From NCBI GenBank assembly GCA_030679145.1, contig JAUXTU010000116.1, positions 62,001 to 126,000 of the forward strand: a DNA stretch of 64,000 nucleotides, written 5' to 3'. The position numbers and the translations under genes are program-made. Shown here piece by piece: positions 1 through 64,000 of the stretch. Every line of letters starts with the position of its first letter. Position 1 is the stretch's first letter. Source of the DNA: Bacteroidota bacterium. Its GTDB lineage: Bacteria > Bacteroidota > Ignavibacteria > UBA10030 > UBA8401. The notes below the pieces were generated by a model. The model was not told the origin of the DNA. It ran no database searches and saw only the letters and a program-made list of their open reading frames with translations.

Positions 1-1
1 T

Positions 2-1123
2 GCTGCGTTCGGATGTTTGGTTCCGCGTTTGGTGAGCGGAGAATTTGATCCCGAAAAACATAAAGCGATTTGGCCTTCAACCGGTAATTATTGCCGCGGT
101 GGAGCGTTCGATTGCCGTTTATTGGATTGCACGCCAATAGCAATTCTTCCCGAAGGAATGTCGAAGGAACGTTTTGTTTGGCTGAAGGGAATTGGTGCAG
201 AAGTAATTGCAACACCAGGAACAGAATCGAACGTGAAAGAAATTTACGACAAATGCTGGGAACTGAAAAAAGATCCGCTCAATATCATCTTCAATCAGTT
301 TGAAGAATTTGGCAATCCAATCTGGCATTACAATGTCACCGGTCCGGCGCTGGAAGAAGCATTTCAAGCACTTGGAGTAAAAAATGGAAATGCAGCCGCA
401 TATATTTCTGCTACCGGTTCTGCGGGAACAATTGGTGCGGGAGATTTCCTAAAAAAACTTCATCCGAATCTCAAGATCGTTGCAAGCGAGGCGCTGCAAT
501 GCCCGACATTGTTGATGAACGGATTTGGCGAACATCGCATTGAAGGTATTGGCGATAAGCATATTCCGTGGGTTCATAATGTGCGGAATACTGACACAGT
601 TTCCGCAATTGATGATGAGGATTGTATGCGCGTGCTTCGCTTGTTCAATGAAGTTGAAGGACAAAAATATTTGAAATCGCAGGGGGTGACCGACGTTGAA
701 TTGGAAAATTTGAAGTTGATGGGAATTTCCAGTATTTCGAATATGCTTTCATCAATTAAAACGGCGAAATATTTTGAATATGGTGCGAATGATGTTGTGC
801 TGACAATTTTTACGGACGGCGCTGATATGTATCACTCTCGTGTTGAAGAATTGCGAGATGAACGAGGTGCTTATACAACAATCGAAGCTGCAAAAGATCA
901 TGCCGCTCCGTTGATGCATCAAAGTATCGATTACTATAGGGAACTTTCATACTACGATAAAAAAGCAATTCACAATCTGAAATATTTTACGTGGGTTGAA
1001 CAGCAAGGAAAATCATCCGATGAATTGCGCGAACAATGGAATCCGGAATACTGGCGTTCACTGTTTGAAGATGAAGTTGCACAGTTTGATAAATTGATTA
1101 CAGAGTTTAATGCAATGATGTAG
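2..1123 (+). CDS. PLP-dependent fold-type II enzyme (cysteine synthase-like), 5' end outside window
   Basis: The reading frame is open from base 2, reading AAFGCLVPRLVSG, so the gene begins upstream of the window. The TTG at 17 is internal, not the start. At least 373 residues are present. An STGN motif near the start matches the asparagine loop that holds the PLP cofactor in the tryptophan-synthase-beta/cysteine-synthase fold. ATGSAGTIGAG around residue 135 matches the glycine-rich phosphate-binding loop. The Schiff-base lysine would lie in the missing N-terminal part. PEGMS and GAEVIATPGTESNVKEIYDK are typical of the cysteine-synthase-like proteins that neighbour ygeY genes. It is not recognisably diaminopropionate ammonia-lyase (YgeX), although it occupies a comparable place. 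Its substrate is unknown; a beta-elimination or replacement on an amino acid is likely. Confidence 0.8.
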   Translation, partial: AAFGCLVPRLVSGEFDPEKHKAIWPSTGNYCRGGAFDCRLLDCTPIAILPEGMSKERFVWLKGIGAEVIATPGTESNVKEIYDKCWELKKDPLNIIFNQFEEFGNPIWHYNVTGPALEEAFQALGVKNGNAAAYISATGSAGTIGAGDFLKKLHPNLKIVASEALQCPTLLMNGFGEHRIEGIGDKHIPWVHNVRNTDTVSAIDDEDCMRVLRLFNEVEGQKYLKSQGVTDVELENLKLMGISSISNMLSSIKTAKYFEYGANDVVLTIFTDGADMYHSRVEELRDERGAYTTIEAAKDHAAPLMHQSIDYYRELSYYDKKAIHNLKYFTWVEQQGKSSDELREQWNPEYWRSLFEDEVAQFDKLITEFNAMM

Positions 1124-1148
1124 ATAAAATGTTAATCACAAATTCCTA

Positions 1149-1289
1149 GAAACCATCTTAAAAATGAATTTTATTGTCATTCCGAACGAAGTGAGGAATC
1201 TCGTTTTAATAATTGAAGTCAAAACCGAGATTTCTCCCCGCCTTCGGCGGATCGAAATGACAATGATTCGGTATTTTTGAGATGGCTTC
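1149..1289. repeat. long nested palindromic intergenic repeat
   Basis: The gap before the M20 hydrolase gene holds a nested inverted repeat. The outer arms 1149-1165 and 1273-1289 pair at about 15 of 17 positions. The inner arms start with attgtcattccgaacgaag at 1173 and return as gatcgaaatgacaat ending at 1264; both carry a gaatctcg/cgagattt core. A small perfect hairpin, CCGCC-TTC-GGCGG, lies at 1238-1250 inside the right arm. This CATTCCGAACGAAGTGAGGAATCTC type is, from general knowledge, a dispersed non-coding repeat seen in many Bacteroidota genomes. It could fold in RNA and act as a processing site or attenuator between the two genes. Confidence 0.75.
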
Positions 1290-1316
1290 TTGTAAAAAAT
1301 AAAAAAGGATAAAATC

Positions 1317-2516
1317 ATGTTACAAAAAATCTATGCAGAAGCAAAAAAAAATGAACGTGCTGTTGCGGAATTTCTTCGTGAACTGATCGCAATTAAGTCG
1401 CTCAGTTCACAAGAAGGAAATGTTATTGCGCGTGTAAAGCAGGAAATGGAAAAATGCAAATTCGATGAAATTACGATTGACCCGATGGGAAACATTATTG
1501 GTCGTATCGGTCACGGAAAGCATGTAATTGCATTCGATGCTCATGTTGATACAGTTGATGTCGGCAATCCTGAAAATTGGAAAGTTGATCCGTTCAAAGG
1601 CGATGAAAAAGGTGGTATCATTTATGGACGAGGCGCATGCGATATGAAAGGGGCACTTGCATCGATCATTTATGGCGGAAAAATTATCAAAGACCTCGGC
1701 CTTGAAGGTGATTATACATTGTATGTTGTCGGAAGTGTTCAGGAAGAAGATTGCGATGGTTTGTGCTGGCAATATATTATCAAAGAAGATAAAATTCGCC
1801 CTGAAGTTGTTGTGATCACCGAACCGACAAATCTTGCAGTGTATCGCGGCCACCGCGGACGGATGGAAATTGAAGTTCGCACCAAAGGAATTTCGTGTCA
1901 CGGTTCTGCACCGGAGCGGGGCGTGAATGCAGTGTATAAAATGGCTCCAATCGTTCAAGATATTGAGAAATTAAATGAACGCCTTGGCGGTGAACCATTC
2001 CTCGGAAAAGGAACGGTAACGATTGCAGAATTCCGTTCAACATCTCCTTCGCTTTGTGCGGTTGCCGATTCTGCAACAATTCATTTGGATCGTCGTCTTG
2101 CTGCGATCGATACACTTGAATCTGCAGTAAAAGAAATTCAAGATCTGCCGAGTGTAAAAGCTGCTGGTGCAGAAGTTGTTGTGTTAGATTATGCTGTGCC
2201 GAGTTGGAAAGGTCTTACGTATCCGACCCAAAAATATTTTCCGACATGGCTTCTTCCTGAAAACGATCCTGTTCTGAAAACAGGTGTAAAAGCATTTGAA
2301 GGATTGTTCGGAGAAAAACCGGTTGTCAGCCGCTGGGTGTTCAGTACAAACGGTGTTGCAGTGATGGGAATGCATGGAATTAAATGTATCGGCTTTGGTC
2401 CGGGAAATGAAATTTATGCGCACATGGCAACGGAACATATTCTTGTTGAACAATTAGTGAAAGCTGCGGCGTGGTATGCGGCATTTCCGAAAACGTATTT
2501 AACAGAATTGAAATAA
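1317..2516 (+). CDS. ygeY: YgeY-family M20 metallohydrolase
   Basis: This 399-residue protein is an M20 peptidase/deacylase-type zinc hydrolase of the YgeY group, whose members are linked to selenium/molybdenum-hydroxylase and ureide clusters. Visible metal-site motifs are AFDAHVDTV near residue 80 (His and Asp ligands), GRGACDMKG near residue 115 (bridging Asp) and VGSVQEEDCDG near 140 (general-base Glu pair). ITEPTNLAVYRGHRGRMEIEV follows, and the dimerisation domain begins with the usual HGSAPERGVNAVYKM. The closing EIYAHMATEHI provides the last His. The ATG at 1317 follows an aaaaaggat purine run. It sits 13 bases before the carbamate kinase gene, so the two are probably co-transcribed. 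The exact amide substrate is not known; an N-carbamoyl or amino-acid amide is an inference from neighbours. Confidence 0.85.
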   Translation: MLQKIYAEAKKNERAVAEFLRELIAIKSLSSQEGNVIARVKQEMEKCKFDEITIDPMGNIIGRIGHGKHVIAFDAHVDTVDVGNPENWKVDPFKGDEKGGIIYGRGACDMKGALASIIYGGKIIKDLGLEGDYTLYVVGSVQEEDCDGLCWQYIIKEDKIRPEVVVITEPTNLAVYRGHRGRMEIEVRTKGISCHGSAPERGVNAVYKMAPIVQDIEKLNERLGGEPFLGKGTVTIAEFRSTSPSLCAVADSATIHLDRRLAAIDTLESAVKEIQDLPSVKAAGAEVVVLDYAVPSWKGLTYPTQKYFPTWLLPENDPVLKTGVKAFEGLFGEKPVVSRWVFSTNGVAVMGMHGIKCIGFGPGNEIYAHMATEHILVEQLVKAAAWYAAFPKTYLTELK

Positions 2517-2529
2517 ATTACTGTAACCA

Positions 2530-3474
2530 ATGGACAAACCAATTTTAATTGCTATCGGCGGTAATTCGTTGATCCGTCATGGTCAGCGTGGATCGATCAA
2601 TGAGCAAATTGAAAACGCAGCAACAACGTGTCATCATCTTGCGGCACTCATTGAACAAGGTCACACATTGATCATCACCCACGGAAACGGACCGCAAGTT
2701 GGCGCGCAGCTTATTCGTTCTGAGCTCGCGTCGTCTCAAGTGTATCCGCTGCCGTTGGATAGCTGCGATGCATCAACGCAGGGAGAAATGGGTTATATTC
2801 TGCAAAATGCTCTCCGTTCCGCGCTGCATGCTCGTGGAATCTCAAAACCAATCGTTACAATTCTTACTCAAGTTGTTGTGGGAAAAGATGATCCTGCGTT
2901 TACGAATCCGTCGAAACCGATTGGTCCATTCTATTCCCAAAAAATTGCAGAAGAACGAAAACGAGATCTTGGCTGGCAGATTATTGAAGATGCTGCGCGC
3001 GGTTATCGCCGCGTTGTTCCGTCTCCGCAGCCGATTGAAATTGTTGAATTAGATGTGATCGAGCATTGTGTGAACGATGGAATGATCGTCATCGCAGCAG
3101 GCGGCGGTGGAATCCCGGTTATTGAAGAACATGGAATCTATCGCGGTGTGGAAGCGGTCATTGATAAAGACCGGGCATCTGCGCTGCTTGCAAAGAAACT
3201 TCATCTCAAAAAATTTATCATTTCAACCGACACTGATCGAGTATATTTAAACTTCAAGCAGTCGAATCAAGTTGCATTGGATAGACTTTCATTAGCACAG
3301 GCGTTACAGTATCAAAGTGAAAAACATTTTCTTGCAGGAAGTATGGGACCGAAAGTGGAAGCAGCAATTGATTTTGTTTCCCACGGCGGTGAAGAAGCAA
3401 TTATTACACGACCGGAACTTCTTGTTGAAGCGATAAACGGAACAGCAGGAACGCATCTTTATATGAATGGATAA
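2530..3474 (+). CDS. arcC: carbamate kinase
   Basis: The 314-residue protein matches carbamate kinase over its full usual length (about 310). It opens with PILIAIGGNSLI (phosphate-binding loop), followed by LIITHGNGPQVG, the QGEMGYILQNAL segment, and IAAGGGGIPVIEE with GVEAVIDKDRASALLA (nucleotide-binding part). GSMGPKVEAAIDFV lies near the C-terminus. In catabolic settings it makes ATP and carbamate from carbamoyl phosphate and ADP. It is placed between the YgeY hydrolase and a carbamoyltransferase-fold protein, the same trio as in the E. coli yge/yqe cluster (there yqeA). This suggests it harvests carbamoyl phosphate from purine or ureide breakdown rather than from arginine. Confidence 0.93.
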   Translation: MDKPILIAIGGNSLIRHGQRGSINEQIENAATTCHHLAALIEQGHTLIITHGNGPQVGAQLIRSELASSQVYPLPLDSCDASTQGEMGYILQNALRSALHARGISKPIVTILTQVVVGKDDPAFTNPSKPIGPFYSQKIAEERKRDLGWQIIEDAARGYRRVVPSPQPIEIVELDVIEHCVNDGMIVIAAGGGGIPVIEEHGIYRGVEAVIDKDRASALLAKKLHLKKFIISTDTDRVYLNFKQSNQVALDRLSLAQALQYQSEKHFLAGSMGPKVEAAIDFVSHGGEEAIITRPELLVEAINGTAGTHLYMNG

Positions 3475-3484
3475 TAGGTGACCT

Positions 3485-4408
3485 ATGAAAATCAAACATG
3501 TTTTAGAATCGCAGCAATTCACACTTCCGATGTTAACGGAGTTATTTGAACGTGCTCGCGAAATGGAAATTGTATTAAAGCGAGGCGGTACGCGAGATTA
3601 CGATAAGAAAGTAATGGCTTCTCTTTTTTACGAATCAGGGTTGTTGACTCGTTTCTCTTTTGAATCTGCAATGGCGCGCCTTGGCGGGAAAGTAATTTCA
3701 ACAGAACATGCATCGAAATTTTTCTCTTCAACACCGGGAGATGAACTTGAAGATACGATACGCGTTGTTGATGATTTTTGTGATGTTATTGTGCTGCGTC
3801 ATAATCACATCGGCGGAGTAAAACGTGCTGCGGCAGTTTCAAAATGTCCCATCATCAATGCCGGTGATGGAAAAGGAGGGCAGCATCCAACGCAGGCATT
3901 GCTCGATCTCTATACGATCCATAAAGAAACAAATAAGCTTGATGGTTTGCGAGTTGCAATGGTTGGGGATCTTGCGGAGGGACGCACAGTCCGATCTCTT
4001 TCCTATCTTCTCGGAAAATACGAAAGAGTAAAAATATATTTTGTTGCTCCAAAATCGCTGCAGATGAAAGCCGATATGCTTTCGCATTTTGAAGAGAACA
4101 ATGTTTGGTTTACACTGGAAGAAAACCTTCATTCAGTGCTTCCAGAAGTTGACGTTGTATATACCACAAGTATCGATCGCGACCGATTTAGCGGAAGTGA
4201 TGATGAATATTCAAAATTTAAAAAAGAATATTACATCGATGGCAATTCATTGAAACTGCTCCACAACAAGGCAATTGTTATGAATCCTCTTTCGCGTGAT
4301 GGAGAAATTGCCCACGAAGTTGACAGCGATCCACGCGCGGCATATTTTCACCAGACGCAAAATGGCGTTATCATTCGTATGGCGCTGCTTGCGTGGGTAA
4401 TGGAATAA
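3485..4408 (+). CDS. ATCase-like carbamoyltransferase with altered active site
   Basis: This 307-residue protein aligns by eye almost without gaps to E. coli aspartate carbamoyltransferase, so numbering nearly coincides. Retained: R105 (IVLRH), H134 (GGQHPTQALLDLYTI), R167 (MVGDLAEGRTV) and R271 of the PLxR loop. Changed: the carbamoyl-phosphate motif STRTR (52-56) reads GLLTR, so the S52, T53 and R54 equivalents are lost. The 80s-loop K84 is P84. The aspartate-side R229 and Q231 are S229 and D231, and P268 of PLPR is S270. It is shorter than YgeW (about 396), so it is not simply that protein. The ATG follows an ataggtg sequence ten bases after the kinase stop. Fold assignment is firm; substrate is unknown. 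It probably works with the adjacent carbamate kinase. Confidence 0.85.
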   Translation: MKIKHVLESQQFTLPMLTELFERAREMEIVLKRGGTRDYDKKVMASLFYESGLLTRFSFESAMARLGGKVISTEHASKFFSSTPGDELEDTIRVVDDFCDVIVLRHNHIGGVKRAAAVSKCPIINAGDGKGGQHPTQALLDLYTIHKETNKLDGLRVAMVGDLAEGRTVRSLSYLLGKYERVKIYFVAPKSLQMKADMLSHFEENNVWFTLEENLHSVLPEVDVVYTTSIDRDRFSGSDDEYSKFKKEYYIDGNSLKLLHNKAIVMNPLSRDGEIAHEVDSDPRAAYFHQTQNGVIIRMALLAWVME

Positions 4409-4417
4409 TATTTCGTT

Positions 4418-5023
4418 ATGCATTCAACAATTTCCGCCATTATACTTTCTGCAGGTTCTTCCCGGAGAATGGGAACACCGAAAGCATTGCTCAAAATTGG
4501 AAAGAAAATATTTCTTCACCATATCATTGATACTGTTGAATCTGTTGGTCTAACAAACAATGTTGTTGTGCTTGGCTTTGAGTCGCAAACAATTCGAGAA
4601 ATACTTTCTTCATTTAGCGGAACAATAATTGTCAATGAAGCATGGGAAGAAGGACAGCTTTCTTCCATTATTGCCTGCATAAATGCATTGAATACGATTG
4701 ACTGCGAAGGAATTTTGATCTGTCCCGTTGATCATCCAATGATAACGACAGCATTGATAAAAAAATTAGTTGAATCGTTTCAACATTCTCGGAAAAAAAT
4801 TATCATTCCAACATATCATGGCAGGCGAGGGCATCCGATCATAATTTCTTCTGAATTGTTTGTAGAAATTAAAAATGCTTCTTTTACTGTTGGATTGCGC
4901 GAAGTTGTCCATGCTCATGAAAATGATATTGAGTTGGTTTCGACTGACGAAGAAGGAATTCTTATTAATATTGATACACCGGAAGATTATCGAAAATATG
5001 TTGGTAATTTGCAGCTTGAATAG
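4418..5023 (+). CDS. mocA: MocA-like molybdenum cofactor nucleotidyltransferase
   Basis: The 201-residue protein has the MobA/MocA-type nucleotidyltransferase start, IILSAGSSRRMGTPKALL, which matches the LAAGxSxRMGxPK NTP-binding signature. It also has ICPVDHPMI near residue 107 (the metal-binding Asp motif) and HGRRGHPIII near 145. MocA adds CMP to molybdopterin for enzymes of the xanthine dehydrogenase family. The gene lies directly upstream of xdhA and xdhB, so the cofactor is likely matured here for that enzyme. In E. coli the homologue ygfJ/mocA also sits in the purine cluster. The C-terminal NIDTPEDYRKYV is typical of the family. Confidence 0.87.
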   Translation: MHSTISAIILSAGSSRRMGTPKALLKIGKKIFLHHIIDTVESVGLTNNVVVLGFESQTIREILSSFSGTIIVNEAWEEGQLSSIIACINALNTIDCEGILICPVDHPMITTALIKKLVESFQHSRKKIIIPTYHGRRGHPIIISSELFVEIKNASFTVGLREVVHAHENDIELVSTDEEGILINIDTPEDYRKYVGNLQLE

Positions 5024-5052
5024 TGGTCATAACTATATTTGAATATTTAGAT

Positions 5053-5085
5053 TTTTGTAAATGCAATTTTGAAAGAGTATCTTTG
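5053..5085 (+). promoter_or_regulatory. Bacteroidota-type promoter for xdhA, apparently leaderless
   Basis: TTTTG at 5053-5057, a 20-base spacer and TATCTTTG at 5078-5085 match the Bacteroidota sigma consensus TTG-N19-21-TAnnTTTG exactly in the -7 box. The transcription start expected a few bases downstream falls at about 5090, where the xdhA ATG lies. The mRNA would then have little or no leader. Confidence 0.6.
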
Positions 5086-5089
5086 TTCT

Positions 5090-6517
5090 ATGAATATCCT
5101 GGAATGTATCATCAACAATAAAGCGATTGAAGTTCTTGCCAATCCCGGTATTGTTGTGCTTGATTTTCTACGACAACACGAACATCTCATGGGAACAAAA
5201 GAAGGATGCCGTGAAGGTGATTGCGGTGCCTGTACAATTTTGGTAGGCGAGTTGCATGGAAATGAAGTTATTTACAAATCAGTCAACTCATGTTTGATGC
5301 CGCTGGGTGATGCTCATGGAAAACACATTGTTACAATAGAAGGTATCAATCAGCCAAAAGAACTTAATCCGATTCAGCATGCATTTGTTGAAGACGGGGG
5401 AACACAATGTGGTTTCTGCACTCCTGGTTTCATCATGTCGCTAACGGGATATTGTCTTAACAACAAGCAATTGAAGAGCTCGGAAGCAATTCATTCTGTT
5501 GATGGAAATATTTGCCGATGCACCGGACATCCACCGATCAAAAAAGCTATTCATCATATTGTTGATGGATTGAAAAAATTTCCGAAGACGAATGGAACAC
5601 CACTGACTCATCTCATTGAACAAAACATTCTTCCTGAATATTTTCTCTCAATTCCGAAACGACTTGAAGCGATAAATATTGCACCGTTGGTAGATGTTCA
5701 TATTGAAGAAGAACATATGACTGTTGTTTCCGGCGGAACAGATCTTTATGTGCAAAAAGCATTTTCGATGCATGCAGAAAGAACGAAACGCATTTCATCA
5801 TGGCAGAAACATGTTCCCATTACAGAAGATGAAACATTGATTCATCTTCCAGGCACGACAACAGTTGAAGAATTTCGGCTTTCACCTGTTATTGCAAAAT
5901 ATTTTCCGGAATTGAAAACACAGTTTGAACTGTTTGGTTCGACACCAATTCGAAATCGTGCAACCGTTGCAGGAAATATTGTCAACGCTTCGCCAATCGG
6001 TGATATGACATGTTTGTTAATTGCATTGAACGCTTCTCTTAGACTTCGAGACGGCGGTTCACAGCGGACAATTCCTCTTCGACAATTCTACAAAGGCTAC
6101 AAACAAATCGATAAGAAGAAGTCAGAGCTTATTGAATCAATTTCATTCCCGCTGCCAAAGCCCAATTCGCGATTGAGCTATGAAAAAGTATCCCGCCGTA
6201 AATATCTTGACATTGCAAGTGTAAATACAACTATGGCATTTGAACTGAATAACGACCGCATTGTGAATTGCGGGATATCTGCGGGAGGAGTCGGACCAAC
6301 ACCATTATTTCTTGCAAAGACGTCAGAATATCTGAATGGTAAAATTCTGAACGGAAAATATTTTGAAGATGCACTTGAGATCGCGCAAACAGAGATTAGT
6401 CCAATCAGCGATGCGCGCGGTAGTGCAGAATATAAACGATTGCTTCTTCGTCAACTTATGGTTACACACTGCATGAAATATTTCCCCGGTATAGTGAGGA
6501 AGGAATCACTTGTATGA
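5090..6517 (+). CDS. xdhA: xanthine dehydrogenase small subunit (2[2Fe-2S] + FAD)
   Basis: The 475-residue protein joins the two iron-sulphur domains and the FAD domain, as in bacterial XdhA. The plant-type ferredoxin domain has GCREGDCGACT near residue 40. The second [2Fe-2S] domain has QCGFCTPGF near 105 and NICRCTGH near 145. The FAD domain starts around VVSGGTDLYVQ (about 215) and carries RNRATVAGNIVNASPIGD near 295. Electrons from the molybdenum subunit would pass through these clusters to FAD and NAD. A longer reading from TTG at 5069 is possible, but ATG 5090 fits both the ferredoxin start and the promoter just upstream. The stop overlaps the xdhB start (ATGA), indicating translational coupling. 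Confidence 0.92.
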   Translation: MNILECIINNKAIEVLANPGIVVLDFLRQHEHLMGTKEGCREGDCGACTILVGELHGNEVIYKSVNSCLMPLGDAHGKHIVTIEGINQPKELNPIQHAFVEDGGTQCGFCTPGFIMSLTGYCLNNKQLKSSEAIHSVDGNICRCTGHPPIKKAIHHIVDGLKKFPKTNGTPLTHLIEQNILPEYFLSIPKRLEAINIAPLVDVHIEEEHMTVVSGGTDLYVQKAFSMHAERTKRISSWQKHVPITEDETLIHLPGTTTVEEFRLSPVIAKYFPELKTQFELFGSTPIRNRATVAGNIVNASPIGDMTCLLIALNASLRLRDGGSQRTIPLRQFYKGYKQIDKKKSELIESISFPLPKPNSRLSYEKVSRRKYLDIASVNTTMAFELNNDRIVNCGISAGGVGPTPLFLAKTSEYLNGKILNGKYFEDALEIAQTEISPISDARGSAEYKRLLLRQLMVTHCMKYFPGIVRKESLV

Positions 6518-8793
6518 AAAATTTTGATTCCGAAAAACATGTCCGCGGAGAATCGCAATTTGTGGATGATCTTTTAGTTCCGGAAGGGACGCTGTATGCC
6601 CATGTCTACTATTCGCGCGTTGCCCATGGGAAAATTCTATCAATCAATCTTTCTGCCGCAGAAACAATGACTGGTGTTACGGCAATATTTACTTCAAAAG
6701 ATATTCCCGGAGCAAATCAGATTGGCGGAATTGTTCCCGATGAACCGCTTCTTGCCGAGCAGTATGTTCATTTTAACGGTCAACCAATCGCTGTTGTTGT
6801 TGCAGATTCTGCTTTTCACGCACGTTCCGCCACTGAAAAAATTGTTGTCGAGATCGAGAAACTTCCGGTTATTACTGATCCAAGAGAAGCATTTTCAAAA
6901 AATGAATTGCTTGTTCCGCCGATGACGATTGAACTTGGTGATATCAATGCGACGTGGTCGAAATGTGATATTGTTGTTGAAGGAATTGCAGAAACCGGCG
7001 GGCAGGAACATTTGTATCTGGAAACGCAAGGAGCTTTTGCGGTTCCCGTTGAAGGCGGTGCTGTGAAAGTTGTTTCATCAACGCAAGGTCCCACCGCCGT
7101 TCAACGCACAATTTCGAAGGTGCTTAACATTCCGATGAATAAAATTGAGGTTGATGTTCTGCGTCTCGGCGGCGGTTTTGGCGGAAAAGAAGATCAAGCT
7201 ACTCCCTGGGCAGTTATGTGCGCGCTTGCCGCAACAAAACTCCGTCGTCCGGTGAAGATGATTCTGCATCGTCAGGATGATATGAGAATGACCGGAAAGC
7301 GTCATCCATATTCATCAGATTTCAAAATTGGATTGAAAAGCGATGGAACGATTCTTGCCTATGAAGTAACATTCTATCAAAACGGCGGCGCAGCTGCCGA
7401 TCTCTCTCCCGCAGTGTTGCAGCGAACGATGTTTCATTGCACCAACAGTTATTTTATACCGAATGTTAAGGCAATCGGGTACAGCTGCCGAACCAATCTT
7501 CCTCCGAACACTGCCTTCCGCGGATTTGGCGGACCACAGGGAAAATTTGTGATTGAAGCAGCAATTTTCAAAGCAGCAGAAGCAATGAATGTAGAACCGT
7601 CATTCATTCAAAAGAAAAACCTTTTGAAGAACGGCGATGAATTTCCATACGGGCAAATAGCGGAACGATGTCAAGCTATTCCATGCTGGAATTCACTTGA
7701 GCAAAAAATATCAATTGGCAATGTAAAAAAGAAAGTGGATGATTTTAATAGTGCAAATGAATGGAAGAAAAAAGGATTCGCTCTCATGCCGATCTGTTTT
7801 GGTATCTCATTTACGAATACCATGATGAATCAGGCGAGCGCACTTGTTCATATTTATACGGATGGCAGTGTCGGTATCAGTACCGCTGCAATCGAAATGG
7901 GACAAGGAGTGAATATGAAAATTCACGCCATCGCTCAGAAAATATTTTCCATCAATACTGAACGTATCAAACTTGAATCGACAAATACAACCCGCGTCGC
8001 AAATACATCGCCAACAGCAGCAAGTTCCGGTGCGGATTTGAATGGAATGGCAACGCAATTAGCATGTAATGTTCTTCTTGAACGATTGATAAAATTTGCA
8101 GCAGAACAATTACACCAGTATGATCCGACTAAGATCTCAATTAGCGATGAAAAAATATTCAATGATGGAAAAGAAACAGAGTGGACCTGGACGAAATTAA
8201 TTTCCGCAGCAAATGCCGCCCGCATTAGTTTAACATCGCATCATTTTTACTCAACACCCAAAATATATTTTAATCGTGAATCGTCAAAAGGACATCCATT
8301 TGCATATCATGTTTTTGGAACTGCTCTCATCGAAGTAACACTTGATTGTTTGCGTGGAACATACGAGATCGATGCAGTGAATATTGTTCATGATGTTGGC
8401 AAAAGTTTACAGCCAGCTATCGATCTCAGCCAAGCGGAAGGGGCAATAATGCAAGGAATTGGCTGGATGACAGTGGAGGAGATCATTTATAATAATGAAG
8501 GAAGATTGATCACTGATGCTCTTTCAACATACAAAGTTCCTGATGTTCATTTTGCTCCGAAGGAAATGAATATCAGCTTTCTCGAAAACTCTGAAAATCC
8601 CTTTGCTCCATTCAATTCGAAAGCGATCGGAGAACCTCCTTTCATGTACGGCATTGGTGCATATTTCGCACTGCTGAATGCAATTAAAGCATTCCGTCCC
8701 AATACAACCTATTCCGCAATTGCTCCAATGACACCGGAACGGGCATTGTCGTTATTGTATAAGGAGGTCGGAACACTTGCTCCTGCACTTTAG
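6514..8793 (+). CDS. xdhB: xanthine dehydrogenase molybdopterin-binding subunit
   Basis: The 759-residue protein is the molybdenum subunit of the xanthine oxidase family. By eye alignment to bovine XDH the substrate and catalytic residues are kept: E226 in GGGFGGKE (bovine E802), R304 in VLQRTMFH (R880), R336 in AFRGFGGPQG (R912) with the following Phe, the Phe-Thr of GISFT (F1009-T1010), and E707 in IGEPPF (E1261). EMGQGVNMK is the pterin-contacting loop. These features favour a true purine hydroxylase over a CO dehydrogenase or aldehyde oxidase. Two nearby positions differ (V1011 to N, L1014 to M), which may tune substrate choice. It overlaps xdhA by four bases and the next gene by 17. Confidence 0.92.
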   Translation: MKNFDSEKHVRGESQFVDDLLVPEGTLYAHVYYSRVAHGKILSINLSAAETMTGVTAIFTSKDIPGANQIGGIVPDEPLLAEQYVHFNGQPIAVVVADSAFHARSATEKIVVEIEKLPVITDPREAFSKNELLVPPMTIELGDINATWSKCDIVVEGIAETGGQEHLYLETQGAFAVPVEGGAVKVVSSTQGPTAVQRTISKVLNIPMNKIEVDVLRLGGGFGGKEDQATPWAVMCALAATKLRRPVKMILHRQDDMRMTGKRHPYSSDFKIGLKSDGTILAYEVTFYQNGGAAADLSPAVLQRTMFHCTNSYFIPNVKAIGYSCRTNLPPNTAFRGFGGPQGKFVIEAAIFKAAEAMNVEPSFIQKKNLLKNGDEFPYGQIAERCQAIPCWNSLEQKISIGNVKKKVDDFNSANEWKKKGFALMPICFGISFTNTMMNQASALVHIYTDGSVGISTAAIEMGQGVNMKIHAIAQKIFSINTERIKLESTNTTRVANTSPTAASSGADLNGMATQLACNVLLERLIKFAAEQLHQYDPTKISISDEKIFNDGKETEWTWTKLISAANAARISLTSHHFYSTPKIYFNRESSKGHPFAYHVFGTALIEVTLDCLRGTYEIDAVNIVHDVGKSLQPAIDLSQAEGAIMQGIGWMTVEEIIYNNEGRLITDALSTYKVPDVHFAPKEMNISFLENSENPFAPFNSKAIGEPPFMYGIGAYFALLNAIKAFRPNTTYSAIAPMTPERALSLLYKEVGTLAPAL

Positions 8794-9265
8794 TAAACGC
8801 AATGCGCTGCAGAGTGCACTGATCTATGCGGCCGGAGATGCAATTGCAGCCTTGCTGCTTCATTCGTTTTCATTCCCACGTATGATCGGAATGGCGATCA
8901 TTGGAGGCACTCTCTATTCATTGGAAATTCCAAATTATTTCCATTGGATCAATACCCACACACATTTGATGGAAGGAATGAAAGCGAGTGTGCGCCGAAC
9001 GATTCTTGCGCTGTTGTATTTCAATCCGATTTGGATTGCGAGACATTTGGCATTTGTTCAAATATTCTCGGGTCAAACGTTCCAACTTTCGTGGGGTCTT
9101 TTGTGGATCAGTTACAATTCTTTTACAATGAACATTCCATTTACGGTGACGATCAATTATCTTATACAAAATAAAGTTTCACTTCATCGTCGGTTTCTCG
9201 CCAGCTCAATTTTTTCCGGCGTTATGGCAATATATTATGCCATGAGTCAAGTGTGGTTTAAATAA
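8777..9265 (+). CDS. small multi-spanning membrane protein, distantly Mpv17/PMP22-like
   Basis: The 162-residue protein has about four hydrophobic segments: roughly residues 13-30, 34-50, 95-125 and 143-158. A strong AAGGAGG at 8761-8767, nine bases before TTG 8777, decides the start. The gene therefore begins inside the xdhB C-terminus and is probably translationally coupled. The order GDAIAALLL, then PRMIGMAIIGGTLYSLEIPNYFHWI, a P-I-W segment, and W(x)SYNSFTMNIPFT near the end recalls the Mpv17/PMP22 layout: GD, GxxxxGPxxHxWY, then WP-x-QxxNFxxVPxxxR. The resemblance is by eye and weak. The context, between xdhB and xdhC, suggests a role in purine or product passage across the membrane, but nothing in the sequence proves it. 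Confidence 0.7.
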   Translation: MLLHFSKRNALQSALIYAAGDAIAALLLHSFSFPRMIGMAIIGGTLYSLEIPNYFHWINTHTHLMEGMKASVRRTILALLYFNPIWIARHLAFVQIFSGQTFQLSWGLLWISYNSFTMNIPFTVTINYLIQNKVSLHRRFLASSIFSGVMAIYYAMSQVWFK

Positions 9266-9271
9266 TACCCT

Positions 9272-10243
9272 ATGAAAAATAAAGCATTCTGGAAATTTAT
9301 TCTTGATCAATTAACCGTCGGCAAACAGATGCTGCTGCTGACCGTTGTTGATCATGTAAAGGGTTCTCCCGGTAAAAGCGGATTTAAACTTGCATTCACT
9401 TCCGATAAACAAACCAATGGAACAATTGGCGGCGGGATTATGGAATACGGAATGATCGAACAGTATTCCGAGCGATTGAAAACAAAAGAGAATATTTGTG
9501 AGCTACGGTATTTGGTGCATGCACCGAACGCAACGCATGGAGAACCATCCGGACTTTCATGCGCCGGTTCGCAGACCAATTGCGCTCTGTCATTAAACAG
9601 TAAAGACCTTCCAATTATCACAGCAATTTATAATGCCGTAGTGAATAATACAACATCAAAGCTTGTCATAACAGAAAAGGGTATTGCATATTCTGAAGGA
9701 AAAAATTCTCAACAAAAAAAGTTCCAAAGCAGCTCAGCAGCTGAATGGGTATACGAAGAGAATATAGGACCCGAGTTTACGTTATTCATTATCGGCGGCG
9801 GACATGTTGGCAATGCGTTGTCGCGTATTATGGCAACTCTGGATTTTTACGTTATCATCTATGACGAGCGAAACGATCTGCCGATGTTACAAGAGAATTC
9901 TTTTGCCAATAAAAAAATAATTGCCCCGTATTCAGAGCTTGGTTCATATATTATCTCCCCTGAAAAAACATTTGCCTCAATTGTTACATCAAACTTCGTA
10001 TCGGATTCGATTGCATTGCAGCAGTTGCTTCCGCTTCATCTCTTTTATGTCGGAATTATGGGTGTTGAAGCGAAGATCGCGCGAATAAAGAATTCGCTGA
10101 ATGACTTCGAACGGGAACTACTTAATGGGCAAAAAATATTTGCTCCGATCGGAATGGAAATAGGGAGCGCAACGGCAGAAGAAATTGCAGTAAGTATTGC
10201 CGCGGAGTTGATTAAAGTAAAAAATGAAAAAAACAGAGTTTAA
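9272..10243 (+). CDS. xdhC: XdhC-family molybdoenzyme maturation factor
   Basis: The 323-residue protein has the XdhC/CoxI N-terminal domain (LTVVDHVKGSPGKSG near residue 24, NGTIGGGIMEYGMIEQ near 50, CAGSQTNC near 103). It also has a C-terminal Rossmann domain opening with LFIIGGGHVGNAL near 172 and VSIAAELI at the end. XdhC proteins bind sulfurated molybdenum cofactor and insert it into XdhB. The gene closes the cluster, six bases after the membrane protein. No YqeB or YqeC homologue is seen in the window, so nothing here points specifically to a selenium-dependent form of the enzyme. Confidence 0.9.
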   Translation: MKNKAFWKFILDQLTVGKQMLLLTVVDHVKGSPGKSGFKLAFTSDKQTNGTIGGGIMEYGMIEQYSERLKTKENICELRYLVHAPNATHGEPSGLSCAGSQTNCALSLNSKDLPIITAIYNAVVNNTTSKLVITEKGIAYSEGKNSQQKKFQSSSAAEWVYEENIGPEFTLFIIGGGHVGNALSRIMATLDFYVIIYDERNDLPMLQENSFANKKIIAPYSELGSYIISPEKTFASIVTSNFVSDSIALQQLLPLHLFYVGIMGVEAKIARIKNSLNDFERELLNGQKIFAPIGMEIGSATAEEIAVSIAAELIKVKNEKNRV

Positions 10244-10564
10244 TAGATGATCGAAATGTAGAACGTACCATCTTTTCAACCTCGATTCATTTTAACAGGT
10301 GTAGAAAACTTTTCTTTAGTTAAAGAGTAGCCGATCATTACCTGTTACATTCCAATCATTTATAATGATTTAAAAATCATGATCAACATTTAGTCTTTCT
10401 ATAATCCCCCGTAGAAATTTATCTTGATTTTTGAGTATTTATGGGCTAACATCTGGAAGCCCTTCCACATAAATTGCACGTAATATATAGAGATATGGGA
10501 TGAAACCAGATGGTATTTTGAAAATACAACCCCTCATTTATATTGATAAACTTTTAGGTGCACT
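10244..10564. other. non-coding gap with AT-rich palindromes
   Basis: This 321-base gap holds no convincing gene. ATGATT-TAAA-AATCAT at 10365-10380 is a perfect palindrome of the size of an operator. At 10437-10474 an ATTTAT/ATAAAT outer stem encloses a GGGCT/AGCCC inner stem, a possible structured element or terminator for the xdh operon. TTTTG at 10516-10520 and TATATTGA at 10539-10546 (18-base spacer) could be a weak Bacteroidota promoter for the amylase. Confidence 0.4.
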
Positions 10565-13500
10565 ATGAAAAAAATATTTCTTTTTCTTTTCCTCTTTACC
10601 AGTTCTTTCCTTTTCTCGCAAACAATACCTGTCACATTCCATTTTCGACCACCACATAAAAATTTTGCAGTTCTTCGGTTGGTAGGCACAATGAATGGTT
10701 GGAATAACGCCGACAATGCACTCACTATGACCGATACGGATGGTGATGGTGAATATTCCATTACAATTGAATTAGCAGCCGGAACAGACTATGCATATAA
10801 ATATTGTATGAATGGTGATTGGGGACTTGCGTATGGAGATCCCGATAATCCAAGAATCAATACAGCGGATAATGATAATTCAATGATTCTGGTTAAAGAT
10901 CCAATGATTAGTTATTTGCTTCCCAGAGACAAAGATTCGAAGAATAAATTTTTTATTGATACGTTAGCAAATGGAACTCCAGTTAGAATTATTTTCGTTT
11001 ACTCTGACGGAAAACCAATTGATCCTTCGACACTCAGTGTTAAAATTGATAGTATTGCCTTAAATAACCCATCGCAATATTACAATACTTTAAAAAAAGA
11101 ATTTGTTTACCAACCGGACCCAACATTATCTGTTGGCAGTCATACCGTTACTGTTTTGATTACTTCTTCTGCAGGTACTGATATGGACACTTCAACATTT
11201 ATGCGGGACCCTGGTCAGATTGTGTACAAAGTTCCTGTAGATTTTTATTATGATCAGAATAATAAATCTGTTGTGTTCGCTCAAACATTAACCGATGTAT
11301 CAGCCGTCGGAAGTTTTAACAATTGGAACGACTCTTTCAATCCAATGAAGAATGTTTCCGGAAACGGCGTGTGGGAAACGACAATTTCGATGATACCGGA
11401 CTCGATTGAATACAAAATTAAATTGAATAAAATTTCTTGGGAAAATGATCCGGATCTGCCAACCATAAATTCAACAAGCGGGAATAATCGTCTGGTTATT
11501 GTTGCTGATACAATTTCATCAATAAAACTTCTTAGTCCGCTGGAGAATCTAACATTCCGAAATGATACAACGATCAATTTTAAAATCCTTCTCCGAGCTG
11601 GTGCCAAATCAAAAGGAATTGATACCGGAAGTATTGCATTGCTTTATGACGGCAATCCAGTTACCCGAAAATATAATGCTGATTCTACAGTAACAGCCGG
11701 AATAACATTTTCCGGCGAGGGACGGCACACCGTTGAATTTTCATTTAAGAATAAAGAGGGTGTGTTGGCACATCAGATTTTTTCGTATGGAATATCTTCC
11801 GCTTCAAAAGGAGTATATGCAGTTGACGGTATAGAAGATGAACCATATACGTATCCTGCAGGCATTGCAGCCGGATCTGCAGACATACTTTCTGTGGCAA
11901 TTCAGGAAACAGTTACACACGACTCACTAAAATTTATCGTCGTATTGAAAAATATCGATGAACGGACAAGAATCGGACTTCTCATTAATAATCCTGTGGT
12001 TGGTTTTGTAAACGATCCGAGACAACTCGATATCAAACTTCCAGATTGGAATGGGCAAGGTGTGTTTGCTTCAATTGGTGTTCCGGGAAACACGTATCAA
12101 AACACAGCAGTTGAAAATAGATTCATGACAGCAAATAGTCCCACTGCGTATGATACAAATTCAATTATTGTGAATAATGATGCTGTTAGTAAAAAGAGAT
12201 TTGAATTTACGGTAAGTCTTGCATTCCTTGGTCGGTATTTGGGCGGATGGACACTGGAACGACAGTTCAATGTGTTTTCATATCTCGCTGCCGCCGATAA
12301 GAGCGGAAATAGTTATGAAGTGGGAACAGTTGAAGGAGCAAACAGTGCCAGCGAAGATCCTGATATTTATGATGCTGCATTTATCCGGAGTAATTTTTGG
12401 CAAAATAGAATTCTTAAAAATTATCTTCCATCCAGTTCACGTTTAGTTACTCTTGATGGAATCGGAAGAGGATTGCTTTCATTAACCGCAGCACAGATCT
12501 CGGATAGCCTTGCAAGCAAAGAGACGTACGTTTCATTCTTTACACCGGGAGCAAATTACTGGTATTCCAATGTAACAATACATGGCGCTGTAACCGATAC
12601 TTCGCTCAAAACTATTTCCTTGATCTTTAATGGTTTGGCTAAGGATTACAGTTTATCCAAAGGTAAGTTTGATATTCCTGTAATATTAATAGAAGGGAGC
12701 AATAGTATTTTTGTTAAGATTACAGATACAAACAATGTTGCCACAACATCCAAAGAACTCGTGCTGACATACACTCCGGATAAAAAACCGGTTGTTCAAT
12801 TAACAGGAACAGTGACCGGAAGAAAAGTATCACTTACCGCAAATGCTACGTCGCCAATCGGTGAAGCACTCAGCTATGCATGGACAGGTGAAGATAAAAA
12901 TCCAGCACCACTAACGATTCCTTCAACGACGAACAGTGCAGATATTACACTACCTCAAATTGACGGAGAATATATTTTTGCAGTGAAGGTGAACGATGCT
13001 AAAAGTAATTCTGCTTTTGCAAAAATTGCTGTAAAGGCAGTTGGAGATTCCATTTACATTGCATTGTCGGATGATAACTACCATGCCTCTTGGGTTGATT
13101 CAGCTATTATCTATGAAATTTTTCCCCGTTCCTTTTCAGATCAAGGGGGCTTTCAGGGAATTACCGAGAGCGTTGAAAAAATAAAAATGCTTGGTGCCAA
13201 TACGGTTTGGTTCATGCCGGTTTTTGATGGTCCGACAGTTCATGGTTATGAAACAAGCAATTATTATGCTCTTGAAAATGACTACGGAACCAATACAGAT
13301 TTTGTGAATATGATCTCCGCATTGAAACAAAATGGAATCAGAATTATTTTGGATCTTGTTGTCAATCATACCGGCGTAACTCATCCATTCATGCAAAACG
13401 TATTCAAATACAAACAATATTCACCATGGGCAGATTTCTATCTCTGGTCCGGTGAACCGGGTGTTTCAAGTTATCAATATTTCTTTGATTGGTCATCCCT

Positions 13501-14686
13501 GCCAAATTTGAATCACGATAATCCGGATGTCAGGAAATATTTTATTGATGTCTCAAAATACTGGGTTCAAAATTATGGAATTGACGGATATCGGTGCGAT
13601 GTTGCCTGGGGCGTGGAACAACGAAACGATGTTTTCTGGAATGAATGGAGAAAAGGGGTAAAAAGTATCAATCCCGATGTGTACTTGTTAGCCGAAGCAT
13701 CGTCATCGGATACGGCATTATACCAGAAAAAATTTGATTCAGCGTACGATTGGGATCTTCGCTCATTATTGATAAGCGTGTTAAACGGTTCGAACACACT
13801 TGGCAATGTGCATAAACAAGTTATGCGCTCGTATTCAAAATATGCGAGACCATTTCGATTTGTTGAAAATCATGATGAAACAAGAGCAATATCGATGTTC
13901 GATAGTAAACGCTCGTTATTGATGCACACGATTGTGTTTACACTCAACGGAATTCCGCTCATCTATTCAGGTGGGGAAGTTGGTGAATCAACTCAACGAA
14001 ATATGATCAATTGGACCGATCCAAATAACATGCAGCCGTATTTCATGCGGCTTGTAAAGATCAGAAAGGATTATATCCTTAATCCGGTCATCAACCGAGT
14101 TTTAAATTCGGATACCGCTGCAGTGTATTCGTATTCTTCCACCAGTGGAAATAAAATGCTGCTGACAGTTGCGAACTTTAAGAATACTTCACCAACCATC
14201 ACGCTTGATCTGTCATCAATGCCATATGACGGAAGCAGTGTATATTATTTGACCGATCTGTTCACCGGTACTGTCTATACTATACAACCATCAGAAAGAA
14301 AGGCATATTCACTTTCCTTGACGAATTATCAAGCCAGAGTTTTTCATTATGGTCTTACACCCGTTACACTTTCGGCAATAGACAATAATTTAGCCAACGT
14401 TCCAACGGATTTTGTTATTGCGCAAAATTTTCCGAATCCGTTCAATCCGTCGACAACACTCCGTTATGGACTGCCGGGGAACAGCCGCGTAAAACTTCAG
14501 GTCTTTAATGTACTTGGTCAAGTTGTTGCCGAATTAGTTTCCGGTGAACAAACAGCCGGTTGGCACGATGTGACCTGGAATGCTTCAGTATCATCCGGAA
14601 TGTATTTTTATCGGATCGAAGCCGTGGATGTCAATAATCCCAACAACCGGTTTGTGCAGGTGAAGAAGATGTTGTTCTTAAAATAG
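10565..14686 (+). CDS. secreted GH13 alpha-amylase with CBM48-like modules and T9SS tail
   Basis: The 1373-residue protein begins with a signal peptide (KKIFLFLFLFTSSFLFSQ). Two starch-binding CBM48/E-set-like modules follow, near residues 20-110 (VGTMNGWNN) and 225-320 (VGSFNNWND). Next comes a region resembling glucodextranase-type surface modules (about 410-640) and Ig/PKD-like parts to about 830. The GH13 barrel spans roughly 845-1200. Catalytic residues are D1012 (GYRCDVAW), E1044 (LLAEAS) and D1104 (VENHDETR), with DLVVNHTG near 930. The protein ends in a T9SS type A sorting domain from NFPNPFNPSTTLRY to VKKMLFLK. It should act on alpha-glucans outside the cell or on the surface. It stands alone, with its own leader and a downstream terminator. 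Confidence 0.92.
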   Translation: MKKIFLFLFLFTSSFLFSQTIPVTFHFRPPHKNFAVLRLVGTMNGWNNADNALTMTDTDGDGEYSITIELAAGTDYAYKYCMNGDWGLAYGDPDNPRINTADNDNSMILVKDPMISYLLPRDKDSKNKFFIDTLANGTPVRIIFVYSDGKPIDPSTLSVKIDSIALNNPSQYYNTLKKEFVYQPDPTLSVGSHTVTVLITSSAGTDMDTSTFMRDPGQIVYKVPVDFYYDQNNKSVVFAQTLTDVSAVGSFNNWNDSFNPMKNVSGNGVWETTISMIPDSIEYKIKLNKISWENDPDLPTINSTSGNNRLVIVADTISSIKLLSPLENLTFRNDTTINFKILLRAGAKSKGIDTGSIALLYDGNPVTRKYNADSTVTAGITFSGEGRHTVEFSFKNKEGVLAHQIFSYGISSASKGVYAVDGIEDEPYTYPAGIAAGSADILSVAIQETVTHDSLKFIVVLKNIDERTRIGLLINNPVVGFVNDPRQLDIKLPDWNGQGVFASIGVPGNTYQNTAVENRFMTANSPTAYDTNSIIVNNDAVSKKRFEFTVSLAFLGRYLGGWTLERQFNVFSYLAAADKSGNSYEVGTVEGANSASEDPDIYDAAFIRSNFWQNRILKNYLPSSSRLVTLDGIGRGLLSLTAAQISDSLASKETYVSFFTPGANYWYSNVTIHGAVTDTSLKTISLIFNGLAKDYSLSKGKFDIPVILIEGSNSIFVKITDTNNVATTSKELVLTYTPDKKPVVQLTGTVTGRKVSLTANATSPIGEALSYAWTGEDKNPAPLTIPSTTNSADITLPQIDGEYIFAVKVNDAKSNSAFAKIAVKAVGDSIYIALSDDNYHASWVDSAIIYEIFPRSFSDQGGFQGITESVEKIKMLGANTVWFMPVFDGPTVHGYETSNYYALENDYGTNTDFVNMISALKQNGIRIILDLVVNHTGVTHPFMQNVFKYKQYSPWADFYLWSGEPGVSSYQYFFDWSSLPNLNHDNPDVRKYFIDVSKYWVQNYGIDGYRCDVAWGVEQRNDVFWNEWRKGVKSINPDVYLLAEASSSDTALYQKKFDSAYDWDLRSLLISVLNGSNTLGNVHKQVMRSYSKYARPFRFVENHDETRAISMFDSKRSLLMHTIVFTLNGIPLIYSGGEVGESTQRNMINWTDPNNMQPYFMRLVKIRKDYILNPVINRVLNSDTAAVYSYSSTSGNKMLLTVANFKNTSPTITLDLSSMPYDGSSVYYLTDLFTGTVYTIQPSERKAYSLSLTNYQARVFHYGLTPVTLSAIDNNLANVPTDFVIAQNFPNPFNPSTTLRYGLPGNSRVKLQVFNVLGQVVAELVSGEQTAGWHDVTWNASVSSGMYFYRIEAVDVNNPNNRFVQVKKMLFLK

Positions 14687-14714
14687 TAAGTTGATAGATT
14701 ATAAATCTAATATT

Positions 14715-14745
14715 AAAGCCCAAGCAAACGCTGCTTGGGCTTTTT
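14715..14745. terminator. bidirectional Rho-independent terminator
   Basis: A perfect 12-bp stem, AAAGCCCAAGCA (14715-14726) with TGCTTGGGCTTT (14732-14743), and a five-base loop are flanked by T-rich sequence on both strands. It separates the convergent amylase (+) and ornithine aminotransferase (-) genes and can serve both. Confidence 0.9.
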
Positions 14746-14751
14746 ATATAA

Positions 14752-15942
14752 TTAGCTCTGTAAAACTTTTTCTATTCTTTTCAGGGCCCAATTAATTTCT
14801 TCTTTAGTGATAACAAGAGGGGGTGCAAAACGAATAACAGTGTCGTGAGTTTCTTTACAAAGGATTCCTTCAGTCATCAATGATTCGCAATATGGGCGAG
14901 CGCTCACATTAAGTTCAAGACCGATCCATAATCCGCGACCACGTATATCAACAATGTGAGAACTTTTTATTGAGCGAAGTCTTTCAAGAAAATAGTTTCC
15001 TAACTCAAATGAACGCTCAATCAACTTTTCATCAAACAGCACATCAAGAGCAGCGATTGCAACAGCCGCGGCGAGTGGGTTTCCGCCGAATGTTGAACCA
15101 TGTTCCCCGGGTTGAAAAACACCTAACACTTCTTTCGTGGAAAGAACTGCAGAGACGGGATAGAATCCTCCGCTCAATGCCTTTCCGATAATGACTGCGT
15201 CAGGACGAATTCCTTCGTATTCATATGCGAATAATTTTCCGCTGCGCCCAAGTCCTGATTGGATTTCATCAAGAATGAGCAGAACATTATTCTCTTTGCA
15301 TAAACGCGCAGCTTCGCGCAAATATCCAACGGGTGGAATAATGATTCCCGCTTCACCCTGGATCGGTTCAACAAGGAATGCGGCAGTATTCTTTGTGATT
15401 GCATCTTTTAATGCAGCAATATTTCCGAACTCAACGATCCGAAATCCGGGAGTGAAGGGACCAAAATTATTTCTGTAAGCATCTTCCGTTGAAAATGAAA
15501 CAATCGTTGTCGTTCGTCCGTGGAAATTATTTGCCGCGCAGATTATTTCTGCCTGACCATCAGGGATACCTTTCTTTAAGTATCCCCATTTTCGCGCGGC
15601 TTTTATCGCGGTTTCCACAGCTTCCGCACCGGAATTCATCGGCAATGAAATATCATATCCGGTGACATCGTGAAGTTTTTTGTATAAAAGGGAAAGTTTA
15701 TCATTGCGGAATGCTCTGCTGGTAAGCGTAACATTTTTTGCTTGTTCTATGAATGCAGCATAGATCTTTGGATGGCAATGCCCTTGATTGACAGCCGAAT
15801 ATGCTGCAAGGCAGTCTAAATATTTTCTTCCTTCAACATCTGTAACCCATACGCCCTCAGCTTTATTGATAACGACATCCAAAGGATGGTAATTATGTGC
15901 GCCAAATTGTTCTTCTAATGAAATATAATCTTGAGTGTTCAT
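14752..15942 (-). CDS. rocD: ornithine--oxo-acid aminotransferase
   Basis: The 396-residue protein is a class III aminotransferase of the ornithine delta-aminotransferase type. It has the opening [20 protein letters not shown] with [28 protein letters not shown], the [19 protein letters not shown] segment, [20 protein letters not shown] (PLP-contacting Asp), the PLP lysine in [15 protein letters not shown], and [21 protein letters not shown]. It converts ornithine and 2-oxoglutarate to glutamate semialdehyde and glutamate. Length is normal (about 400). A ggagag sequence at 15947-15952 precedes the ATG. It is transcribed alone, with no arginine or proline gene beside it. Confidence 0.93.
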
Positions 15943-15956
15943 AAAACTCTCCGAGT

Positions 15957-15987
15957 CAAATAAATATTGTCAACCGCATTTCCCAAA
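15957..15987 (-). promoter_or_regulatory. candidate promoter for rocD
   Basis: Read on the minus strand, TTTG (15984-15987), a 19-base spacer and TTTATTTG (15957-15964) fit the Bacteroidota TTTG / TAnnTTTG pattern with one mismatch. The leader to the ATG would be short (about 10 bases) but includes a ggagag ribosome-binding sequence. Confidence 0.4.
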
Positions 15988-16356
15988 TTTTATTTTTTTT
16001 GAAAAATGCTTTTATCAAGAATCTGTTCTTTAGATTCCGGATAAAAATCAGTGGGATGACATTTGATTTTAAAATATTATGCTAGTTTGAATAGAACGTT
16101 TTTGACTGTCGTTCCAACAGGCGAGTGAATGTATATTATTGTCCGCTACGGGCGCGGGGAAAGGGCGATGGTAATGGGCAATTCTGCGATATTGATAGCA
16201 CGGACGGGTCGATCCGATTGTCGCAAAACAAAGCGCAAATGAACAGTTGAGCTATATGTATATGTTAATTTCATCTCTATTAAATATAAAAATATTCTAT
16301 CGGTAATCAAGCGATAGTGTTAGAATTCTGAAAGAATTACATACTGTAAGATTGGA

Positions 16357-16387
16357 TTGTCTTTCCTAACGTATTTTTCTATCTTTA
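16357..16387 (+). promoter_or_regulatory. candidate promoter for the DUF4159-DUF4175-kinase operon
   Basis: TTG at 16357-16359, a 20-base spacer and TATCTTTA at 16380-16387 match the Bacteroidota promoter with one mismatch. The start codon follows seven bases after the -7 box, so the transcript would be nearly leaderless, as for xdhA. Confidence 0.5.
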
Positions 16388-16394
16388 TTCTATT

Positions 16395-17078
16395 ATGCGA
16401 TCAATTTTTACGGTAAGTATCATAAGTTTTATTATTACAATCTGCGGAATCGGTGAAATCAACGCTCAAACCAAAAGAATCGAATCTCAATTTCGCATTG
16501 CACGCCTTAAATATTCCGGCGGCGGTGATTGGTATAACGACCCCTCTTCTGAAATAAATTTGTTGAAGTATGCTCAACAGAACGCAGGAATTGATGCAGA
16601 TCCTAAATATGAATTTGTAGAGATCTCCAACGACAATTTTTTCTCATATCCTTTTATCTTTATGACAGGGCATGGAAACGCGACATTTTCCGAGTATGAG
16701 GTAAAACGATTGCGAATATATCTTGAAAGCGGCGGTTTTCTTTTTATTGACGATGATTATGGAATGGACAAAGCGATACGACGCGAAATGAAAAAAGTTT
16801 TTCCGGAATTTGATTTTGTAGAAATTCCATATAGTTATGGTTTGTACTCTTGTCTGTTTCAATTTCCCTACGGAGTGCCGAAGACACACGAACATGATAA
16901 TAAATCTCCGCAAGGATTAGGAATTTTTCATAAAGGTCGATTAGTCGTCTATTACACCTATGAATCAAATCCAAGCGATGGTTGGGCTGATCCTGAAGTG
17001 CATAACGATCCCCAAGACAAACGTGAAGAAGCATTGAAGTTCGGAACAAATATCATTGTTTGGAGTTTAACACAATAA
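16395..17078 (+). CDS. exported DUF4159 domain protein
   Basis: The 227-residue protein has a signal peptide (about residues 1-24, ending GEINAQ). It is followed by a DUF4159 domain: FRIARLKYSGGGDWYNDPS, then PFIFMTGHGNATFSEYEVKRLRIYLESGGFLFIDDDYG, and a closing KFGTNIIVWSLTQ. DUF4159 resembles the class I glutamine-amidotransferase/IFT52 fold but lacks an obvious catalytic Cys. In Bacteroidota, genes of this type often lie with MoxR/VWA/DUF4175 genes. Here the DUF4175 gene starts three bases after its stop, so the two probably act together at the envelope. The biochemical role is not known. Confidence 0.8.
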   Translation: MRSIFTVSIISFIITICGIGEINAQTKRIESQFRIARLKYSGGGDWYNDPSSEINLLKYAQQNAGIDADPKYEFVEISNDNFFSYPFIFMTGHGNATFSEYEVKRLRIYLESGGFLFIDDDYGMDKAIRREMKKVFPEFDFVEIPYSYGLYSCLFQFPYGVPKTHEHDNKSPQGLGIFHKGRLVVYYTYESNPSDGWADPEVHNDPQDKREEALKFGTNIIVWSLTQ

Positions 17079-17081
17079 TTC

Positions 17082-20000
17082 GTGACACAACCGACACAAC
17101 ATATCGTCAATCAGATCAAAGAACGGATCAACACCACTCGCCGTGCATTGTATCGGCAGGAATTGTTCACCGCGGTATTGAAAACATTTTCTGTTATTGG
17201 TCTGATAGGAACATTGGTTGTCTTCATCGAATCACTCGCTGAATTTAATTCCCACACACGAACGATTCTTTTCTACTTAAGCCTGATTTTTTCTACAGCA
17301 ATAGGAATTTGGTTGATGCGAAAACCAATCCTTCGATTTTTGGGAATGATTAAACCTCATTCGGATAGAGAAGTTGCACGAATGATCGGTGTAAAATTTG
17401 AAAAGATCGCAGACCGTTTGGAAAATGCGCTTGATCTTTCCGACATGTTGAAGAATGATGATACTAGCAGTTCGCCGGAGTTGATCGAAGTTGCACTGGA
17501 ACATTTTGATAAGTCAACAACGGGAATTAATTTTTCGAATGTTGTTTCCTTCACTCAACTCCAAAGTCTGGCAAGAACAGTTTCCATTGTTGGTACAACC
17601 ATTATAATCCTTGCCGTAATTCCAGGAACACCATTTCATGATGCGTTTAATCGAGTAATGAATTACGATTTAGAATTTATACCGAAGCAGCAATTTTCAT
17701 TTTCTGTCACGCCGGGAAATATTGATATTGTGAAAGGTGAGTCGGTAACAATTCAAGCGACAATTATTTCAGAAATTAATGAACAATCCATTCCCAAGAC
17801 AATCACTCTTCTCTATTCCGAAAATAAAGTTGATGTTAAAGAACATATTACACTCCGACCAGATTCTTCAGGTCAGTTCAGGCACATCTTTCCGTTGATA
17901 AAAGAATCAATGGAATATCAACTATCCATTGAGGATGGAATTACGAGCGATAAATTTTCTATTACTGTTGGGGAGCGTCCATTTATTCGTTCACTCGGCC
18001 TAACGATTGTTCCGCCCATTTATACAAAGCTCAAGAAAGAAGTGCTCGAAGAAAATATTGGAGATGTGCTCGTACTGCCGGGAACGACAATCATCTGGAA
18101 CATTGTGCCAAGCAAAGAGATTTCAGCTGCAACAATTGTGTTTAAGGATGGAACAAATATTCCATTGGAAAAGAATGAAGGTAACTATAGCGGAGAATTT
18201 TCCGCACTCAATCCAACTTCATATTACATTGAATTGGAAGATGCAGGTGGAAATACGAATCAGAATATCATCGAATATAAGATCGATCTGTTGACAGATG
18301 AATTTCCATCGATTGTTGTTGTTTCGCCCGGAAAGAATATTGATGTTACCGATGCAATGCAATTGCCGTTGGAATTAAAGATTGACGATGATTTTGGAAT
18401 AAACAAGCTTCAATTGTCATACCGCTTGGCGGAATCGAAATTTGAAAAATCAGAAAAAACATTCGCTATAAGCATTCCTTTTGATACGATCAACACAAAG
18501 AATGAGATCGTCAATTATCTTTGGGATCTGTCATCGCTTGGATTGGTTCCGGAAGATGTTATTGAGTATTACGCTGAAGTTCAAGATAACGATGGTGTGA
18601 ATGGTCCGAAAACTACAAAAAGTCAAACATATTTGATCCGCCTTCCATCATTGGAAGAAGTTTTTGCTGATGCGGATAATGCCCATGAAGATGCATTAAC
18701 AACGTTAGAAGAATCATTGAAAGATGCTCAAGAATTGAAAAAAGATCTTGAGGAACTTTCCAAGGATATGAAACGCAATCAGCAGATGGATTGGCAAAAG
18801 CAGAAAAAAGCCGAAGAAGCTTTGAAGAAATATGAAGAAATCCAAAAGAAGGTTGATAATGTAAGTCAGTCAGTTGATGAGATGGCGCAAAATCTTCAGC
18901 AAAACAATACACTCTCCAAAGAGACGTTGGAGAAATATATGGAATTACAAAAGACGCTGAGTGAACTGAATTCCCCTGAATTTCAGAAAGCAATGAAACG
19001 CATGCAGGAAGCGATGCAAAATGTTTCGCCCGATCAGCTTCAGGAAGCGATGCAGCAAGCGCAATTCAATGAAGAACAATTTCGTCAGAGTATTGAACGA
19101 ACAATGAATCTGTTGAAACGCATCCAGATCGAACAAAAAGTTGACGAGCTATTGAAGCGTGTGGAAGAGATGAAACAAGCGCAGGAAAATGTGAATAAAG
19201 AAACCCAACAGTTAAAACAGAACAATCCACAAAAAGCTGCAGAGCTTGCTCAGAAACAAGACGAGATCAATAAACAGTTGAGCGATGTTCAAAAAGAGTT
19301 GAATGATCTTGAGAAGAAGATGGAAGAATTCCCCAAAGAAATGCCGACGGATAAATTGAATTCAGCACAGGATGCTGCAAATGATAAAGATATGCAGAAT
19401 GCCATGAAACAAAGTTCGCAACAGCTTCGTTCGCAACAAATGGAACAAGCGATGTCGGCGCAGCAGCAGGCAAACAGTGGTATCAGCAAAATGCAGCAGG
19501 AGCTTTCCGAACTACAGGAACAAATGTTGAACAACCAAATGCAGCAAACGATGAATGCTTTGAGAAAATCGATGCAGGACATGCTTCAACTTTCACAGAA
19601 ACAAGAAGCGCTCAAAAATCAATCACGTTCATTGGATCCGAATTCACAGCAGTTCAAAGAGATTGCACAACAGCAGCAGAATCTTCAGGGCGATCTGAAT
19701 AATATTGCGAATGCCATAACTGAACTTTCTCAGCAGTCATTTGTTGTCACGCCCGAAATGGGAAAGCAAATTGGCAAAGCAATGGCGCAAATGCAGCAAG
19801 CAATGAGCGGAATAGAACAACGGAACGGACAAAGTGCAAGTGCGTCGCAGAATGAAGCGATGGCATCGTTGAACAAGGCTGCAACACAAATGCAGGGTGC
19901 AATGAAACAGATGCAGCAGCAAGGCGGTCAAGGGGGCGGATCATTGATGCAGCAGCTACGAAACATGGCAATGCAGCAGCAGCAGATCAACGCGCAGACA

Positions 20001-20474
20001 CAGCAAATGGGTCAACAAGAAGGAATGTCGCAACAACAAATGCAGGAAATGGGAAGACTCGCGCGGCAGCAGGATGCTGTGAGAAAATCATTGGAACAAT
20101 TGCAGCGCGAATCGCAAGGTTCGCCTGAGAAAAATAAAGTAATGGGCGATCTGGATAAAATAGCGGACGAGATGAAAGAAGTGGTGGAACAATTGCGACA
20201 GAATGAAATCAATCCAAATACAACACAACAGCAGGAACGGATCCTATCGCGGCTGCTTCAAGCACAACGTTCAATGCGTGAACGTGATTTTGAACAGAAA
20301 CGGAAAGCAACCACTGGTATCACTTTGCAGCGAAACAATCCCGTTGAACTTTCAGCGCAGACCAATGAATCGCAGTTACAAAAAGATATACAGCGTGCTC
20401 AAGAAGCAGGATACAGCAAAGACTATATGGATCTGATTCGAAAATATTATGAAGTGATCAGTAAGAGCAACTAA
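17082..20474 (+). CDS. DUF4175-like membrane protein with long Gln-rich coiled coil
   Basis: The 1130-residue protein starts with GTG three bases after the DUF4159 stop. Two transmembrane segments lie at about residues 25-47 and 53-75, and a third at about 163-182. Extracytoplasmic beta-rich repeats of Ig-like character follow to about 525. From about 530 to 1080 there is a long charged and then Gln/Met-rich coiled coil, full of QQ and MQQ runs. Its C-terminal end, AQEAGYSKDYMDLIRKYYEVISK, is typical of DUF4175-family proteins of Bacteroidota. The layout suggests an inner-membrane anchor with a filament-like periplasmic or surface part. Function is unknown; the neighbour DUF4159 protein is the likely partner. 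Confidence 0.75.
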   Translation: MTQPTQHIVNQIKERINTTRRALYRQELFTAVLKTFSVIGLIGTLVVFIESLAEFNSHTRTILFYLSLIFSTAIGIWLMRKPILRFLGMIKPHSDREVARMIGVKFEKIADRLENALDLSDMLKNDDTSSSPELIEVALEHFDKSTTGINFSNVVSFTQLQSLARTVSIVGTTIIILAVIPGTPFHDAFNRVMNYDLEFIPKQQFSFSVTPGNIDIVKGESVTIQATIISEINEQSIPKTITLLYSENKVDVKEHITLRPDSSGQFRHIFPLIKESMEYQLSIEDGITSDKFSITVGERPFIRSLGLTIVPPIYTKLKKEVLEENIGDVLVLPGTTIIWNIVPSKEISAATIVFKDGTNIPLEKNEGNYSGEFSALNPTSYYIELEDAGGNTNQNIIEYKIDLLTDEFPSIVVVSPGKNIDVTDAMQLPLELKIDDDFGINKLQLSYRLAESKFEKSEKTFAISIPFDTINTKNEIVNYLWDLSSLGLVPEDVIEYYAEVQDNDGVNGPKTTKSQTYLIRLPSLEEVFADADNAHEDALTTLEESLKDAQELKKDLEELSKDMKRNQQMDWQKQKKAEEALKKYEEIQKKVDNVSQSVDEMAQNLQQNNTLSKETLEKYMELQKTLSELNSPEFQKAMKRMQEAMQNVSPDQLQEAMQQAQFNEEQFRQSIERTMNLLKRIQIEQKVDELLKRVEEMKQAQENVNKETQQLKQNNPQKAAELAQKQDEINKQLSDVQKELNDLEKKMEEFPKEMPTDKLNSAQDAANDKDMQNAMKQSSQQLRSQQMEQAMSAQQQANSGISKMQQELSELQEQMLNNQMQQTMNALRKSMQDMLQLSQKQEALKNQSRSLDPNSQQFKEIAQQQQNLQGDLNNIANAITELSQQSFVVTPEMGKQIGKAMAQMQQAMSGIEQRNGQSASASQNEAMASLNKAATQMQGAMKQMQQQGGQGGGSLMQQLRNMAMQQQQINAQTQQMGQQEGMSQQQMQEMGRLARQQDAVRKSLEQLQRESQGSPEKNKVMGDLDKIADEMKEVVEQLRQNEINPNTTQQQERILSRLLQAQRSMRERDFEQKRKATTGITLQRNNPVELSAQTNESQLQKDIQRAQEAGYSKDYMDLIRKYYEVISKSN

Positions 20475-20496
20475 ATTATTAGACGACCAATACTCA

Positions 20497-23400
20497 ATGG
20501 CCAAAAAAATATCTAAAAACAACAAAGTTTCTTCTGACGATCAAACCTCACCAGATCGAGGAAAGGCACTTCTGATCAGTCAGACATTGAATGTTATTTC
20601 CCGCGCTACGTTAACAACCAGTGATCTCCAAACGTTATTCCGAACGATCCACACAGCGTTAGGAAAAATAATCGATACATCCAATTTTATTATTGGATTA
20701 TATGATGCCAAAACGGATACGCTCTCATTGCCATATGTTGTGGATGAACGTGATACCTACTCGTCACTCAAAGTTAAAGGCTCACATTCATTAACAGAAC
20801 ATGTATTATTCGATGGCAAACCGTGGCTGGTAAAAGAAACACAATTTGCTGAAGAAGAAAAAAAGCACGGTGCAAAAAAGATCGGTACAAAACCGGCGGT
20901 GTGGCTTGGAGTTCCATTGAAACTGCAAGGTTCCATCGTTGGTCTTATTGTGCTACAAAGCTATTCGAATCCTGATCTCTATGTTGAAAGTGATATTCCA
21001 ACGTTAGAAATTATTGCGGAACATATTGCTTTTGCCATTGAACGAAAGAATAAAGACGAAGAACTTTCGCGATTAGCATTGGCATTAAAAAGTACGCGTG
21101 ACTGTATCAACATCACCGATCTGAATAATACCATTTTGTTTGTCAACGATGCGTTCATAAAAACATATGGCTATACTTCGAAGGATGAATTAATCGGTAA
21201 ATCGATAGAAATAATTCGATCTTCAAATAATCCGTCTGCATTAGTCAGTGAAATATTCCCCGCAACAATGGCCGGAGGATGGAAAGGAGAAATTCTTAAT
21301 TGTAAGAAGGACGGTACAGAATTTCCGATATCATTGAACACTGCAATTATTAACGACGATAACGGGAAGCCCGTCGGATTCATGGGGGTATCTCAAGATA
21401 TTACTGAACGGCGGATTATTGAAGCGAATTTGTATCGTGAACGAAATTTACTTCGAACGATCCTTGAATCCATTCCTGATGAAATATATGTGAAAGACAG
21501 GAAAGGGAGATTCCTCCTTGCAAATTCTGCATGTGCACGCGCTTTGAAAAATGTCGGCATCAACGCACCGGAAGAACTTGTTGGAAAAACAGATCTTGAT
21601 CTGCTCTCTTCCGACATTGCGCGAAAGGAATACGATGAAGAACAAAAAATGATGAATATAGGTACAGCGATTATTGATAAAGAACATACTCTACGAGATG
21701 AGGCAACAGGAAAGATCCTGCGTTCTATTTTGATTAGTAAAACGCTGTTGAAAGATGGGCACGGAAATGTCGTTGGTTTAGTGGGGATCAATCGTGAAGT
21801 GACGAGCATGGCGATTGTTCGTGAAGAACTTACTGTAAGTGAAGAAAAATACAGAACGATCTTTGAGAACGTGCAGGATGTTTTTTATCAGACGGATCTT
21901 TCGGGAAGGATTACCGATATCAGTCCTTCTATTCACCGCTATTCTCAATATTCACGGGAAGAATTGATTGGTAAGCAGGTTGAAAGCGTCTATTTCAATC
22001 TGGCTGACAGAAAAAAGTTGATGAAAACGTTGCTTGAAAAAGGTGAAGTCATTGATGTACAGATTCCATTGAGGGCAAAGGATAATACGAGTATTCCAAC
22101 ATCCATTAACGCACATTTATTGTATGATAAAAATAAAAGACCGATTGGTGTCGAAGGATCTCTGCGCAACGTCAGCGAGCGTGTAAAAGCAGAAAATAAA
22201 TTGCACGAAACAAGTTCACGCCTTTCAACACTCATTCAAAATTTACAATCCGGGATTTTTGTTGTGAATGAGGAAGGGAAGATCGTGCTTGTGAATGAAC
22301 GATTCAGGTCTATCTTTGGAGTAGCACAGAGTATACCCGAACTGCTGTTTTCAGATTCGGATTCGCTTCGGCACAAAGTGCTATCATCATTGCCACAAGC
22401 GGAACAATTTGAAACACGCGTACAAGAAATACTCACAAAAAAACAAGTCATTGTGGGTGAAGAGATGAGATTTCCTGACGGCAGAATTCTTGAGCGTGAT
22501 TATATCCCCATTTTTGTTGAAGGTGAATACAAAGGGCATTTATGGCAATTTCATGATGTTACAGTAATTCGTGCAGCGCAGGAAGAACTGACAAAGTATG
22601 CCGAAGACATGAATATTGCAAAACAGCAAGCCGAAGAACAGGCACGCATCCTCATTCAGCAATCAACCGAACTGATCGAAGCGCGCGAAACAGCGATACA
22701 GGCGTCAAAACTTAAATCCGAATTTGTTGCGAACATGAGCCATGAAATTCGGACGCCGATGAATGGCGTGCTGAGCATTGCGGAACTTTTGATGGAAACG
22801 AAACTCACTCCAGAGCAGCGCGAGTTTACTGAGATCATCATACATTCGGGCGAATCATTATTGAAGATCATCAATGACATTCTCGATTTTTCAAAGATCG
22901 AGGCGGGAAAACTTTCTATTGAAGTAACAGATTTTAATTTGGAAAATGTTGTTGAAGAAACTGCATCACTTCTTGCGTACAAAGCAAATGAGAAGAATGT
23001 TGAATTGATCTCGCACATATCCCATGCGGTTCCGGTATTGCTACAGGGTGATGGAATGCGTATCCGCCAAATTATCACAAATCTTGTTGGGAACGCCATC
23101 AAATTCACCGAACATGGTGAAGTGATCATCCGTGTTATGCGCGTGAAAGAATATAACCGCACAGTTGAATTGAAATTCAGTATCAGCGATACGGGAATAG
23201 GGATACCGATCGACGCTCAACGAAAATTGTTCCAGCCGTTCACCCAAGCTGATGGATCTACCACGCGAAAATATGGAGGGACGGGACTTGGTCTTACGAT
23301 CTCAAAACAATTGGTAGAAATGATGGGTGGAACGATTGGTTTGGAAAGTGAGCAGGGAAAAGGAAGTTCATTCTGGTTCACCATTCCATTTGAATTACAA

Positions 23401-24624
23401 GAGAATATTCCGCCGTCGACCAAAGAGACGCTTCCATCGTTGAAAATTCTTATCGTTGATGATAACGAAACGAATCGTATCACGCTTAATCAACATCTGA
23501 CGGCATGGGGTATGAATGTGGATGAATCGGTGGGTGGAACGTCTGCCATTCAAAAGATCGAACAATCGGTGAAAACGAATGTTCCGTACCAAATGATCAT
23601 TGTTGATATGCAAATGCCGGAGATGAATGGCTTACAGTTCGCACAACAGATACGCCGCACATATGGACAAATGCACAGAATTGTTATGATCTCATCCATG
23701 AAAGTATCATCGGATGAATGGCAAGCAGCGGGTATAGATTCATTCCTTTTAAAACCAATCAGAAAACATGATCTGTATTCTCACCTGGCAGCTTTGTTGA
23801 ATACTGAACATCGAATGCCCGAACATACATCCACAGCAATAGTTCAGGAACAAACAACTGTTATGAACATCTTGAACATATTGGTTGCAGAAGATAATGC
23901 AGTCAATCAAAAAGTGGCTCTGAAGATGCTAGAAAAGATGAACGTTATTGCAGATATCGCAGTTAATGGTGCCGAAGCGGTGAAAGCTGTGAAGAGTAAA
24001 CGATATGATCTTGTATTTATGGATGTTCAAATGCCCGAACTTGACGGACTGGAAGCAACAAAAAAGATCCGTGAAATAGAATCACCTCCTTTGCATACAA
24101 CAATTATTGCAATGACTGCGAATGCACTGCAAGGTGACCGAGAACGATGTTTACAAGCGGGGATGGATGATTATCTTTCCAAACCTATCAAGCAAACTGA
24201 TTTGAAATTGATGATCGAAAAATGGACAGCATCGAAAATTGAGAACAAGAATGCAGTTAACCAGAATGAGTCAACAAAATCGCTATCAGTAATCGATCCT
24301 GTGAGGATTGCGGAAATCATTGAACTCGGTGATGAGTCATTATTGAAGGAGTTGTTAACGATCTATGTTGCTGATGGGAAAGTTGCAATGGATGATATTG
24401 AAACCGGTCTAAAGACAAATGATGCTGGAATATTGCGAGAAAGTTCTCATAAATTGAAAGGGAGTTCCGCAAATCTCGGTATAAAAAAACTTCGGGAACT
24501 CTGCGCTTCCATTGAAGAATTTGCGCGCGCTAATGATTTAAAAAATGCTCAATTGTTATTGAAACCTCTCAAGGAAGAATTTGAGAATGTAAAGCAATAT
24601 ATTTTTAACACGTATTCGGTATAG
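20497..24624 (+). CDS. soluble hybrid histidine kinase: GAF-PAS4-HisKA-HATPase-REC-REC-HPt
   Basis: The 1375-residue protein has no membrane segment. In order: a GAF domain (about 40-190), four PAS/PAC domains (about 195-310, 315-440, 445-565, 575-690), and HisKA with the phospho-acceptor H749 in NMSHEIRTPMNG. The HATPase follows (NLVGNAIKFTEHG, DTGIGIP, GGTGLGLTISKQLVEMMGG). Then come receiver 1 (ILIVDDNETN, D1037 in VDMQMPEMNG), receiver 2 (ILVAEDNAVNQ, D1176 in MDVQMPELDG) and an HPt domain with H1318 in ESSHKLKGSS. A complete His-Asp-His relay is therefore on one chain, but no DNA-binding regulator lies next to it. It follows the DUF4175 gene by 22 bases. Signals are likely small cytosolic ligands or redox cofactors. 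Confidence 0.93.
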   Translation: MAKKISKNNKVSSDDQTSPDRGKALLISQTLNVISRATLTTSDLQTLFRTIHTALGKIIDTSNFIIGLYDAKTDTLSLPYVVDERDTYSSLKVKGSHSLTEHVLFDGKPWLVKETQFAEEEKKHGAKKIGTKPAVWLGVPLKLQGSIVGLIVLQSYSNPDLYVESDIPTLEIIAEHIAFAIERKNKDEELSRLALALKSTRDCINITDLNNTILFVNDAFIKTYGYTSKDELIGKSIEIIRSSNNPSALVSEIFPATMAGGWKGEILNCKKDGTEFPISLNTAIINDDNGKPVGFMGVSQDITERRIIEANLYRERNLLRTILESIPDEIYVKDRKGRFLLANSACARALKNVGINAPEELVGKTDLDLLSSDIARKEYDEEQKMMNIGTAIIDKEHTLRDEATGKILRSILISKTLLKDGHGNVVGLVGINREVTSMAIVREELTVSEEKYRTIFENVQDVFYQTDLSGRITDISPSIHRYSQYSREELIGKQVESVYFNLADRKKLMKTLLEKGEVIDVQIPLRAKDNTSIPTSINAHLLYDKNKRPIGVEGSLRNVSERVKAENKLHETSSRLSTLIQNLQSGIFVVNEEGKIVLVNERFRSIFGVAQSIPELLFSDSDSLRHKVLSSLPQAEQFETRVQEILTKKQVIVGEEMRFPDGRILERDYIPIFVEGEYKGHLWQFHDVTVIRAAQEELTKYAEDMNIAKQQAEEQARILIQQSTELIEARETAIQASKLKSEFVANMSHEIRTPMNGVLSIAELLMETKLTPEQREFTEIIIHSGESLLKIINDILDFSKIEAGKLSIEVTDFNLENVVEETASLLAYKANEKNVELISHISHAVPVLLQGDGMRIRQIITNLVGNAIKFTEHGEVIIRVMRVKEYNRTVELKFSISDTGIGIPIDAQRKLFQPFTQADGSTTRKYGGTGLGLTISKQLVEMMGGTIGLESEQGKGSSFWFTIPFELQENIPPSTKETLPSLKILIVDDNETNRITLNQHLTAWGMNVDESVGGTSAIQKIEQSVKTNVPYQMIIVDMQMPEMNGLQFAQQIRRTYGQMHRIVMISSMKVSSDEWQAAGIDSFLLKPIRKHDLYSHLAALLNTEHRMPEHTSTAIVQEQTTVMNILNILVAEDNAVNQKVALKMLEKMNVIADIAVNGAEAVKAVKSKRYDLVFMDVQMPELDGLEATKKIREIESPPLHTTIIAMTANALQGDRERCLQAGMDDYLSKPIKQTDLKLMIEKWTASKIENKNAVNQNESTKSLSVIDPVRIAEIIELGDESLLKELLTIYVADGKVAMDDIETGLKTNDAGILRESSHKLKGSSANLGIKKLRELCASIEEFARANDLKNAQLLLKPLKEEFENVKQYIFNTYSV

Positions 24625-24698
24625 CAACATTTTTTTCCTTATCTACAAAAGATGTGTATATTTATCAATCTCAAAAAAAATACAAAAAGGAATATTGA

Positions 24699-25562
24699 AT
24701 GAAAGGTATTGTACTTGCCGGAGGTTCAGGCACTCGGTTATATCCAATCACCAAAGTGTATAGTAAGCAGCTTACTATTATCTATGATAAGCCGTTGATC
24801 TATTATCCGCTCTCTATTTTAATGCTTGGCGGTATCAAAGATATTTTGATTGTTTCAAATAAAGAGACCATCCCGATGTATCAACTATTATTCGGAGATG
24901 GATCTCATCTCGGTCTTTCCATTAGTTATGTATTACAGCCGGCACCGAACGGAATTGCGGAATCATTTATTCTTGGTGAGCAGTTCATCGGCAACGATAA
25001 TGTTACATTGGTTTTGGGTGACAATATTTTTTACGGTCAATTGGATTTCTTTTACAATGCTTTAAGACGAAAAAATGGTGCAACCATCTTTGGATATCGG
25101 GTGAACGATCCAGAACGGTACGGAGTTGTTGATTTTGACAAAAACGGCAAAGCACTTTCCATTGAAGAAAAACCAAAACAACCAAAATCGAATTATGCCG
25201 TTCCCGGTCTGTATGTGTATGATAATCGAGTTGTTGATATTTCCAAGAATATGAAACCGTCGCCGCGAGGCGAGTTAGAGATCACCGATGTGAATAATTT
25301 CTATCTGAACGAAGGGAATCTGAATGTAGAGAAGATCGGGCGCGGCGTTGCGTGGCTCGACACAGGAACTCCTGAAGCATTGTTACAAGCATCGAATTTT
25401 TTTGGTGTTATCGAAGATCGTCAAGGATTGAAAGTTGCGTGCATTGAAGAGATTGCGTACACAATGAAATTTATTGATAGAACTCAATACGAACGAGTGA
25501 TCGATGGAATTCCCCGTTCGGCGTATCGAACGTACCTGGAAAGAATCTTACACGAAGAGTGA
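24699..25562 (+). CDS. rfbA: glucose-1-phosphate thymidylyltransferase
   Basis: The 287-residue protein has the sugar-nucleotidyltransferase start KGIVLAGGSGTRLYPITKVYSKQL, then YDKPLIYYPLSILMLGGIKDILIVS, VTLVLGDNIFYG and VDFDKNGKALSIEEKP. The closing YGxY-type region AWLDTGTPEALLQASNFFGVIEDRQGLKVACIEEIAY is that of RmlA. It makes dTDP-glucose from glucose-1-phosphate and dTTP, the first step to dTDP-L-rhamnose. Length is standard. An aaaaagga ribosome-binding sequence lies about eight bases before the ATG. The gene overlaps rfbC by the gtga junction or abuts it. Confidence 0.94.
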   Translation: MKGIVLAGGSGTRLYPITKVYSKQLTIIYDKPLIYYPLSILMLGGIKDILIVSNKETIPMYQLLFGDGSHLGLSISYVLQPAPNGIAESFILGEQFIGNDNVTLVLGDNIFYGQLDFFYNALRRKNGATIFGYRVNDPERYGVVDFDKNGKALSIEEKPKQPKSNYAVPGLYVYDNRVVDISKNMKPSPRGELEITDVNNFYLNEGNLNVEKIGRGVAWLDTGTPEALLQASNFFGVIEDRQGLKVACIEEIAYTMKFIDRTQYERVIDGIPRSAYRTYLERILHEE

Positions 25563-25564
25563 AC

Positions 25565-26116
25565 ATGAAATTTCAGAACAGTCCATTGCAAGGTGTTGTC
25601 GTTATTTACCCAGACGTGCTTCGGGATGACCGCGGTTATTTTTTTGAGGCATTCAGCAAAAAACGATACAGCGATATCTGCGGTGATGTTGATTTCGTTC
25701 AGGACAATGTTTCCGAGTCAATGCAGTATACGATACGGGGTCTGCATTATCAGGTTGGCGAATTTGCACAGGGGAAACTATGCAAAGTCCTTTCGGGAAA
25801 AGTGATCGATGTTGCGGTTGATATTCGCTTTGGTTCACCAACGTTTGGAAAATATTTTGCAGTAGAACTTTCCGATGAGAACAGTGCGCAATTATGGATT
25901 CCACCAGGATTTGCACACGGTTTTTCTGTTCTATCAGAGAAGGCAGTGTTCCACTATAAATGCACCAATTACTATTCAAAAGCACACGAACGCGCAATTC
26001 GATTTAATGATCCTTCCCTCAATATAGAATGGCTGGTGAAAAACCCGATTGTTTCCGGAAAAGACCTTGCGGCACCGCTGTTTTCTGCGATCGAAAAAGA
26101 TTTTATTATTTCTTAA
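25565..26116 (+). CDS. rfbC: dTDP-4-dehydrorhamnose 3,5-epimerase
   Basis: The protein (183 residues from ATG 25565; a GTG at 25559 would add two) matches RmlC: LQGVVVIYPDVLRDDRGYFFEAFSK, IRGLHYQ with the catalytic His, GKLCKVLSGKVIDVAVDIR, IPPGFAHGFSVLSEKAVFHYKCTNYYSKAHERAI and FNDPSLNIEW. It epimerises dTDP-4-keto-6-deoxyglucose at C3 and C5. It is placed two bases after rfbA. The other two genes of the pathway, rfbB (dehydratase) and rfbD (reductase), are absent from the window and must lie elsewhere. Confidence 0.94.
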   Translation: MKFQNSPLQGVVVIYPDVLRDDRGYFFEAFSKKRYSDICGDVDFVQDNVSESMQYTIRGLHYQVGEFAQGKLCKVLSGKVIDVAVDIRFGSPTFGKYFAVELSDENSAQLWIPPGFAHGFSVLSEKAVFHYKCTNYYSKAHERAIRFNDPSLNIEWLVKNPIVSGKDLAAPLFSAIEKDFIIS

Positions 26117-26190
26117 TTGCATTATTGCCGTAAAATCGCCAGTTTTACACAACGCCTTCCTTGAATTCTCTATTACGATAGCGGAGAAAA

Positions 26191-26225
26191 TGTGAAATAC
26201 TTCACACGATGTGATAGCACTAACA
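26191..26225. promoter_or_regulatory. two tandem CRP/FNR-type sites upstream of the beta-helix gene
   Basis: TGTGA-AATACT-TCACA at 26191-26206 matches the CRP consensus TGTGA-N6-TCACA in all ten fixed positions. A second site, TGTGA-TAGCAC-TAACA at 26210-26225, matches nine of ten. Their centres are 19 bp apart, and the first base is 124 bp upstream of the ATG. A CRP/FNR-family regulator is a reasonable guess for the binder; none is encoded in the window. Confidence 0.5.
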
Positions 26226-26314
26226 GTATCTCAATCTACATTCTATTACTTTTTTGGCGGTAAAAAATATCATAAACTTCTTCACGTTGGAAGCTGCATG
26301 AAAGGACGATAGAC

Positions 26315-29300
26315 ATGAATCGTTTGATACAATGGTTATCAATTTTATTTTTTCTTGTCTCGAATAATTCTTCCGCGCAAATTATTTCCGGCGCTATTAC
26401 TTCTAATACAACTTGGTCCGGAAATATAACTGCAGATTCTGTGTTTATCCCTGTAGGTATAACCCTCACCATTCAACCGGGCACAACAGTAAAGTTTAAT
26501 ACGGGTAAAATGCTTGTTGTGGCGGGAAAGATCATTGCTGACGGAAAATCGGACAGTTTGATCTTTTTTACTTCCAATTCAGTAATTCCTGCGCCCGGAG
26601 ATTGGAATGGAATAGAACTGCAAGCAACTGCACTTGTTACATCGGTCATCAATTTTTGCGTTGTCGAATATGGTGGGGGTGGATCTAATACGGGAAATAT
26701 TTTTTATAAAACAGGTGCTCCTGCAATCAGTATTACCAATTCTGTGATCCAATATAGTTCTTCGCACGGTATCAATCTCCGCGCTTCACAATCCCGTATT
26801 GCTAATACCGTTCTTAGACAAAACGCAGGGTATGCTGTTTTTGCAGATCTATCATCGAGCTTTATTGTTGATTCGAGTACAATTTCCAACAACACGATTG
26901 GCGGTATTCTTGTTGGTGTAAACTCCACAGCATCAATTTTAAACTCTGCAGTCGATTCAAATGGAACGGGAATTTTTATCAGCAGTAACGCAGCACCAAC
27001 AATCAAAAAAAATTATCTCCGGCGCAATAATATCGGTATTCAATATACAGGTGGCGTTACACAACCAACGATCACACAGGATACGATTGTCAATAATATT
27101 ACATGGGGATTTCTTAATACAAGTACATCAACAACAGTATTGGCGAGACGAAATTATTGGGGGAATGATGCAGGACCTTTTAATCCCAGCAGTAACCCCA
27201 CAGGTTTAGGAGATAAGGTAAGCAACTTTGTTGATTTTCAACCTTGGACAATTCTTGCTCCGACATCGCCTTATATTTCTGTGACAGGAAATATCGCTAA
27301 AGATTCAACGTGGTCAAGTGGAGTGTTTTGGATTAAGAATGATATTGCAGTGAACACCGGTTTTAAACTTACCATTAAACCGGGAGTGATTGTAAAATTG
27401 GCAATTGGTGTACGATTAACAGTGAACGGGTCAATCAATGCAAGTGGAACTGCGGACAGTTTAATTGTATTTACATCGATTAAAGATGATTCATATGGCG
27501 GTCATAATGATACTACTACTGCTCCATCAATACCAGCACGAGGAGATTGGGATATGGTTTGGCTCTATATTAATCAAAACAGCACAAGTATTTTGAATAA
27601 CTGTATTTTCAAATGGGGCGGGTCAACTGGCAACGGAAATGTTCGAGTTGATGGCGCATCGCCAACCATTGACAACATCTATAGCACACAAAGTTCAAAC
27701 TATGGCTTGTATCTTATTAATGGTGCAAATGTTACAGTTTCAAATTCAACATTCGGCTCCAATAGTTTAGATGGTCTTCTGATCCAGTCATCTAATCCCA
27801 GCATTTATAAATCAACAACAGCTAACAACGGACGCTACGGTATTTATGCGAACGGTAATTCCCGCTTTACCATCCGCAAATCAAAACTAACCGGCAACAC
27901 CTACGGCATTATTGCAGATGGAGGAACAGCTAGCGCAACACTAATCTCATTGGACAGCTCAATAGTTTCGTTTAACACTATTGCCGGACTCTATTTATGG
28001 TATGGTACCGGTCCACAGACCTTTGCGTACAATCGTATTGAGGGAAACGGCGCAGGATATGGACTATGGTGTTTTAATGTAAATGCCCTTGTAACAATCG
28101 ATAGTAATATAATCATTAATCATGGCGGGGAAGGCATTGTCACTTCAAGAGCTTCTATTACAAATAATCTCATTCAGGGAAACAGTTTACCGATCACATT
28201 AATAGGACGGGTGAATAGTACGTACAGTGGGAATACGATCGTTGGAAATAAGTACAACTATGCATTAGGTCTTAGAGCAAACCGGGGTGAGGAAGGATTA
28301 CGGGATACATTAAGTACAGTCTTCCCTGCAGGAATTACTTCAAAGACGTATTTTTTTATTGACGATGCTTCTTCAGTTGTTGTGGCTAGTGGAACAACAT
28401 TGGTTATCCAACCGGGAGTGATCATAAAAATTGCTGCCGGTTTGTATTTTCGAGTTGATGGAACATTGATTGCCAATGGAACACCATCAGATCCAATCGT
28501 TTTTACTTCGTATCGTGATGCTTCGTACGGCGGTAAAACAAATCTTCTAACCGATAACACCGCTCCAGCTCCCGGTGACTGGCAGTATGTTCGTCTCTAT
28601 ACTAATACCACAAGTGGAACTGTTTTTAACAATTGCGTTTTCAAATATGGTGGATTGAACGGTTATGGTAATTTATTCTTGAGCAATGATATTGTGTTTA
28701 CAAATCCTAACCCTATTACGAATATCATCAGCCGGAAATCAAGTTCAAATGGAATTTATCTTAGCGATTGTAAGGTTACTTTTGATAATGTTACACTTGA
28801 TAGCAATGCAGCTTATGGATTATACGTTTTAGGAAACAGACCTTCGGATGTGACTGTAAGAAATAGTTTTATACAGGATAATAATGGTGCTGGGATGCAG
28901 GCAGTTAATAATTCTGCATTTCGTGAAGTTTCGAATTGTTTCATTCGTAGAAATAATGGATGGGGGATCGGTACCTCCAATGGTACGTTGGCTCAATACT
29001 ATTTTGGAAATACGGTTACTAATAATGCTGCAGGTGGGATATATACAAACAGCCCTCCAATCCTTCCTGCGGAGATTCTTTTTGTCGGCAATACAGTTAC
29101 TGATAATGGTACGGAAGGTATTCTCAGCAGCCGTGCAACATTTATTGATAACATCATACAGCGAAATCGTTTTCCGCTTGCAGTATGGAGACGGACCGGA
29201 AATATTTATACCGATAACAGCGGTGCGGATGGAAATGTTATTTCGAATAATACTTATAATGCAATCGCAATTTGGGATGCAGAGATTTCCGACACTTTAA

Positions 29301-31948
29301 AAGCAACGTTTCCAAAGGATATCAATTCAAAAACATATGTTGCCCTCTATGATTTTCAAGTAGCTACTGGTACAACACTCGTGATCGAACCGGGTGTCAT
29401 AGTTAAATTCCAACAGATTCCGGCAAATAACTGGCACCGGTTTGATGTCTACGGTACGTTGATGGCAAATGGAACTCAAGCAAATCCAATTATTTTCACT
29501 TCGTGGAGAGATAGTACTGTCGGTGGAAAGACCACATCACTGACTGATTATGCACCACCAGCTCCTGGTGATTGGTATTATATTGCATTTCGCAACGGCA
29601 GCGGCGCATCGGTTGTTCGGAACTGTCAATTTAAATATGGCGGAAGAGATGGACAAAAAACAGTCTATTTTGAAACCAATATTGGTGGTTTGACTTTTTC
29701 AAACAATGTGGTGAGACGATCAATGTCGGCAGGAATTTATGTGTACAATACACCAATTATAATTGATAGTACTGTGGTTGATAGTTGTGCAGAAACTGGT
29801 ATTCAAGTCGGCGCAAGCGCCGCAAACATTGTATCGATTCGGAATTCAAAAATTTTTAAAAATGGTGTTTACGGAGTGTGGGTACAGAATCCGGCAAACC
29901 TCTCAGTCCTTTCAAATTGTTATATTTCAAATAATACAAAAACGGGATTCTATATAGAAAATAACACCATATCACTTTCAGTTATAGGGAATACAATAAA
30001 TAATAACGGTGATCACGGAATGTATTTACTTGCGCGAAACGATGCGATTGATACATTGTTAATGATAGCCGGAAATAAAGTTCTGAACAACGGACTGACA
30101 GGTATTTTTTCATCGAGGGCATACATTATTGATGATTCCATTTCCGGTAATCGGTATGCGATCGGTGTCATCGGACAACTTTCACTTGCCGGCACCGGTA
30201 CTTCGTTGGGCAACTTCTATGAGAACAATGTCATAGCAGGAAATAAATACAACGATGTTTTGTTGACACAAGAGGACATTTTTGGCGAATTAGGCGCCGT
30301 GTTGCCGCCAAACTATTCAAAAGTTATTGCTGTACGTGGAGACCTTAATGTTGCATCGGGAACAACACTTCGGATTGCGCCAGGGAGTATTATTAAATTT
30401 CCAAAAGAATACGGAAGTGGATATATCTTAGTGAATGGAACATTGCTTTCGGAAGGAACAACTACCGATAAGATCGTTTTCACTTCTTGGAAGGATGACA
30501 CGTATGGGGGCGATACCAATCTTGATACATCTTCTGCCATTCCCATTCCCGGCGACTGGAATCGGATTCAACTGTCAGGTGCAACAACAAACGCATCGCA
30601 CTTTTTAAATACAATTATCAGATATGGAGATGGATCCAATACCGGCTCGCTTTATTTTAACCAAACGTCAGCCATGATCGAATCGTGTTTTGTTTCGTAT
30701 GCTAAAAGCTGGGGGATGCAGCTTAATAGTTCCTCCTCTCAAGTGATCGGTACTGAAATTCATCACAACGGATCAGGAATTTATGTCAGCGGCACACCAC
30801 TTCCAATTGTGAATAACAACAACATTTATCTAAACACAACCTATGGTTTCTATTCAAGCAGTACCGGTGCAACAACCAACGCGAAGAATAACTATTGGGG
30901 GCATGTTACTGGTCCATTAAAAAATCAGGGAATTAATCAAAACCTTACCGGTCTTGGAAACAAGATATTTCTTTCCGGTACGGGTGAAGTCGATTATCAG
31001 CCGTATCTCACAACCCGATCTGGAATTTTACCGGGTGATGTGAGTGGTAACGGACAGATTTCAGCATTCGACGGCTCGATGATATTGCAATATATTGTCA
31101 GTCAAATCAGTCTGACACCGGTTCAACGTCTGGCGGCAAATGTCAGCGGTGATACGACAGTGAGTGCATTTGACGCTTCATATATTTTACGATATGTTGT
31201 CGGATTGATCTCAGGATTTCCGGGATTAGGTAAACTGTCGATCGAATCCGATATTGCATCGGCATTTGCATTCAATATTGAAAAGGGACATAATCCGAAC
31301 GAGTTTGATCTTGTTATCCATCTTAATAAACCGACGAATGTATTTGGTCTAAACTTTAAACTCTCTTTTGATACGACATTGGTAAAACCGATTGGAATGA
31401 AAAAGACGATGGAATCTGACAGCATGATGATGTTCCATAATTTCCCGAGCGGTTATGCTAATCTTGCCATGGCAGGAATAAAACCATTAAATGCAACAGG
31501 CAATGTTGCACGATTTACATTCACACTTCTCGATCCTGCAAAAGCGCAACAGCAAGTGTTGTTTGCAGTAAAGAAATTTGTATTGAATGAAATGGATGTA
31601 ACGAGTGATGTGGGTTCTATCATATTGAATGTGGATGATATTACCGAAGTTCCTACAACATTTGCATTATCGCAGAATTATCCGAATCCGTTTAATCCAA
31701 TAACATCAATTAAATATCAGATTCCAATTTCCGGCAATGTGAGAATGTCAATTTATAATCTGCTTGGTCAAGAAATAAAAACATTGGTCAACGAACAACA
31801 ATCTGCCGGATTTTATACGATTCGATGGAATGGGACGGATAATACTAACCGTTCAGTTTCGAGCGGTGTATATATCTACAAAATTGATGCTCGTGCAGAG
31901 GGAAAAGAAAAATTTACCCAAGTGAAAAAAATGATTTTGGTCAAGTAA
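26315..31948 (+). CDS. giant secreted beta-helix protein with dockerin, cohesin-like and T9SS domains
   Basis: The 1877-residue protein has a signal peptide (ending NNSSAQ). Five modules of about 330 residues each follow. Each begins with a TLxIxPGxxVKF strand, an IxFTSxxDxxxGG segment and PAPGDW, then right-handed beta-helix turns rich in N, G, S and T. Module starts lie near bases 26450, 27360, 28380, 29350 and 30340. A dockerin-like pair of Ca loops occupies about residues 1571-1635 (GDVSGNGQISAFD and ANVSGDTTVSAFD). A cohesin-like beta-sandwich follows at about 1645-1770, then the T9SS sorting domain (NYPNPFNPITSIKY to KKMILVK). Parallel beta-helices of this kind bind or cleave polysaccharide, or act as adhesins; no catalytic triad is evident. 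The next gene lies 21 bases downstream. Confidence 0.88.
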   Translation: MNRLIQWLSILFFLVSNNSSAQIISGAITSNTTWSGNITADSVFIPVGITLTIQPGTTVKFNTGKMLVVAGKIIADGKSDSLIFFTSNSVIPAPGDWNGIELQATALVTSVINFCVVEYGGGGSNTGNIFYKTGAPAISITNSVIQYSSSHGINLRASQSRIANTVLRQNAGYAVFADLSSSFIVDSSTISNNTIGGILVGVNSTASILNSAVDSNGTGIFISSNAAPTIKKNYLRRNNIGIQYTGGVTQPTITQDTIVNNITWGFLNTSTSTTVLARRNYWGNDAGPFNPSSNPTGLGDKVSNFVDFQPWTILAPTSPYISVTGNIAKDSTWSSGVFWIKNDIAVNTGFKLTIKPGVIVKLAIGVRLTVNGSINASGTADSLIVFTSIKDDSYGGHNDTTTAPSIPARGDWDMVWLYINQNSTSILNNCIFKWGGSTGNGNVRVDGASPTIDNIYSTQSSNYGLYLINGANVTVSNSTFGSNSLDGLLIQSSNPSIYKSTTANNGRYGIYANGNSRFTIRKSKLTGNTYGIIADGGTASATLISLDSSIVSFNTIAGLYLWYGTGPQTFAYNRIEGNGAGYGLWCFNVNALVTIDSNIIINHGGEGIVTSRASITNNLIQGNSLPITLIGRVNSTYSGNTIVGNKYNYALGLRANRGEEGLRDTLSTVFPAGITSKTYFFIDDASSVVVASGTTLVIQPGVIIKIAAGLYFRVDGTLIANGTPSDPIVFTSYRDASYGGKTNLLTDNTAPAPGDWQYVRLYTNTTSGTVFNNCVFKYGGLNGYGNLFLSNDIVFTNPNPITNIISRKSSSNGIYLSDCKVTFDNVTLDSNAAYGLYVLGNRPSDVTVRNSFIQDNNGAGMQAVNNSAFREVSNCFIRRNNGWGIGTSNGTLAQYYFGNTVTNNAAGGIYTNSPPILPAEILFVGNTVTDNGTEGILSSRATFIDNIIQRNRFPLAVWRRTGNIYTDNSGADGNVISNNTYNAIAIWDAEISDTLKATFPKDINSKTYVALYDFQVATGTTLVIEPGVIVKFQQIPANNWHRFDVYGTLMANGTQANPIIFTSWRDSTVGGKTTSLTDYAPPAPGDWYYIAFRNGSGASVVRNCQFKYGGRDGQKTVYFETNIGGLTFSNNVVRRSMSAGIYVYNTPIIIDSTVVDSCAETGIQVGASAANIVSIRNSKIFKNGVYGVWVQNPANLSVLSNCYISNNTKTGFYIENNTISLSVIGNTINNNGDHGMYLLARNDAIDTLLMIAGNKVLNNGLTGIFSSRAYIIDDSISGNRYAIGVIGQLSLAGTGTSLGNFYENNVIAGNKYNDVLLTQEDIFGELGAVLPPNYSKVIAVRGDLNVASGTTLRIAPGSIIKFPKEYGSGYILVNGTLLSEGTTTDKIVFTSWKDDTYGGDTNLDTSSAIPIPGDWNRIQLSGATTNASHFLNTIIRYGDGSNTGSLYFNQTSAMIESCFVSYAKSWGMQLNSSSSQVIGTEIHHNGSGIYVSGTPLPIVNNNNIYLNTTYGFYSSSTGATTNAKNNYWGHVTGPLKNQGINQNLTGLGNKIFLSGTGEVDYQPYLTTRSGILPGDVSGNGQISAFDGSMILQYIVSQISLTPVQRLAANVSGDTTVSAFDASYILRYVVGLISGFPGLGKLSIESDIASAFAFNIEKGHNPNEFDLVIHLNKPTNVFGLNFKLSFDTTLVKPIGMKKTMESDSMMMFHNFPSGYANLAMAGIKPLNATGNVARFTFTLLDPAKAQQQVLFAVKKFVLNEMDVTSDVGSIILNVDDITEVPTTFALSQNYPNPFNPITSIKYQIPISGNVRMSIYNLLGQEIKTLVNEQQSAGFYTIRWNGTDNTNRSVSSGVYIYKIDARAEGKEKFTQVKKMILVK

Positions 31949-31969
31949 AAAAGACAAGAAGAAGTTTCA

Positions 31970-34900
31970 ATGAAAAAATCATTTTTATATTTCATCATAG
32001 CCGTGTTGACTGTATTGTGTGCTGGTATTGCACAAGCACAGATAGATACCGTACATCTCTTTTTGCAAGACGGGTTCGGGAAACGGGGGAATTTCTATGG
32101 CTTTCCTATCTATTGCAATGATTCGCTTACTGTTGCAGATTCTGTGATATCCGGCGAGTTCACTGTAAGTCATAATGGCGCCGTGATGGATATTATCGGG
32201 TTCGATACGGTCGGTACAATGCTTAGTGGAGTTCAAAACGTTATTTATTATTCTGCAACCAAAAAATTAGCTTTTATAAATTCGAAACCGATATCGGGAA
32301 CCGGAACTCTCATTTATCTTACTGTTCAAGTCAAAACAAACGCTTCGGGTACTACGCCATTGAATCTTACAGGAGCAATGTTGAACGAAGGAAATCCAGT
32401 TGTTGAGGTGGATCCCGGCTCATTCCGTCCGATGGATATTTTTATCAACCCTAAAAATCCACCGCAAAATAAAGTTGTGGGCGATACAATATTGTTCTCT
32501 GTAACGGGAGACAAAACACTTCCATTATTCTGGAGCGTTGCAGATACTTCGATTGCTTTGATTGATTCAACTGGTCGATTGATCGGAAAAAAAATTGGAC
32601 AAACCTATGCTAAAGTTGTTGACTTTATTGGATTGTCAGACTCATCAAATTTGATTCCAATAAATTCGCCTGCATTGAATAGTCTTACAATGACCATTCG
32701 TGATACTTCATTTGTGCAGAATCTTACATTCGATCTTCCGATACGAATTTCTGATGTTACTTCTCTGGGAATTATTTCTACACAATGGAAGCTGAACTTT
32801 AATGCAAACACCCTTGTACCGAAAGCAGTGATAACTGTTGGTGCATTGGCACAATCTTGGGGAACACCAACGGTAAATTTTGGAACTGGAACAATCGACG
32901 TTGCAATGGCAGGGTCAGATACTCTTACCAGTCAAGGAATTTTTGCATACGTTCGTTTTCAAGTGAAACGATTTGCTACGCAATCTTCAAATCTCACTTT
33001 ACAAAATGTAATGTTCAATGAAAACATCAATGCTGCGATCCAAAATGGTGTGTTCACACCAATTCTCGGACCGACAATCACGATCAATCCAAACGTGCAA
33101 GTGCTTACACGTGGTGATACCCTGACATATTTCGCAACCGGTGGAACACCACCGTATAAATGGTTCTCATCGAACGTGGCAATAGCATCTGTTGATTCTC
33201 TCACAGGAAAAGTAAAAGCGAAATCACGCGGAATTGATACCTTGAGGGCATTTGATGTTCAAGGTTTCGATGGAACGGCCATTATTTCTATCAATGATTT
33301 TCTTGCTACATTGCCGGATACAACCGTTGCAATCGGAGATTCAGTTGATGTGCCAATCTATGTCAGCGATGTAACCGGTCTCGGAATATTATCAACACAG
33401 ATAAAGATTGGATACGATACAACCAAAGTTCGTTTTTCACAATTGATTACATCTGGTGTAATGAGCAGTGCAATGCAAACTGCTGTTAATGATTCTGGTT
33501 CGGTCATTCACATGGCGTTTTCCGGTTCATTCCCTCTTGCCGGAAACGGGGTGTTTGCAAAATTACGGTTCCATCACAAAGCACCTTCCGGTCCGGGGCA
33601 ATTTACACCCTTGACATTTCTTGAATATCTGAATAATGAAAATGGTCCGACAGTAACTTTGAAAAATGGAAAAATCACAATTTTTTCTCCACTGAACACC
33701 AATCCTATCTTAACAAAAGCAATGGGTGATACAACCATCAACGAAGATCAGCAATTGACGTTTGACTACGACGCATTTGATCTTAACAACGATACATTGA
33801 AATTTAGTTTACAGAATCCGTCACCGGGGATGTCAATTGATTCGATGACGGGTCTGTTTAATTGGAGACCAAGTTTTACACAATTCGGATTGCACACTTT
33901 TACTCTTTTGGTAACCGATGGAAAAGGAGGCAGTGTCTCGAAACAAACAAACATAAATGTCAACCGTATTCCGGTTTTCACACAAACACTTCCTGATACT
34001 ATTATTGTTGTCGATTCTGTTTTGAATTTTACGTATTCCGCTGTTGATCCTGACAATGATAATCTTACATTTTCGATTATAAAATCCCCTGTGGGTGCAA
34101 CAATTCAGAGCGATGGAATATTTTCTTGGAAACCATCTGTTACACACATTGGAAATGATACGATCATTGTTGCCGTGAGCGATGGTAGTTTCATCGCTCG
34201 GGACAGTGCAATTGTTACAGTTCAAAAAATAAATCGACCGCCGCAATTTGTTGCAACACTTCCTGATATTTCTGTTGTTGTCGATTCTATTTTGAATTTT
34301 AAGTATACCGCTGTTGATCCTGATAATGATAATCTTACATTTTCAATGATGAAATCTCCTGCGGGTGCGACAATTCAGCCTGATGGAACATTCTCTTGGA
34401 AACCATCTGTTACACAAATTGGAAGCGACACTATTATCATTGCAGTAAGTGATGGTAGTTTCACCGTTCGGGACAGTGCAATTGTTACAGTGCAAAAAAT
34501 AAATCGCTCACCGCAATTTATATCAGTGCTTCCGGATATTATTTTTCCGGTCGATTCTGTTTTGAATTTTAAGTATGCCGCCGTTGATCCCGATAATGAT
34601 AATCTTGTATTTTCGATTGTGAAATCTCTTTCAGGTGCTACAATTCAGAACGATGGACTATTTTCATGGAAGCCATCTGTTTCACAAATAGGTAAAGATA
34701 CGATCATTATTTCCGTAAGCGATGGAAGTTTTATTGTTCGAGACACAGCGATTGTTACCGTGATCGGCTTCCCGACAGCGAAGTTATCCCAGAACAATTT
34801 TGATTTTGGTTCCATAAGTTTTGGCGGATCAAAAACATTGTCCGCTTCGATAACAAACAATGGTGTTACGCCACTGGTTATTCTTGGTTTGCCTGAATTC

Positions 34901-37138
34901 AATCTAAAACCAGACCCAAATTTTATCCTTGATACGACAGGTGTTTCGTCAATTGCCCCAGGTGCACAAAAGACCATTACTATCACATATCATCCCAAAT
35001 CTGTTGGCGGGCATTTTACAGCATACGTATTCAGCACGAATGATCCCAAAAATCCATCGATTGTGTTGACTGCAAACGGTTCTGCTATTGCTAAACTTGC
35101 AGTAACCAAAAAACTATTAGTTGATACATTGCATAATTCATCCGTCTCATTTAAGGATTCTACGAGCGGTGTTAACCAGTTATTTAAATTTTTTGAACAA
35201 AGTGGAATTCAAATATCGTTGACCGGTTTTGACCTTCGTCCATCAGGAAATGATATTCTCTTGCTGATCGCCCCGCAAAAGAAATTTACACCTCAAGAAA
35301 TTGATTCCGTGAAAACATTTGTTATCAACGGAGGATTGTTGGTTGCTCTCGGCAATTCAGCGCTTGAAGGAAATAATGCCGCTGCATTAAATTCATTGTT
35401 GCAAGATTCTACATGGACAACCAATCTTGCATTTAATTCAAATACTGTGGTCGATGATTCATCAAATTTTCAGTCTAATAATTTTGATCCATTGTTAACC
35501 ACATTTGCCGATGTTAAACATCCGTACTTTGCCAATGTTGATACACTGGTGTTCTTTGGAAGTGCAAGCGTAACGGTTTCCGGAACAGCAATCCCGTTAA
35601 TAACAACATCACTAAAAGGAAAAACGATCGGCGGGACAAGTAGTGTGCAGCCCGCAGTTGCTGGTCTCAGCAAGATTGGCAAAGGAAAAATTCTATTGCT
35701 GGGCGATGCCGATATGTGGAAGGTGGAATCTGCCAATCAGCAAAAACAACCGAATATTTCGATCAAAGATAATCTTGCATTCGCAATTAATGTGTTCAGT
35801 GTTACCGAAGATTACGAAGTGAAACTTCCAAACAAAACATTGAATGAAAGATATCAGTTGGTCAGCATCCCGTTCGATCTTGATAATGCCGATGTTGCAT
35901 CCGTTCTTAAAGGTTTAGGTGAACAGGGCCCGTTGTCATGGAGATTATTCGGACATTATGATCCGTCCACCGGAAAATACGTTGAGTTTCCGACTGAGAA
36001 ATTCAAATCATTCAAACGAGGAGAAGCGTATTGGCTGATCACGCGCGGAGAATTCGGGTTGAGTCTTGGCAATTCAACGATCGTTCCGGTACAATCATAC
36101 TATCCTATTAAGATTGGCCCCGGATATTCGATGGTGGGAAATCCATTTCCGTACAAAGTGAGTTGGAAAAATTCAACTCACGATTCAACACAAAATCTTA
36201 TTTGGAAATTTGACGGTGCAACATTCAAAGCAGAATCCCTTGCGCTCGATCCGTTTATAGGGTACTTTGTGAAAAATATGTCGAAGGATAGTGTTATTAT
36301 TTATATCAATCCTGAAGATATTACCGGTTTAGGAAAATCCGGATATTCTGCCGCTGTGGTTAATGAAGGAGAATGGAGAATTGGTATCAGTGCTGGTTCT
36401 GGAAAATCTTCTGACGAAGAAAATTATGCGGGCGTTGCAAAGGGAGCAAAGGATGAATTTGATTCATTCGATGTTGCTGAACCGCCATCGTCTCCGACTG
36501 ATTATGTGGTCGTTCGTTTCCAAAATAATTCATGGAAAGAACAGAGCGGTTCGTATGCAATGGATATTCGTTCGATCAGCAATGAAGGGCTCTTCTGGGA
36601 CTTTGATGTTACCACTGCAGCATCTCAATCGCGTGTAACATTGAACCTGACGAAATTTGGAAATCTTCCAAACGATTTTGAAATATTTGTGATCGATAAA
36701 ACAACCGAACGCATAGCGCAGATCGATCAGACATATCAATATGAATTTTCGATGGTAAAGAATGAATCACGCCGAAAATTCCGGTTGATTACAGGCAAAA
36801 AGGATTATGTTGAAAAAAATACACAAGGAATTCCGCTTATTGCTGTTGATTATTCACTGATGCAAAATTATCCGAATCCGTTCAATCCTTCAACACAAAT
36901 TCGATACGCACTTGGTCATAGCGGGCACGTTTCACTTGATGTCTACAATGTATTAGGACAACATGTGCGTTCGTTGATAAATAAAATTCAACCGATCGGA
37001 ACGTATGAGCTTGAGTGGGACGGGAAGGATAAAACCGGAACCCATGTTTCATCCGGAGTTTATTTCTATAAGATAACAGTGATGTCCAACGGTGAAAAAA
37101 TATTTAACGAAACAAAAAAATTGATGCTTCTTAAATAA
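31970..37138 (+). CDS. giant secreted cohesin-like / cadherin-like / GATase-like protein with T9SS tail
   Basis: The 1722-residue protein has a signal peptide (ending AGIAQAQ). Three cohesin-like beta-sandwiches lie at about residues 24-145, 235-365 and 445-565, separated by Ig-like BIG2 segments. A cadherin/He_PIG-type repeat at about 575-670 is followed by three more nearly identical 90-residue copies. An ASH-like module (FGSISFGGSKTLSASITNNG) spans about 935-1040, and a flavodoxin/GATase-like domain with KKFTPQEIDSVKTFVINGG spans about 1042-1275. A beta-rich region follows to about 1625, ending in a T9SS domain (NYPNPFNPSTQIRY to KKLMLLK). It starts 21 bases after a dockerin-bearing gene, so cohesin-dockerin pairing on the cell surface is an attractive but untested idea. 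Confidence 0.85.
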   Translation: MKKSFLYFIIAVLTVLCAGIAQAQIDTVHLFLQDGFGKRGNFYGFPIYCNDSLTVADSVISGEFTVSHNGAVMDIIGFDTVGTMLSGVQNVIYYSATKKLAFINSKPISGTGTLIYLTVQVKTNASGTTPLNLTGAMLNEGNPVVEVDPGSFRPMDIFINPKNPPQNKVVGDTILFSVTGDKTLPLFWSVADTSIALIDSTGRLIGKKIGQTYAKVVDFIGLSDSSNLIPINSPALNSLTMTIRDTSFVQNLTFDLPIRISDVTSLGIISTQWKLNFNANTLVPKAVITVGALAQSWGTPTVNFGTGTIDVAMAGSDTLTSQGIFAYVRFQVKRFATQSSNLTLQNVMFNENINAAIQNGVFTPILGPTITINPNVQVLTRGDTLTYFATGGTPPYKWFSSNVAIASVDSLTGKVKAKSRGIDTLRAFDVQGFDGTAIISINDFLATLPDTTVAIGDSVDVPIYVSDVTGLGILSTQIKIGYDTTKVRFSQLITSGVMSSAMQTAVNDSGSVIHMAFSGSFPLAGNGVFAKLRFHHKAPSGPGQFTPLTFLEYLNNENGPTVTLKNGKITIFSPLNTNPILTKAMGDTTINEDQQLTFDYDAFDLNNDTLKFSLQNPSPGMSIDSMTGLFNWRPSFTQFGLHTFTLLVTDGKGGSVSKQTNINVNRIPVFTQTLPDTIIVVDSVLNFTYSAVDPDNDNLTFSIIKSPVGATIQSDGIFSWKPSVTHIGNDTIIVAVSDGSFIARDSAIVTVQKINRPPQFVATLPDISVVVDSILNFKYTAVDPDNDNLTFSMMKSPAGATIQPDGTFSWKPSVTQIGSDTIIIAVSDGSFTVRDSAIVTVQKINRSPQFISVLPDIIFPVDSVLNFKYAAVDPDNDNLVFSIVKSLSGATIQNDGLFSWKPSVSQIGKDTIIISVSDGSFIVRDTAIVTVIGFPTAKLSQNNFDFGSISFGGSKTLSASITNNGVTPLVILGLPEFNLKPDPNFILDTTGVSSIAPGAQKTITITYHPKSVGGHFTAYVFSTNDPKNPSIVLTANGSAIAKLAVTKKLLVDTLHNSSVSFKDSTSGVNQLFKFFEQSGIQISLTGFDLRPSGNDILLLIAPQKKFTPQEIDSVKTFVINGGLLVALGNSALEGNNAAALNSLLQDSTWTTNLAFNSNTVVDDSSNFQSNNFDPLLTTFADVKHPYFANVDTLVFFGSASVTVSGTAIPLITTSLKGKTIGGTSSVQPAVAGLSKIGKGKILLLGDADMWKVESANQQKQPNISIKDNLAFAINVFSVTEDYEVKLPNKTLNERYQLVSIPFDLDNADVASVLKGLGEQGPLSWRLFGHYDPSTGKYVEFPTEKFKSFKRGEAYWLITRGEFGLSLGNSTIVPVQSYYPIKIGPGYSMVGNPFPYKVSWKNSTHDSTQNLIWKFDGATFKAESLALDPFIGYFVKNMSKDSVIIYINPEDITGLGKSGYSAAVVNEGEWRIGISAGSGKSSDEENYAGVAKGAKDEFDSFDVAEPPSSPTDYVVVRFQNNSWKEQSGSYAMDIRSISNEGLFWDFDVTTAASQSRVTLNLTKFGNLPNDFEIFVIDKTTERIAQIDQTYQYEFSMVKNESRRKFRLITGKKDYVEKNTQGIPLIAVDYSLMQNYPNPFNPSTQIRYALGHSGHVSLDVYNVLGQHVRSLINKIQPIGTYELEWDGKDKTGTHVSSGVYFYKITVMSNGEKIFNETKKLMLLK
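33989..34762 (+). repeat. three in-frame 270-bp tandem repeats
   Basis: Copies begin at 33989, 34259 and 34529 (cttcctgat or cttccggat), exactly 270 bp or 90 codons apart. The encoded unit runs LPDxxxxVDSxLNFxYxAVDPDNDNLxFS and on through FSWKPSVTxIGxDTI to the SDGSF...RDSAIVTV end. DNA identity between copies is high by eye; the third stops after about 235 bp at VTVIGFP. They code for cadherin-like domains. Confidence 0.88.
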
Positions 37139-37182
37139 GATAATTTTATGGTTTATCCCATCGTAAATCTGATCCTGACGTG

Positions 37183-38529
37183 ATGCGAATATTGCTTTTT
37201 CTTCTTAGCCTTCCATTATTACTTTCTTCACAGCCAACCTTACAACAAAAAATTGCTCAGATGGTGATGGTCGGTTTCACCGGAACAGCAATTCCTGACT
37301 CCATTAAAGTAGATATCCAGCAGCGAAGTCTCGGCGGCATAATTCTTTTTGCGAATAATATTGCTGAACCAAATCAGATTCGTGAGTTGGCATCTCAATT
37401 ATCTGTTTTAAGTTCTTCAAAATTGTTGTTAGCTGTGGATCAGGAGGGTGGTAAAGTTGCTCGTTTAGGTGCAGCGAATGGGTATAGTTCTACTCCAACC
37501 GCATTTCACTTAGGAAGCCATTTGAATCGTGAAGACTCAACCCGCGTATCAGCTGCGCTGATGGCAGGGTGGCTGAACCAGGCAGGATTCAATATAAACT
37601 TTGCGCCAGTAGCCGATGTGAATGTAAATCCACTCAGTCCGGCAATTGGGAAGTCCGAACGAAGCTACTCAGCGAACCCGGATACGGTCTCCCAACATAT
37701 ATCATGGTTCATCGATGAGTTCCATAAGAAAAAAATCATCACCACGTTAAAACATTTTCCCGGGCATGGCAGCGCTACAGCTGATTCGCATTTAGGATTT
37801 ACCGATGTAACGAACACTTGGACGGCAAAAGAACTTGAACCTTTTCGAACAACAATCAAGAGTGGAAGTACTGATGTCATCATGGCTGGGCATCTCTTTA
37901 ATGCTAAGATTGATTCACAATATCCCGCCTCACTTTCTTATAAGACCATCACCGAACTATTGCGTGACTCACTTCATTTTGATGGTGTTGTTATCAGTGA
38001 TGAATTATTTATGAAGGCAATCGCTGCGAACTTTCTGTTTGATGACGCATTGGAATTATGTGTAAAATCAGGAACAGATATTTTGCTCTTTAGTAAATCC
38101 GTCTATAACAATCAATCATTGACCGCATATGTTGTTGATGTTATTACGAGTAAAGTTCAAACAGGGAAAATTCCGTTAGCAATGATCGACTCTGCATATG
38201 GTCGAATTCAACGATTGAAGCAAAGAATATTGACCACCACTACTATTGCGTCATCACTGGAACCAAACTCTCCACTGTTGGATCAAAATTACCCCAATCC
38301 ATTTAATCCGGTAACGACTATCAAATTTGTCCTGCAATATTCTAATCACACATCATTAAAAATATATGACGTGTTAGGAAGAGAAGTTGCAACAGCGGTA
38401 GAAGGTAAACTTAACTCAGGAATACACTCGTATCAATTTTCCGGTGTGAACCTCGCCAGCGGAGTTTATATTTATCGGATTGTTTCAGGAAACTTTGCTC
38501 ATACAAAAAAAATGGTCTTGCAAAAGTAA
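37183..38529 (+). CDS. secreted GH3 beta-N-acetylhexosaminidase with T9SS tail
   Basis: The 448-residue protein (ATG 37183; GTG 37180 would add one residue) has a short signal peptide (MRILLFLLSLPLLLSSQ) and a NagZ-type GH3 barrel to about 350. The barrel shows LGGIILFANNI, LLLAVDQEGGKVARL, the KHFPGHGSATADSHLG loop with the acid/base H203, VIMAGHLF, and the nucleophile D273 in VISDELFM. The C-terminus (NYPNPFNPVTTIKF to KKMVLQK) is a T9SS sorting domain. NagZ is usually cytoplasmic or a lipoprotein and removes GlcNAc from muropeptides. This version is probably exported to the surface, where chitin- or peptidoglycan-derived GlcNAc glycosides are likely substrates. It follows the cohesin-like gene by 44 bases. 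Confidence 0.9.
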   Translation: MRILLFLLSLPLLLSSQPTLQQKIAQMVMVGFTGTAIPDSIKVDIQQRSLGGIILFANNIAEPNQIRELASQLSVLSSSKLLLAVDQEGGKVARLGAANGYSSTPTAFHLGSHLNREDSTRVSAALMAGWLNQAGFNINFAPVADVNVNPLSPAIGKSERSYSANPDTVSQHISWFIDEFHKKKIITTLKHFPGHGSATADSHLGFTDVTNTWTAKELEPFRTTIKSGSTDVIMAGHLFNAKIDSQYPASLSYKTITELLRDSLHFDGVVISDELFMKAIAANFLFDDALELCVKSGTDILLFSKSVYNNQSLTAYVVDVITSKVQTGKIPLAMIDSAYGRIQRLKQRILTTTTIASSLEPNSPLLDQNYPNPFNPVTTIKFVLQYSNHTSLKIYDVLGREVATAVEGKLNSGIHSYQFSGVNLASGVYIYRIVSGNFAHTKKMVLQK

Positions 38530-38823
38530 GTTGAGACGAGAATATTTTTATTAAAAAATCACCCTGCCTAATGTAGTTTACAGTTGTTTACTAAAAATCA
38601 TTCAAAATGAAGCAATATTTATAATGCATAATTATTCAACGAATGCATAAATGCTTTTTTTTGTTGCATTAGTTGTTGAAAAATCGTTAACATTCCACCA
38701 GAAAGTTACCCCATCGTTATCGATACCGTGCTGCTGGAAAATATGCCTTATACTGTATGTTCTTCACCCAAATAAATTTAGATTCGTTTTACAACATTCT
38801 TTTCTCAATTAGGAGATGAATCA
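38530..38823. other. intergenic region before the TonB-receptor operon
   Basis: This AT-rich gap of 294 bases holds no gene. TAGATTCG at 38780-38787 is a one-mismatch -7 box, but only an ATG trinucleotide stands at the -33 distance. AGGAG at 38812-38816 is a clear ribosome-binding site for GTG 38824. Repeated AATGCATAA words near 38620-38650 are of unknown meaning. Confidence 0.4.
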
Positions 38824-41800
38824 GTGAAATCTTTAGCTACTCTCTGCTTAATTCTACTAACCACATCATTTTTACACTCAGGAACGTCAGGAAAAATTTC
38901 CGGTAAAGTGAATGATGCACAAACAGGTGACGCACTTGTTGGTGTGAATGTGGTAATTGTTGGAACCACACTTGGTGCTTCAACTGATATCGATGGTGGA
39001 TTTGTGATTATCAATATTCCTCCTGGAGAATATACTGTAAGAGCATCCGCTTTGGGTCATGCGTCTGTATTGCAAACAAAAGTTCGTGTTCTCATCGATC
39101 AAACAACTGAAGCGGATTTTAAGCTGTCGGAAGAAGTGGTAAAAGGGGAAGAGGTTATCATTGTTGCTCAACGACCGGTTGTGCAAAAAGATGTCGCGTC
39201 CAGTCAGGCAAATATCAGTGAATCTGAGATACAAAAATTACCGGTTACTTCGGTGACAGCGGTTATTGGTTTGCAGGCAGGCATACAAGGTGGAACAACA
39301 ATTCGTGGCGGAGCATCGGATCAAACGGCTTTTATGTTGGATGGATTAACATTGCGGGATGAACGAAATAATACTCCAATCACCGGTATTAGTCTGAGTG
39401 CTGTCCAAGATATCCAGGTTCAAACAGGCGGATTTAATGCAGAGTACGGTAATATTCGATCAGGTATTGTGAATGTGATTACCAAAGAAGGAAGTCCAAA
39501 CCAATATACTGTCAGCATCACGGGACGATACAGTCCGCCGACAGCAAAAAATTTTGGCGGGAATATCTTTGACAAAAATTCATATTGGATCCGTCCATAT
39601 CTTGATCCGGCAGTAGCGTTTGTGGGTACGACAAATGGATCGTGGGATTATTTTACCCAGCAACAGTATCAAGCGTTTGAAGGTTGGAATTCCATCTCAG
39701 AAAAAACGATGAAAGATCCAAATCCAGCGAAACATTTAACCCCTCTGGCAGCGCAACAACTCTTCCTCTTTCAACATCGCAAATCAGCAGACATCATTCA
39801 ACCGGATTATGATGTTGACATGGGTATTGGCGGACCGGTTATTCCAATGATTGGTGATCAATTTGGCAATCTCCGATTTTTTGCGTCATACCGAAGTGCG
39901 CGAACAATGTATATGATTCCGTTGGCAACAAATGACTATCGCGACTATACCGGTCAACTAAAAGTAACCGCCGATATAACCGGCGGAATGAAAATAATGT
40001 TTCAAGGTTTGCAGGGACAACAATACGGCACAACAAATAGTAGAACAGGTCTTCCCGGATTCTTTACTTCGCCCGGATCTATTGCAAGTGAAATTACCGG
40101 CGGCGGCAGTTTTGCAGATTCAAGAATGTATTCCGATGCATACTGGTCGCCAAGCAAAGTGAACACAAACAGTTATGGTACGAAGTTTACTCATATTCTT
40201 TCATCAGTAACATCGTATGAAATCAGCATTAACAGAGTCGTTTCTCAATATCAAACCAATCCTGGTCGCAACCGAAATACAGATAGCATATATTATTTTG
40301 GCAATGGATACAAAACAGACGAAGGACCATTCGGTTATACTTTTAATCCAACTACTGGTGTTAATGGTCTGCGAATGAGCATTGGTTTTAGTAATTCACG
40401 CGACAGCAGTAAGGTGGCTGCATCAACAGTACGTTTTGATTTCAATAGTCAAATGGATAAATATGATCAAATTAAAGCAGGGGTGGAATTTACCTATACC
40501 AAAAATGATGTAAACTATGCTTCGATCGATCCTTATTTGCCGCGAAGTGGAGTTTGGTCTAAATGGTCAACAACACCAATTCGTGGTGCATTGTATCTGC
40601 AAGATAAAATTGAGTATGAAGGAATGATCGCTAATATCGGCATTCGCATGGATTATTCTGATCCTCGCGGTACATGGTTTGAATATTCACCATACGATAA
40701 AGCTCTTTCTGCGGAATTTGCTGCCGGTTTAGATACTATCCTTGCTCGTGTTGAAATCGAAAAGAGCATAACATTCAGTCCCCGCATTGGAATTGCGTTT
40801 CCTGTTACTGAATATTCCAAACTATTTTTTAATTACGGACATTTTCGACAGATGCCTACACCGGAAAATTTATATTTGATCCGTCGTTCGACATTCGATC
40901 AGTCGGTAACGCGACTTGCGAATCCAAACAACCCTCTTCCCAAAACTGTTTCATACGAATTAGGGTACGAACACAGTTTGTTTGAACAATATCTTGTTCG
41001 CATTGCAGGCTATTATAAAGATATCACCGACCAACCAGCACTTATTACATTCGTCAGTCGTGATACAAAAGTAAACTATTCAGTCTCTACACCAAATTCC
41101 TATGCCGATATTCGCGGCTTTGAAATTACGCTGCAAAAAAATAGAGGTGAGTGGATCACAGGATTTTTGAATTATACATACATGGCATCATCAAGCGGAC
41201 GATATGGATTTGGTTTTGTGTATGAAAATGCTGCAGACCAACGAACATACGAACGCGATAATCGTGAAACAGATCTATATCAATCAAAGCCTGTTCCTTC
41301 TCCTTACGCTCGTTTCAGTCTTGATTTGTTTACGCCGATTGATTATGATCCGATGGGTTCGAATGGATTTTTATTTTATGATTGGAGATTGAATTTTACC
41401 GGAAGCTGGCAAAACGGTAATTATTTTACATGGGCAGGCGGCGGCGGAGCAAGTATTCCGGGTATCCGCAACAATATGCAGTATAAAGACAATTATTTCC
41501 TTGATATGCGTGTCAGTAAATCATTTAAGATTTTGGGTGCTGAATTGTTGCTCTTTATGGATATTTTCAATTTACCAAACATCCAGAATTTTTCAGGATA
41601 TGGATTTATTGGAACCAACTTTGATGAGTATATGAAATCGTTACACATGCCTTCGGACAAATATGATTCTCGATTTGGCTACGTCAATATTACTGGGGAT
41701 GATCAACCGGGTGATGTTCGTAAAGATGGTGTTGATTATGTTCCGATCGTTGCAGTTGGCAGTACGGCGGGTGTCACAACTCCTTTTACAACTGCTATTT

Positions 41801-41985
41801 ACTACGATGCAAGTTCGCAGCAATATCTTGAATATAAAGACAATGCATGGGTACAGGTTGACCAAGGACGTTTGAGTAAAGCACTTGATGATAAAGCATA
41901 TATCCGAATGCCAAGCATGCCTCAATTCTTATTCTTAAATCCACGCGATATGTATTTTGGAATGAAATTGACGATTGATTTTTAG
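38824..41985 (+). CDS. TonB-dependent receptor with carboxypeptidase-regulatory-like domain
   Basis: The 1053-residue protein starts at GTG 38824; an in-frame stop rules out the ATG at 38817, and AGGAG lies seven bases before the GTG. A signal peptide (about 1-19) is followed by a CarboxypepD_reg-like domain (GKISGKVNDAQTGDALVGVN, about 22-105). The plug domain (about 115-230) shows TTIRGGASDQTAFMLDGL and SGIVNVITKEG, and the long beta-barrel ends in MYFGMKLTIDF, with the usual terminal Phe. Such receptors import large ligands or act in assembly with TonB energy. No SusD-type lipoprotein follows, unlike classical glycan loci. Five more same-strand genes follow with short gaps, so this is the head of an operon. 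Confidence 0.92.
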   Translation: MKSLATLCLILLTTSFLHSGTSGKISGKVNDAQTGDALVGVNVVIVGTTLGASTDIDGGFVIINIPPGEYTVRASALGHASVLQTKVRVLIDQTTEADFKLSEEVVKGEEVIIVAQRPVVQKDVASSQANISESEIQKLPVTSVTAVIGLQAGIQGGTTIRGGASDQTAFMLDGLTLRDERNNTPITGISLSAVQDIQVQTGGFNAEYGNIRSGIVNVITKEGSPNQYTVSITGRYSPPTAKNFGGNIFDKNSYWIRPYLDPAVAFVGTTNGSWDYFTQQQYQAFEGWNSISEKTMKDPNPAKHLTPLAAQQLFLFQHRKSADIIQPDYDVDMGIGGPVIPMIGDQFGNLRFFASYRSARTMYMIPLATNDYRDYTGQLKVTADITGGMKIMFQGLQGQQYGTTNSRTGLPGFFTSPGSIASEITGGGSFADSRMYSDAYWSPSKVNTNSYGTKFTHILSSVTSYEISINRVVSQYQTNPGRNRNTDSIYYFGNGYKTDEGPFGYTFNPTTGVNGLRMSIGFSNSRDSSKVAASTVRFDFNSQMDKYDQIKAGVEFTYTKNDVNYASIDPYLPRSGVWSKWSTTPIRGALYLQDKIEYEGMIANIGIRMDYSDPRGTWFEYSPYDKALSAEFAAGLDTILARVEIEKSITFSPRIGIAFPVTEYSKLFFNYGHFRQMPTPENLYLIRRSTFDQSVTRLANPNNPLPKTVSYELGYEHSLFEQYLVRIAGYYKDITDQPALITFVSRDTKVNYSVSTPNSYADIRGFEITLQKNRGEWITGFLNYTYMASSSGRYGFGFVYENAADQRTYERDNRETDLYQSKPVPSPYARFSLDLFTPIDYDPMGSNGFLFYDWRLNFTGSWQNGNYFTWAGGGGASIPGIRNNMQYKDNYFLDMRVSKSFKILGAELLLFMDIFNLPNIQNFSGYGFIGTNFDEYMKSLHMPSDKYDSRFGYVNITGDDQPGDVRKDGVDYVPIVAVGSTAGVTTPFTTAIYYDASSQQYLEYKDNAWVQVDQGRLSKALDDKAYIRMPSMPQFLFLNPRDMYFGMKLTIDF

Positions 41986-42049
41986 TATAAGAACCGTTGT
42001 GTTTAAAGATAATCGATCAACGCGGTATTGAACTATTTACGAGGAAGCT

Positions 42050-44122
42050 ATGAAGCAAAAATTATTTGCACAACACGTTGTCGGAATAAGTTTGTTTGTT
42101 GGTCTGATTATAAGCTCGGTTCAACTTGAAGCACAACAATCAAAATGGATGACTGTTGGTGCATTGCAAAGTTGGTATTCCAGTTCCGGATGTGAGATTG
42201 AAGAAGGGCGAGTGCAGGTGCAGCAAGATGGCGTTCGTTGGCCCGCTATTTTTCAAAAACAAGATATGATTGCTGCTAAAGGATTTTGGATCGGTACAAC
42301 GAATTATTTAGATAAAAACGGCACAACATATCAACAAAAAGTTGTTCATGTGGGTCCTCGAGTGCGCGGTACAACAGAGTTTTTCTCCACACGTTTTAAA
42401 ATGATCAGTAAGTTCGATCCGCCAGCCGTTTTTGTTGATGGAAATGTTTCACAAGGTCAATCGGTAGACAACGATAGTGTTGATACTAATTTAAAAGCTG
42501 ACAGAGTGATTGATAATATTATTAATACATCCATCGGTATTGAGGTTCATAGAAAAATTATCGGTTTCAGTCAACAAGGTCATGACAACTATCTTATCTA
42601 TGAATATACTTTTACAAACACAGGCATCGTCGATGATATAGGGACGACACGTCCTTCGAAAACTCTCACAGGTGTCTATTTCTATTGGCAGAATCGATAT
42701 GCAGTTTGTGCTGATACCAGATATGTGATTGCAAACTCAACGGGTTGGGGGACAAACACACTAAACGATGTTGTTGGTGATACAACTGTTCCTCATACAT
42801 TTCCATTCGCAGCATCCCCATTTAATTCTACAAACGATTTACGGGCAACATATGCATGGCACGGTAAATCAATTTTCTTTACTGGCGTTTATGATAATGT
42901 CGGCGGACCAATTTGGTCTCCTTCCACTGCAGCCGGATATGGATATCAATCAGGAGATACCATCGGTCGTCTTGGTGCTTCTCAATTTGTTGGCTTGGTA
43001 ACATTGTATGCACAAAAATCACCGTCTGATACATCGGATGATCTAAAACAACCTGCAACAACCTCTTACGAAGGATCTGACGAACCAAATAATTCTAATA
43101 ATGATCAATACAATCCGGTAAAAATGTCATCAGAATATAGCTGGATGACCAAAGGGCATGTCATACCTAGACACGCAGATAAAACTGGTCCAGGAGGTGA
43201 TCCTGCAACTGGCTCTGCTGGTGCAGCAGGTTATTCAGCGGCAATTGGATATGGACCGTACACATTGGCACCGAATGAAAGAATTAAAATTGTAATGGCA
43301 GAAGCAGCCGGCGGGTTGTCTCGTGAAGCAAATACTGATATTGGCAGATTATATAAAAATGCTCCTTCGGCGACACGTGAAACTGCTCTATTGAATTATA
43401 AAGGTGTCAGTAAAACAAAAAATGATTGGGTATATACCAGCAGAGATTCTTTGTTTAAAACGTTTCGTAATGCAATCAATAATTATCAATCAGGGTATGC
43501 TACTGGTTCGTTAGCACCACTTCCTCCGAAATTTTTTAATGTAAATTCCGGAGCAGGCGGTATCCGATTTGCATGGGAATTATATAGCAGCACGGGAATT
43601 CAGGGATTTCAAGTATGGCGGGCAATCAGTCGTTCTGATAGTTTCTATACAAAAATTGCCGATCTTCCGGCAAGTGCTCGTGCGTATCAAGATACAACAG
43701 CAGTTGTTGATGTGGCACATTATTATAATTTTGTTGTCGTTGGAACAAATGGTTTAACAAGTAATCCATATTACGCTCAAACGTACGATCCGGCTTACAA
43801 AAAAGTAGCCGCTTCTGCGGAGTTGATAAAATCAAATATCCGTATCGTTCCCAATCCCTATAATATCAGTGCCGCGAAATTATTGTATCCCGGCGAACAG
43901 GATAAGATCGCCTTTAAGAATGTTCCTGCAATTTGCACGATCCGAATCTATTCGGAATTAGGAGAACTCATTAATACTCTGGAACATATAGACGGGACTG
44001 GAACGCAAGATTATGATATGACCACATCATCAAAACAAATTATTGTCAGCGGAATATATATTGCTGTGATCGAAACACCGGCAGGGAGCAGGGCAATATT
44101 AAAATTTGTGGTCATTCGCTAA
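42050..44122 (+). CDS. exported protein with FN3-like module and T9SS-like C-terminus
   Basis: The 690-residue protein has a signal peptide (about 1-28, ending SVQLEAQ). Most of it is a beta-rich region I do not recognise (GFWIGTTNYLD, HVGPRVRGTTEFF, then YTLAPNERIKIVMAEAAGG around 410). An FN3-like module with PPKFFNVNSGAGGIRFAWE lies near 500-590. The C-terminal 85 residues read IRIVPNPYNISAAKLLYPG and end GIYIAVIETPAGSRAILKFVVIR, a variant of the T9SS type A sorting domain. Homologous proteins with the same N-terminal layout are, from memory, common in Ignavibacteria and related phyla next to TonB receptors. It follows the receptor by 64 bases. Function unknown; likely a surface partner of the receptor. 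Confidence 0.75.
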   Translation: MKQKLFAQHVVGISLFVGLIISSVQLEAQQSKWMTVGALQSWYSSSGCEIEEGRVQVQQDGVRWPAIFQKQDMIAAKGFWIGTTNYLDKNGTTYQQKVVHVGPRVRGTTEFFSTRFKMISKFDPPAVFVDGNVSQGQSVDNDSVDTNLKADRVIDNIINTSIGIEVHRKIIGFSQQGHDNYLIYEYTFTNTGIVDDIGTTRPSKTLTGVYFYWQNRYAVCADTRYVIANSTGWGTNTLNDVVGDTTVPHTFPFAASPFNSTNDLRATYAWHGKSIFFTGVYDNVGGPIWSPSTAAGYGYQSGDTIGRLGASQFVGLVTLYAQKSPSDTSDDLKQPATTSYEGSDEPNNSNNDQYNPVKMSSEYSWMTKGHVIPRHADKTGPGGDPATGSAGAAGYSAAIGYGPYTLAPNERIKIVMAEAAGGLSREANTDIGRLYKNAPSATRETALLNYKGVSKTKNDWVYTSRDSLFKTFRNAINNYQSGYATGSLAPLPPKFFNVNSGAGGIRFAWELYSSTGIQGFQVWRAISRSDSFYTKIADLPASARAYQDTTAVVDVAHYYNFVVVGTNGLTSNPYYAQTYDPAYKKVAASAELIKSNIRIVPNPYNISAAKLLYPGEQDKIAFKNVPAICTIRIYSELGELINTLEHIDGTGTQDYDMTTSSKQIIVSGIYIAVIETPAGSRAILKFVVIR

Positions 44123-44145
44123 TATGATCTATTCGAAAGGATTTG

Positions 44146-44820
44146 ATGGTTATGAATAAAATGATTTTTTCAATAAATATTTTTATTATAAGTATGATTG
44201 TTGTGGGATGCAGCGATCCATCCGCAAACAATAAATATAATTATGTTTGGCAGCCGTTGGCAACCAATACATGGTATGTTGTTCTTAATGATACATTGGC
44301 CACAAGCAGCAGTGTTGGCGGATTTAAAGTAACATCTTCCGGTTTTGAATATACTGTCACCGTTGACAGTGTTGGTCGAGATACTGCCTTTACGCCGAGG
44401 ATGTATATCGTAAGCAATATTACTACCGCCAACCGGATGGAAATGGCGTTCGATATTGCCATTAAAGGGGCGGTCGATACTCTGCTGATGAGTGACAGTT
44501 CAAAAGTCCCATTTGCGTATGTCTCATCCGGAGGATCAATAGTTTCTATTGGTGCCAATAATGATCGTGATTCTAAACCATATACCATCGCAGCACAGAA
44601 TATTCTTTCAAGTAAACCCGAGAATAAAAATTTTACATTTTCAACAAATCCGGATAAGTGTAGTAAGCAGATTCGTATCCGAACAACATTGAATTGGATG
44701 CAGTATTTAGGTGCCGTACCGTTGAAACCGAATCCGATGCCAAAATCAAAAACAGTAACGGTGGTTGTATCAAATTTGAAAATTACAACATTTGATATTG
44801 ACGTTCTGGATAAACCATAA
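44146..44820 (+). CDS. small lipoprotein, unrecognised
   Basis: The protein is 224 residues from ATG 44146, which lies five bases after AAAGG; TTG 44143 and ATG 44152 are alternatives. It has a lipoprotein signal: a hydrophobic stretch ending SMIVVGC with Cys near residue 20, followed by SDPSANNKY. The rest is beta-rich with a short FSTNPDKCSKQIRIR segment and no domain I can name. It sits between an exported protein and a PorV-like barrel in the same operon. It probably anchors to the outer membrane as part of the surface complex. Confidence 0.7.
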   Translation: MVMNKMIFSINIFIISMIVVGCSDPSANNKYNYVWQPLATNTWYVVLNDTLATSSSVGGFKVTSSGFEYTVTVDSVGRDTAFTPRMYIVSNITTANRMEMAFDIAIKGAVDTLLMSDSSKVPFAYVSSGGSIVSIGANNDRDSKPYTIAAQNILSSKPENKNFTFSTNPDKCSKQIRIRTTLNWMQYLGAVPLKPNPMPKSKTVTVVVSNLKITTFDIDVLDKP

Positions 44821-44868
44821 GATTGTTGATTTTCAGAATTTACTCATGACCAACATTTCAGGTATAGT

Positions 44869-45870
44869 ATGAAAATAAAATTTGTATTGATTCTAATCAT
44901 ATTGGTCTCAGCAATCAGTGTTGCTGCTGACCAACAAAAGCGCGGTCAAACAGGATTTAAATTTTTGAATGTCGCTACTGACCCGCGTATGGTTGCAATG
45001 GGTGAAGCGGGAACAGCGATTGAAGGAAGTTCATCATCCATGTTTTTTAATCCTGCGAGTATGGCCTGGATGAAAACAATGGTAGATGGTCAGGTTGGGC
45101 AAGTACAATGGTTTGCGGATATTAACTATCAATATGGAGCAATTGCATTTGCACCTTCCAATGGTGATTTTGGTGTCGTTGGATTCAGTATGCAGTATGC
45201 AGATTACGGTGAAATTACCAGAACGATTCGAACAGATTTGGGAGAGGGGTATTTAGATCTTGGAACATTTCACCCGATAGCTTTACAAGCAGGACTTAGT
45301 TATGCTCGAGCGTTAAGTGATAGATTTGCAGTCGGCGGCAATGTTAAATATACGCTGCAGGATCTTGGTAACGGTGTCAATGGATTAAACGCTCAGGATA
45401 ATCCTCTTGCTTCAAAAAATTCTACCGATGTTGTTGCTTTTGATTTTGGCATGTATTATAAAACAGGATTAAAGAGTTTGAACTTTGCAGTCAGCGTTCG
45501 AAATTTTTCACAAGAGGTTAAATATGAGCGGGAAGGATTCCAACTTCCGTTGATCTTTCGTGTTGGTGTAGCATTTAATGCGATGGATCTTATCACCGAG
45601 GATAAAGATGCTGATGCATTTCTTATTTCGATTGATGCTACCCACCCGCGTGATTTTTCAGAACAGGTTAATATAGGCGGTGAATATACATTTATAAAAA
45701 TTTTTGCATTGCGAGCCGGTTATATGTTTAATAATGATCTCTATAATTTTACTGCAGGTGCCGGAGTTCATCATTCGATTGAAGGAGTAGATTTTGGTGT
45801 GGATTATTCTTATACGCCATACGATAAGCTTGGTACAGTTAATCGTTTTTCGGTTCAATTTAATTTTTAA
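44869..45870 (+). CDS. PorV/PorQ-family outer-membrane barrel
   Basis: The 333-residue protein has a signal peptide (about 1-20, VSAISVAA). The typical PorV/PorQ start is RGQTGFKFLNVATDPRMVAMGEAGTAIEGSSSSMFFNPASMAWM, followed by alternating aromatic beta-strands ending in RFSVQFNF. PorV is a shuttle for T9SS cargo between translocon and attachment complex; PorQ-like relatives share the fold. The presence of this gene among T9SS-tailed proteins fits a dedicated handling role, but general PorV paralogues exist and the subtype is not certain. A short gap of 19 bases follows before the next gene. Confidence 0.82.
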   Translation: MKIKFVLILIILVSAISVAADQQKRGQTGFKFLNVATDPRMVAMGEAGTAIEGSSSSMFFNPASMAWMKTMVDGQVGQVQWFADINYQYGAIAFAPSNGDFGVVGFSMQYADYGEITRTIRTDLGEGYLDLGTFHPIALQAGLSYARALSDRFAVGGNVKYTLQDLGNGVNGLNAQDNPLASKNSTDVVAFDFGMYYKTGLKSLNFAVSVRNFSQEVKYEREGFQLPLIFRVGVAFNAMDLITEDKDADAFLISIDATHPRDFSEQVNIGGEYTFIKIFALRAGYMFNNDLYNFTAGAGVHHSIEGVDFGVDYSYTPYDKLGTVNRFSVQFNF

Positions 45871-45889
45871 CGTTCATTTTTAAAATGGT

Positions 45890-47155
45890 ATGCACATGAA
45901 AAAGAACATTAGTTATTTTCCCAAAGATTTTTTTATTTTCATCATTGTTATTGCAATGATGTTGTTGACGGGTTTCAGCGGATGCAAAGAAGATGAACCA
46001 ACAAGTCTTTATGATCCAAACTATATTACGCGTATTCAACCGATTGTCGATTCACTTTCACCATCGGGTGGTGCACTTGCAGGTATTGATGTTATCACTG
46101 TGCACGGAAAAAACTTCTCGACCGTAAAAACGGAAAACACTATTTATTTTGATATTCAAAAAGGAACAATTCAAACAGCCACTGCAACACAACTTACCGT
46201 TAAAGTTCCTTTATTAGTAAAAGACACAGTGGCGGTAAAAGTATCCGTTGTTGGAGCGGATAAATTCAGCGAAATAAAAACTTATAAATTGATCGGAGCG
46301 GTCAGTGAATTTGGTGCACTATCATCTTTTGAAGATGCATATGCTATAGCATGTGACAAAATTGGCAATCTTTATGCTTCGCTGGTCTTAAACAGTATTG
46401 GAAACGGCATCAGAAAATTCACTCCCTCTGGAGATACAAGTACGTTTGCACCAAAGGGTTCTGAAACTAACTGGACGGCTATAAAAGTGGGATCTGATGG
46501 TACACTATACGCTTGTCGTAATCAATTTGCAATTTTTTCTATCGCTGCTGGAGCGAAATCAATAATATTCAAGTCCATTCCAGGATCAAAATTATACGAT
46601 CTTGATTTTGACAAGAATTTAAATATTTGGTCTGGTGGTGCTTTTGACTCAATATATAAAATACAACCAGATAAATCACACAAAGGATTTTTCTTTGCAA
46701 GTAATGCAAACGTACGATCTGTTCGGATTTATAAGGACTTTCTTTATGTAGGTGGGAAAGTTGATTCTATTGAGGGTGTATGGAGAGCGCCAATAGATGG
46801 ATCAGGGTCATTAGGCACATTTCAAAAATATTTTGATCTTTCCGCACAACCCGGTTATTCATATAACGGCGCAAATGTAACCGCAATTACATTCAATTCC
46901 GACGGTGATTTATATATTGGAACGAACGGCAAAGATGGTATTTTACTAGTCCATTCATCTTCGCCAACGACTGCGGAACCATTTTATTCAGGACTATTTG
47001 TTGCAAACGCTGAGAATTATTCATTTGCATGGGGCAGCGGAACAACCTTGTATGTGACTCGAAGAAATAACGCAATAATAACAATATCCCAGATATTGAT
47101 AAAAATTAACACTCAGAAACAAAGTGCGCCATATTATGGACGCGGCGACATATAA
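45890..47155 (+). CDS. IPT/TIG-domain lipoprotein with beta-propeller-like repeats
   Basis: The 421-residue protein (ATG 45890; ATG 45896 is equally possible) has a lipoprotein signal with lipobox LTGFSGC and Cys near residue 32. An IPT/TIG domain follows at about 48-135 (ITRIQPIVDSLSPSGGALAGIDVITVHGKNF). The rest shows repeated YIGTNG, LYASLVLN and LYACRNQ blades, like an NHL or SMP-30 propeller. IPT/TIG lipoproteins in Bacteroidota often act as surface ligand-binding partners of TonB receptors. It lies in the receptor operon, and its propeller resembles that of the next gene, so the two may share a target. Confidence 0.78.
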   Translation: MHMKKNISYFPKDFFIFIIVIAMMLLTGFSGCKEDEPTSLYDPNYITRIQPIVDSLSPSGGALAGIDVITVHGKNFSTVKTENTIYFDIQKGTIQTATATQLTVKVPLLVKDTVAVKVSVVGADKFSEIKTYKLIGAVSEFGALSSFEDAYAIACDKIGNLYASLVLNSIGNGIRKFTPSGDTSTFAPKGSETNWTAIKVGSDGTLYACRNQFAIFSIAAGAKSIIFKSIPGSKLYDLDFDKNLNIWSGGAFDSIYKIQPDKSHKGFFFASNANVRSVRIYKDFLYVGGKVDSIEGVWRAPIDGSGSLGTFQKYFDLSAQPGYSYNGANVTAITFNSDGDLYIGTNGKDGILLVHSSSPTTAEPFYSGLFVANAENYSFAWGSGTTLYVTRRNNAIITISQILIKINTQKQSAPYYGRGDI

Positions 47156-47166
47156 TTCTCAACAAA

Positions 47167-47182
47167 TTACCTATACAGGTAA
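47167..47182. promoter_or_regulatory. short palindrome before the propeller gene
   Basis: TTACCT-ATAC-AGGTAA is a perfect inverted repeat in the 69-base gap between the IPT/TIG lipoprotein and the secreted propeller gene. It may be an operator or a small mRNA hairpin that sets the expression ratio; ggagg lies directly before the next ATG. Confidence 0.35.
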
Positions 47183-47224
47183 ACTCATAACTCACTGCTT
47201 CTTTCATTAATTTACGGAGGTTTC

Positions 47225-48583
47225 ATGAAGTCAAGGTATATACAATTTTTGGTGTTTGTATTATCGTTTGCGGTATGCGCATTTGCGCAGACGACAAAAT
47301 ACAATTACCAGTTCAAAGGGGCATTTCCGGATACTGGTTTTAAAGGACCGAGCGGAGCGCATGGTGTTGCAGTCGATCCAGAAGGAAAAGTCTGGCTTAC
47401 GCTATTTACCAGTACGACAAAAGACAGCATTGCTGTTGGTGGAGGAATAAATAAAGTAGTACATGGTGTTTATGTATTTAATCCCAATGGAACAGCCGCC
47501 GCATTTTCACCGATAAAAATGGTCACAGTTGGAGCAGTAACAGATACTTTCCTGACAGGAAGTAATCGCGGAATAGCAAAAGACAAAAAAGGAAATATCG
47601 TATTAACGAGAGCCACAGGTGCACATTATCGCGTGAACTATAAAACCGGGGTAGGAATGAATAGAGTAATCCCACAGGCAACCTCACCGGTGATGCCTGC
47701 ATTTGACGATTTAAATGAAATGTTCACTGCCAATGTTGTGAATTCAGCCGGTCCTATTCGTATTTTCGATGAAAATTTCAGCTTCCTCGGAAATGTGATC
47801 GATACATCCCGCGGTTTTTCACGTACAATCGGTGTTTCTGCCGACGGCAATGACGTCTATTGGACATCATACACGCAGCCCGGTGTAATTAGATACCACA
47901 GCGATAATGGTTCTCTCGGACCGTACAACGTTTTGGACACAATAATGTTCGGAATGACCGTAGAATCAATTACATGGCACCCAGTGACTAAATATCTCTG
48001 GGTAAGTACTGGTAACGGTTTTGCACCGTCAGCATACGATTCACTCTATACAAAGAAAAAATGGGGTAATTTTATGTTCTACGGTTTCAAGCCTCCGATT
48101 ACCAAAATGTCCACACCAGTTGATAGTTTCCAATGGAGTTCAACATTATCTCCAGATTCTTTATTTAAAGTAGACCCCCGTCCGCGCGGTCTTGCATTCA
48201 GCCCAACCGGTGATACGGTATATGTTGCACAATTTAACGCAAGCGGCGTTGAAGGTTTTCAACGATTTATCGGTAAAGCAGTCACTTCAGTAAAACAAGT
48301 TGATGGAATGGTTGCATCAAAGTTTGAACTGTCACAGAACTATCCAAATCCATTCAATCCTTCAACACAGATCAATTTCTCGGTCCAATCCCGAAGCGAT
48401 CTTTCGTTGAAAGTATTTGATGTACTTGGCAAAGAGGTTGCTCAGGTGGCAAACGGCACATTTGAAGCAGGCGTGTATAACGTCAATTTCGATGCAAGCA
48501 ATCTATCCGCCGGTATATACTTCTACACGCTCAAAACATCAAATGGTTTCTCACAAACCAAAAAGATGTTACTTATTAAATAA
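47225..48583 (+). CDS. secreted beta-propeller protein with T9SS tail
   Basis: The 452-residue protein has a signal peptide (ending VCAFAQ). A propeller-like region of about 330 residues follows (HGVAVDPEGKVWLTLF, NRGIAKDKKGNIVLTRA, ITWHPVTKYLWVSTGNG, PRGLAFSPTGDTVYVAQ). It ends in a T9SS type A sorting domain (NYPNPFNPSTQINFS to KKMLLIK). A GGAGG ribosome-binding site stands six bases before the ATG. It closes the operon and is followed by a strong terminator. NHL-type propellers bind ligands or hydrolyse lactones; no catalytic residue set can be named here. It probably binds a surface ligand together with the TonB receptor. Confidence 0.85.
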   Translation: MKSRYIQFLVFVLSFAVCAFAQTTKYNYQFKGAFPDTGFKGPSGAHGVAVDPEGKVWLTLFTSTTKDSIAVGGGINKVVHGVYVFNPNGTAAAFSPIKMVTVGAVTDTFLTGSNRGIAKDKKGNIVLTRATGAHYRVNYKTGVGMNRVIPQATSPVMPAFDDLNEMFTANVVNSAGPIRIFDENFSFLGNVIDTSRGFSRTIGVSADGNDVYWTSYTQPGVIRYHSDNGSLGPYNVLDTIMFGMTVESITWHPVTKYLWVSTGNGFAPSAYDSLYTKKKWGNFMFYGFKPPITKMSTPVDSFQWSSTLSPDSLFKVDPRPRGLAFSPTGDTVYVAQFNASGVEGFQRFIGKAVTSVKQVDGMVASKFELSQNYPNPFNPSTQINFSVQSRSDLSLKVFDVLGKEVAQVANGTFEAGVYNVNFDASNLSAGIYFYTLKTSNGFSQTKKMLLIK

Positions 48584-48603
48584 TATCAGCGTTCTTTATT
48601 TTC

Positions 48604-48641
48604 CACAAAATCCCGCTAATTATGCGGGATTTTGTGTTTTT
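48604..48641 (+). terminator. Rho-independent terminator
   Basis: A perfect 13-bp stem, CACAAAATCCCGC (48604-48616) with GCGGGATTTTGTG (48624-48636), has a seven-base loop and is followed by a T tract. It lies 21 bases after the propeller stop and ends the TonB-receptor operon. Confidence 0.93.
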
Positions 48642-48656
48642 AAACAGTGGTCAAAA

Positions 48657-48687
48657 TTGATAGTCGCCCCTAATTTGGGTATATTCT
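48657..48687 (+). promoter_or_regulatory. candidate promoter for the heptose operon
   Basis: TTG at 48657-48659, a 20-base spacer and TATATTCT at 48680-48687 fit the Bacteroidota promoter with two mismatches in the -7 box. It lies directly after the terminator and about 30 bases before the rfaE1 start. Confidence 0.4.
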
Positions 48688-48717
48688 TATTATAAATGCA
48701 AAAACTATGAGAATGTG

Positions 48718-49707
48718 ATGGTATCAATTACCCAACCCCGCGTAAACGAGCTGCTTCAAAATATTAAGAACAAACGTATCGCTGTCATTGGCGACGTGAT
48801 GATTGACCGCTATATATGGGGAAATGTCAATAGAATATCTCCGGAAGCACCTGTGCCGGTCGTGGAAGTGGAAAGTGAATCTTCACGCCTTGGCGGAGCG
48901 GCTAACGTAGCTAATAATATTGTAGCACTTGGTGCAAGTGCGCAACTGATCGGGATTGTTGGAGAAGATTTCTCCGGTAAAGAATTCCGTTCGATTCTTG
49001 AATCGCAGAATGCTTCATCAGAGGGAATTATCACAGATCGGTCGCGTCCGACGACTGTAAAGACCCGTGTGATTGCCCATCACCAGCATGTAGTTCGTAT
49101 CGACAGTGAAGAAAAAAAAGATATTGGAACTGATATTCAACAAAAGATATTCTCTGTTCTTGAAAAGATTATCGATTCGATCGACGGGATCATCATTGAA
49201 GATTACAATAAAGGCGTTGTCGTGAGAGAATTGATCCACGCTATTATTGAACTTGCAAATCGAAAGAACAAGATCATTACCATCGATCCTAAATTCAATA
49301 ATTTTTTTGAATATACAAATGTCACAGTTTTCAAACCGAACAAAAAAGAGACTGAAGAAGCATTAGGAAAGAAACTACAAAATGAGGCTGATATTCTTGT
49401 TGCTGGCAGAACTCTTATGGAAAAACTTAATGCTGAAAATGTTCTGTTAACCCGCGGTGAAAAAGGAATGAGCTTGTTCGAAAAGAATGGCTCAGTTACA
49501 CACATTCCTACAAATGCCCGCAACGTTGCGGATGTTTCCGGTGCGGGGGATACAGTAATTGCAACATTAACAACGATGCTTACGGCTGGTGCTACGGTTG
49601 GTGAAGCCGCACTACTTGCAAATTTTGCCGGTGGTATTGTTTGCGGTGAAGTCGGCATTATTACGATCGATCCTGCAATTCTTCGCTCTACAATCTTCGA
49701 ACAATAA
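48718..49707 (+). CDS. rfaE1: heptose-7-phosphate kinase (HldE N-terminal type)
   Basis: The protein is 329 residues from ATG 48718 (GTG 48715 is adjacent). It is a PfkB-type kinase of the HldE/RfaE1 group: IAVIGDVMIDRYIWG, SPEAPVPVVEVE, LGGAANVANNIVALGA, and the catalytic VSGAGDTVIA (Asp near residue 277). IIIEDYNKGVV and ITIDPKFNNFFEY are typical of RfaE1. It phosphorylates D-glycero-D-manno-heptose-7-phosphate at C1 for ADP-heptose synthesis, feeding lipopolysaccharide or glycan assembly. Unlike E. coli HldE, the nucleotidyltransferase half is a separate gene, 16 bases downstream. Confidence 0.92.
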   Translation: MVSITQPRVNELLQNIKNKRIAVIGDVMIDRYIWGNVNRISPEAPVPVVEVESESSRLGGAANVANNIVALGASAQLIGIVGEDFSGKEFRSILESQNASSEGIITDRSRPTTVKTRVIAHHQHVVRIDSEEKKDIGTDIQQKIFSVLEKIIDSIDGIIIEDYNKGVVVRELIHAIIELANRKNKIITIDPKFNNFFEYTNVTVFKPNKKETEEALGKKLQNEADILVAGRTLMEKLNAENVLLTRGEKGMSLFEKNGSVTHIPTNARNVADVSGAGDTVIATLTTMLTAGATVGEAALLANFAGGIVCGEVGIITIDPAILRSTIFEQ

Positions 49708-49723
49708 TTGTACAAGGAAGATA

Positions 49724-50209
49724 ATGGGAAAAGTTTATACACACCAATCATTGGCTGAACAACGGGTAATTTGGAAACAACAACAAAAGAAAACTGTTTT
49801 CACAAACGGTGTATTTGATATTCTTCATCGAGGTCATGTTGAATATCTTTCGAAAGCAAAATCGCTGGGAGATATTCTTATTGTTGGAATGAATACGGAT
49901 GCATCGGTGAAACGAATCAAAGGGGAACTTCGTCCAATTGTTCGTGAGGAAGATCGTGCGTTTATTCTTTCCCAGCTTGTGTGTGTTGATGCTGTCTGTC
50001 TGTTTGATGAAGATACACCGTTGGATCTTATCACCGCGCTTATCCCCGATGTTCTGGTAAAAGGTGCCGATTATACAATTGAAACTATTGTTGGAAAAGA
50101 TGTTGTCGAACGCGCAGGCGGAACAGTACAAACAATAGATTTCGTTACGGACCGCTCTACATCAAATATTGTTGAAACAATCATCAGTCGATTTTCAAAT
50201 AGTAAATAA
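49724..50209 (+). CDS. rfaE2: heptose-1-phosphate adenylyltransferase (HldE C-terminal type)
   Basis: The protein is 161 residues from ATG 49724. An open frame extends upstream to 49589, but AAGGAAG at 49714-49720 and the family start place the gene at 49724. It is a cytidylyltransferase-fold enzyme: KTVFTNGVFDILHRGHVEYL with the HxGH motif, LIVGMNTDASVKRIKG, and LIPDVLVKGADYTIE. It makes ADP-heptose from heptose-1-phosphate and ATP. Its stop overlaps the next ATG (taatg), so the heptose genes and TamB are probably one operon. Confidence 0.92.
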   Translation: MGKVYTHQSLAEQRVIWKQQQKKTVFTNGVFDILHRGHVEYLSKAKSLGDILIVGMNTDASVKRIKGELRPIVREEDRAFILSQLVCVDAVCLFDEDTPLDLITALIPDVLVKGADYTIETIVGKDVVERAGGTVQTIDFVTDRSTSNIVETIISRFSNSK

Positions 50210-53200
50210 TGACAAGAAAAGTTTCAAAAATATTTCTCTACTCAATACTAACCCTCGTTCTGTTGATCGGAGGGATGGCGATCTTTACACAAACATCGAT
50301 GTTTCGCAGCACCCTGCGTTCCACGCTCTATACATTCCTTGAAGGCGAGCTTAACGCTAATATCTATATTGGTGAGATCAACGGAGATCTCTTCACAGGT
50401 TTTTCTGTTGATACAGTAATGATGTATGTTGATGGGGCGCCGTTTATTGAAACAGGAAAACTTTCGGTGCACTATCGACTTATTAGTTTGCTGAAAAATA
50501 AAATCAATGTTGATTCACTAAAACTGGAAAACCCGATCGTCCATCTCACACGGTGGAAAAATGGTGAATGGAATATAGACCACCTTTCGAAATCAACAAC
50601 GCCAAACGATAGCAGTGAATCATCACTTATTATTGTTGCAAGAAAACTTCAGATAACTAACGCCAGCTTCCATCTGATTGATTCCACCGGAGCCTATAAT
50701 AGAAATTTTACGGATCGTAACGGTCGTCCGGTTATCAATTACAGCAATATTGATATTGATAATGTCAATATAGAGTTAAGTGGAATGTATTCTGCCAGTA
50801 AACTGGATGTTTCCGTAAAGAATGTATCATTCAATTCTCCCCGTGAACAGTTTACGTTGAAAAAGCTCTCGGCAGACATCCTCCGAACCAAAGAGCAGAG
50901 TTCGATCAAAAAGCTTTCCGTAATAACATCCGCCTCACACGTAGAAGCGTCAATTGTTTTAAACAATATTGATGCGTTTACTATCACCGATGTTATTGAT
51001 TTACGATATGCAAATGTTGTGTTGCAAGTTTTGCCTTCCAATATTCTGTCAAATGATATTCAGATCTTTCTGCCTTCATTGGATTTTATGAAAGGGAACA
51101 TTCTGTTTGACGGAGAGTTTGACGGAAATTTTGAAAATCTTTCCGTGAAAAAACTTCACACAGAATTTGGAAAGACATCGATTTCTCTTTCCGGATCAGT
51201 CTCCAATATTTATAAACCAAACGATCTGCGGTTGAATATTGTTTCTAACGGAAGCATCATTAATCCACCCGATGTTCATGCATTAATGCCATATTTTGGT
51301 ATACCGGAATATAAGAATCTTGGGCTCATTACGGTTGATTTTCAATTTGTCGGCAAGCCGTTGGATTTCTTAGCCATTTCGAAGATCAAATCTGCTGCAG
51401 GAACGGTAACTGTTGACGGACAAATGGTGATTACTGAAGACAATATTCATTATAAAGGAATCCTTACGGGAAGTGATGTCAATTTAGAGAAGGTACTTGC
51501 TTCAAATGAATTTTTATCACGGTTGAACACGCGTATTTTTATTGAAGGAGAAGGAACATCACTTGCAACGTTGAATACGGAAGGTACTATTGAAGTTGAT
51601 TCATCGTCGTTTCGAAATATTTCACTCAATCACTCAAAAATTGAACTAAAAGCACGCGATAAAATAATTGATGCTGATATTGTAGTCCAATCACCAAGCG
51701 GAAATATTTCTGCACAGGCAATATTTGATTTTTCCAACGAAACAATGCCGTCGTATAATGGCAGAGCGGAAGTACGTGGACTTAATCTTGCTCCAATTGT
51801 TAACAATGAACAGTATTCTTCAAAATTGTCATTCGATATAACTCGATCCGGCAAAGGACTTGCGCTGTTTGATACACCGTCGGATACAAAAATTGATTTT
51901 TACAATTCAAATTTCAATGGAATGTCGTTTGACAGCGCGCAAGTATTGCTTACATGGCTAAAAGATTCTACAAATCATGATAAACTAATCATTGCTTCAC
52001 CGGTTGTTGATGGAGAAATAGAAGGGAAATTCAAATTTGATGATATCGTTAATTCAGTTCAAACTCATCTTAAAGGATTCGAAAAGATCTATCGCTATCA
52101 ACGGGGAATCATTGATTCTTCATTTGCGGTGGTGGACGACTCTGCAAGCGAACGTATGAATGTTAAGAATAATCCATCTTCACTTTCCTATCATTTGAAA
52201 ATGAAGAATCTTAAACCGCTGTCAATTCTCTTTAATTTTCCGGAGTTGGAAATTATAGGAACTGCATCGGGGACACTGAGAAGCGACTCAATTTCAGCAT
52301 CATCATCGGGAACAATCTCTGTTTCCAACGGAATGTATGCCGATACTTCTGCATTCATTCGCCTGTTTGGAGCGAAACTTGATTATACTGTTAATAATAT
52401 TTCTCCTGCCAAGACCACAAAATCGGGCGACCCGCTTGAGTTACATATCCAATTAGCAAGTGATGAAATTGGAATTGATAATACCAAGTTACGGCTGGCA
52501 AAGCTCAAATTCGATTTTGAACGGCAAAAAGGGACATATGATGTCACTACCGATATTGACACAACAATCAGCATTTCCGCTCAAGGATTAGTGGAAGTTT
52601 CCGACTATCATAATCAATTCACGATCAATGATCTTTATGTCAAATATCAGGGGCTGGATATCCGAAATGCAACGCCGTTCGTCGCAACCGCAACTCCACG
52701 CGGAATTCAGATCGACACATCTATTTTTGTTCGTGGAAACGAGGAGATTATTGTAAAAGGGACATATAATTATTACGGTTCAGTGAATGCCAATGCGGTT
52801 ATCAAAAATTTTGCATTATCCGATATTTTCTTTGTCAACACATCATCGGAATTTCGTGAACAGGCATATGCTCTCGGAGGAACAGTGGATGCAACGGCAC
52901 ATATTTCAGGTACAGTCAAAGATCCTGTGATCACCGCTCAATTGGAAGGGTCGAATATTGCATACCGCAACAGTAATTTCGGAAATTTGGATGTCGCATT
53001 TCGATATGCAAAAAAAAATGTCGGATTAAAAGTAGAACTTAGTCAAACACCCGATTCAACAATTACCCGGTCATTCGATCTTGAAGGAAATGTTCCAATC
53101 GACCTTAGTTTCACATCGGTTGATAACAGGATGAACCTAGAAGGAATGAATATTACCGTTACAACTGAAAACCTGCCTGCAGAGATATTCGACGTATTTA

Positions 53201-54711
53201 TTCCGGAGATTGACCAAATATCCGGATTGGTTACAGGGACAATAACGATGACCGGTTCATTGAATGAACCGCTGCTTCATGGAAATATGAAACTTGGCGA
53301 CGGATCATTCAGATTTGAAATGACCGGCATACAATATACGGTTGGCGGAAGAATTGTTCTCGATAGTCAAAAAATCATGTTCCCGGAATTTATTATAAGA
53401 AATACCGATCGTGATTATTCTACAGGATTGGTGAATGTCGGTGGTTTCATTCAGATGAAAGGTTTTGCTCCTGCGGAATATCATCTTACGGCAAATGGTG
53501 AACTTCTTGTCCTTTCAAATACTTCGAGAGCTGCCAATCAATCATTTTTTGGAACACTTATTACACGAACGGGTTCAAACGGGCTTCGTTTTGAAGGAAC
53601 ATTTGAACGTTCACGGATCATTGGAGAAGTATTGGTAAGCGATGCTTCATTGATCTTCCCGCCAACACAACAGGCCAGTTCCTTCACCAATACTAGATAC
53701 GATGATGTTATCTTCTATGACGACACTTCAAAAGTGTTTATTGATACAACTGTGGTAAATACTTTTATCAGAACATTTTCGCAGAATGAAACACAAAAGA
53801 AAGTTGAGCGGACATTTTTGGATGGCTTTGGATATGAGTTAACAATTCAAACCCAAGGTAATGTTGCAGTGAGCATGGTCTTTAATCCAAATTTCGGAGC
53901 GTATGAAGCATTGGCTGCCGTATTGAATGGGAAGATGGTGCTTAAAAAAGATGAATTCGGGCAGCAGTTGACCGGAACAATTAACATTAGCGGTGAATCG
54001 AACTATCAATTCTATAAAGAGTTCAAAGCATCCGGCTCGATGACATTTATCGGTGATCCACAAAATCCACAATTAAATATTGTTGCAAAATATGAAGGAA
54101 CTCATTGTAAGAATACAAATGTTGCCACGGGGGACTGTGATGATCTAGAGCGTGTTGTCGTTTCATTGGAAATAACAGGCAACCGATTGAATCCAAAAGT
54201 GAAGATTGGTTTAGCAACGCTTGATCAAAACAATAGAGAAATCCCACGTCAAGGAGATGTTGAGAACGATGCCATTGCATTCTTATTGACCTCTTCTCCA
54301 AATACTCCGGGACAATTTAGAGAAGATCTTTCAGCCTTCGATCGCAACAAATTAGGAGAGAAACTTACGTCAACGCTGACGGGAACCTTCATCAACGATA
54401 TGTTGTCCAATATGGTTGACGATTTTATAAAACAGAACGATATCCCGTATATAAAGCGAGTAGAAGTAAGGAATGCCGAACGTGCAGATCCGAATCTAAA
54501 TTTCAGCGGAGAGTTTTTAAATGCTGTTTTTAATGTCGGGGGAAATGTGTTTACCGATCTGAACAATACCAATGTCAGTGTGCAGTGGCCTATTTTAGGC
54601 AGACAGAACCGTAATTTTATGTTTGAACTAGAACGAAAAACTGAAAGTTTAGATGTTGTCCAAGCGCGAACCACCAATACCGCGCGTCTTTTTTACCGCT
54701 TTACTTTTTAA
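50209..54711 (+). CDS. tamB: TamB-like translocation/assembly protein
   Basis: The 1500-residue protein has an N-terminal signal anchor (about 8-27, FLYSILTLVLLIGGMAIF), then NIYIGEINGDLFTGFSVDTV, an AsmA/TamB start. A very long beta-strand-rich body has groove-type repeats, and the C-terminal DUF490/TamB domain (from about 1000) shows ISGLVTGTITMTGSLNEPLLHGNMKLGDG and FIGDPQNPQLNIVAKYEG. The terminus LFYRFTF ends in Phe. TamB-type proteins bridge inner and outer membranes for lipid transport or outer-membrane protein assembly. No TamA gene lies beside it, but an Omp85-like fusion protein is two genes downstream. Confidence 0.88.
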   Translation: MTRKVSKIFLYSILTLVLLIGGMAIFTQTSMFRSTLRSTLYTFLEGELNANIYIGEINGDLFTGFSVDTVMMYVDGAPFIETGKLSVHYRLISLLKNKINVDSLKLENPIVHLTRWKNGEWNIDHLSKSTTPNDSSESSLIIVARKLQITNASFHLIDSTGAYNRNFTDRNGRPVINYSNIDIDNVNIELSGMYSASKLDVSVKNVSFNSPREQFTLKKLSADILRTKEQSSIKKLSVITSASHVEASIVLNNIDAFTITDVIDLRYANVVLQVLPSNILSNDIQIFLPSLDFMKGNILFDGEFDGNFENLSVKKLHTEFGKTSISLSGSVSNIYKPNDLRLNIVSNGSIINPPDVHALMPYFGIPEYKNLGLITVDFQFVGKPLDFLAISKIKSAAGTVTVDGQMVITEDNIHYKGILTGSDVNLEKVLASNEFLSRLNTRIFIEGEGTSLATLNTEGTIEVDSSSFRNISLNHSKIELKARDKIIDADIVVQSPSGNISAQAIFDFSNETMPSYNGRAEVRGLNLAPIVNNEQYSSKLSFDITRSGKGLALFDTPSDTKIDFYNSNFNGMSFDSAQVLLTWLKDSTNHDKLIIASPVVDGEIEGKFKFDDIVNSVQTHLKGFEKIYRYQRGIIDSSFAVVDDSASERMNVKNNPSSLSYHLKMKNLKPLSILFNFPELEIIGTASGTLRSDSISASSSGTISVSNGMYADTSAFIRLFGAKLDYTVNNISPAKTTKSGDPLELHIQLASDEIGIDNTKLRLAKLKFDFERQKGTYDVTTDIDTTISISAQGLVEVSDYHNQFTINDLYVKYQGLDIRNATPFVATATPRGIQIDTSIFVRGNEEIIVKGTYNYYGSVNANAVIKNFALSDIFFVNTSSEFREQAYALGGTVDATAHISGTVKDPVITAQLEGSNIAYRNSNFGNLDVAFRYAKKNVGLKVELSQTPDSTITRSFDLEGNVPIDLSFTSVDNRMNLEGMNITVTTENLPAEIFDVFIPEIDQISGLVTGTITMTGSLNEPLLHGNMKLGDGSFRFEMTGIQYTVGGRIVLDSQKIMFPEFIIRNTDRDYSTGLVNVGGFIQMKGFAPAEYHLTANGELLVLSNTSRAANQSFFGTLITRTGSNGLRFEGTFERSRIIGEVLVSDASLIFPPTQQASSFTNTRYDDVIFYDDTSKVFIDTTVVNTFIRTFSQNETQKKVERTFLDGFGYELTIQTQGNVAVSMVFNPNFGAYEALAAVLNGKMVLKKDEFGQQLTGTINISGESNYQFYKEFKASGSMTFIGDPQNPQLNIVAKYEGTHCKNTNVATGDCDDLERVVVSLEITGNRLNPKVKIGLATLDQNNREIPRQGDVENDAIAFLLTSSPNTPGQFREDLSAFDRNKLGEKLTSTLTGTFINDMLSNMVDDFIKQNDIPYIKRVEVRNAERADPNLNFSGEFLNAVFNVGGNVFTDLNNTNVSVQWPILGRQNRNFMFELERKTESLDVVQARTTNTARLFYRFTF

Positions 54712-54719
54712 CCAAAACA

Positions 54720-56894
54720 ATGAAAATTGAGCAACTGCGTGAACAAGTGCTTTCGCATTTTGCGAAACATTCCAAAGAAGGATACAAATCGCGCCAGTTA
54801 CGTCGGCAACTGCGTGTGATCAGCGAGAAGGATTTTCAACTGCTTCGTGAAGTGCTTCACACAATGGTGGATAATGCCGAACTGCGGTGGACAAAAGCAC
54901 AAGGGTACCATCTTGCGGAATCATCGAACAAGATCAACGGCACCATTATGATCGATAAGCGGGGAAATGGCTCAGTGACAACGAGTCGTGGTGAAGTTTA
55001 TATCGATAAACAATCCATGGGTACAGCAATCAATGGTGATACTGTCGAAGTTGCTGTATTCGGCTCACGAAAGGCAAGAAAAGACAATACTCCCGTTAAC
55101 GAAGGGGAAGTGTTAAAAGTTATTTCCCGTGCTCATACGGAATTTGGCGGTACCTTGCAGCGCAGCAAGAATTTTTATTTTGTGCTTCCCGATGATCCAC
55201 GAATGCACCGAGATTTTTACATCGCACCTGAAGATCTTAATGGCGCAACGTCGGGCGATAAAGTTCTTGTTGAACTATTGGAATGGGAAGATCCGTATAA
55301 AAATCCTGAAGGACGAATTATAAAAACACTTGGCGCTGCGGGAGATCCATTCGTTGAATTACGTTCTGTTATTCAGTCATATCGTTTACCAACATCATTT
55401 CCTAAAGAAGTAGAGCAGGCGGCAGCAGATATTTCAAAACAAATTTCAAATGAAGAATTAAAGAAGCGATTGGATCTTCGTTCAGAGATCATTCTTACGA
55501 TCGATCCGCACGATGCAAAAGATTTTGATGATGCGCTTTCCATTGAACTGCTCGACGGAGGTTCATACCGCATCGGTGTACATATTGCGGATGTCAGTGC
55601 ATATGTTACTGAAGGAAGTATTATCGATAAAGAGGCATTTGCGCGTGCAACAAGCGTCTATCTTGCAAATCAAGTAATTCCAATGCTTCCGGAAAAATTA
55701 TCAAATGATATTTGCAGCTTAGTACCGAATCAAGATCGACTTACGTACTCAGTTTTTATGAATGTAACTGATAAAGGAAGAGTGCGAAAATATGAATTTG
55801 CACGTACGGTCATTAATTCCAAACGACGATTTACTTACGAAGAAGTAGAAACAATCCTTGATAATAAAAAAGGGGAATATTCCGAAGAGTTGACGAAGCT
55901 CTGGGCAGTTGCAAAGATTCTGCGCGCGAAAAGGATGAAAAATGGAAGTATTGATTTCGATTCTCCTGAGGCGAAATTCAAGTATGATGAAAAAGGAAAA
56001 CCGGTTGAGATTTTTATCAAGAAACGTTTGAAGAGCAACCAACTGGTAGAAGAATGTATGTTGCTTGCCAATCAAACGGTTGCCGCGCATATTTCTACAT
56101 TGGAAAAAGATGGAGAGCAGTTTCCGTTCGTGTACCGTGTTCACGATCTACCCGACAAAGAGAAACTCCGCACATTGGAAGATTTTGTAAGAAAGTTCGG
56201 ATATAAATTAAACATATCGCAATTGGCTTCGTCAAAGGAATTACAGCAGTTATTGTTACAGGTTCACGGAACAAAAGAAGAAAATCTCATTAACGAAGTT
56301 GCACTCCGAAGCATGGCAAAAGCCGTTTATTCTGCTGACAATATCGGACACTTTGGTTTAGCATTTGACCATTATTCTCATTTTACTTCCCCTATTCGCC
56401 GTTATCCCGATCTATTAGTGCATCGGCTTTTGTGGGAATATACGGGCGGGATGAATGAAAAACGGAAGCAGCAGCATAACAAAGAACTGCCGGGGATGTG
56501 CAAGCATTGTTCAGAACGTGAAAAAGTTGCCGCTGAAGCAGAACGTGACTCAATAAAAGTTATGCAGGTGGAATATATGCGTCAGCATTTGGGAGAAGAG
56601 TTCCAGGGGATCATTTCAGGAGTCATTCAATATGGAATATTTGTTGAGATCAATGATATGCTTGTTGAAGGAATGCTGCATGTGCGTGATCTGAATGATG
56701 ATTACTATGTTTTCGATGAAAAACAATATGCGCTGATTGGTGAGCGTCATGGAAAACAACTGCGGCTTGGCGATTCGATAATTGTAAAGGTTGCAAAGGT
56801 CACACCGGAACGTCGACAGATTGATTTTGTCTTGGCAGAAACGGATATTAAAGAAGAGAAAAAAAGAAAAAAGAAAAAACACGGAAAGAACTAA
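54720..56894 (+). CDS. rnr: ribonuclease R
   Basis: The 724-residue protein is an RNase II/R-family 3'-5' exoribonuclease. Order: an N-terminal winged helix (about 1-60), two cold-shock domains (about 70-215), the RNB catalytic domain (about 245-590) with the metal-binding TIDPHDAKDFDDALSIE segment, and a C-terminal S1 domain (about 635-715, GIISGVIQYGIFVEINDMLVEGM). It ends in a short Lys-rich tail (KKRKKKKHGKN). Length is slightly below E. coli RNase R (813). It degrades structured RNA. It lies eight bases after tamB. Confidence 0.93.
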   Translation: MKIEQLREQVLSHFAKHSKEGYKSRQLRRQLRVISEKDFQLLREVLHTMVDNAELRWTKAQGYHLAESSNKINGTIMIDKRGNGSVTTSRGEVYIDKQSMGTAINGDTVEVAVFGSRKARKDNTPVNEGEVLKVISRAHTEFGGTLQRSKNFYFVLPDDPRMHRDFYIAPEDLNGATSGDKVLVELLEWEDPYKNPEGRIIKTLGAAGDPFVELRSVIQSYRLPTSFPKEVEQAAADISKQISNEELKKRLDLRSEIILTIDPHDAKDFDDALSIELLDGGSYRIGVHIADVSAYVTEGSIIDKEAFARATSVYLANQVIPMLPEKLSNDICSLVPNQDRLTYSVFMNVTDKGRVRKYEFARTVINSKRRFTYEEVETILDNKKGEYSEELTKLWAVAKILRAKRMKNGSIDFDSPEAKFKYDEKGKPVEIFIKKRLKSNQLVEECMLLANQTVAAHISTLEKDGEQFPFVYRVHDLPDKEKLRTLEDFVRKFGYKLNISQLASSKELQQLLLQVHGTKEENLINEVALRSMAKAVYSADNIGHFGLAFDHYSHFTSPIRRYPDLLVHRLLWEYTGGMNEKRKQQHNKELPGMCKHCSEREKVAAEAERDSIKVMQVEYMRQHLGEEFQGIISGVIQYGIFVEINDMLVEGMLHVRDLNDDYYVFDEKQYALIGERHGKQLRLGDSIIVKVAKVTPERRQIDFVLAETDIKEEKKRKKKKHGKN

Positions 56895-56939
56895 GAAAGC
56901 GACGATGGTGTTGTTTAGCAGAAGAACAATGAGGCTGAT

Positions 56940-59900
56940 ATGAAAAAAATATTATTTTTGACGGTACTATTTTCAATGATGCTGATTGCACAAGACGGAA
57001 ATTTTGGAAAGAATAAAGTCCAATATAAACGCTTTAATTGGTCATTTATTCAAACCGATCATTTTGATATCTATTTCTATCAGGATGGAGCGCCAATTGC
57101 AAATTTTGCAGCAGTTGCCGCAGAATCTGCGTATGCATCCATCAGCAAGACAATGCGCTATAAACTGAACAATCGCATAGCGGTCATGATATATAATTCA
57201 CACAATGATTTTCAACAGACAAATGTTATTGGTGAATATCTTGAAGAAGGAATTGGCGGAGTGACGGAACTGTTTAAGAACCGCGTCGTTCTTCCGTTTG
57301 AAGGAAATTATAAACAATTCCGCCATGTAATCCATCATGAATTGGTACACGCGGTGATGAACGATATGTTCTATGGCGGCTCTATTCAATCCATTATCTC
57401 GAACAATATACGAATCCAATTACCGATGTGGATCAGCGAAGGCTTTGCCGAATACGAAGCATTACGCTGGGATATCAATTCCGACATGTTCATTCGCGAT
57501 GCAACGCTTAATACATACCTACCGCCGATAGAATTTTTGGGAGGCTATTTTGCTTACCGGGGCGGTCAATCCGTTTTTTATTATATCGCGAATAAATATG
57601 GCGACCAAAAGATCGGTGAGATATTACATAAGATCAAAAGTTTGCGCAATGTCGATGCAGGATTCAAAAGCTCCATCGGTTTGACCGTAGAAGAATTATC
57701 CGAGCGGTGGCAGAAAGAACAAAAGAAAATGTACTGGCCCGATATTGCAAAACGAGAAGAGCCGGAAGATTTTTCAACTAGGCTGACCAACCACATTAAG
57801 GAGAATAATTTCTACAACACCAGCCCGGCAATCTCTCCACAAGGGGATAAGGTCGCGTTCATTTCGGACCGGGATGATTATTTTGATGTGTATGTTATGT
57901 CTACGATCGATAACACGGTCACAAAAATACTGGACGGTCAGCGGACAAATAATTTTGAAGAGTTGCACCTTCTCACACCCGGGATGAGCTGGTCACCGGA
58001 CGGAAAAAAGATAGCGATCGCGGTGAAAAGCGGTGAACGTGATGCTATTTACCTGATTGATGTGAACGAAGGCGATGAGGAAAAAATTGCATTGGACCTT
58101 GAAGGGATATTTACTGTTGACTGGTCTCACCAAGGAGATAAAATTGTTTTTGTTGGCAACACATCGTATCAATCCGACATTTACACGTATGATATCAAGA
58201 CGAAACAACTCTCAAATTTGACGAATGATATTTTTTCCGATTCGGATCCATCGTGGTCACCCGACGGTAAAAAGATCTATTTTGTTTCCGATCGAAAAGA
58301 GCACACGTCTGCTAACAATCTTCCGGCAAACTTTAGAATTGTTCGGTTCGACTATAAGCAGTTGGATATTTATTCGTACGATTTTACATTGGGCGAGATA
58401 GTGCGGATTTCGAACGATGAAAATAGCGATGAAACCTCCCCCGTTATTTCGCCGGATGGTAAAAAAATGTTGTATGTCTCCGACAGAAACGGAACAGGAA
58501 ATGTTTATGAACGGAATCTTCTTACCAATGAAGACAGACCGATCACAAATTCCATTACGGGTGTGTATCAACTTTCGTTATCAGCCGATGGAAACAAGCT
58601 TGCCTATTCTGCACTGAATAAAGCCGGCTTCGATCTTTTCTTATTGAAAACTCCATTTGAAAAAAAATTGGACACTGCACAACTTGAACCGACGGAATAT
58701 ATCAAACGAAAGAATCCGACAGCTAAAAAGAATGCTGATACGTCTGCAACTGTCATATTAGCAGAGACAAAGAAAGATACTGCGAGTGTGTATGGCGATA
58801 ATGTCCGGATTGATTTTAATAATTATGTCTTCACGGATGATGCAGCGAAGGGGGCAGAAAGTGATGATCTGCCTGTAACAAATGTAAAGTCAATTTCTAT
58901 AGCCGGAAATGTAGATGATGATAGTAATTTTGTTGTCAATAAATATAAATTGAATTTCTCGCCGGATATTGTGTACGGCAATGCAGCGTTCAGCACGTTC
59001 TATGGTGTTCAGGGAACAACGATGATGTCGTTCAGCGATATGCTTGGTGATCATCAAATATTCTTTCTTACCAATCTTTTGCTCGATCTGAAGAACAGCG
59101 ATTACGTTCTGGCGTATTACTACCTGCCGGCATTCATCGACTATGGTTTCCAAGGATATCATAGTGCGCGGTTCTTATACCTTGAAAATTCTCCCAACGA
59201 TGTTTCGCTCTATCGTTTTAGAACATGGGGAATTTCAGGTACAGCATCGCTTCCATTGGATCGTTTCAATCGTCTTGAATTTGGAATTTCATGGATGAAT
59301 CTTTCAAAAGAAAATATGGACTTTGGTCTCGATTCTCTTCGTCAAAAAAGAACAATGATCATTCCGACACTGAGTTATGTTCATGATAATACGTTGTGGG
59401 GATATACTTCTCCGAACAATGGATCGCGGTATAATATCAATGCAATGTTCAGTCCATCATTGGGCAATAACTCCCTTGACTTTCAAACATATACCGCAGA
59501 TTATCGAAGATATTTCAAATTTTGGAAGACATATTCATTTGTGATGCGTTATTCCGGCGGTATCAGCGTGGGTAAAAATGCGCAGCAGTTCTTTATTGGC
59601 GGTACAGATGGATGGATTAACCGCGAGTTTGAGAACGGCGGAATTCCGATCAGGAATATTGAAGATTTTGCATTCCTGACACCAGCATTGCCGCTGCGTG
59701 GATATAATTATAATGTAAAGAATGGAACAAAGTACGCGCTAATGAATTATGAATTGCGGTATCCATTCATTCAATATCTTGTCACCGGTGGAGTACCGAT
59801 TGCACTTGGAAATATCACCGGTGCAACGTTTGTGGATGTTGGATCGTCATGGACAAAAGAAAATATGTTCCGCGGTTTTGGAAAAGATGCAACAGGAAAA

Positions 59901-60050
59901 ACAGTCACTCAAGATCTGTTGATTGGTACGGGAATGGGAATTCGCATGTTCTTGCTCGGACTTCCATTGAAGATTGATGTCGCGTGGTCATATACCGGAG
60001 ACGGATTCTCAATTCCGAAATATTATTTCTCGCTAGGCGGAGATTTCTAA
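56940..60050 (+). CDS. metallopeptidase-like / TolB-like propeller / Omp85-like barrel fusion
   Basis: The 1036-residue protein has a signal peptide (about 1-18). A gluzincin-like domain follows with HELVH at residues 133-137 and a likely third ligand E167 in WISEGFAEYE. A TolB/PD40-type propeller spans about 285-570, with repeated SPDGKKI and ISPDGKKMLYVSDRNG blades. A linker runs to about 660, and a C-terminal Bac_surface_Ag/Omp85-type barrel spans about 665-1036, with FIGGTDGWINREFENG, LPLRGYNYN and a terminal Phe in YFSLGGDF. The HEXXH motif is intact, so peptidase activity is possible. The combination suggests an outer-membrane processing or assembly factor. It starts 45 bases after rnr and may share its transcript. 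Confidence 0.83.
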   Translation: MKKILFLTVLFSMMLIAQDGNFGKNKVQYKRFNWSFIQTDHFDIYFYQDGAPIANFAAVAAESAYASISKTMRYKLNNRIAVMIYNSHNDFQQTNVIGEYLEEGIGGVTELFKNRVVLPFEGNYKQFRHVIHHELVHAVMNDMFYGGSIQSIISNNIRIQLPMWISEGFAEYEALRWDINSDMFIRDATLNTYLPPIEFLGGYFAYRGGQSVFYYIANKYGDQKIGEILHKIKSLRNVDAGFKSSIGLTVEELSERWQKEQKKMYWPDIAKREEPEDFSTRLTNHIKENNFYNTSPAISPQGDKVAFISDRDDYFDVYVMSTIDNTVTKILDGQRTNNFEELHLLTPGMSWSPDGKKIAIAVKSGERDAIYLIDVNEGDEEKIALDLEGIFTVDWSHQGDKIVFVGNTSYQSDIYTYDIKTKQLSNLTNDIFSDSDPSWSPDGKKIYFVSDRKEHTSANNLPANFRIVRFDYKQLDIYSYDFTLGEIVRISNDENSDETSPVISPDGKKMLYVSDRNGTGNVYERNLLTNEDRPITNSITGVYQLSLSADGNKLAYSALNKAGFDLFLLKTPFEKKLDTAQLEPTEYIKRKNPTAKKNADTSATVILAETKKDTASVYGDNVRIDFNNYVFTDDAAKGAESDDLPVTNVKSISIAGNVDDDSNFVVNKYKLNFSPDIVYGNAAFSTFYGVQGTTMMSFSDMLGDHQIFFLTNLLLDLKNSDYVLAYYYLPAFIDYGFQGYHSARFLYLENSPNDVSLYRFRTWGISGTASLPLDRFNRLEFGISWMNLSKENMDFGLDSLRQKRTMIIPTLSYVHDNTLWGYTSPNNGSRYNINAMFSPSLGNNSLDFQTYTADYRRYFKFWKTYSFVMRYSGGISVGKNAQQFFIGGTDGWINREFENGGIPIRNIEDFAFLTPALPLRGYNYNVKNGTKYALMNYELRYPFIQYLVTGGVPIALGNITGATFVDVGSSWTKENMFRGFGKDATGKTVTQDLLIGTGMGIRMFLLGLPLKIDVAWSYTGDGFSIPKYYFSLGGDF

Positions 60051-60109
60051 AAAAATTAGACAGTAACAAAGATTTATAATGTTTAAACAATAGGTGCGTG
60101 TAACTTTGT

Positions 60110-60733
60110 ATGAATAAGTATCTCAGTAATTGGATAATGGTAATTTTGGTTTTGCTGACAATTCCACCAATTGTTTTTTCCATTTGTTACTTTAACGACA
60201 TTCAGTTCCGACAAAATCTCATGGCCGGTTTGTTGTCAACTTTGGTTGGACTTGTGATAGGAATTCCGATTGCGCTTAGGCTTAACCATATTCAAGAAAA
60301 GAATGATCTGACAAAAAAGGAAAATGAAGATATAGAACGTAAAAGACGAATCATTAAAATAATTCAAAACGAATTATTGTTCAACAATGACCGATTAGTC
60401 GAACGACAGCCAAACGAACAAAACGCGGAAAGAATAGTAACCACGGAGACTTTAAAAGACGAATTATGGAACTCTTTATCGGACGGTGGAGAACTTCGGT
60501 ATATCAATGACCCAGAACTACTAGATCTAATTTCGAAAGCTTATTACTACATCAGAATAATCAAATACCTTGAGGACAAGTATTTTGAGTCAATTCATTT
60601 TCCCGGACTTATGGTCAAACAGGGTAGTCCTCCAAATGAAAGAATTCTAAACTATATAAAACAAACCGATCCTGTCGTGATAAAATATATCAAAACATGT
60701 ATTGAGAAGTTAGAATCAGTTATGAAGCAGTAA
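60110..60733 (+). CDS. small membrane protein with two N-terminal helices, unrecognised
   Basis: The 207-residue protein has two transmembrane segments at about residues 8-27 and 37-56. A charged helical region follows (KNDLTKKENEDIERKRRIIKI) and then a soluble domain. I recognise no family. TAACTTTG at 60101-60108 matches the -7 box, but it ends one base before the ATG and no -33 element stands 20 bases upstream, so the promoter is uncertain. A later in-frame ATG at 60137 would remove most of the first helix. The coding sequence is more AT-rich than its neighbours, so it may be an acquired or accessory gene. It is convergent with the permease gene. Confidence 0.6.
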   Translation: MNKYLSNWIMVILVLLTIPPIVFSICYFNDIQFRQNLMAGLLSTLVGLVIGIPIALRLNHIQEKNDLTKKENEDIERKRRIIKIIQNELLFNNDRLVERQPNEQNAERIVTTETLKDELWNSLSDGGELRYINDPELLDLISKAYYYIRIIKYLEDKYFESIHFPGLMVKQGSPPNERILNYIKQTDPVVIKYIKTCIEKLESVMKQ

Positions 60734-60860
60734 TAAGACTATACGCAATAGTAGGTTCATGCGATTACGGGGTGAAGCGTAAATTTAAAAATTTTATCTT
60801 CGTTCAGATATTTGGTCACGGTGGACAGATACATTTTCAAAATCTGCCATTGCATAAACC

Positions 60861-60881
60861 AAAAACGCAATACGATTGCAT
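60861..60881 (-). terminator. weak terminator after the permease gene
   Basis: On the minus strand, GCAAT-CGT-ATTGC (60867-60879 on +) is followed by a T run (60861-60865). The five-bp stem is short, and it lies right after the permease stop, so it is a modest candidate. Confidence 0.4.
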
Positions 60882-62278
60882 TATGCTTTCGTCATCTGCT
60901 TTTTCCAGTAAAGATAGAATGGAATACCAGCAACAAGCAGGAATAATCCCACCATAGAATCTGCAGTTTGTTCAACGATCGTATTATAAACAAACCATGT
61001 TGCGACGATAATGAATAAGATTGGAATAATCGGATACAACGGAACTTTGTATGAACGTTCAGCATGTGGTTGTTTAGCGCGAAGAATAAATACTGCAACG
61101 GCTCCAAGCGCATAGAATATCCATCCTGCAAATATCACATAAGTGAATATCTGATCGTATGTTCCTGTTAAGCATAAAATGGAAGCCCATGTTCCTTGTA
61201 TGACCAAAGATTTTGCCGGTGTCCTGAATTTGGGATGAACTTCGCCCATTTTTTTGAAAAACATTTTATCCTTCGCCATTGCATAGAACACACGTGCAGT
61301 GGTCATTGATGTTGCATTGACTGTTCCAAACGTAGAGATCATCACCATTGCAGAAATAATTGCGCCACCCCAGCCGTAAAAAACAACATTCATCACATCT
61401 GCGGCTACTAATTTTGATTGAGCAATCTGACCGATGGGAAGAATATAGAGATAAGCAAGATTTGTCGTAACATAGATAACAATAACAGCGAGTGTTCCAA
61501 TAATGAGTGCTCGTGGAATATTCTTTTGAGGCTCAATCACCTCTCCCGCAAGATACGTCAACGAATTCCAACCGTCGTATGACCATAACGTTGCGATCAT
61601 CGCAACGCCGACAGCGGCAAGCAAAGAACCTGAAGAGGGCATTCCCCACAGCGGAAAAAAATGATCGACACTTCCTTTTCCCGATGAGAATGCTAAAACA
61701 ATGATTGCTCCAATTGCTGCAACTTTCAAAATAGTGAACACATTCTGGATCATTCCGCCGAATTGAACTCCAAAATAATTGATCGTAGTTACAGTTATGA
61801 TAGCGAGAATGGCAATCATTGTAACACCAATATTCTTTAACGGAAAAATATTTCCGAGGAGTGGAAGCTGCCATGCTTCAAGTTCCGGTCCAAGATGCGG
61901 AAGATCGACGAAATATCCGAGATACTTTGCGAAGGCAACAGCGATCGCTGCAATAGAACCTGTTTGATAAACAATGAATGTTGTCCATCCATATAAAAAT
62001 GCAGTCAGTTGACCGAATGTAACGCGAAAAAAAACATATTGTCCGCCGGCTTCTGGAATTAAACTTGCGACTTCCGCATTGGTCAACGCTCCTGCAAGCG
62101 TCAGTAATCCGGTCAAGATCCAAACGCCGATCATCAATCCGGGAACATCAACATTAGCGGCGACATTTTGCGGTGTAAGAAATATTCCGGATCCGATAAC
62201 AGATCCGATGACAACCATTATTGCATTGGTGAGCGTTAATCGGCGGGCAAGGGTGGTTCCATGCTGGTCAGATGACAT
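60881..62278 (-). CDS. APC-family amino acid permease
   Basis: The 465-residue protein has about 12 hydrophobic segments and the APC-family start TLTNAIMVVIGSVIGSGIFLTP (helix 1 with the GSGIF motif). EAGGQYVFFRVTFGQ follows near residue 75, then LWSYDGWNSLTYLAGEVIEPQKNIPRAL near 235 and STFGTVNATSMTTARVFYAMAKD near 315. It resembles the LAT/AGT subgroup of amino acid exchangers. It moves amino acids across the inner membrane; the exact one is not visible. A ggag sequence lies a few bases before the ATG on the minus strand. Confidence 0.88.
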   Translation of the reverse strand: MSSDQHGTTLARRLTLTNAIMVVIGSVIGSGIFLTPQNVAANVDVPGLMIGVWILTGLLTLAGALTNAEVASLIPEAGGQYVFFRVTFGQLTAFLYGWTTFIVYQTGSIAAIAVAFAKYLGYFVDLPHLGPELEAWQLPLLGNIFPLKNIGVTMIAILAIITVTTINYFGVQFGGMIQNVFTILKVAAIGAIIVLAFSSGKGSVDHFFPLWGMPSSGSLLAAVGVAMIATLWSYDGWNSLTYLAGEVIEPQKNIPRALIIGTLAVIVIYVTTNLAYLYILPIGQIAQSKLVAADVMNVVFYGWGGAIISAMVMISTFGTVNATSMTTARVFYAMAKDKMFFKKMGEVHPKFRTPAKSLVIQGTWASILCLTGTYDQIFTYVIFAGWIFYALGAVAVFILRAKQPHAERSYKVPLYPIIPILFIIVATWFVYNTIVEQTADSMVGLFLLVAGIPFYLYWKKQMTKA

Positions 62279-62370
62279 TCAAATCTCCGTTGTTGATGGT
62301 TGTAATAGATTATTCTAACACTTCAAAAAAAATAGTCATTCACATTACAAGATGCAATGCAAAGCTAAAG

Positions 62371-63903
62371 TTATTTGAAGATTTCCAATTGCGGGGAAGG
62401 TGTTTTGAGCGGAAATGTAACGGTAAAAATAGTGCCAACATTGATCTCACTTTCAACAGAAATTGTGCCGCCATGAATATCGACGATCCATTTTGAAATT
62501 GAAAGTCCGAGTCCGCTGCCGCCGAGCTCACGAGAACGCGCTTTGTCAACACGATAAAACCGATCGAATATTTTTGAAAGATCATTTGCCGGAATTCCCA
62601 TTCCCGTATCTTTTACCCGCACTTTCACATTGCCTCCTTCACGAAAAAGAGAAATTTCCACCATTCCGTTTTCCGAGGTATATTTTATTGCATTATCGAT
62701 CAGGTTCAGGAATAATTGACGAAGTCGGACGGCGTCTCCAAGAATAAGCGCATCATCCAACGTGCCGAGCGTAACGGTGATATGTTTATTCTCCGCAAGC
62801 ATGGTAGAATCTTCATATAACTCCTGAATGATGGGACGAAGCCAAACATCGCTGAAATTTGAGGTCGGGCGGGCAACATCTGCCTTTGCAAGGGAAAGAA
62901 GATTTTCGATGATAGAAGACATTCGGAGTGTTTCTTCCAGCGCACTGGAAAGCACAGTTCGATATTCTTCCGAAGAATACTTTTTACTTCGAATTGCAAG
63001 TTCCAGTTCTCCGCGCATGATCGTTAACGGAGTGCGAAGTTCGTGTGATGCATCGCTGGAAAACTGCTGGATTTGTGAAAAGGATAATTGCAGGCGGCTG
63101 ATCATTTCATTGAATGTTGCAACCAATCGTCCGAGCTCATCATCAACTTCGGAAGATTTTATCCGTTGATCGAGATTGTGCGCAGTGATCGCTCGCGCCG
63201 TTCGTACGATATCATCCACCGGTTTGAATGACCGTGCAGCAAGAAACCATCCTCCCCCGATAGAGATGACGACAGCTACCGGGATCAACAGCAAAAAGAT
63301 TGAAAATAAATTTCCAAGGACTTCGTTGATCTCGGAAATAGGATAGGCGATATACACTTTCATCGTTCTATCCTGACTTACGGCAAGTCGAAGCGGCTGT
63401 CCTTGTGCATTCCAAATAGTGACAAGCTTTGTAATATCTTGCGGCACATCATCAAAGGTGATATTTTCTTCTTTACCCAGACCGGATTTATAAAGAATAT
63501 CGCCATTGCGGTCGCGAATTTGAACGATCTGTTTTTTAGAAACTTGAAGTGAATGTTCGTAGATCTTATTCCATAATTCATCAAACTCCACATCAATTGA
63601 ATCGACATTCTTCATTTCAACTTCGTCGGAGCGTCGCACCGCTTGAGCAGTGGATTTTTTATCAATTGCCGATTGCAATTTCGGTTTGGTGCGTTGTTTT
63701 TTTAACCGGACCCTTTTTGCCTGCGGTTCTATATAATTTTTTATTGTTACTACTTCTTGATATAATGAGCGGTCAAGGCTGGAGAGGAGATTCTGCTCTG
63801 TATAAAAATAGGATACAACAGCGAAGCCAAGAAGTGTTCCACCGACAATAAGCGAATAGTAGAGTGTAAGTCTGAAACGAATTGAGCGTTGAAGATTTTT
63901 CAT
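62371..63903 (-). CDS. sensor histidine kinase with HAMP domain
   Basis: The 510-residue protein has a first transmembrane helix at about 12-31, a long sensor region of about 165 residues, and a second helix at about 200-222. A HAMP domain follows to about 275, then HisKA with phospho-acceptor H287 in DASHELRTPLTIMRGELELA. The HATPase shows NLIDNAIKYTSENG, DTGMGIP and GSGLGLSISKWIVDIHGG. It is an EnvZ/CusS-type kinase. The partner response regulator ends 15 bases upstream on the same strand and is cut by the window edge. The ligand is unknown. Confidence 0.93.
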   Translation of the reverse strand: MKNLQRSIRFRLTLYYSLIVGGTLLGFAVVSYFYTEQNLLSSLDRSLYQEVVTIKNYIEPQAKRVRLKKQRTKPKLQSAIDKKSTAQAVRRSDEVEMKNVDSIDVEFDELWNKIYEHSLQVSKKQIVQIRDRNGDILYKSGLGKEENITFDDVPQDITKLVTIWNAQGQPLRLAVSQDRTMKVYIAYPISEINEVLGNLFSIFLLLIPVAVVISIGGGWFLAARSFKPVDDIVRTARAITAHNLDQRIKSSEVDDELGRLVATFNEMISRLQLSFSQIQQFSSDASHELRTPLTIMRGELELAIRSKKYSSEEYRTVLSSALEETLRMSSIIENLLSLAKADVARPTSNFSDVWLRPIIQELYEDSTMLAENKHITVTLGTLDDALILGDAVRLRQLFLNLIDNAIKYTSENGMVEISLFREGGNVKVRVKDTGMGIPANDLSKIFDRFYRVDKARSRELGGSGLGLSISKWIVDIHGGTISVESEINVGTIFTVTFPLKTPSPQLEIFK

Positions 63904-63918
63904 TCAAATTGTATTCTT

Positions 63919-64000
63919 CTATTTATCTTTCATTACATAACCGACGCCGCGAATGGTATGAAGTAATTTCTTCTCAAAATCTCCGTCGATCTTTGCCCGT
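63919..64000 (-). CDS. OmpR-family response regulator, C-terminal end only
   Basis: Only the last 26 codons are inside the window, reading RAKIDGDFEKKLLHTIRGVGYVMKDK and then TAG at 63919-63921. RxKID followed by LHTIRGVGYVM is the winged-helix wing and final strand of OmpR/PhoB-type DNA-binding domains. The kinase gene begins 15 bases after its stop, so the two form a two-component system. The N-terminal receiver lies beyond base 64000. Confidence 0.85.
   Translation of the reverse strand, partial: RAKIDGDFEKKLLHTIRGVGYVMKDK

Follow-up and report, generated by a model that had tools for sequence, protein, structure and literature searches.

A candidate pseudo-transcarbamylase beside carbamate kinase in a bacterial urate-degradation cluster

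What does an aspartate carbamoyltransferase (ATCase)-like protein do in a urate-degradation cluster when the residues with which its relatives bind phosphate have been replaced? The question is raised by a gene, here called ATCx-GLL, in the window (the whole stretch of 64,000 nucleotides that was analysed), which lies on a 151.8-kb contig and has base 62001 of that contig as its first position (Table 1). The TIGR00670 score of its product, 276.8 bits, lies above the cut-off of 236.95, so that automatic annotation would read ATCase. Our analysis makes it probable that ATCx-GLL has been retained as a non-catalytic partner, or else is an altered enzyme, and is not the aspartate enzyme of a database-style annotation.

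Table 1. Features of the urate-degradation cluster and sites of replacement in ATCx-GLL (window positions unless prefixed L004, the fetched upstream part of the contig)
Feature	Position	Strand	Basis or remark
YgeW, 395 aa, STRTR	L004:16411-17598		Upstream of window; TIGR03316 639 bits, cut-off 500
YgeX (diaminopropionate ammonia-lyase position)	1..1123	+	PALP family; 5' end upstream, frame runs into L004; assigned by gene order and homology
YgeY, M20 hydrolase of urate pathway	1317..2516	+	TIGR03526 576 bits
Carbamate kinase (YqeA/ArcC position)	2530..3474	+	TIGR00746 371.5 bits, above cut-off
ATCx-GLL, 307 aa	3485..4408	+	ATCase fold, phosphate-binding residues missing; Pfam OTCace_N and OTCace
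Phosphate loop, codons 52-54: G-L-L for S52-T53-R54	3638..3646	+	Alignments
80s loop, codons 80-84: F80 and P84 for S80 and K84	3722..3736	+	Alignments; low-pLDDT segment
240s loop, codons 229-231: S-I-D for R229-x-Q231	4169..4177	+	Alignments; relatives R-I-E/D
HxLP site, codons 267-270: N-P-L-S for H265-P-L-P268	4283..4294	+	Alignments
MocA-like NTP transferase (molybdenum cofactor)	4418..5023	+	Also adjoins ATCx in genome G308
Xanthine dehydrogenase small and large subunits	5069..8793	+	TIGR02963 and TIGR02965, both below curated cut-offs

An ATCase-like gene within a urate-degradation cluster

When the window is joined with the fetched upstream part of the contig, the gene order is threonine-synthase-like PLP enzyme, SsnA, YgfK-like protein, XdhD of the selenium-dependent-XDH type, YgeW, YgeX, YgeY, carbamate kinase, ATCx-GLL, MocA, xanthine dehydrogenase subunits and XdhC. 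This cluster fits the reductive uric-acid pathway known from work on E. coli, where YgeY removes one ureido group by hydrolysis and YgeW cleaves the other ureido group of diureidopropionate by phosphorolysis, giving carbamoyl phosphate for ATP generation (PMC12507026); which ureido group YgeW attacks is disputed (PMC12990295). The ATCx-GLL ORF is unbroken, starting 11 bases past the carbamate kinase stop codon with AGGTG preceding its ATG. The structure prediction that the earlier note had proposed was run with AlphaFold2 (45-sequence alignment) and gave a model with the ATCase fold (mean pLDDT 93, pTM 0.92), for which the best Foldseek matches are Arabidopsis ATCase (6ypo/6yvb; TM about 0.94, 48% identity over the structural alignment) and in which pLDDT falls below 50 only in residues 81-85, in the 80s loop. 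The protein presumably forms a trimer.

Elsewhere in the genome a true PyrB is encoded, its gene flanked by a pyrR-like gene and by pyrC, and an ornithine carbamoyltransferase (OTC) gene lies in an arginine cluster; the separate PyrB in the pyr operon rules out ATCx-GLL as the only ATCase of this genome. Nor is it a short form of YgeW, as a true YgeW is encoded by a separate gene in the same cluster and TIGR03316 is absent among the ATCx-GLL matches; the remark that the protein is shorter than YgeW holds (307 vs 395 residues). In the portion of the urate cluster that was fetched (L004 and window 1-10243), no hyuA was seen. A D-hydantoinase/dihydropyrimidinase (608 bits) is encoded on contig C15 (L041 2281-3660), beside a dihydropyrimidine-dehydrogenase-like gene, and a role of ATCx-GLL as a HyuA substitute was rejected on this account and because an ATCase fold gives no reason to expect hydantoinase chemistry.

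Several other features of this region were recorded. The threonine-synthase-like PLP enzyme (L004:9115-10395; TIGR00260 223 bits), which PMC12507026 does not list among the urate-cluster genes of E. coli, adjoins SsnA in at least six urate clusters from different genomes of the order, the others being at loci L065, L224, L225, L227 and L228. The YgfK homologue (L004:11740-13770) has 676 residues and scores 408 bits against a cut-off of 835, its best-matching stretch covering no more than about the first 400 of 1012 model positions; the yanthine-reducing step may use a shorter enzyme. An ORF encoding 162 residues at 8777-9265, flanked by the genes for the xanthine dehydrogenase large subunit and for XdhC, has no Pfam or NCBIfam match. 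T9SS-type C-terminal repeats (NFPNPFNPST) are also encoded in the window and hint at a member of the FCB group.

Residue replacements, the ATCx subfamily and the GLL clade

Residue numbers follow E. coli ATCase, the sequence of which was verified against PDB 1ekx, unless stated otherwise. Residue roles are taken from the established ATCase literature and from a 2015 family review, according to which SxRT, HPxQ and HxLP are characteristic of all known transcarbamylases, with some variation allowed (PMC4581275); the title of PDB entry 1acm reads 'Arginine 54 ... is critical for catalysis'. An alignment to the E. coli enzyme bore out what the earlier note had read by eye, namely G-L-L in place of S52-T53-R54, P in place of K84, S229 and D231 for R229 and Q231, and S270 (in the numbering of the protein itself) for P268, with R105, H134 and R167 retained, and added the replacements S80→F, E86→D and H265→N. 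Also retained are T55, Q137 and R296. Of the hallmarks of PyrB, HPxQ (as HPTQ) and the ATCase fold (Foldseek) are present, and SxRT, K84 and R229-x-Q231 are replaced by GLLT, P84 and S-I-D.

The extent of this departure is seen when ATCx-GLL is aligned with 53 distinct canonical members of the subfamily described below, here called ATCx, and 79 distinct ATCases. R54, K84, R229, Q231 and P268 are found in 79/79 ATCases and none of the five in ATCx-GLL; the S-T-R sequence occurs in all 53 canonical relatives and in 78 of the ATCases, the remaining one having S-S-R. R54 is lost in none of these 132 other ATCase-type sequences, which makes the loss of SxRT unusual.

Among 391 genomes from the same class, relatives of ATCx-GLL (53-68% identity, E up to 1e-95) were found in 101, about a quarter, and on sequence grounds we define them, together with ATCx-GLL, as an ATCase-like subfamily, ATCx, which is monophyletic apart from ATCases (support 100/99). 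Canonical members have S-T-R-T and H-P-L-P throughout (53/53) and R229 in 51/53, whereas position 231 is E or D in 51/53 (Q in 79/79 ATCases) and position 84 is K in only 4/53 (79/79 ATCases). At least one further match to the ATCase model above the cut-off was present in each of 20 ATCx genomes tested, so that ATCx is not the sole ATCase-like protein of those 20 genomes. The earlier proposal of a paralogue with a different acceptor is thus upheld as to paralogy, given the separate true PyrB; on the acceptor side, Q231→E/D proved to be a property of the subfamily as a whole, as did the loss of K84. A published description of an ATCx-type group was sought in the literature and none was found, in keeping with the suggestion that the group may be undescribed.

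Carbamate kinase adjoins ATCx in nearly all neighbourhoods examined (genome G160 being the exception), the usual order being COG2403-like protein, OTC, carbamate kinase and ATCx, often with an ornithine-aminotransferase-like gene; the COG2403 and RocD labels are names given from sequence and not model matches. The COG2403-like protein, which begins near MGAAGRDFHNFN (L028:5609-7045; also L029-L039 and L066-L074) and accompanies OTC-carbamate kinase-ATCx, has no NCBIfam match. In the window an ornithine-aminotransferase-like gene lies at 14752-15942 on the minus strand, about 10 kb downstream; in OTC-carbamate kinase clusters of the same family such a gene directly follows ATCx.

The profile search for the GLLTR and P84 signature that had been proposed was run as a collection-wide scan of DNA for the pattern F-[YF]-x-x-G-L-L-T-R-x-S-F-E. 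Besides the window gene it yielded two true members, JAEUSJ010000213 (MAG-300) and JAEUSK010000163 (MAG-301); a third match, from a Bacteroidales MAG, was unrelated, and the scan returned nothing else. Both proteins are 78% identical to ATCx-GLL and both genes follow YgeY and carbamate kinase, with a YgeW that is 90% identical in one MAG and 85% identical across a contig-end fragment in the other. The gene after ATCx in MAG-300 (L105:2784-4268) and MAG-301 (L106:3595-5079) encodes a 494-residue protein that replaces MocA and is without an NCBIfam match. GLL, F80, P84 and D86 are common to all three GLL proteins. In the order window, MAG-301, MAG-300, position 229 is S, R, R, position 265 is N, H, H and position 268 is S, S, P, so that MAG-301 has R229 with HPLS and MAG-300 R229 with HPLP; position 85 also varies. 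The substitutions therefore do not form the single signature that had been supposed: GLL, F80 and P84 are clade-wide, D or E at 231 is subfamily-wide, and S229, N265 and S268 vary within the clade.

Selection on the GLL genes is strong and purifying, with dN/dS of about 0.05 in one pair: MAG-300 and MAG-301 ATCx differ by 81 synonymous and 21 non-synonymous codons (dN 0.031, dS 0.59, ratio 0.053), a value that comes from this single pair of the three GLL sequences known, dS being saturated for the others. For the same pair, carbamate kinase has a ratio of 0.078 and YgeY one of 0.028. When the window copies are compared with those of the MAGs, dN is 0.14 for ATCx and 0.16 for carbamate kinase, with dS saturated. 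Of 129 positions conserved in the subfamily, the three proteins retain 118-119. All three depart at positions 43, 52, 53, 54, 80 and 86, four of the six being phosphate ligands (hypergeometric P about 2e-5), and of the 16 departures found in any GLL protein nine lie in a 16-residue active-site set (P about 4e-6); the residue sets were picked post hoc from known ATCase structures, which makes both P values indicative only. Positions 85, 229, 265 and 268 vary inside the clade and are nearly invariant outside it, with weak enrichment (P about 0.02). In these alignments the shared losses fall on the phosphate site, and the HxLP and 240s loops are drifting within the clade. An assembly error or local frameshift was excluded, as the GLL and STP codons differ synonymously among the three MAGs in a constant frame; purifying selection and the recurrence of GLL in three MAGs argue against both decay and assembly error.

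Origin of the gene pair and function of ATCx-GLL

Carbamate kinase and ATCx behave as a two-gene cassette. The carbamate kinase tree groups the four urate-cluster copies (support 100/99) and the ATCx tree agrees with it; hence the two genes seem to have joined the urate cluster as a unit. The sister of the GLL clade is the ATCx of genome G308, which also lies in a urate cluster and has a canonical phosphate site, and the phosphate site of the GLL clade appears to have been lost after the pair's entry. The two genes are adjacent not only where they follow OTC but also in G308, where a YgeW/OTC-like protein precedes them, and since the kinase is constant whether the upstream transferase is OTC or of the YgeW type, it is the likeliest partner of ATCx. 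The G308 carbamoyltransferase (L065:2562-3563; 333 aa, STRTR) scores below the YgeW, OTC and acetylornithine carbamoyltransferase cut-offs and may be another unassigned transferase. The urate cluster of a family mate (G243) is without carbamate kinase and ATCx, and neither was seen in that of a genus mate (G093), the contig of which was read only from YgeW upstream and the ATCx of which is located in an OTC cluster instead; ATCx thus seems not to be needed in those two urate clusters.

Our working hypothesis, held with about even confidence, is that ATCx-GLL is a retained pseudo-transcarbamylase acting with carbamate kinase. A kinase-ATCx pair, from a subfamily that travels with carbamate kinase, would have joined the reductive urate-degradation cluster, where one lineage would have retained the protein but not its phosphate-binding residues. 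ATCx-GLL most likely no longer makes or phosphorolyses carbamoyl compounds and would persist as an ATCase-shaped partner of carbamate kinase, perhaps of YgeW too, with a possible role in assembly, or in channelling or regulating the carbamoyl phosphate that passes from YgeW to the kinase. The combination expected of a pseudoenzyme, catalytic residues lost from a gene under purifying selection, was found here, the phosphate ligands S52, T53, R54, S80 and K84 being replaced in all three GLL proteins. Against it, all three proteins still have T55, R105, H134, Q137 and R167, residues of the carbamoyl and alpha-carboxylate side, and may therefore have preserved a ligand site and some chemistry; the urate clusters of G093 and G243, in which neither carbamate kinase nor ATCx was seen, also count against it. 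A literature search for a non-catalytic transcarbamylase returned nothing relevant. More tentatively, and we think it doubtful, ATCx-GLL, no longer binding carbamoyl phosphate but keeping its carbamoyl/ureido and carboxylate pocket, could serve a catabolic carbamate kinase as a sensor or scaffold subunit that couples the ureido acids of urate degradation to ATP formation, ATCx being in that case a new carbamate kinase-associated family with the same role.

The main rival is a repurposed enzyme acting on ureido acids without phosphate, which we regard as rather unlikely. Its substrate would be an intermediate of the urate pathway (diureidopropionate, albizziin or 3-amino-2-ureidopropionate, for example), with T55, R105, H134 and Q137 holding the ureido acid and R167 its carboxylate, for hydrolysis (water in place of phosphate) or for a reaction with another donor. 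The retention of these residues in 3/3 sequences, the strong purifying selection and a pathway in which ureido acids are intermediates all speak for it; yet YgeY and YgeW already deal with the two ureido groups (PMC12507026), the drift of HxLP and 240s-loop residues is unexpected of a re-optimised active site and no new conserved catalytic residue is apparent. The earlier note's reading, a working catabolic carbamoyltransferase in which substitute residues bind phosphate and which supplies the adjacent kinase, is improbable. The kinase does adjoin, canonical relatives with SxRT and HPLP could be catabolic transcarbamylases, and the K84-less subfamily shows K84 to be dispensable for whatever ATCx does; however, phosphorolysis needs the phosphate site from which S52, T53, R54, S80 and K84 are all gone, the phosphate contacts are reduced to T55 and R105, GLL, F and P bring no replacement charge, and YgeW is already there for this step. 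Decay of an ATCx gene carried into the urate cluster with a useful kinase is very improbable, for although active-site residues seem to have been lost stepwise and the genus-mate cluster does without ATCx, the gene is intact in three genomes at the low dN/dS given above, with at least 118 of the 129 conserved positions kept, and GLL and TP are themselves conserved through saturated synonymous change. That ATCx-GLL is an ordinary ATCase, as its TIGR00670 score would have it, is scarcely credible when the five residues found in 79/79 distinct ATCases are all missing and the genome encodes a true PyrB next to pyrR and pyrC.

Relation to known systems and significance

With the catalytic chain of class II ATCase (Arabidopsis PyrB, E. 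coli PyrB), ATCx-GLL shares the full-length fold and T55, R105, H134, Q137, R167 and R296, but S52, T53, R54, S80, K84, R229, Q231, H265 and P268 are all replaced. The pseudo-ATCases, among them the ureidoglycine carbamoyltransferase (UGTCase) Rxyl_2847 (PMC4016543), are likewise ATCase-like paralogues beside carbamate kinase in a purine-degradation cluster, and they too have altered R-x-Q and HPLP motifs. The published pseudo-ATCase groups 1-3, however, keep STRT and have AIA/AIS/SIA, GX[SC] or VXP with HPLA, H[ST]LP or HSLP (PMC4016543), whereas ATCx has R-I-E or R-I-D with HPLP and the GLL clade is without STRT, ATCx-GLL itself having SID and NPLS; the published motif table thus sets them apart. 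YgeW, a knotted carbamoyltransferase (PMC12507026), shares cluster and pathway genes with ATCx-GLL, yet it matches TIGR03316 and has STRTR, whereas ATCx-GLL is of the ATCase type. A precedent for the proposed partnership comes from Pyrococcus furiosus, in which, according to work cited in PMC6022934, carbamate kinase interacts with carbamoyltransferases and channels carbamoyl phosphate; there, as here, a carbamate-kinase-family enzyme is found with ATCase-fold or OTCase-fold proteins around carbamoyl phosphate, but in P. furiosus active transferases are combined with an anabolic kinase (PMC6022934), whereas here it is gene order alone that suggests an interaction.

The anaerobic urate degradation pathway received its first biochemical description only in 2025. 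If ATCx-GLL is indeed a non-catalytic partner, carbamate kinase would be tied to a pseudo-transcarbamylase in this pathway, and a K84-less ATCase-like subfamily, carried by roughly one in four of the genomes surveyed in this class and called aspartate carbamoyltransferase by TIGR00670, would be exposed. At minimum, our findings point to a systematic annotation error.
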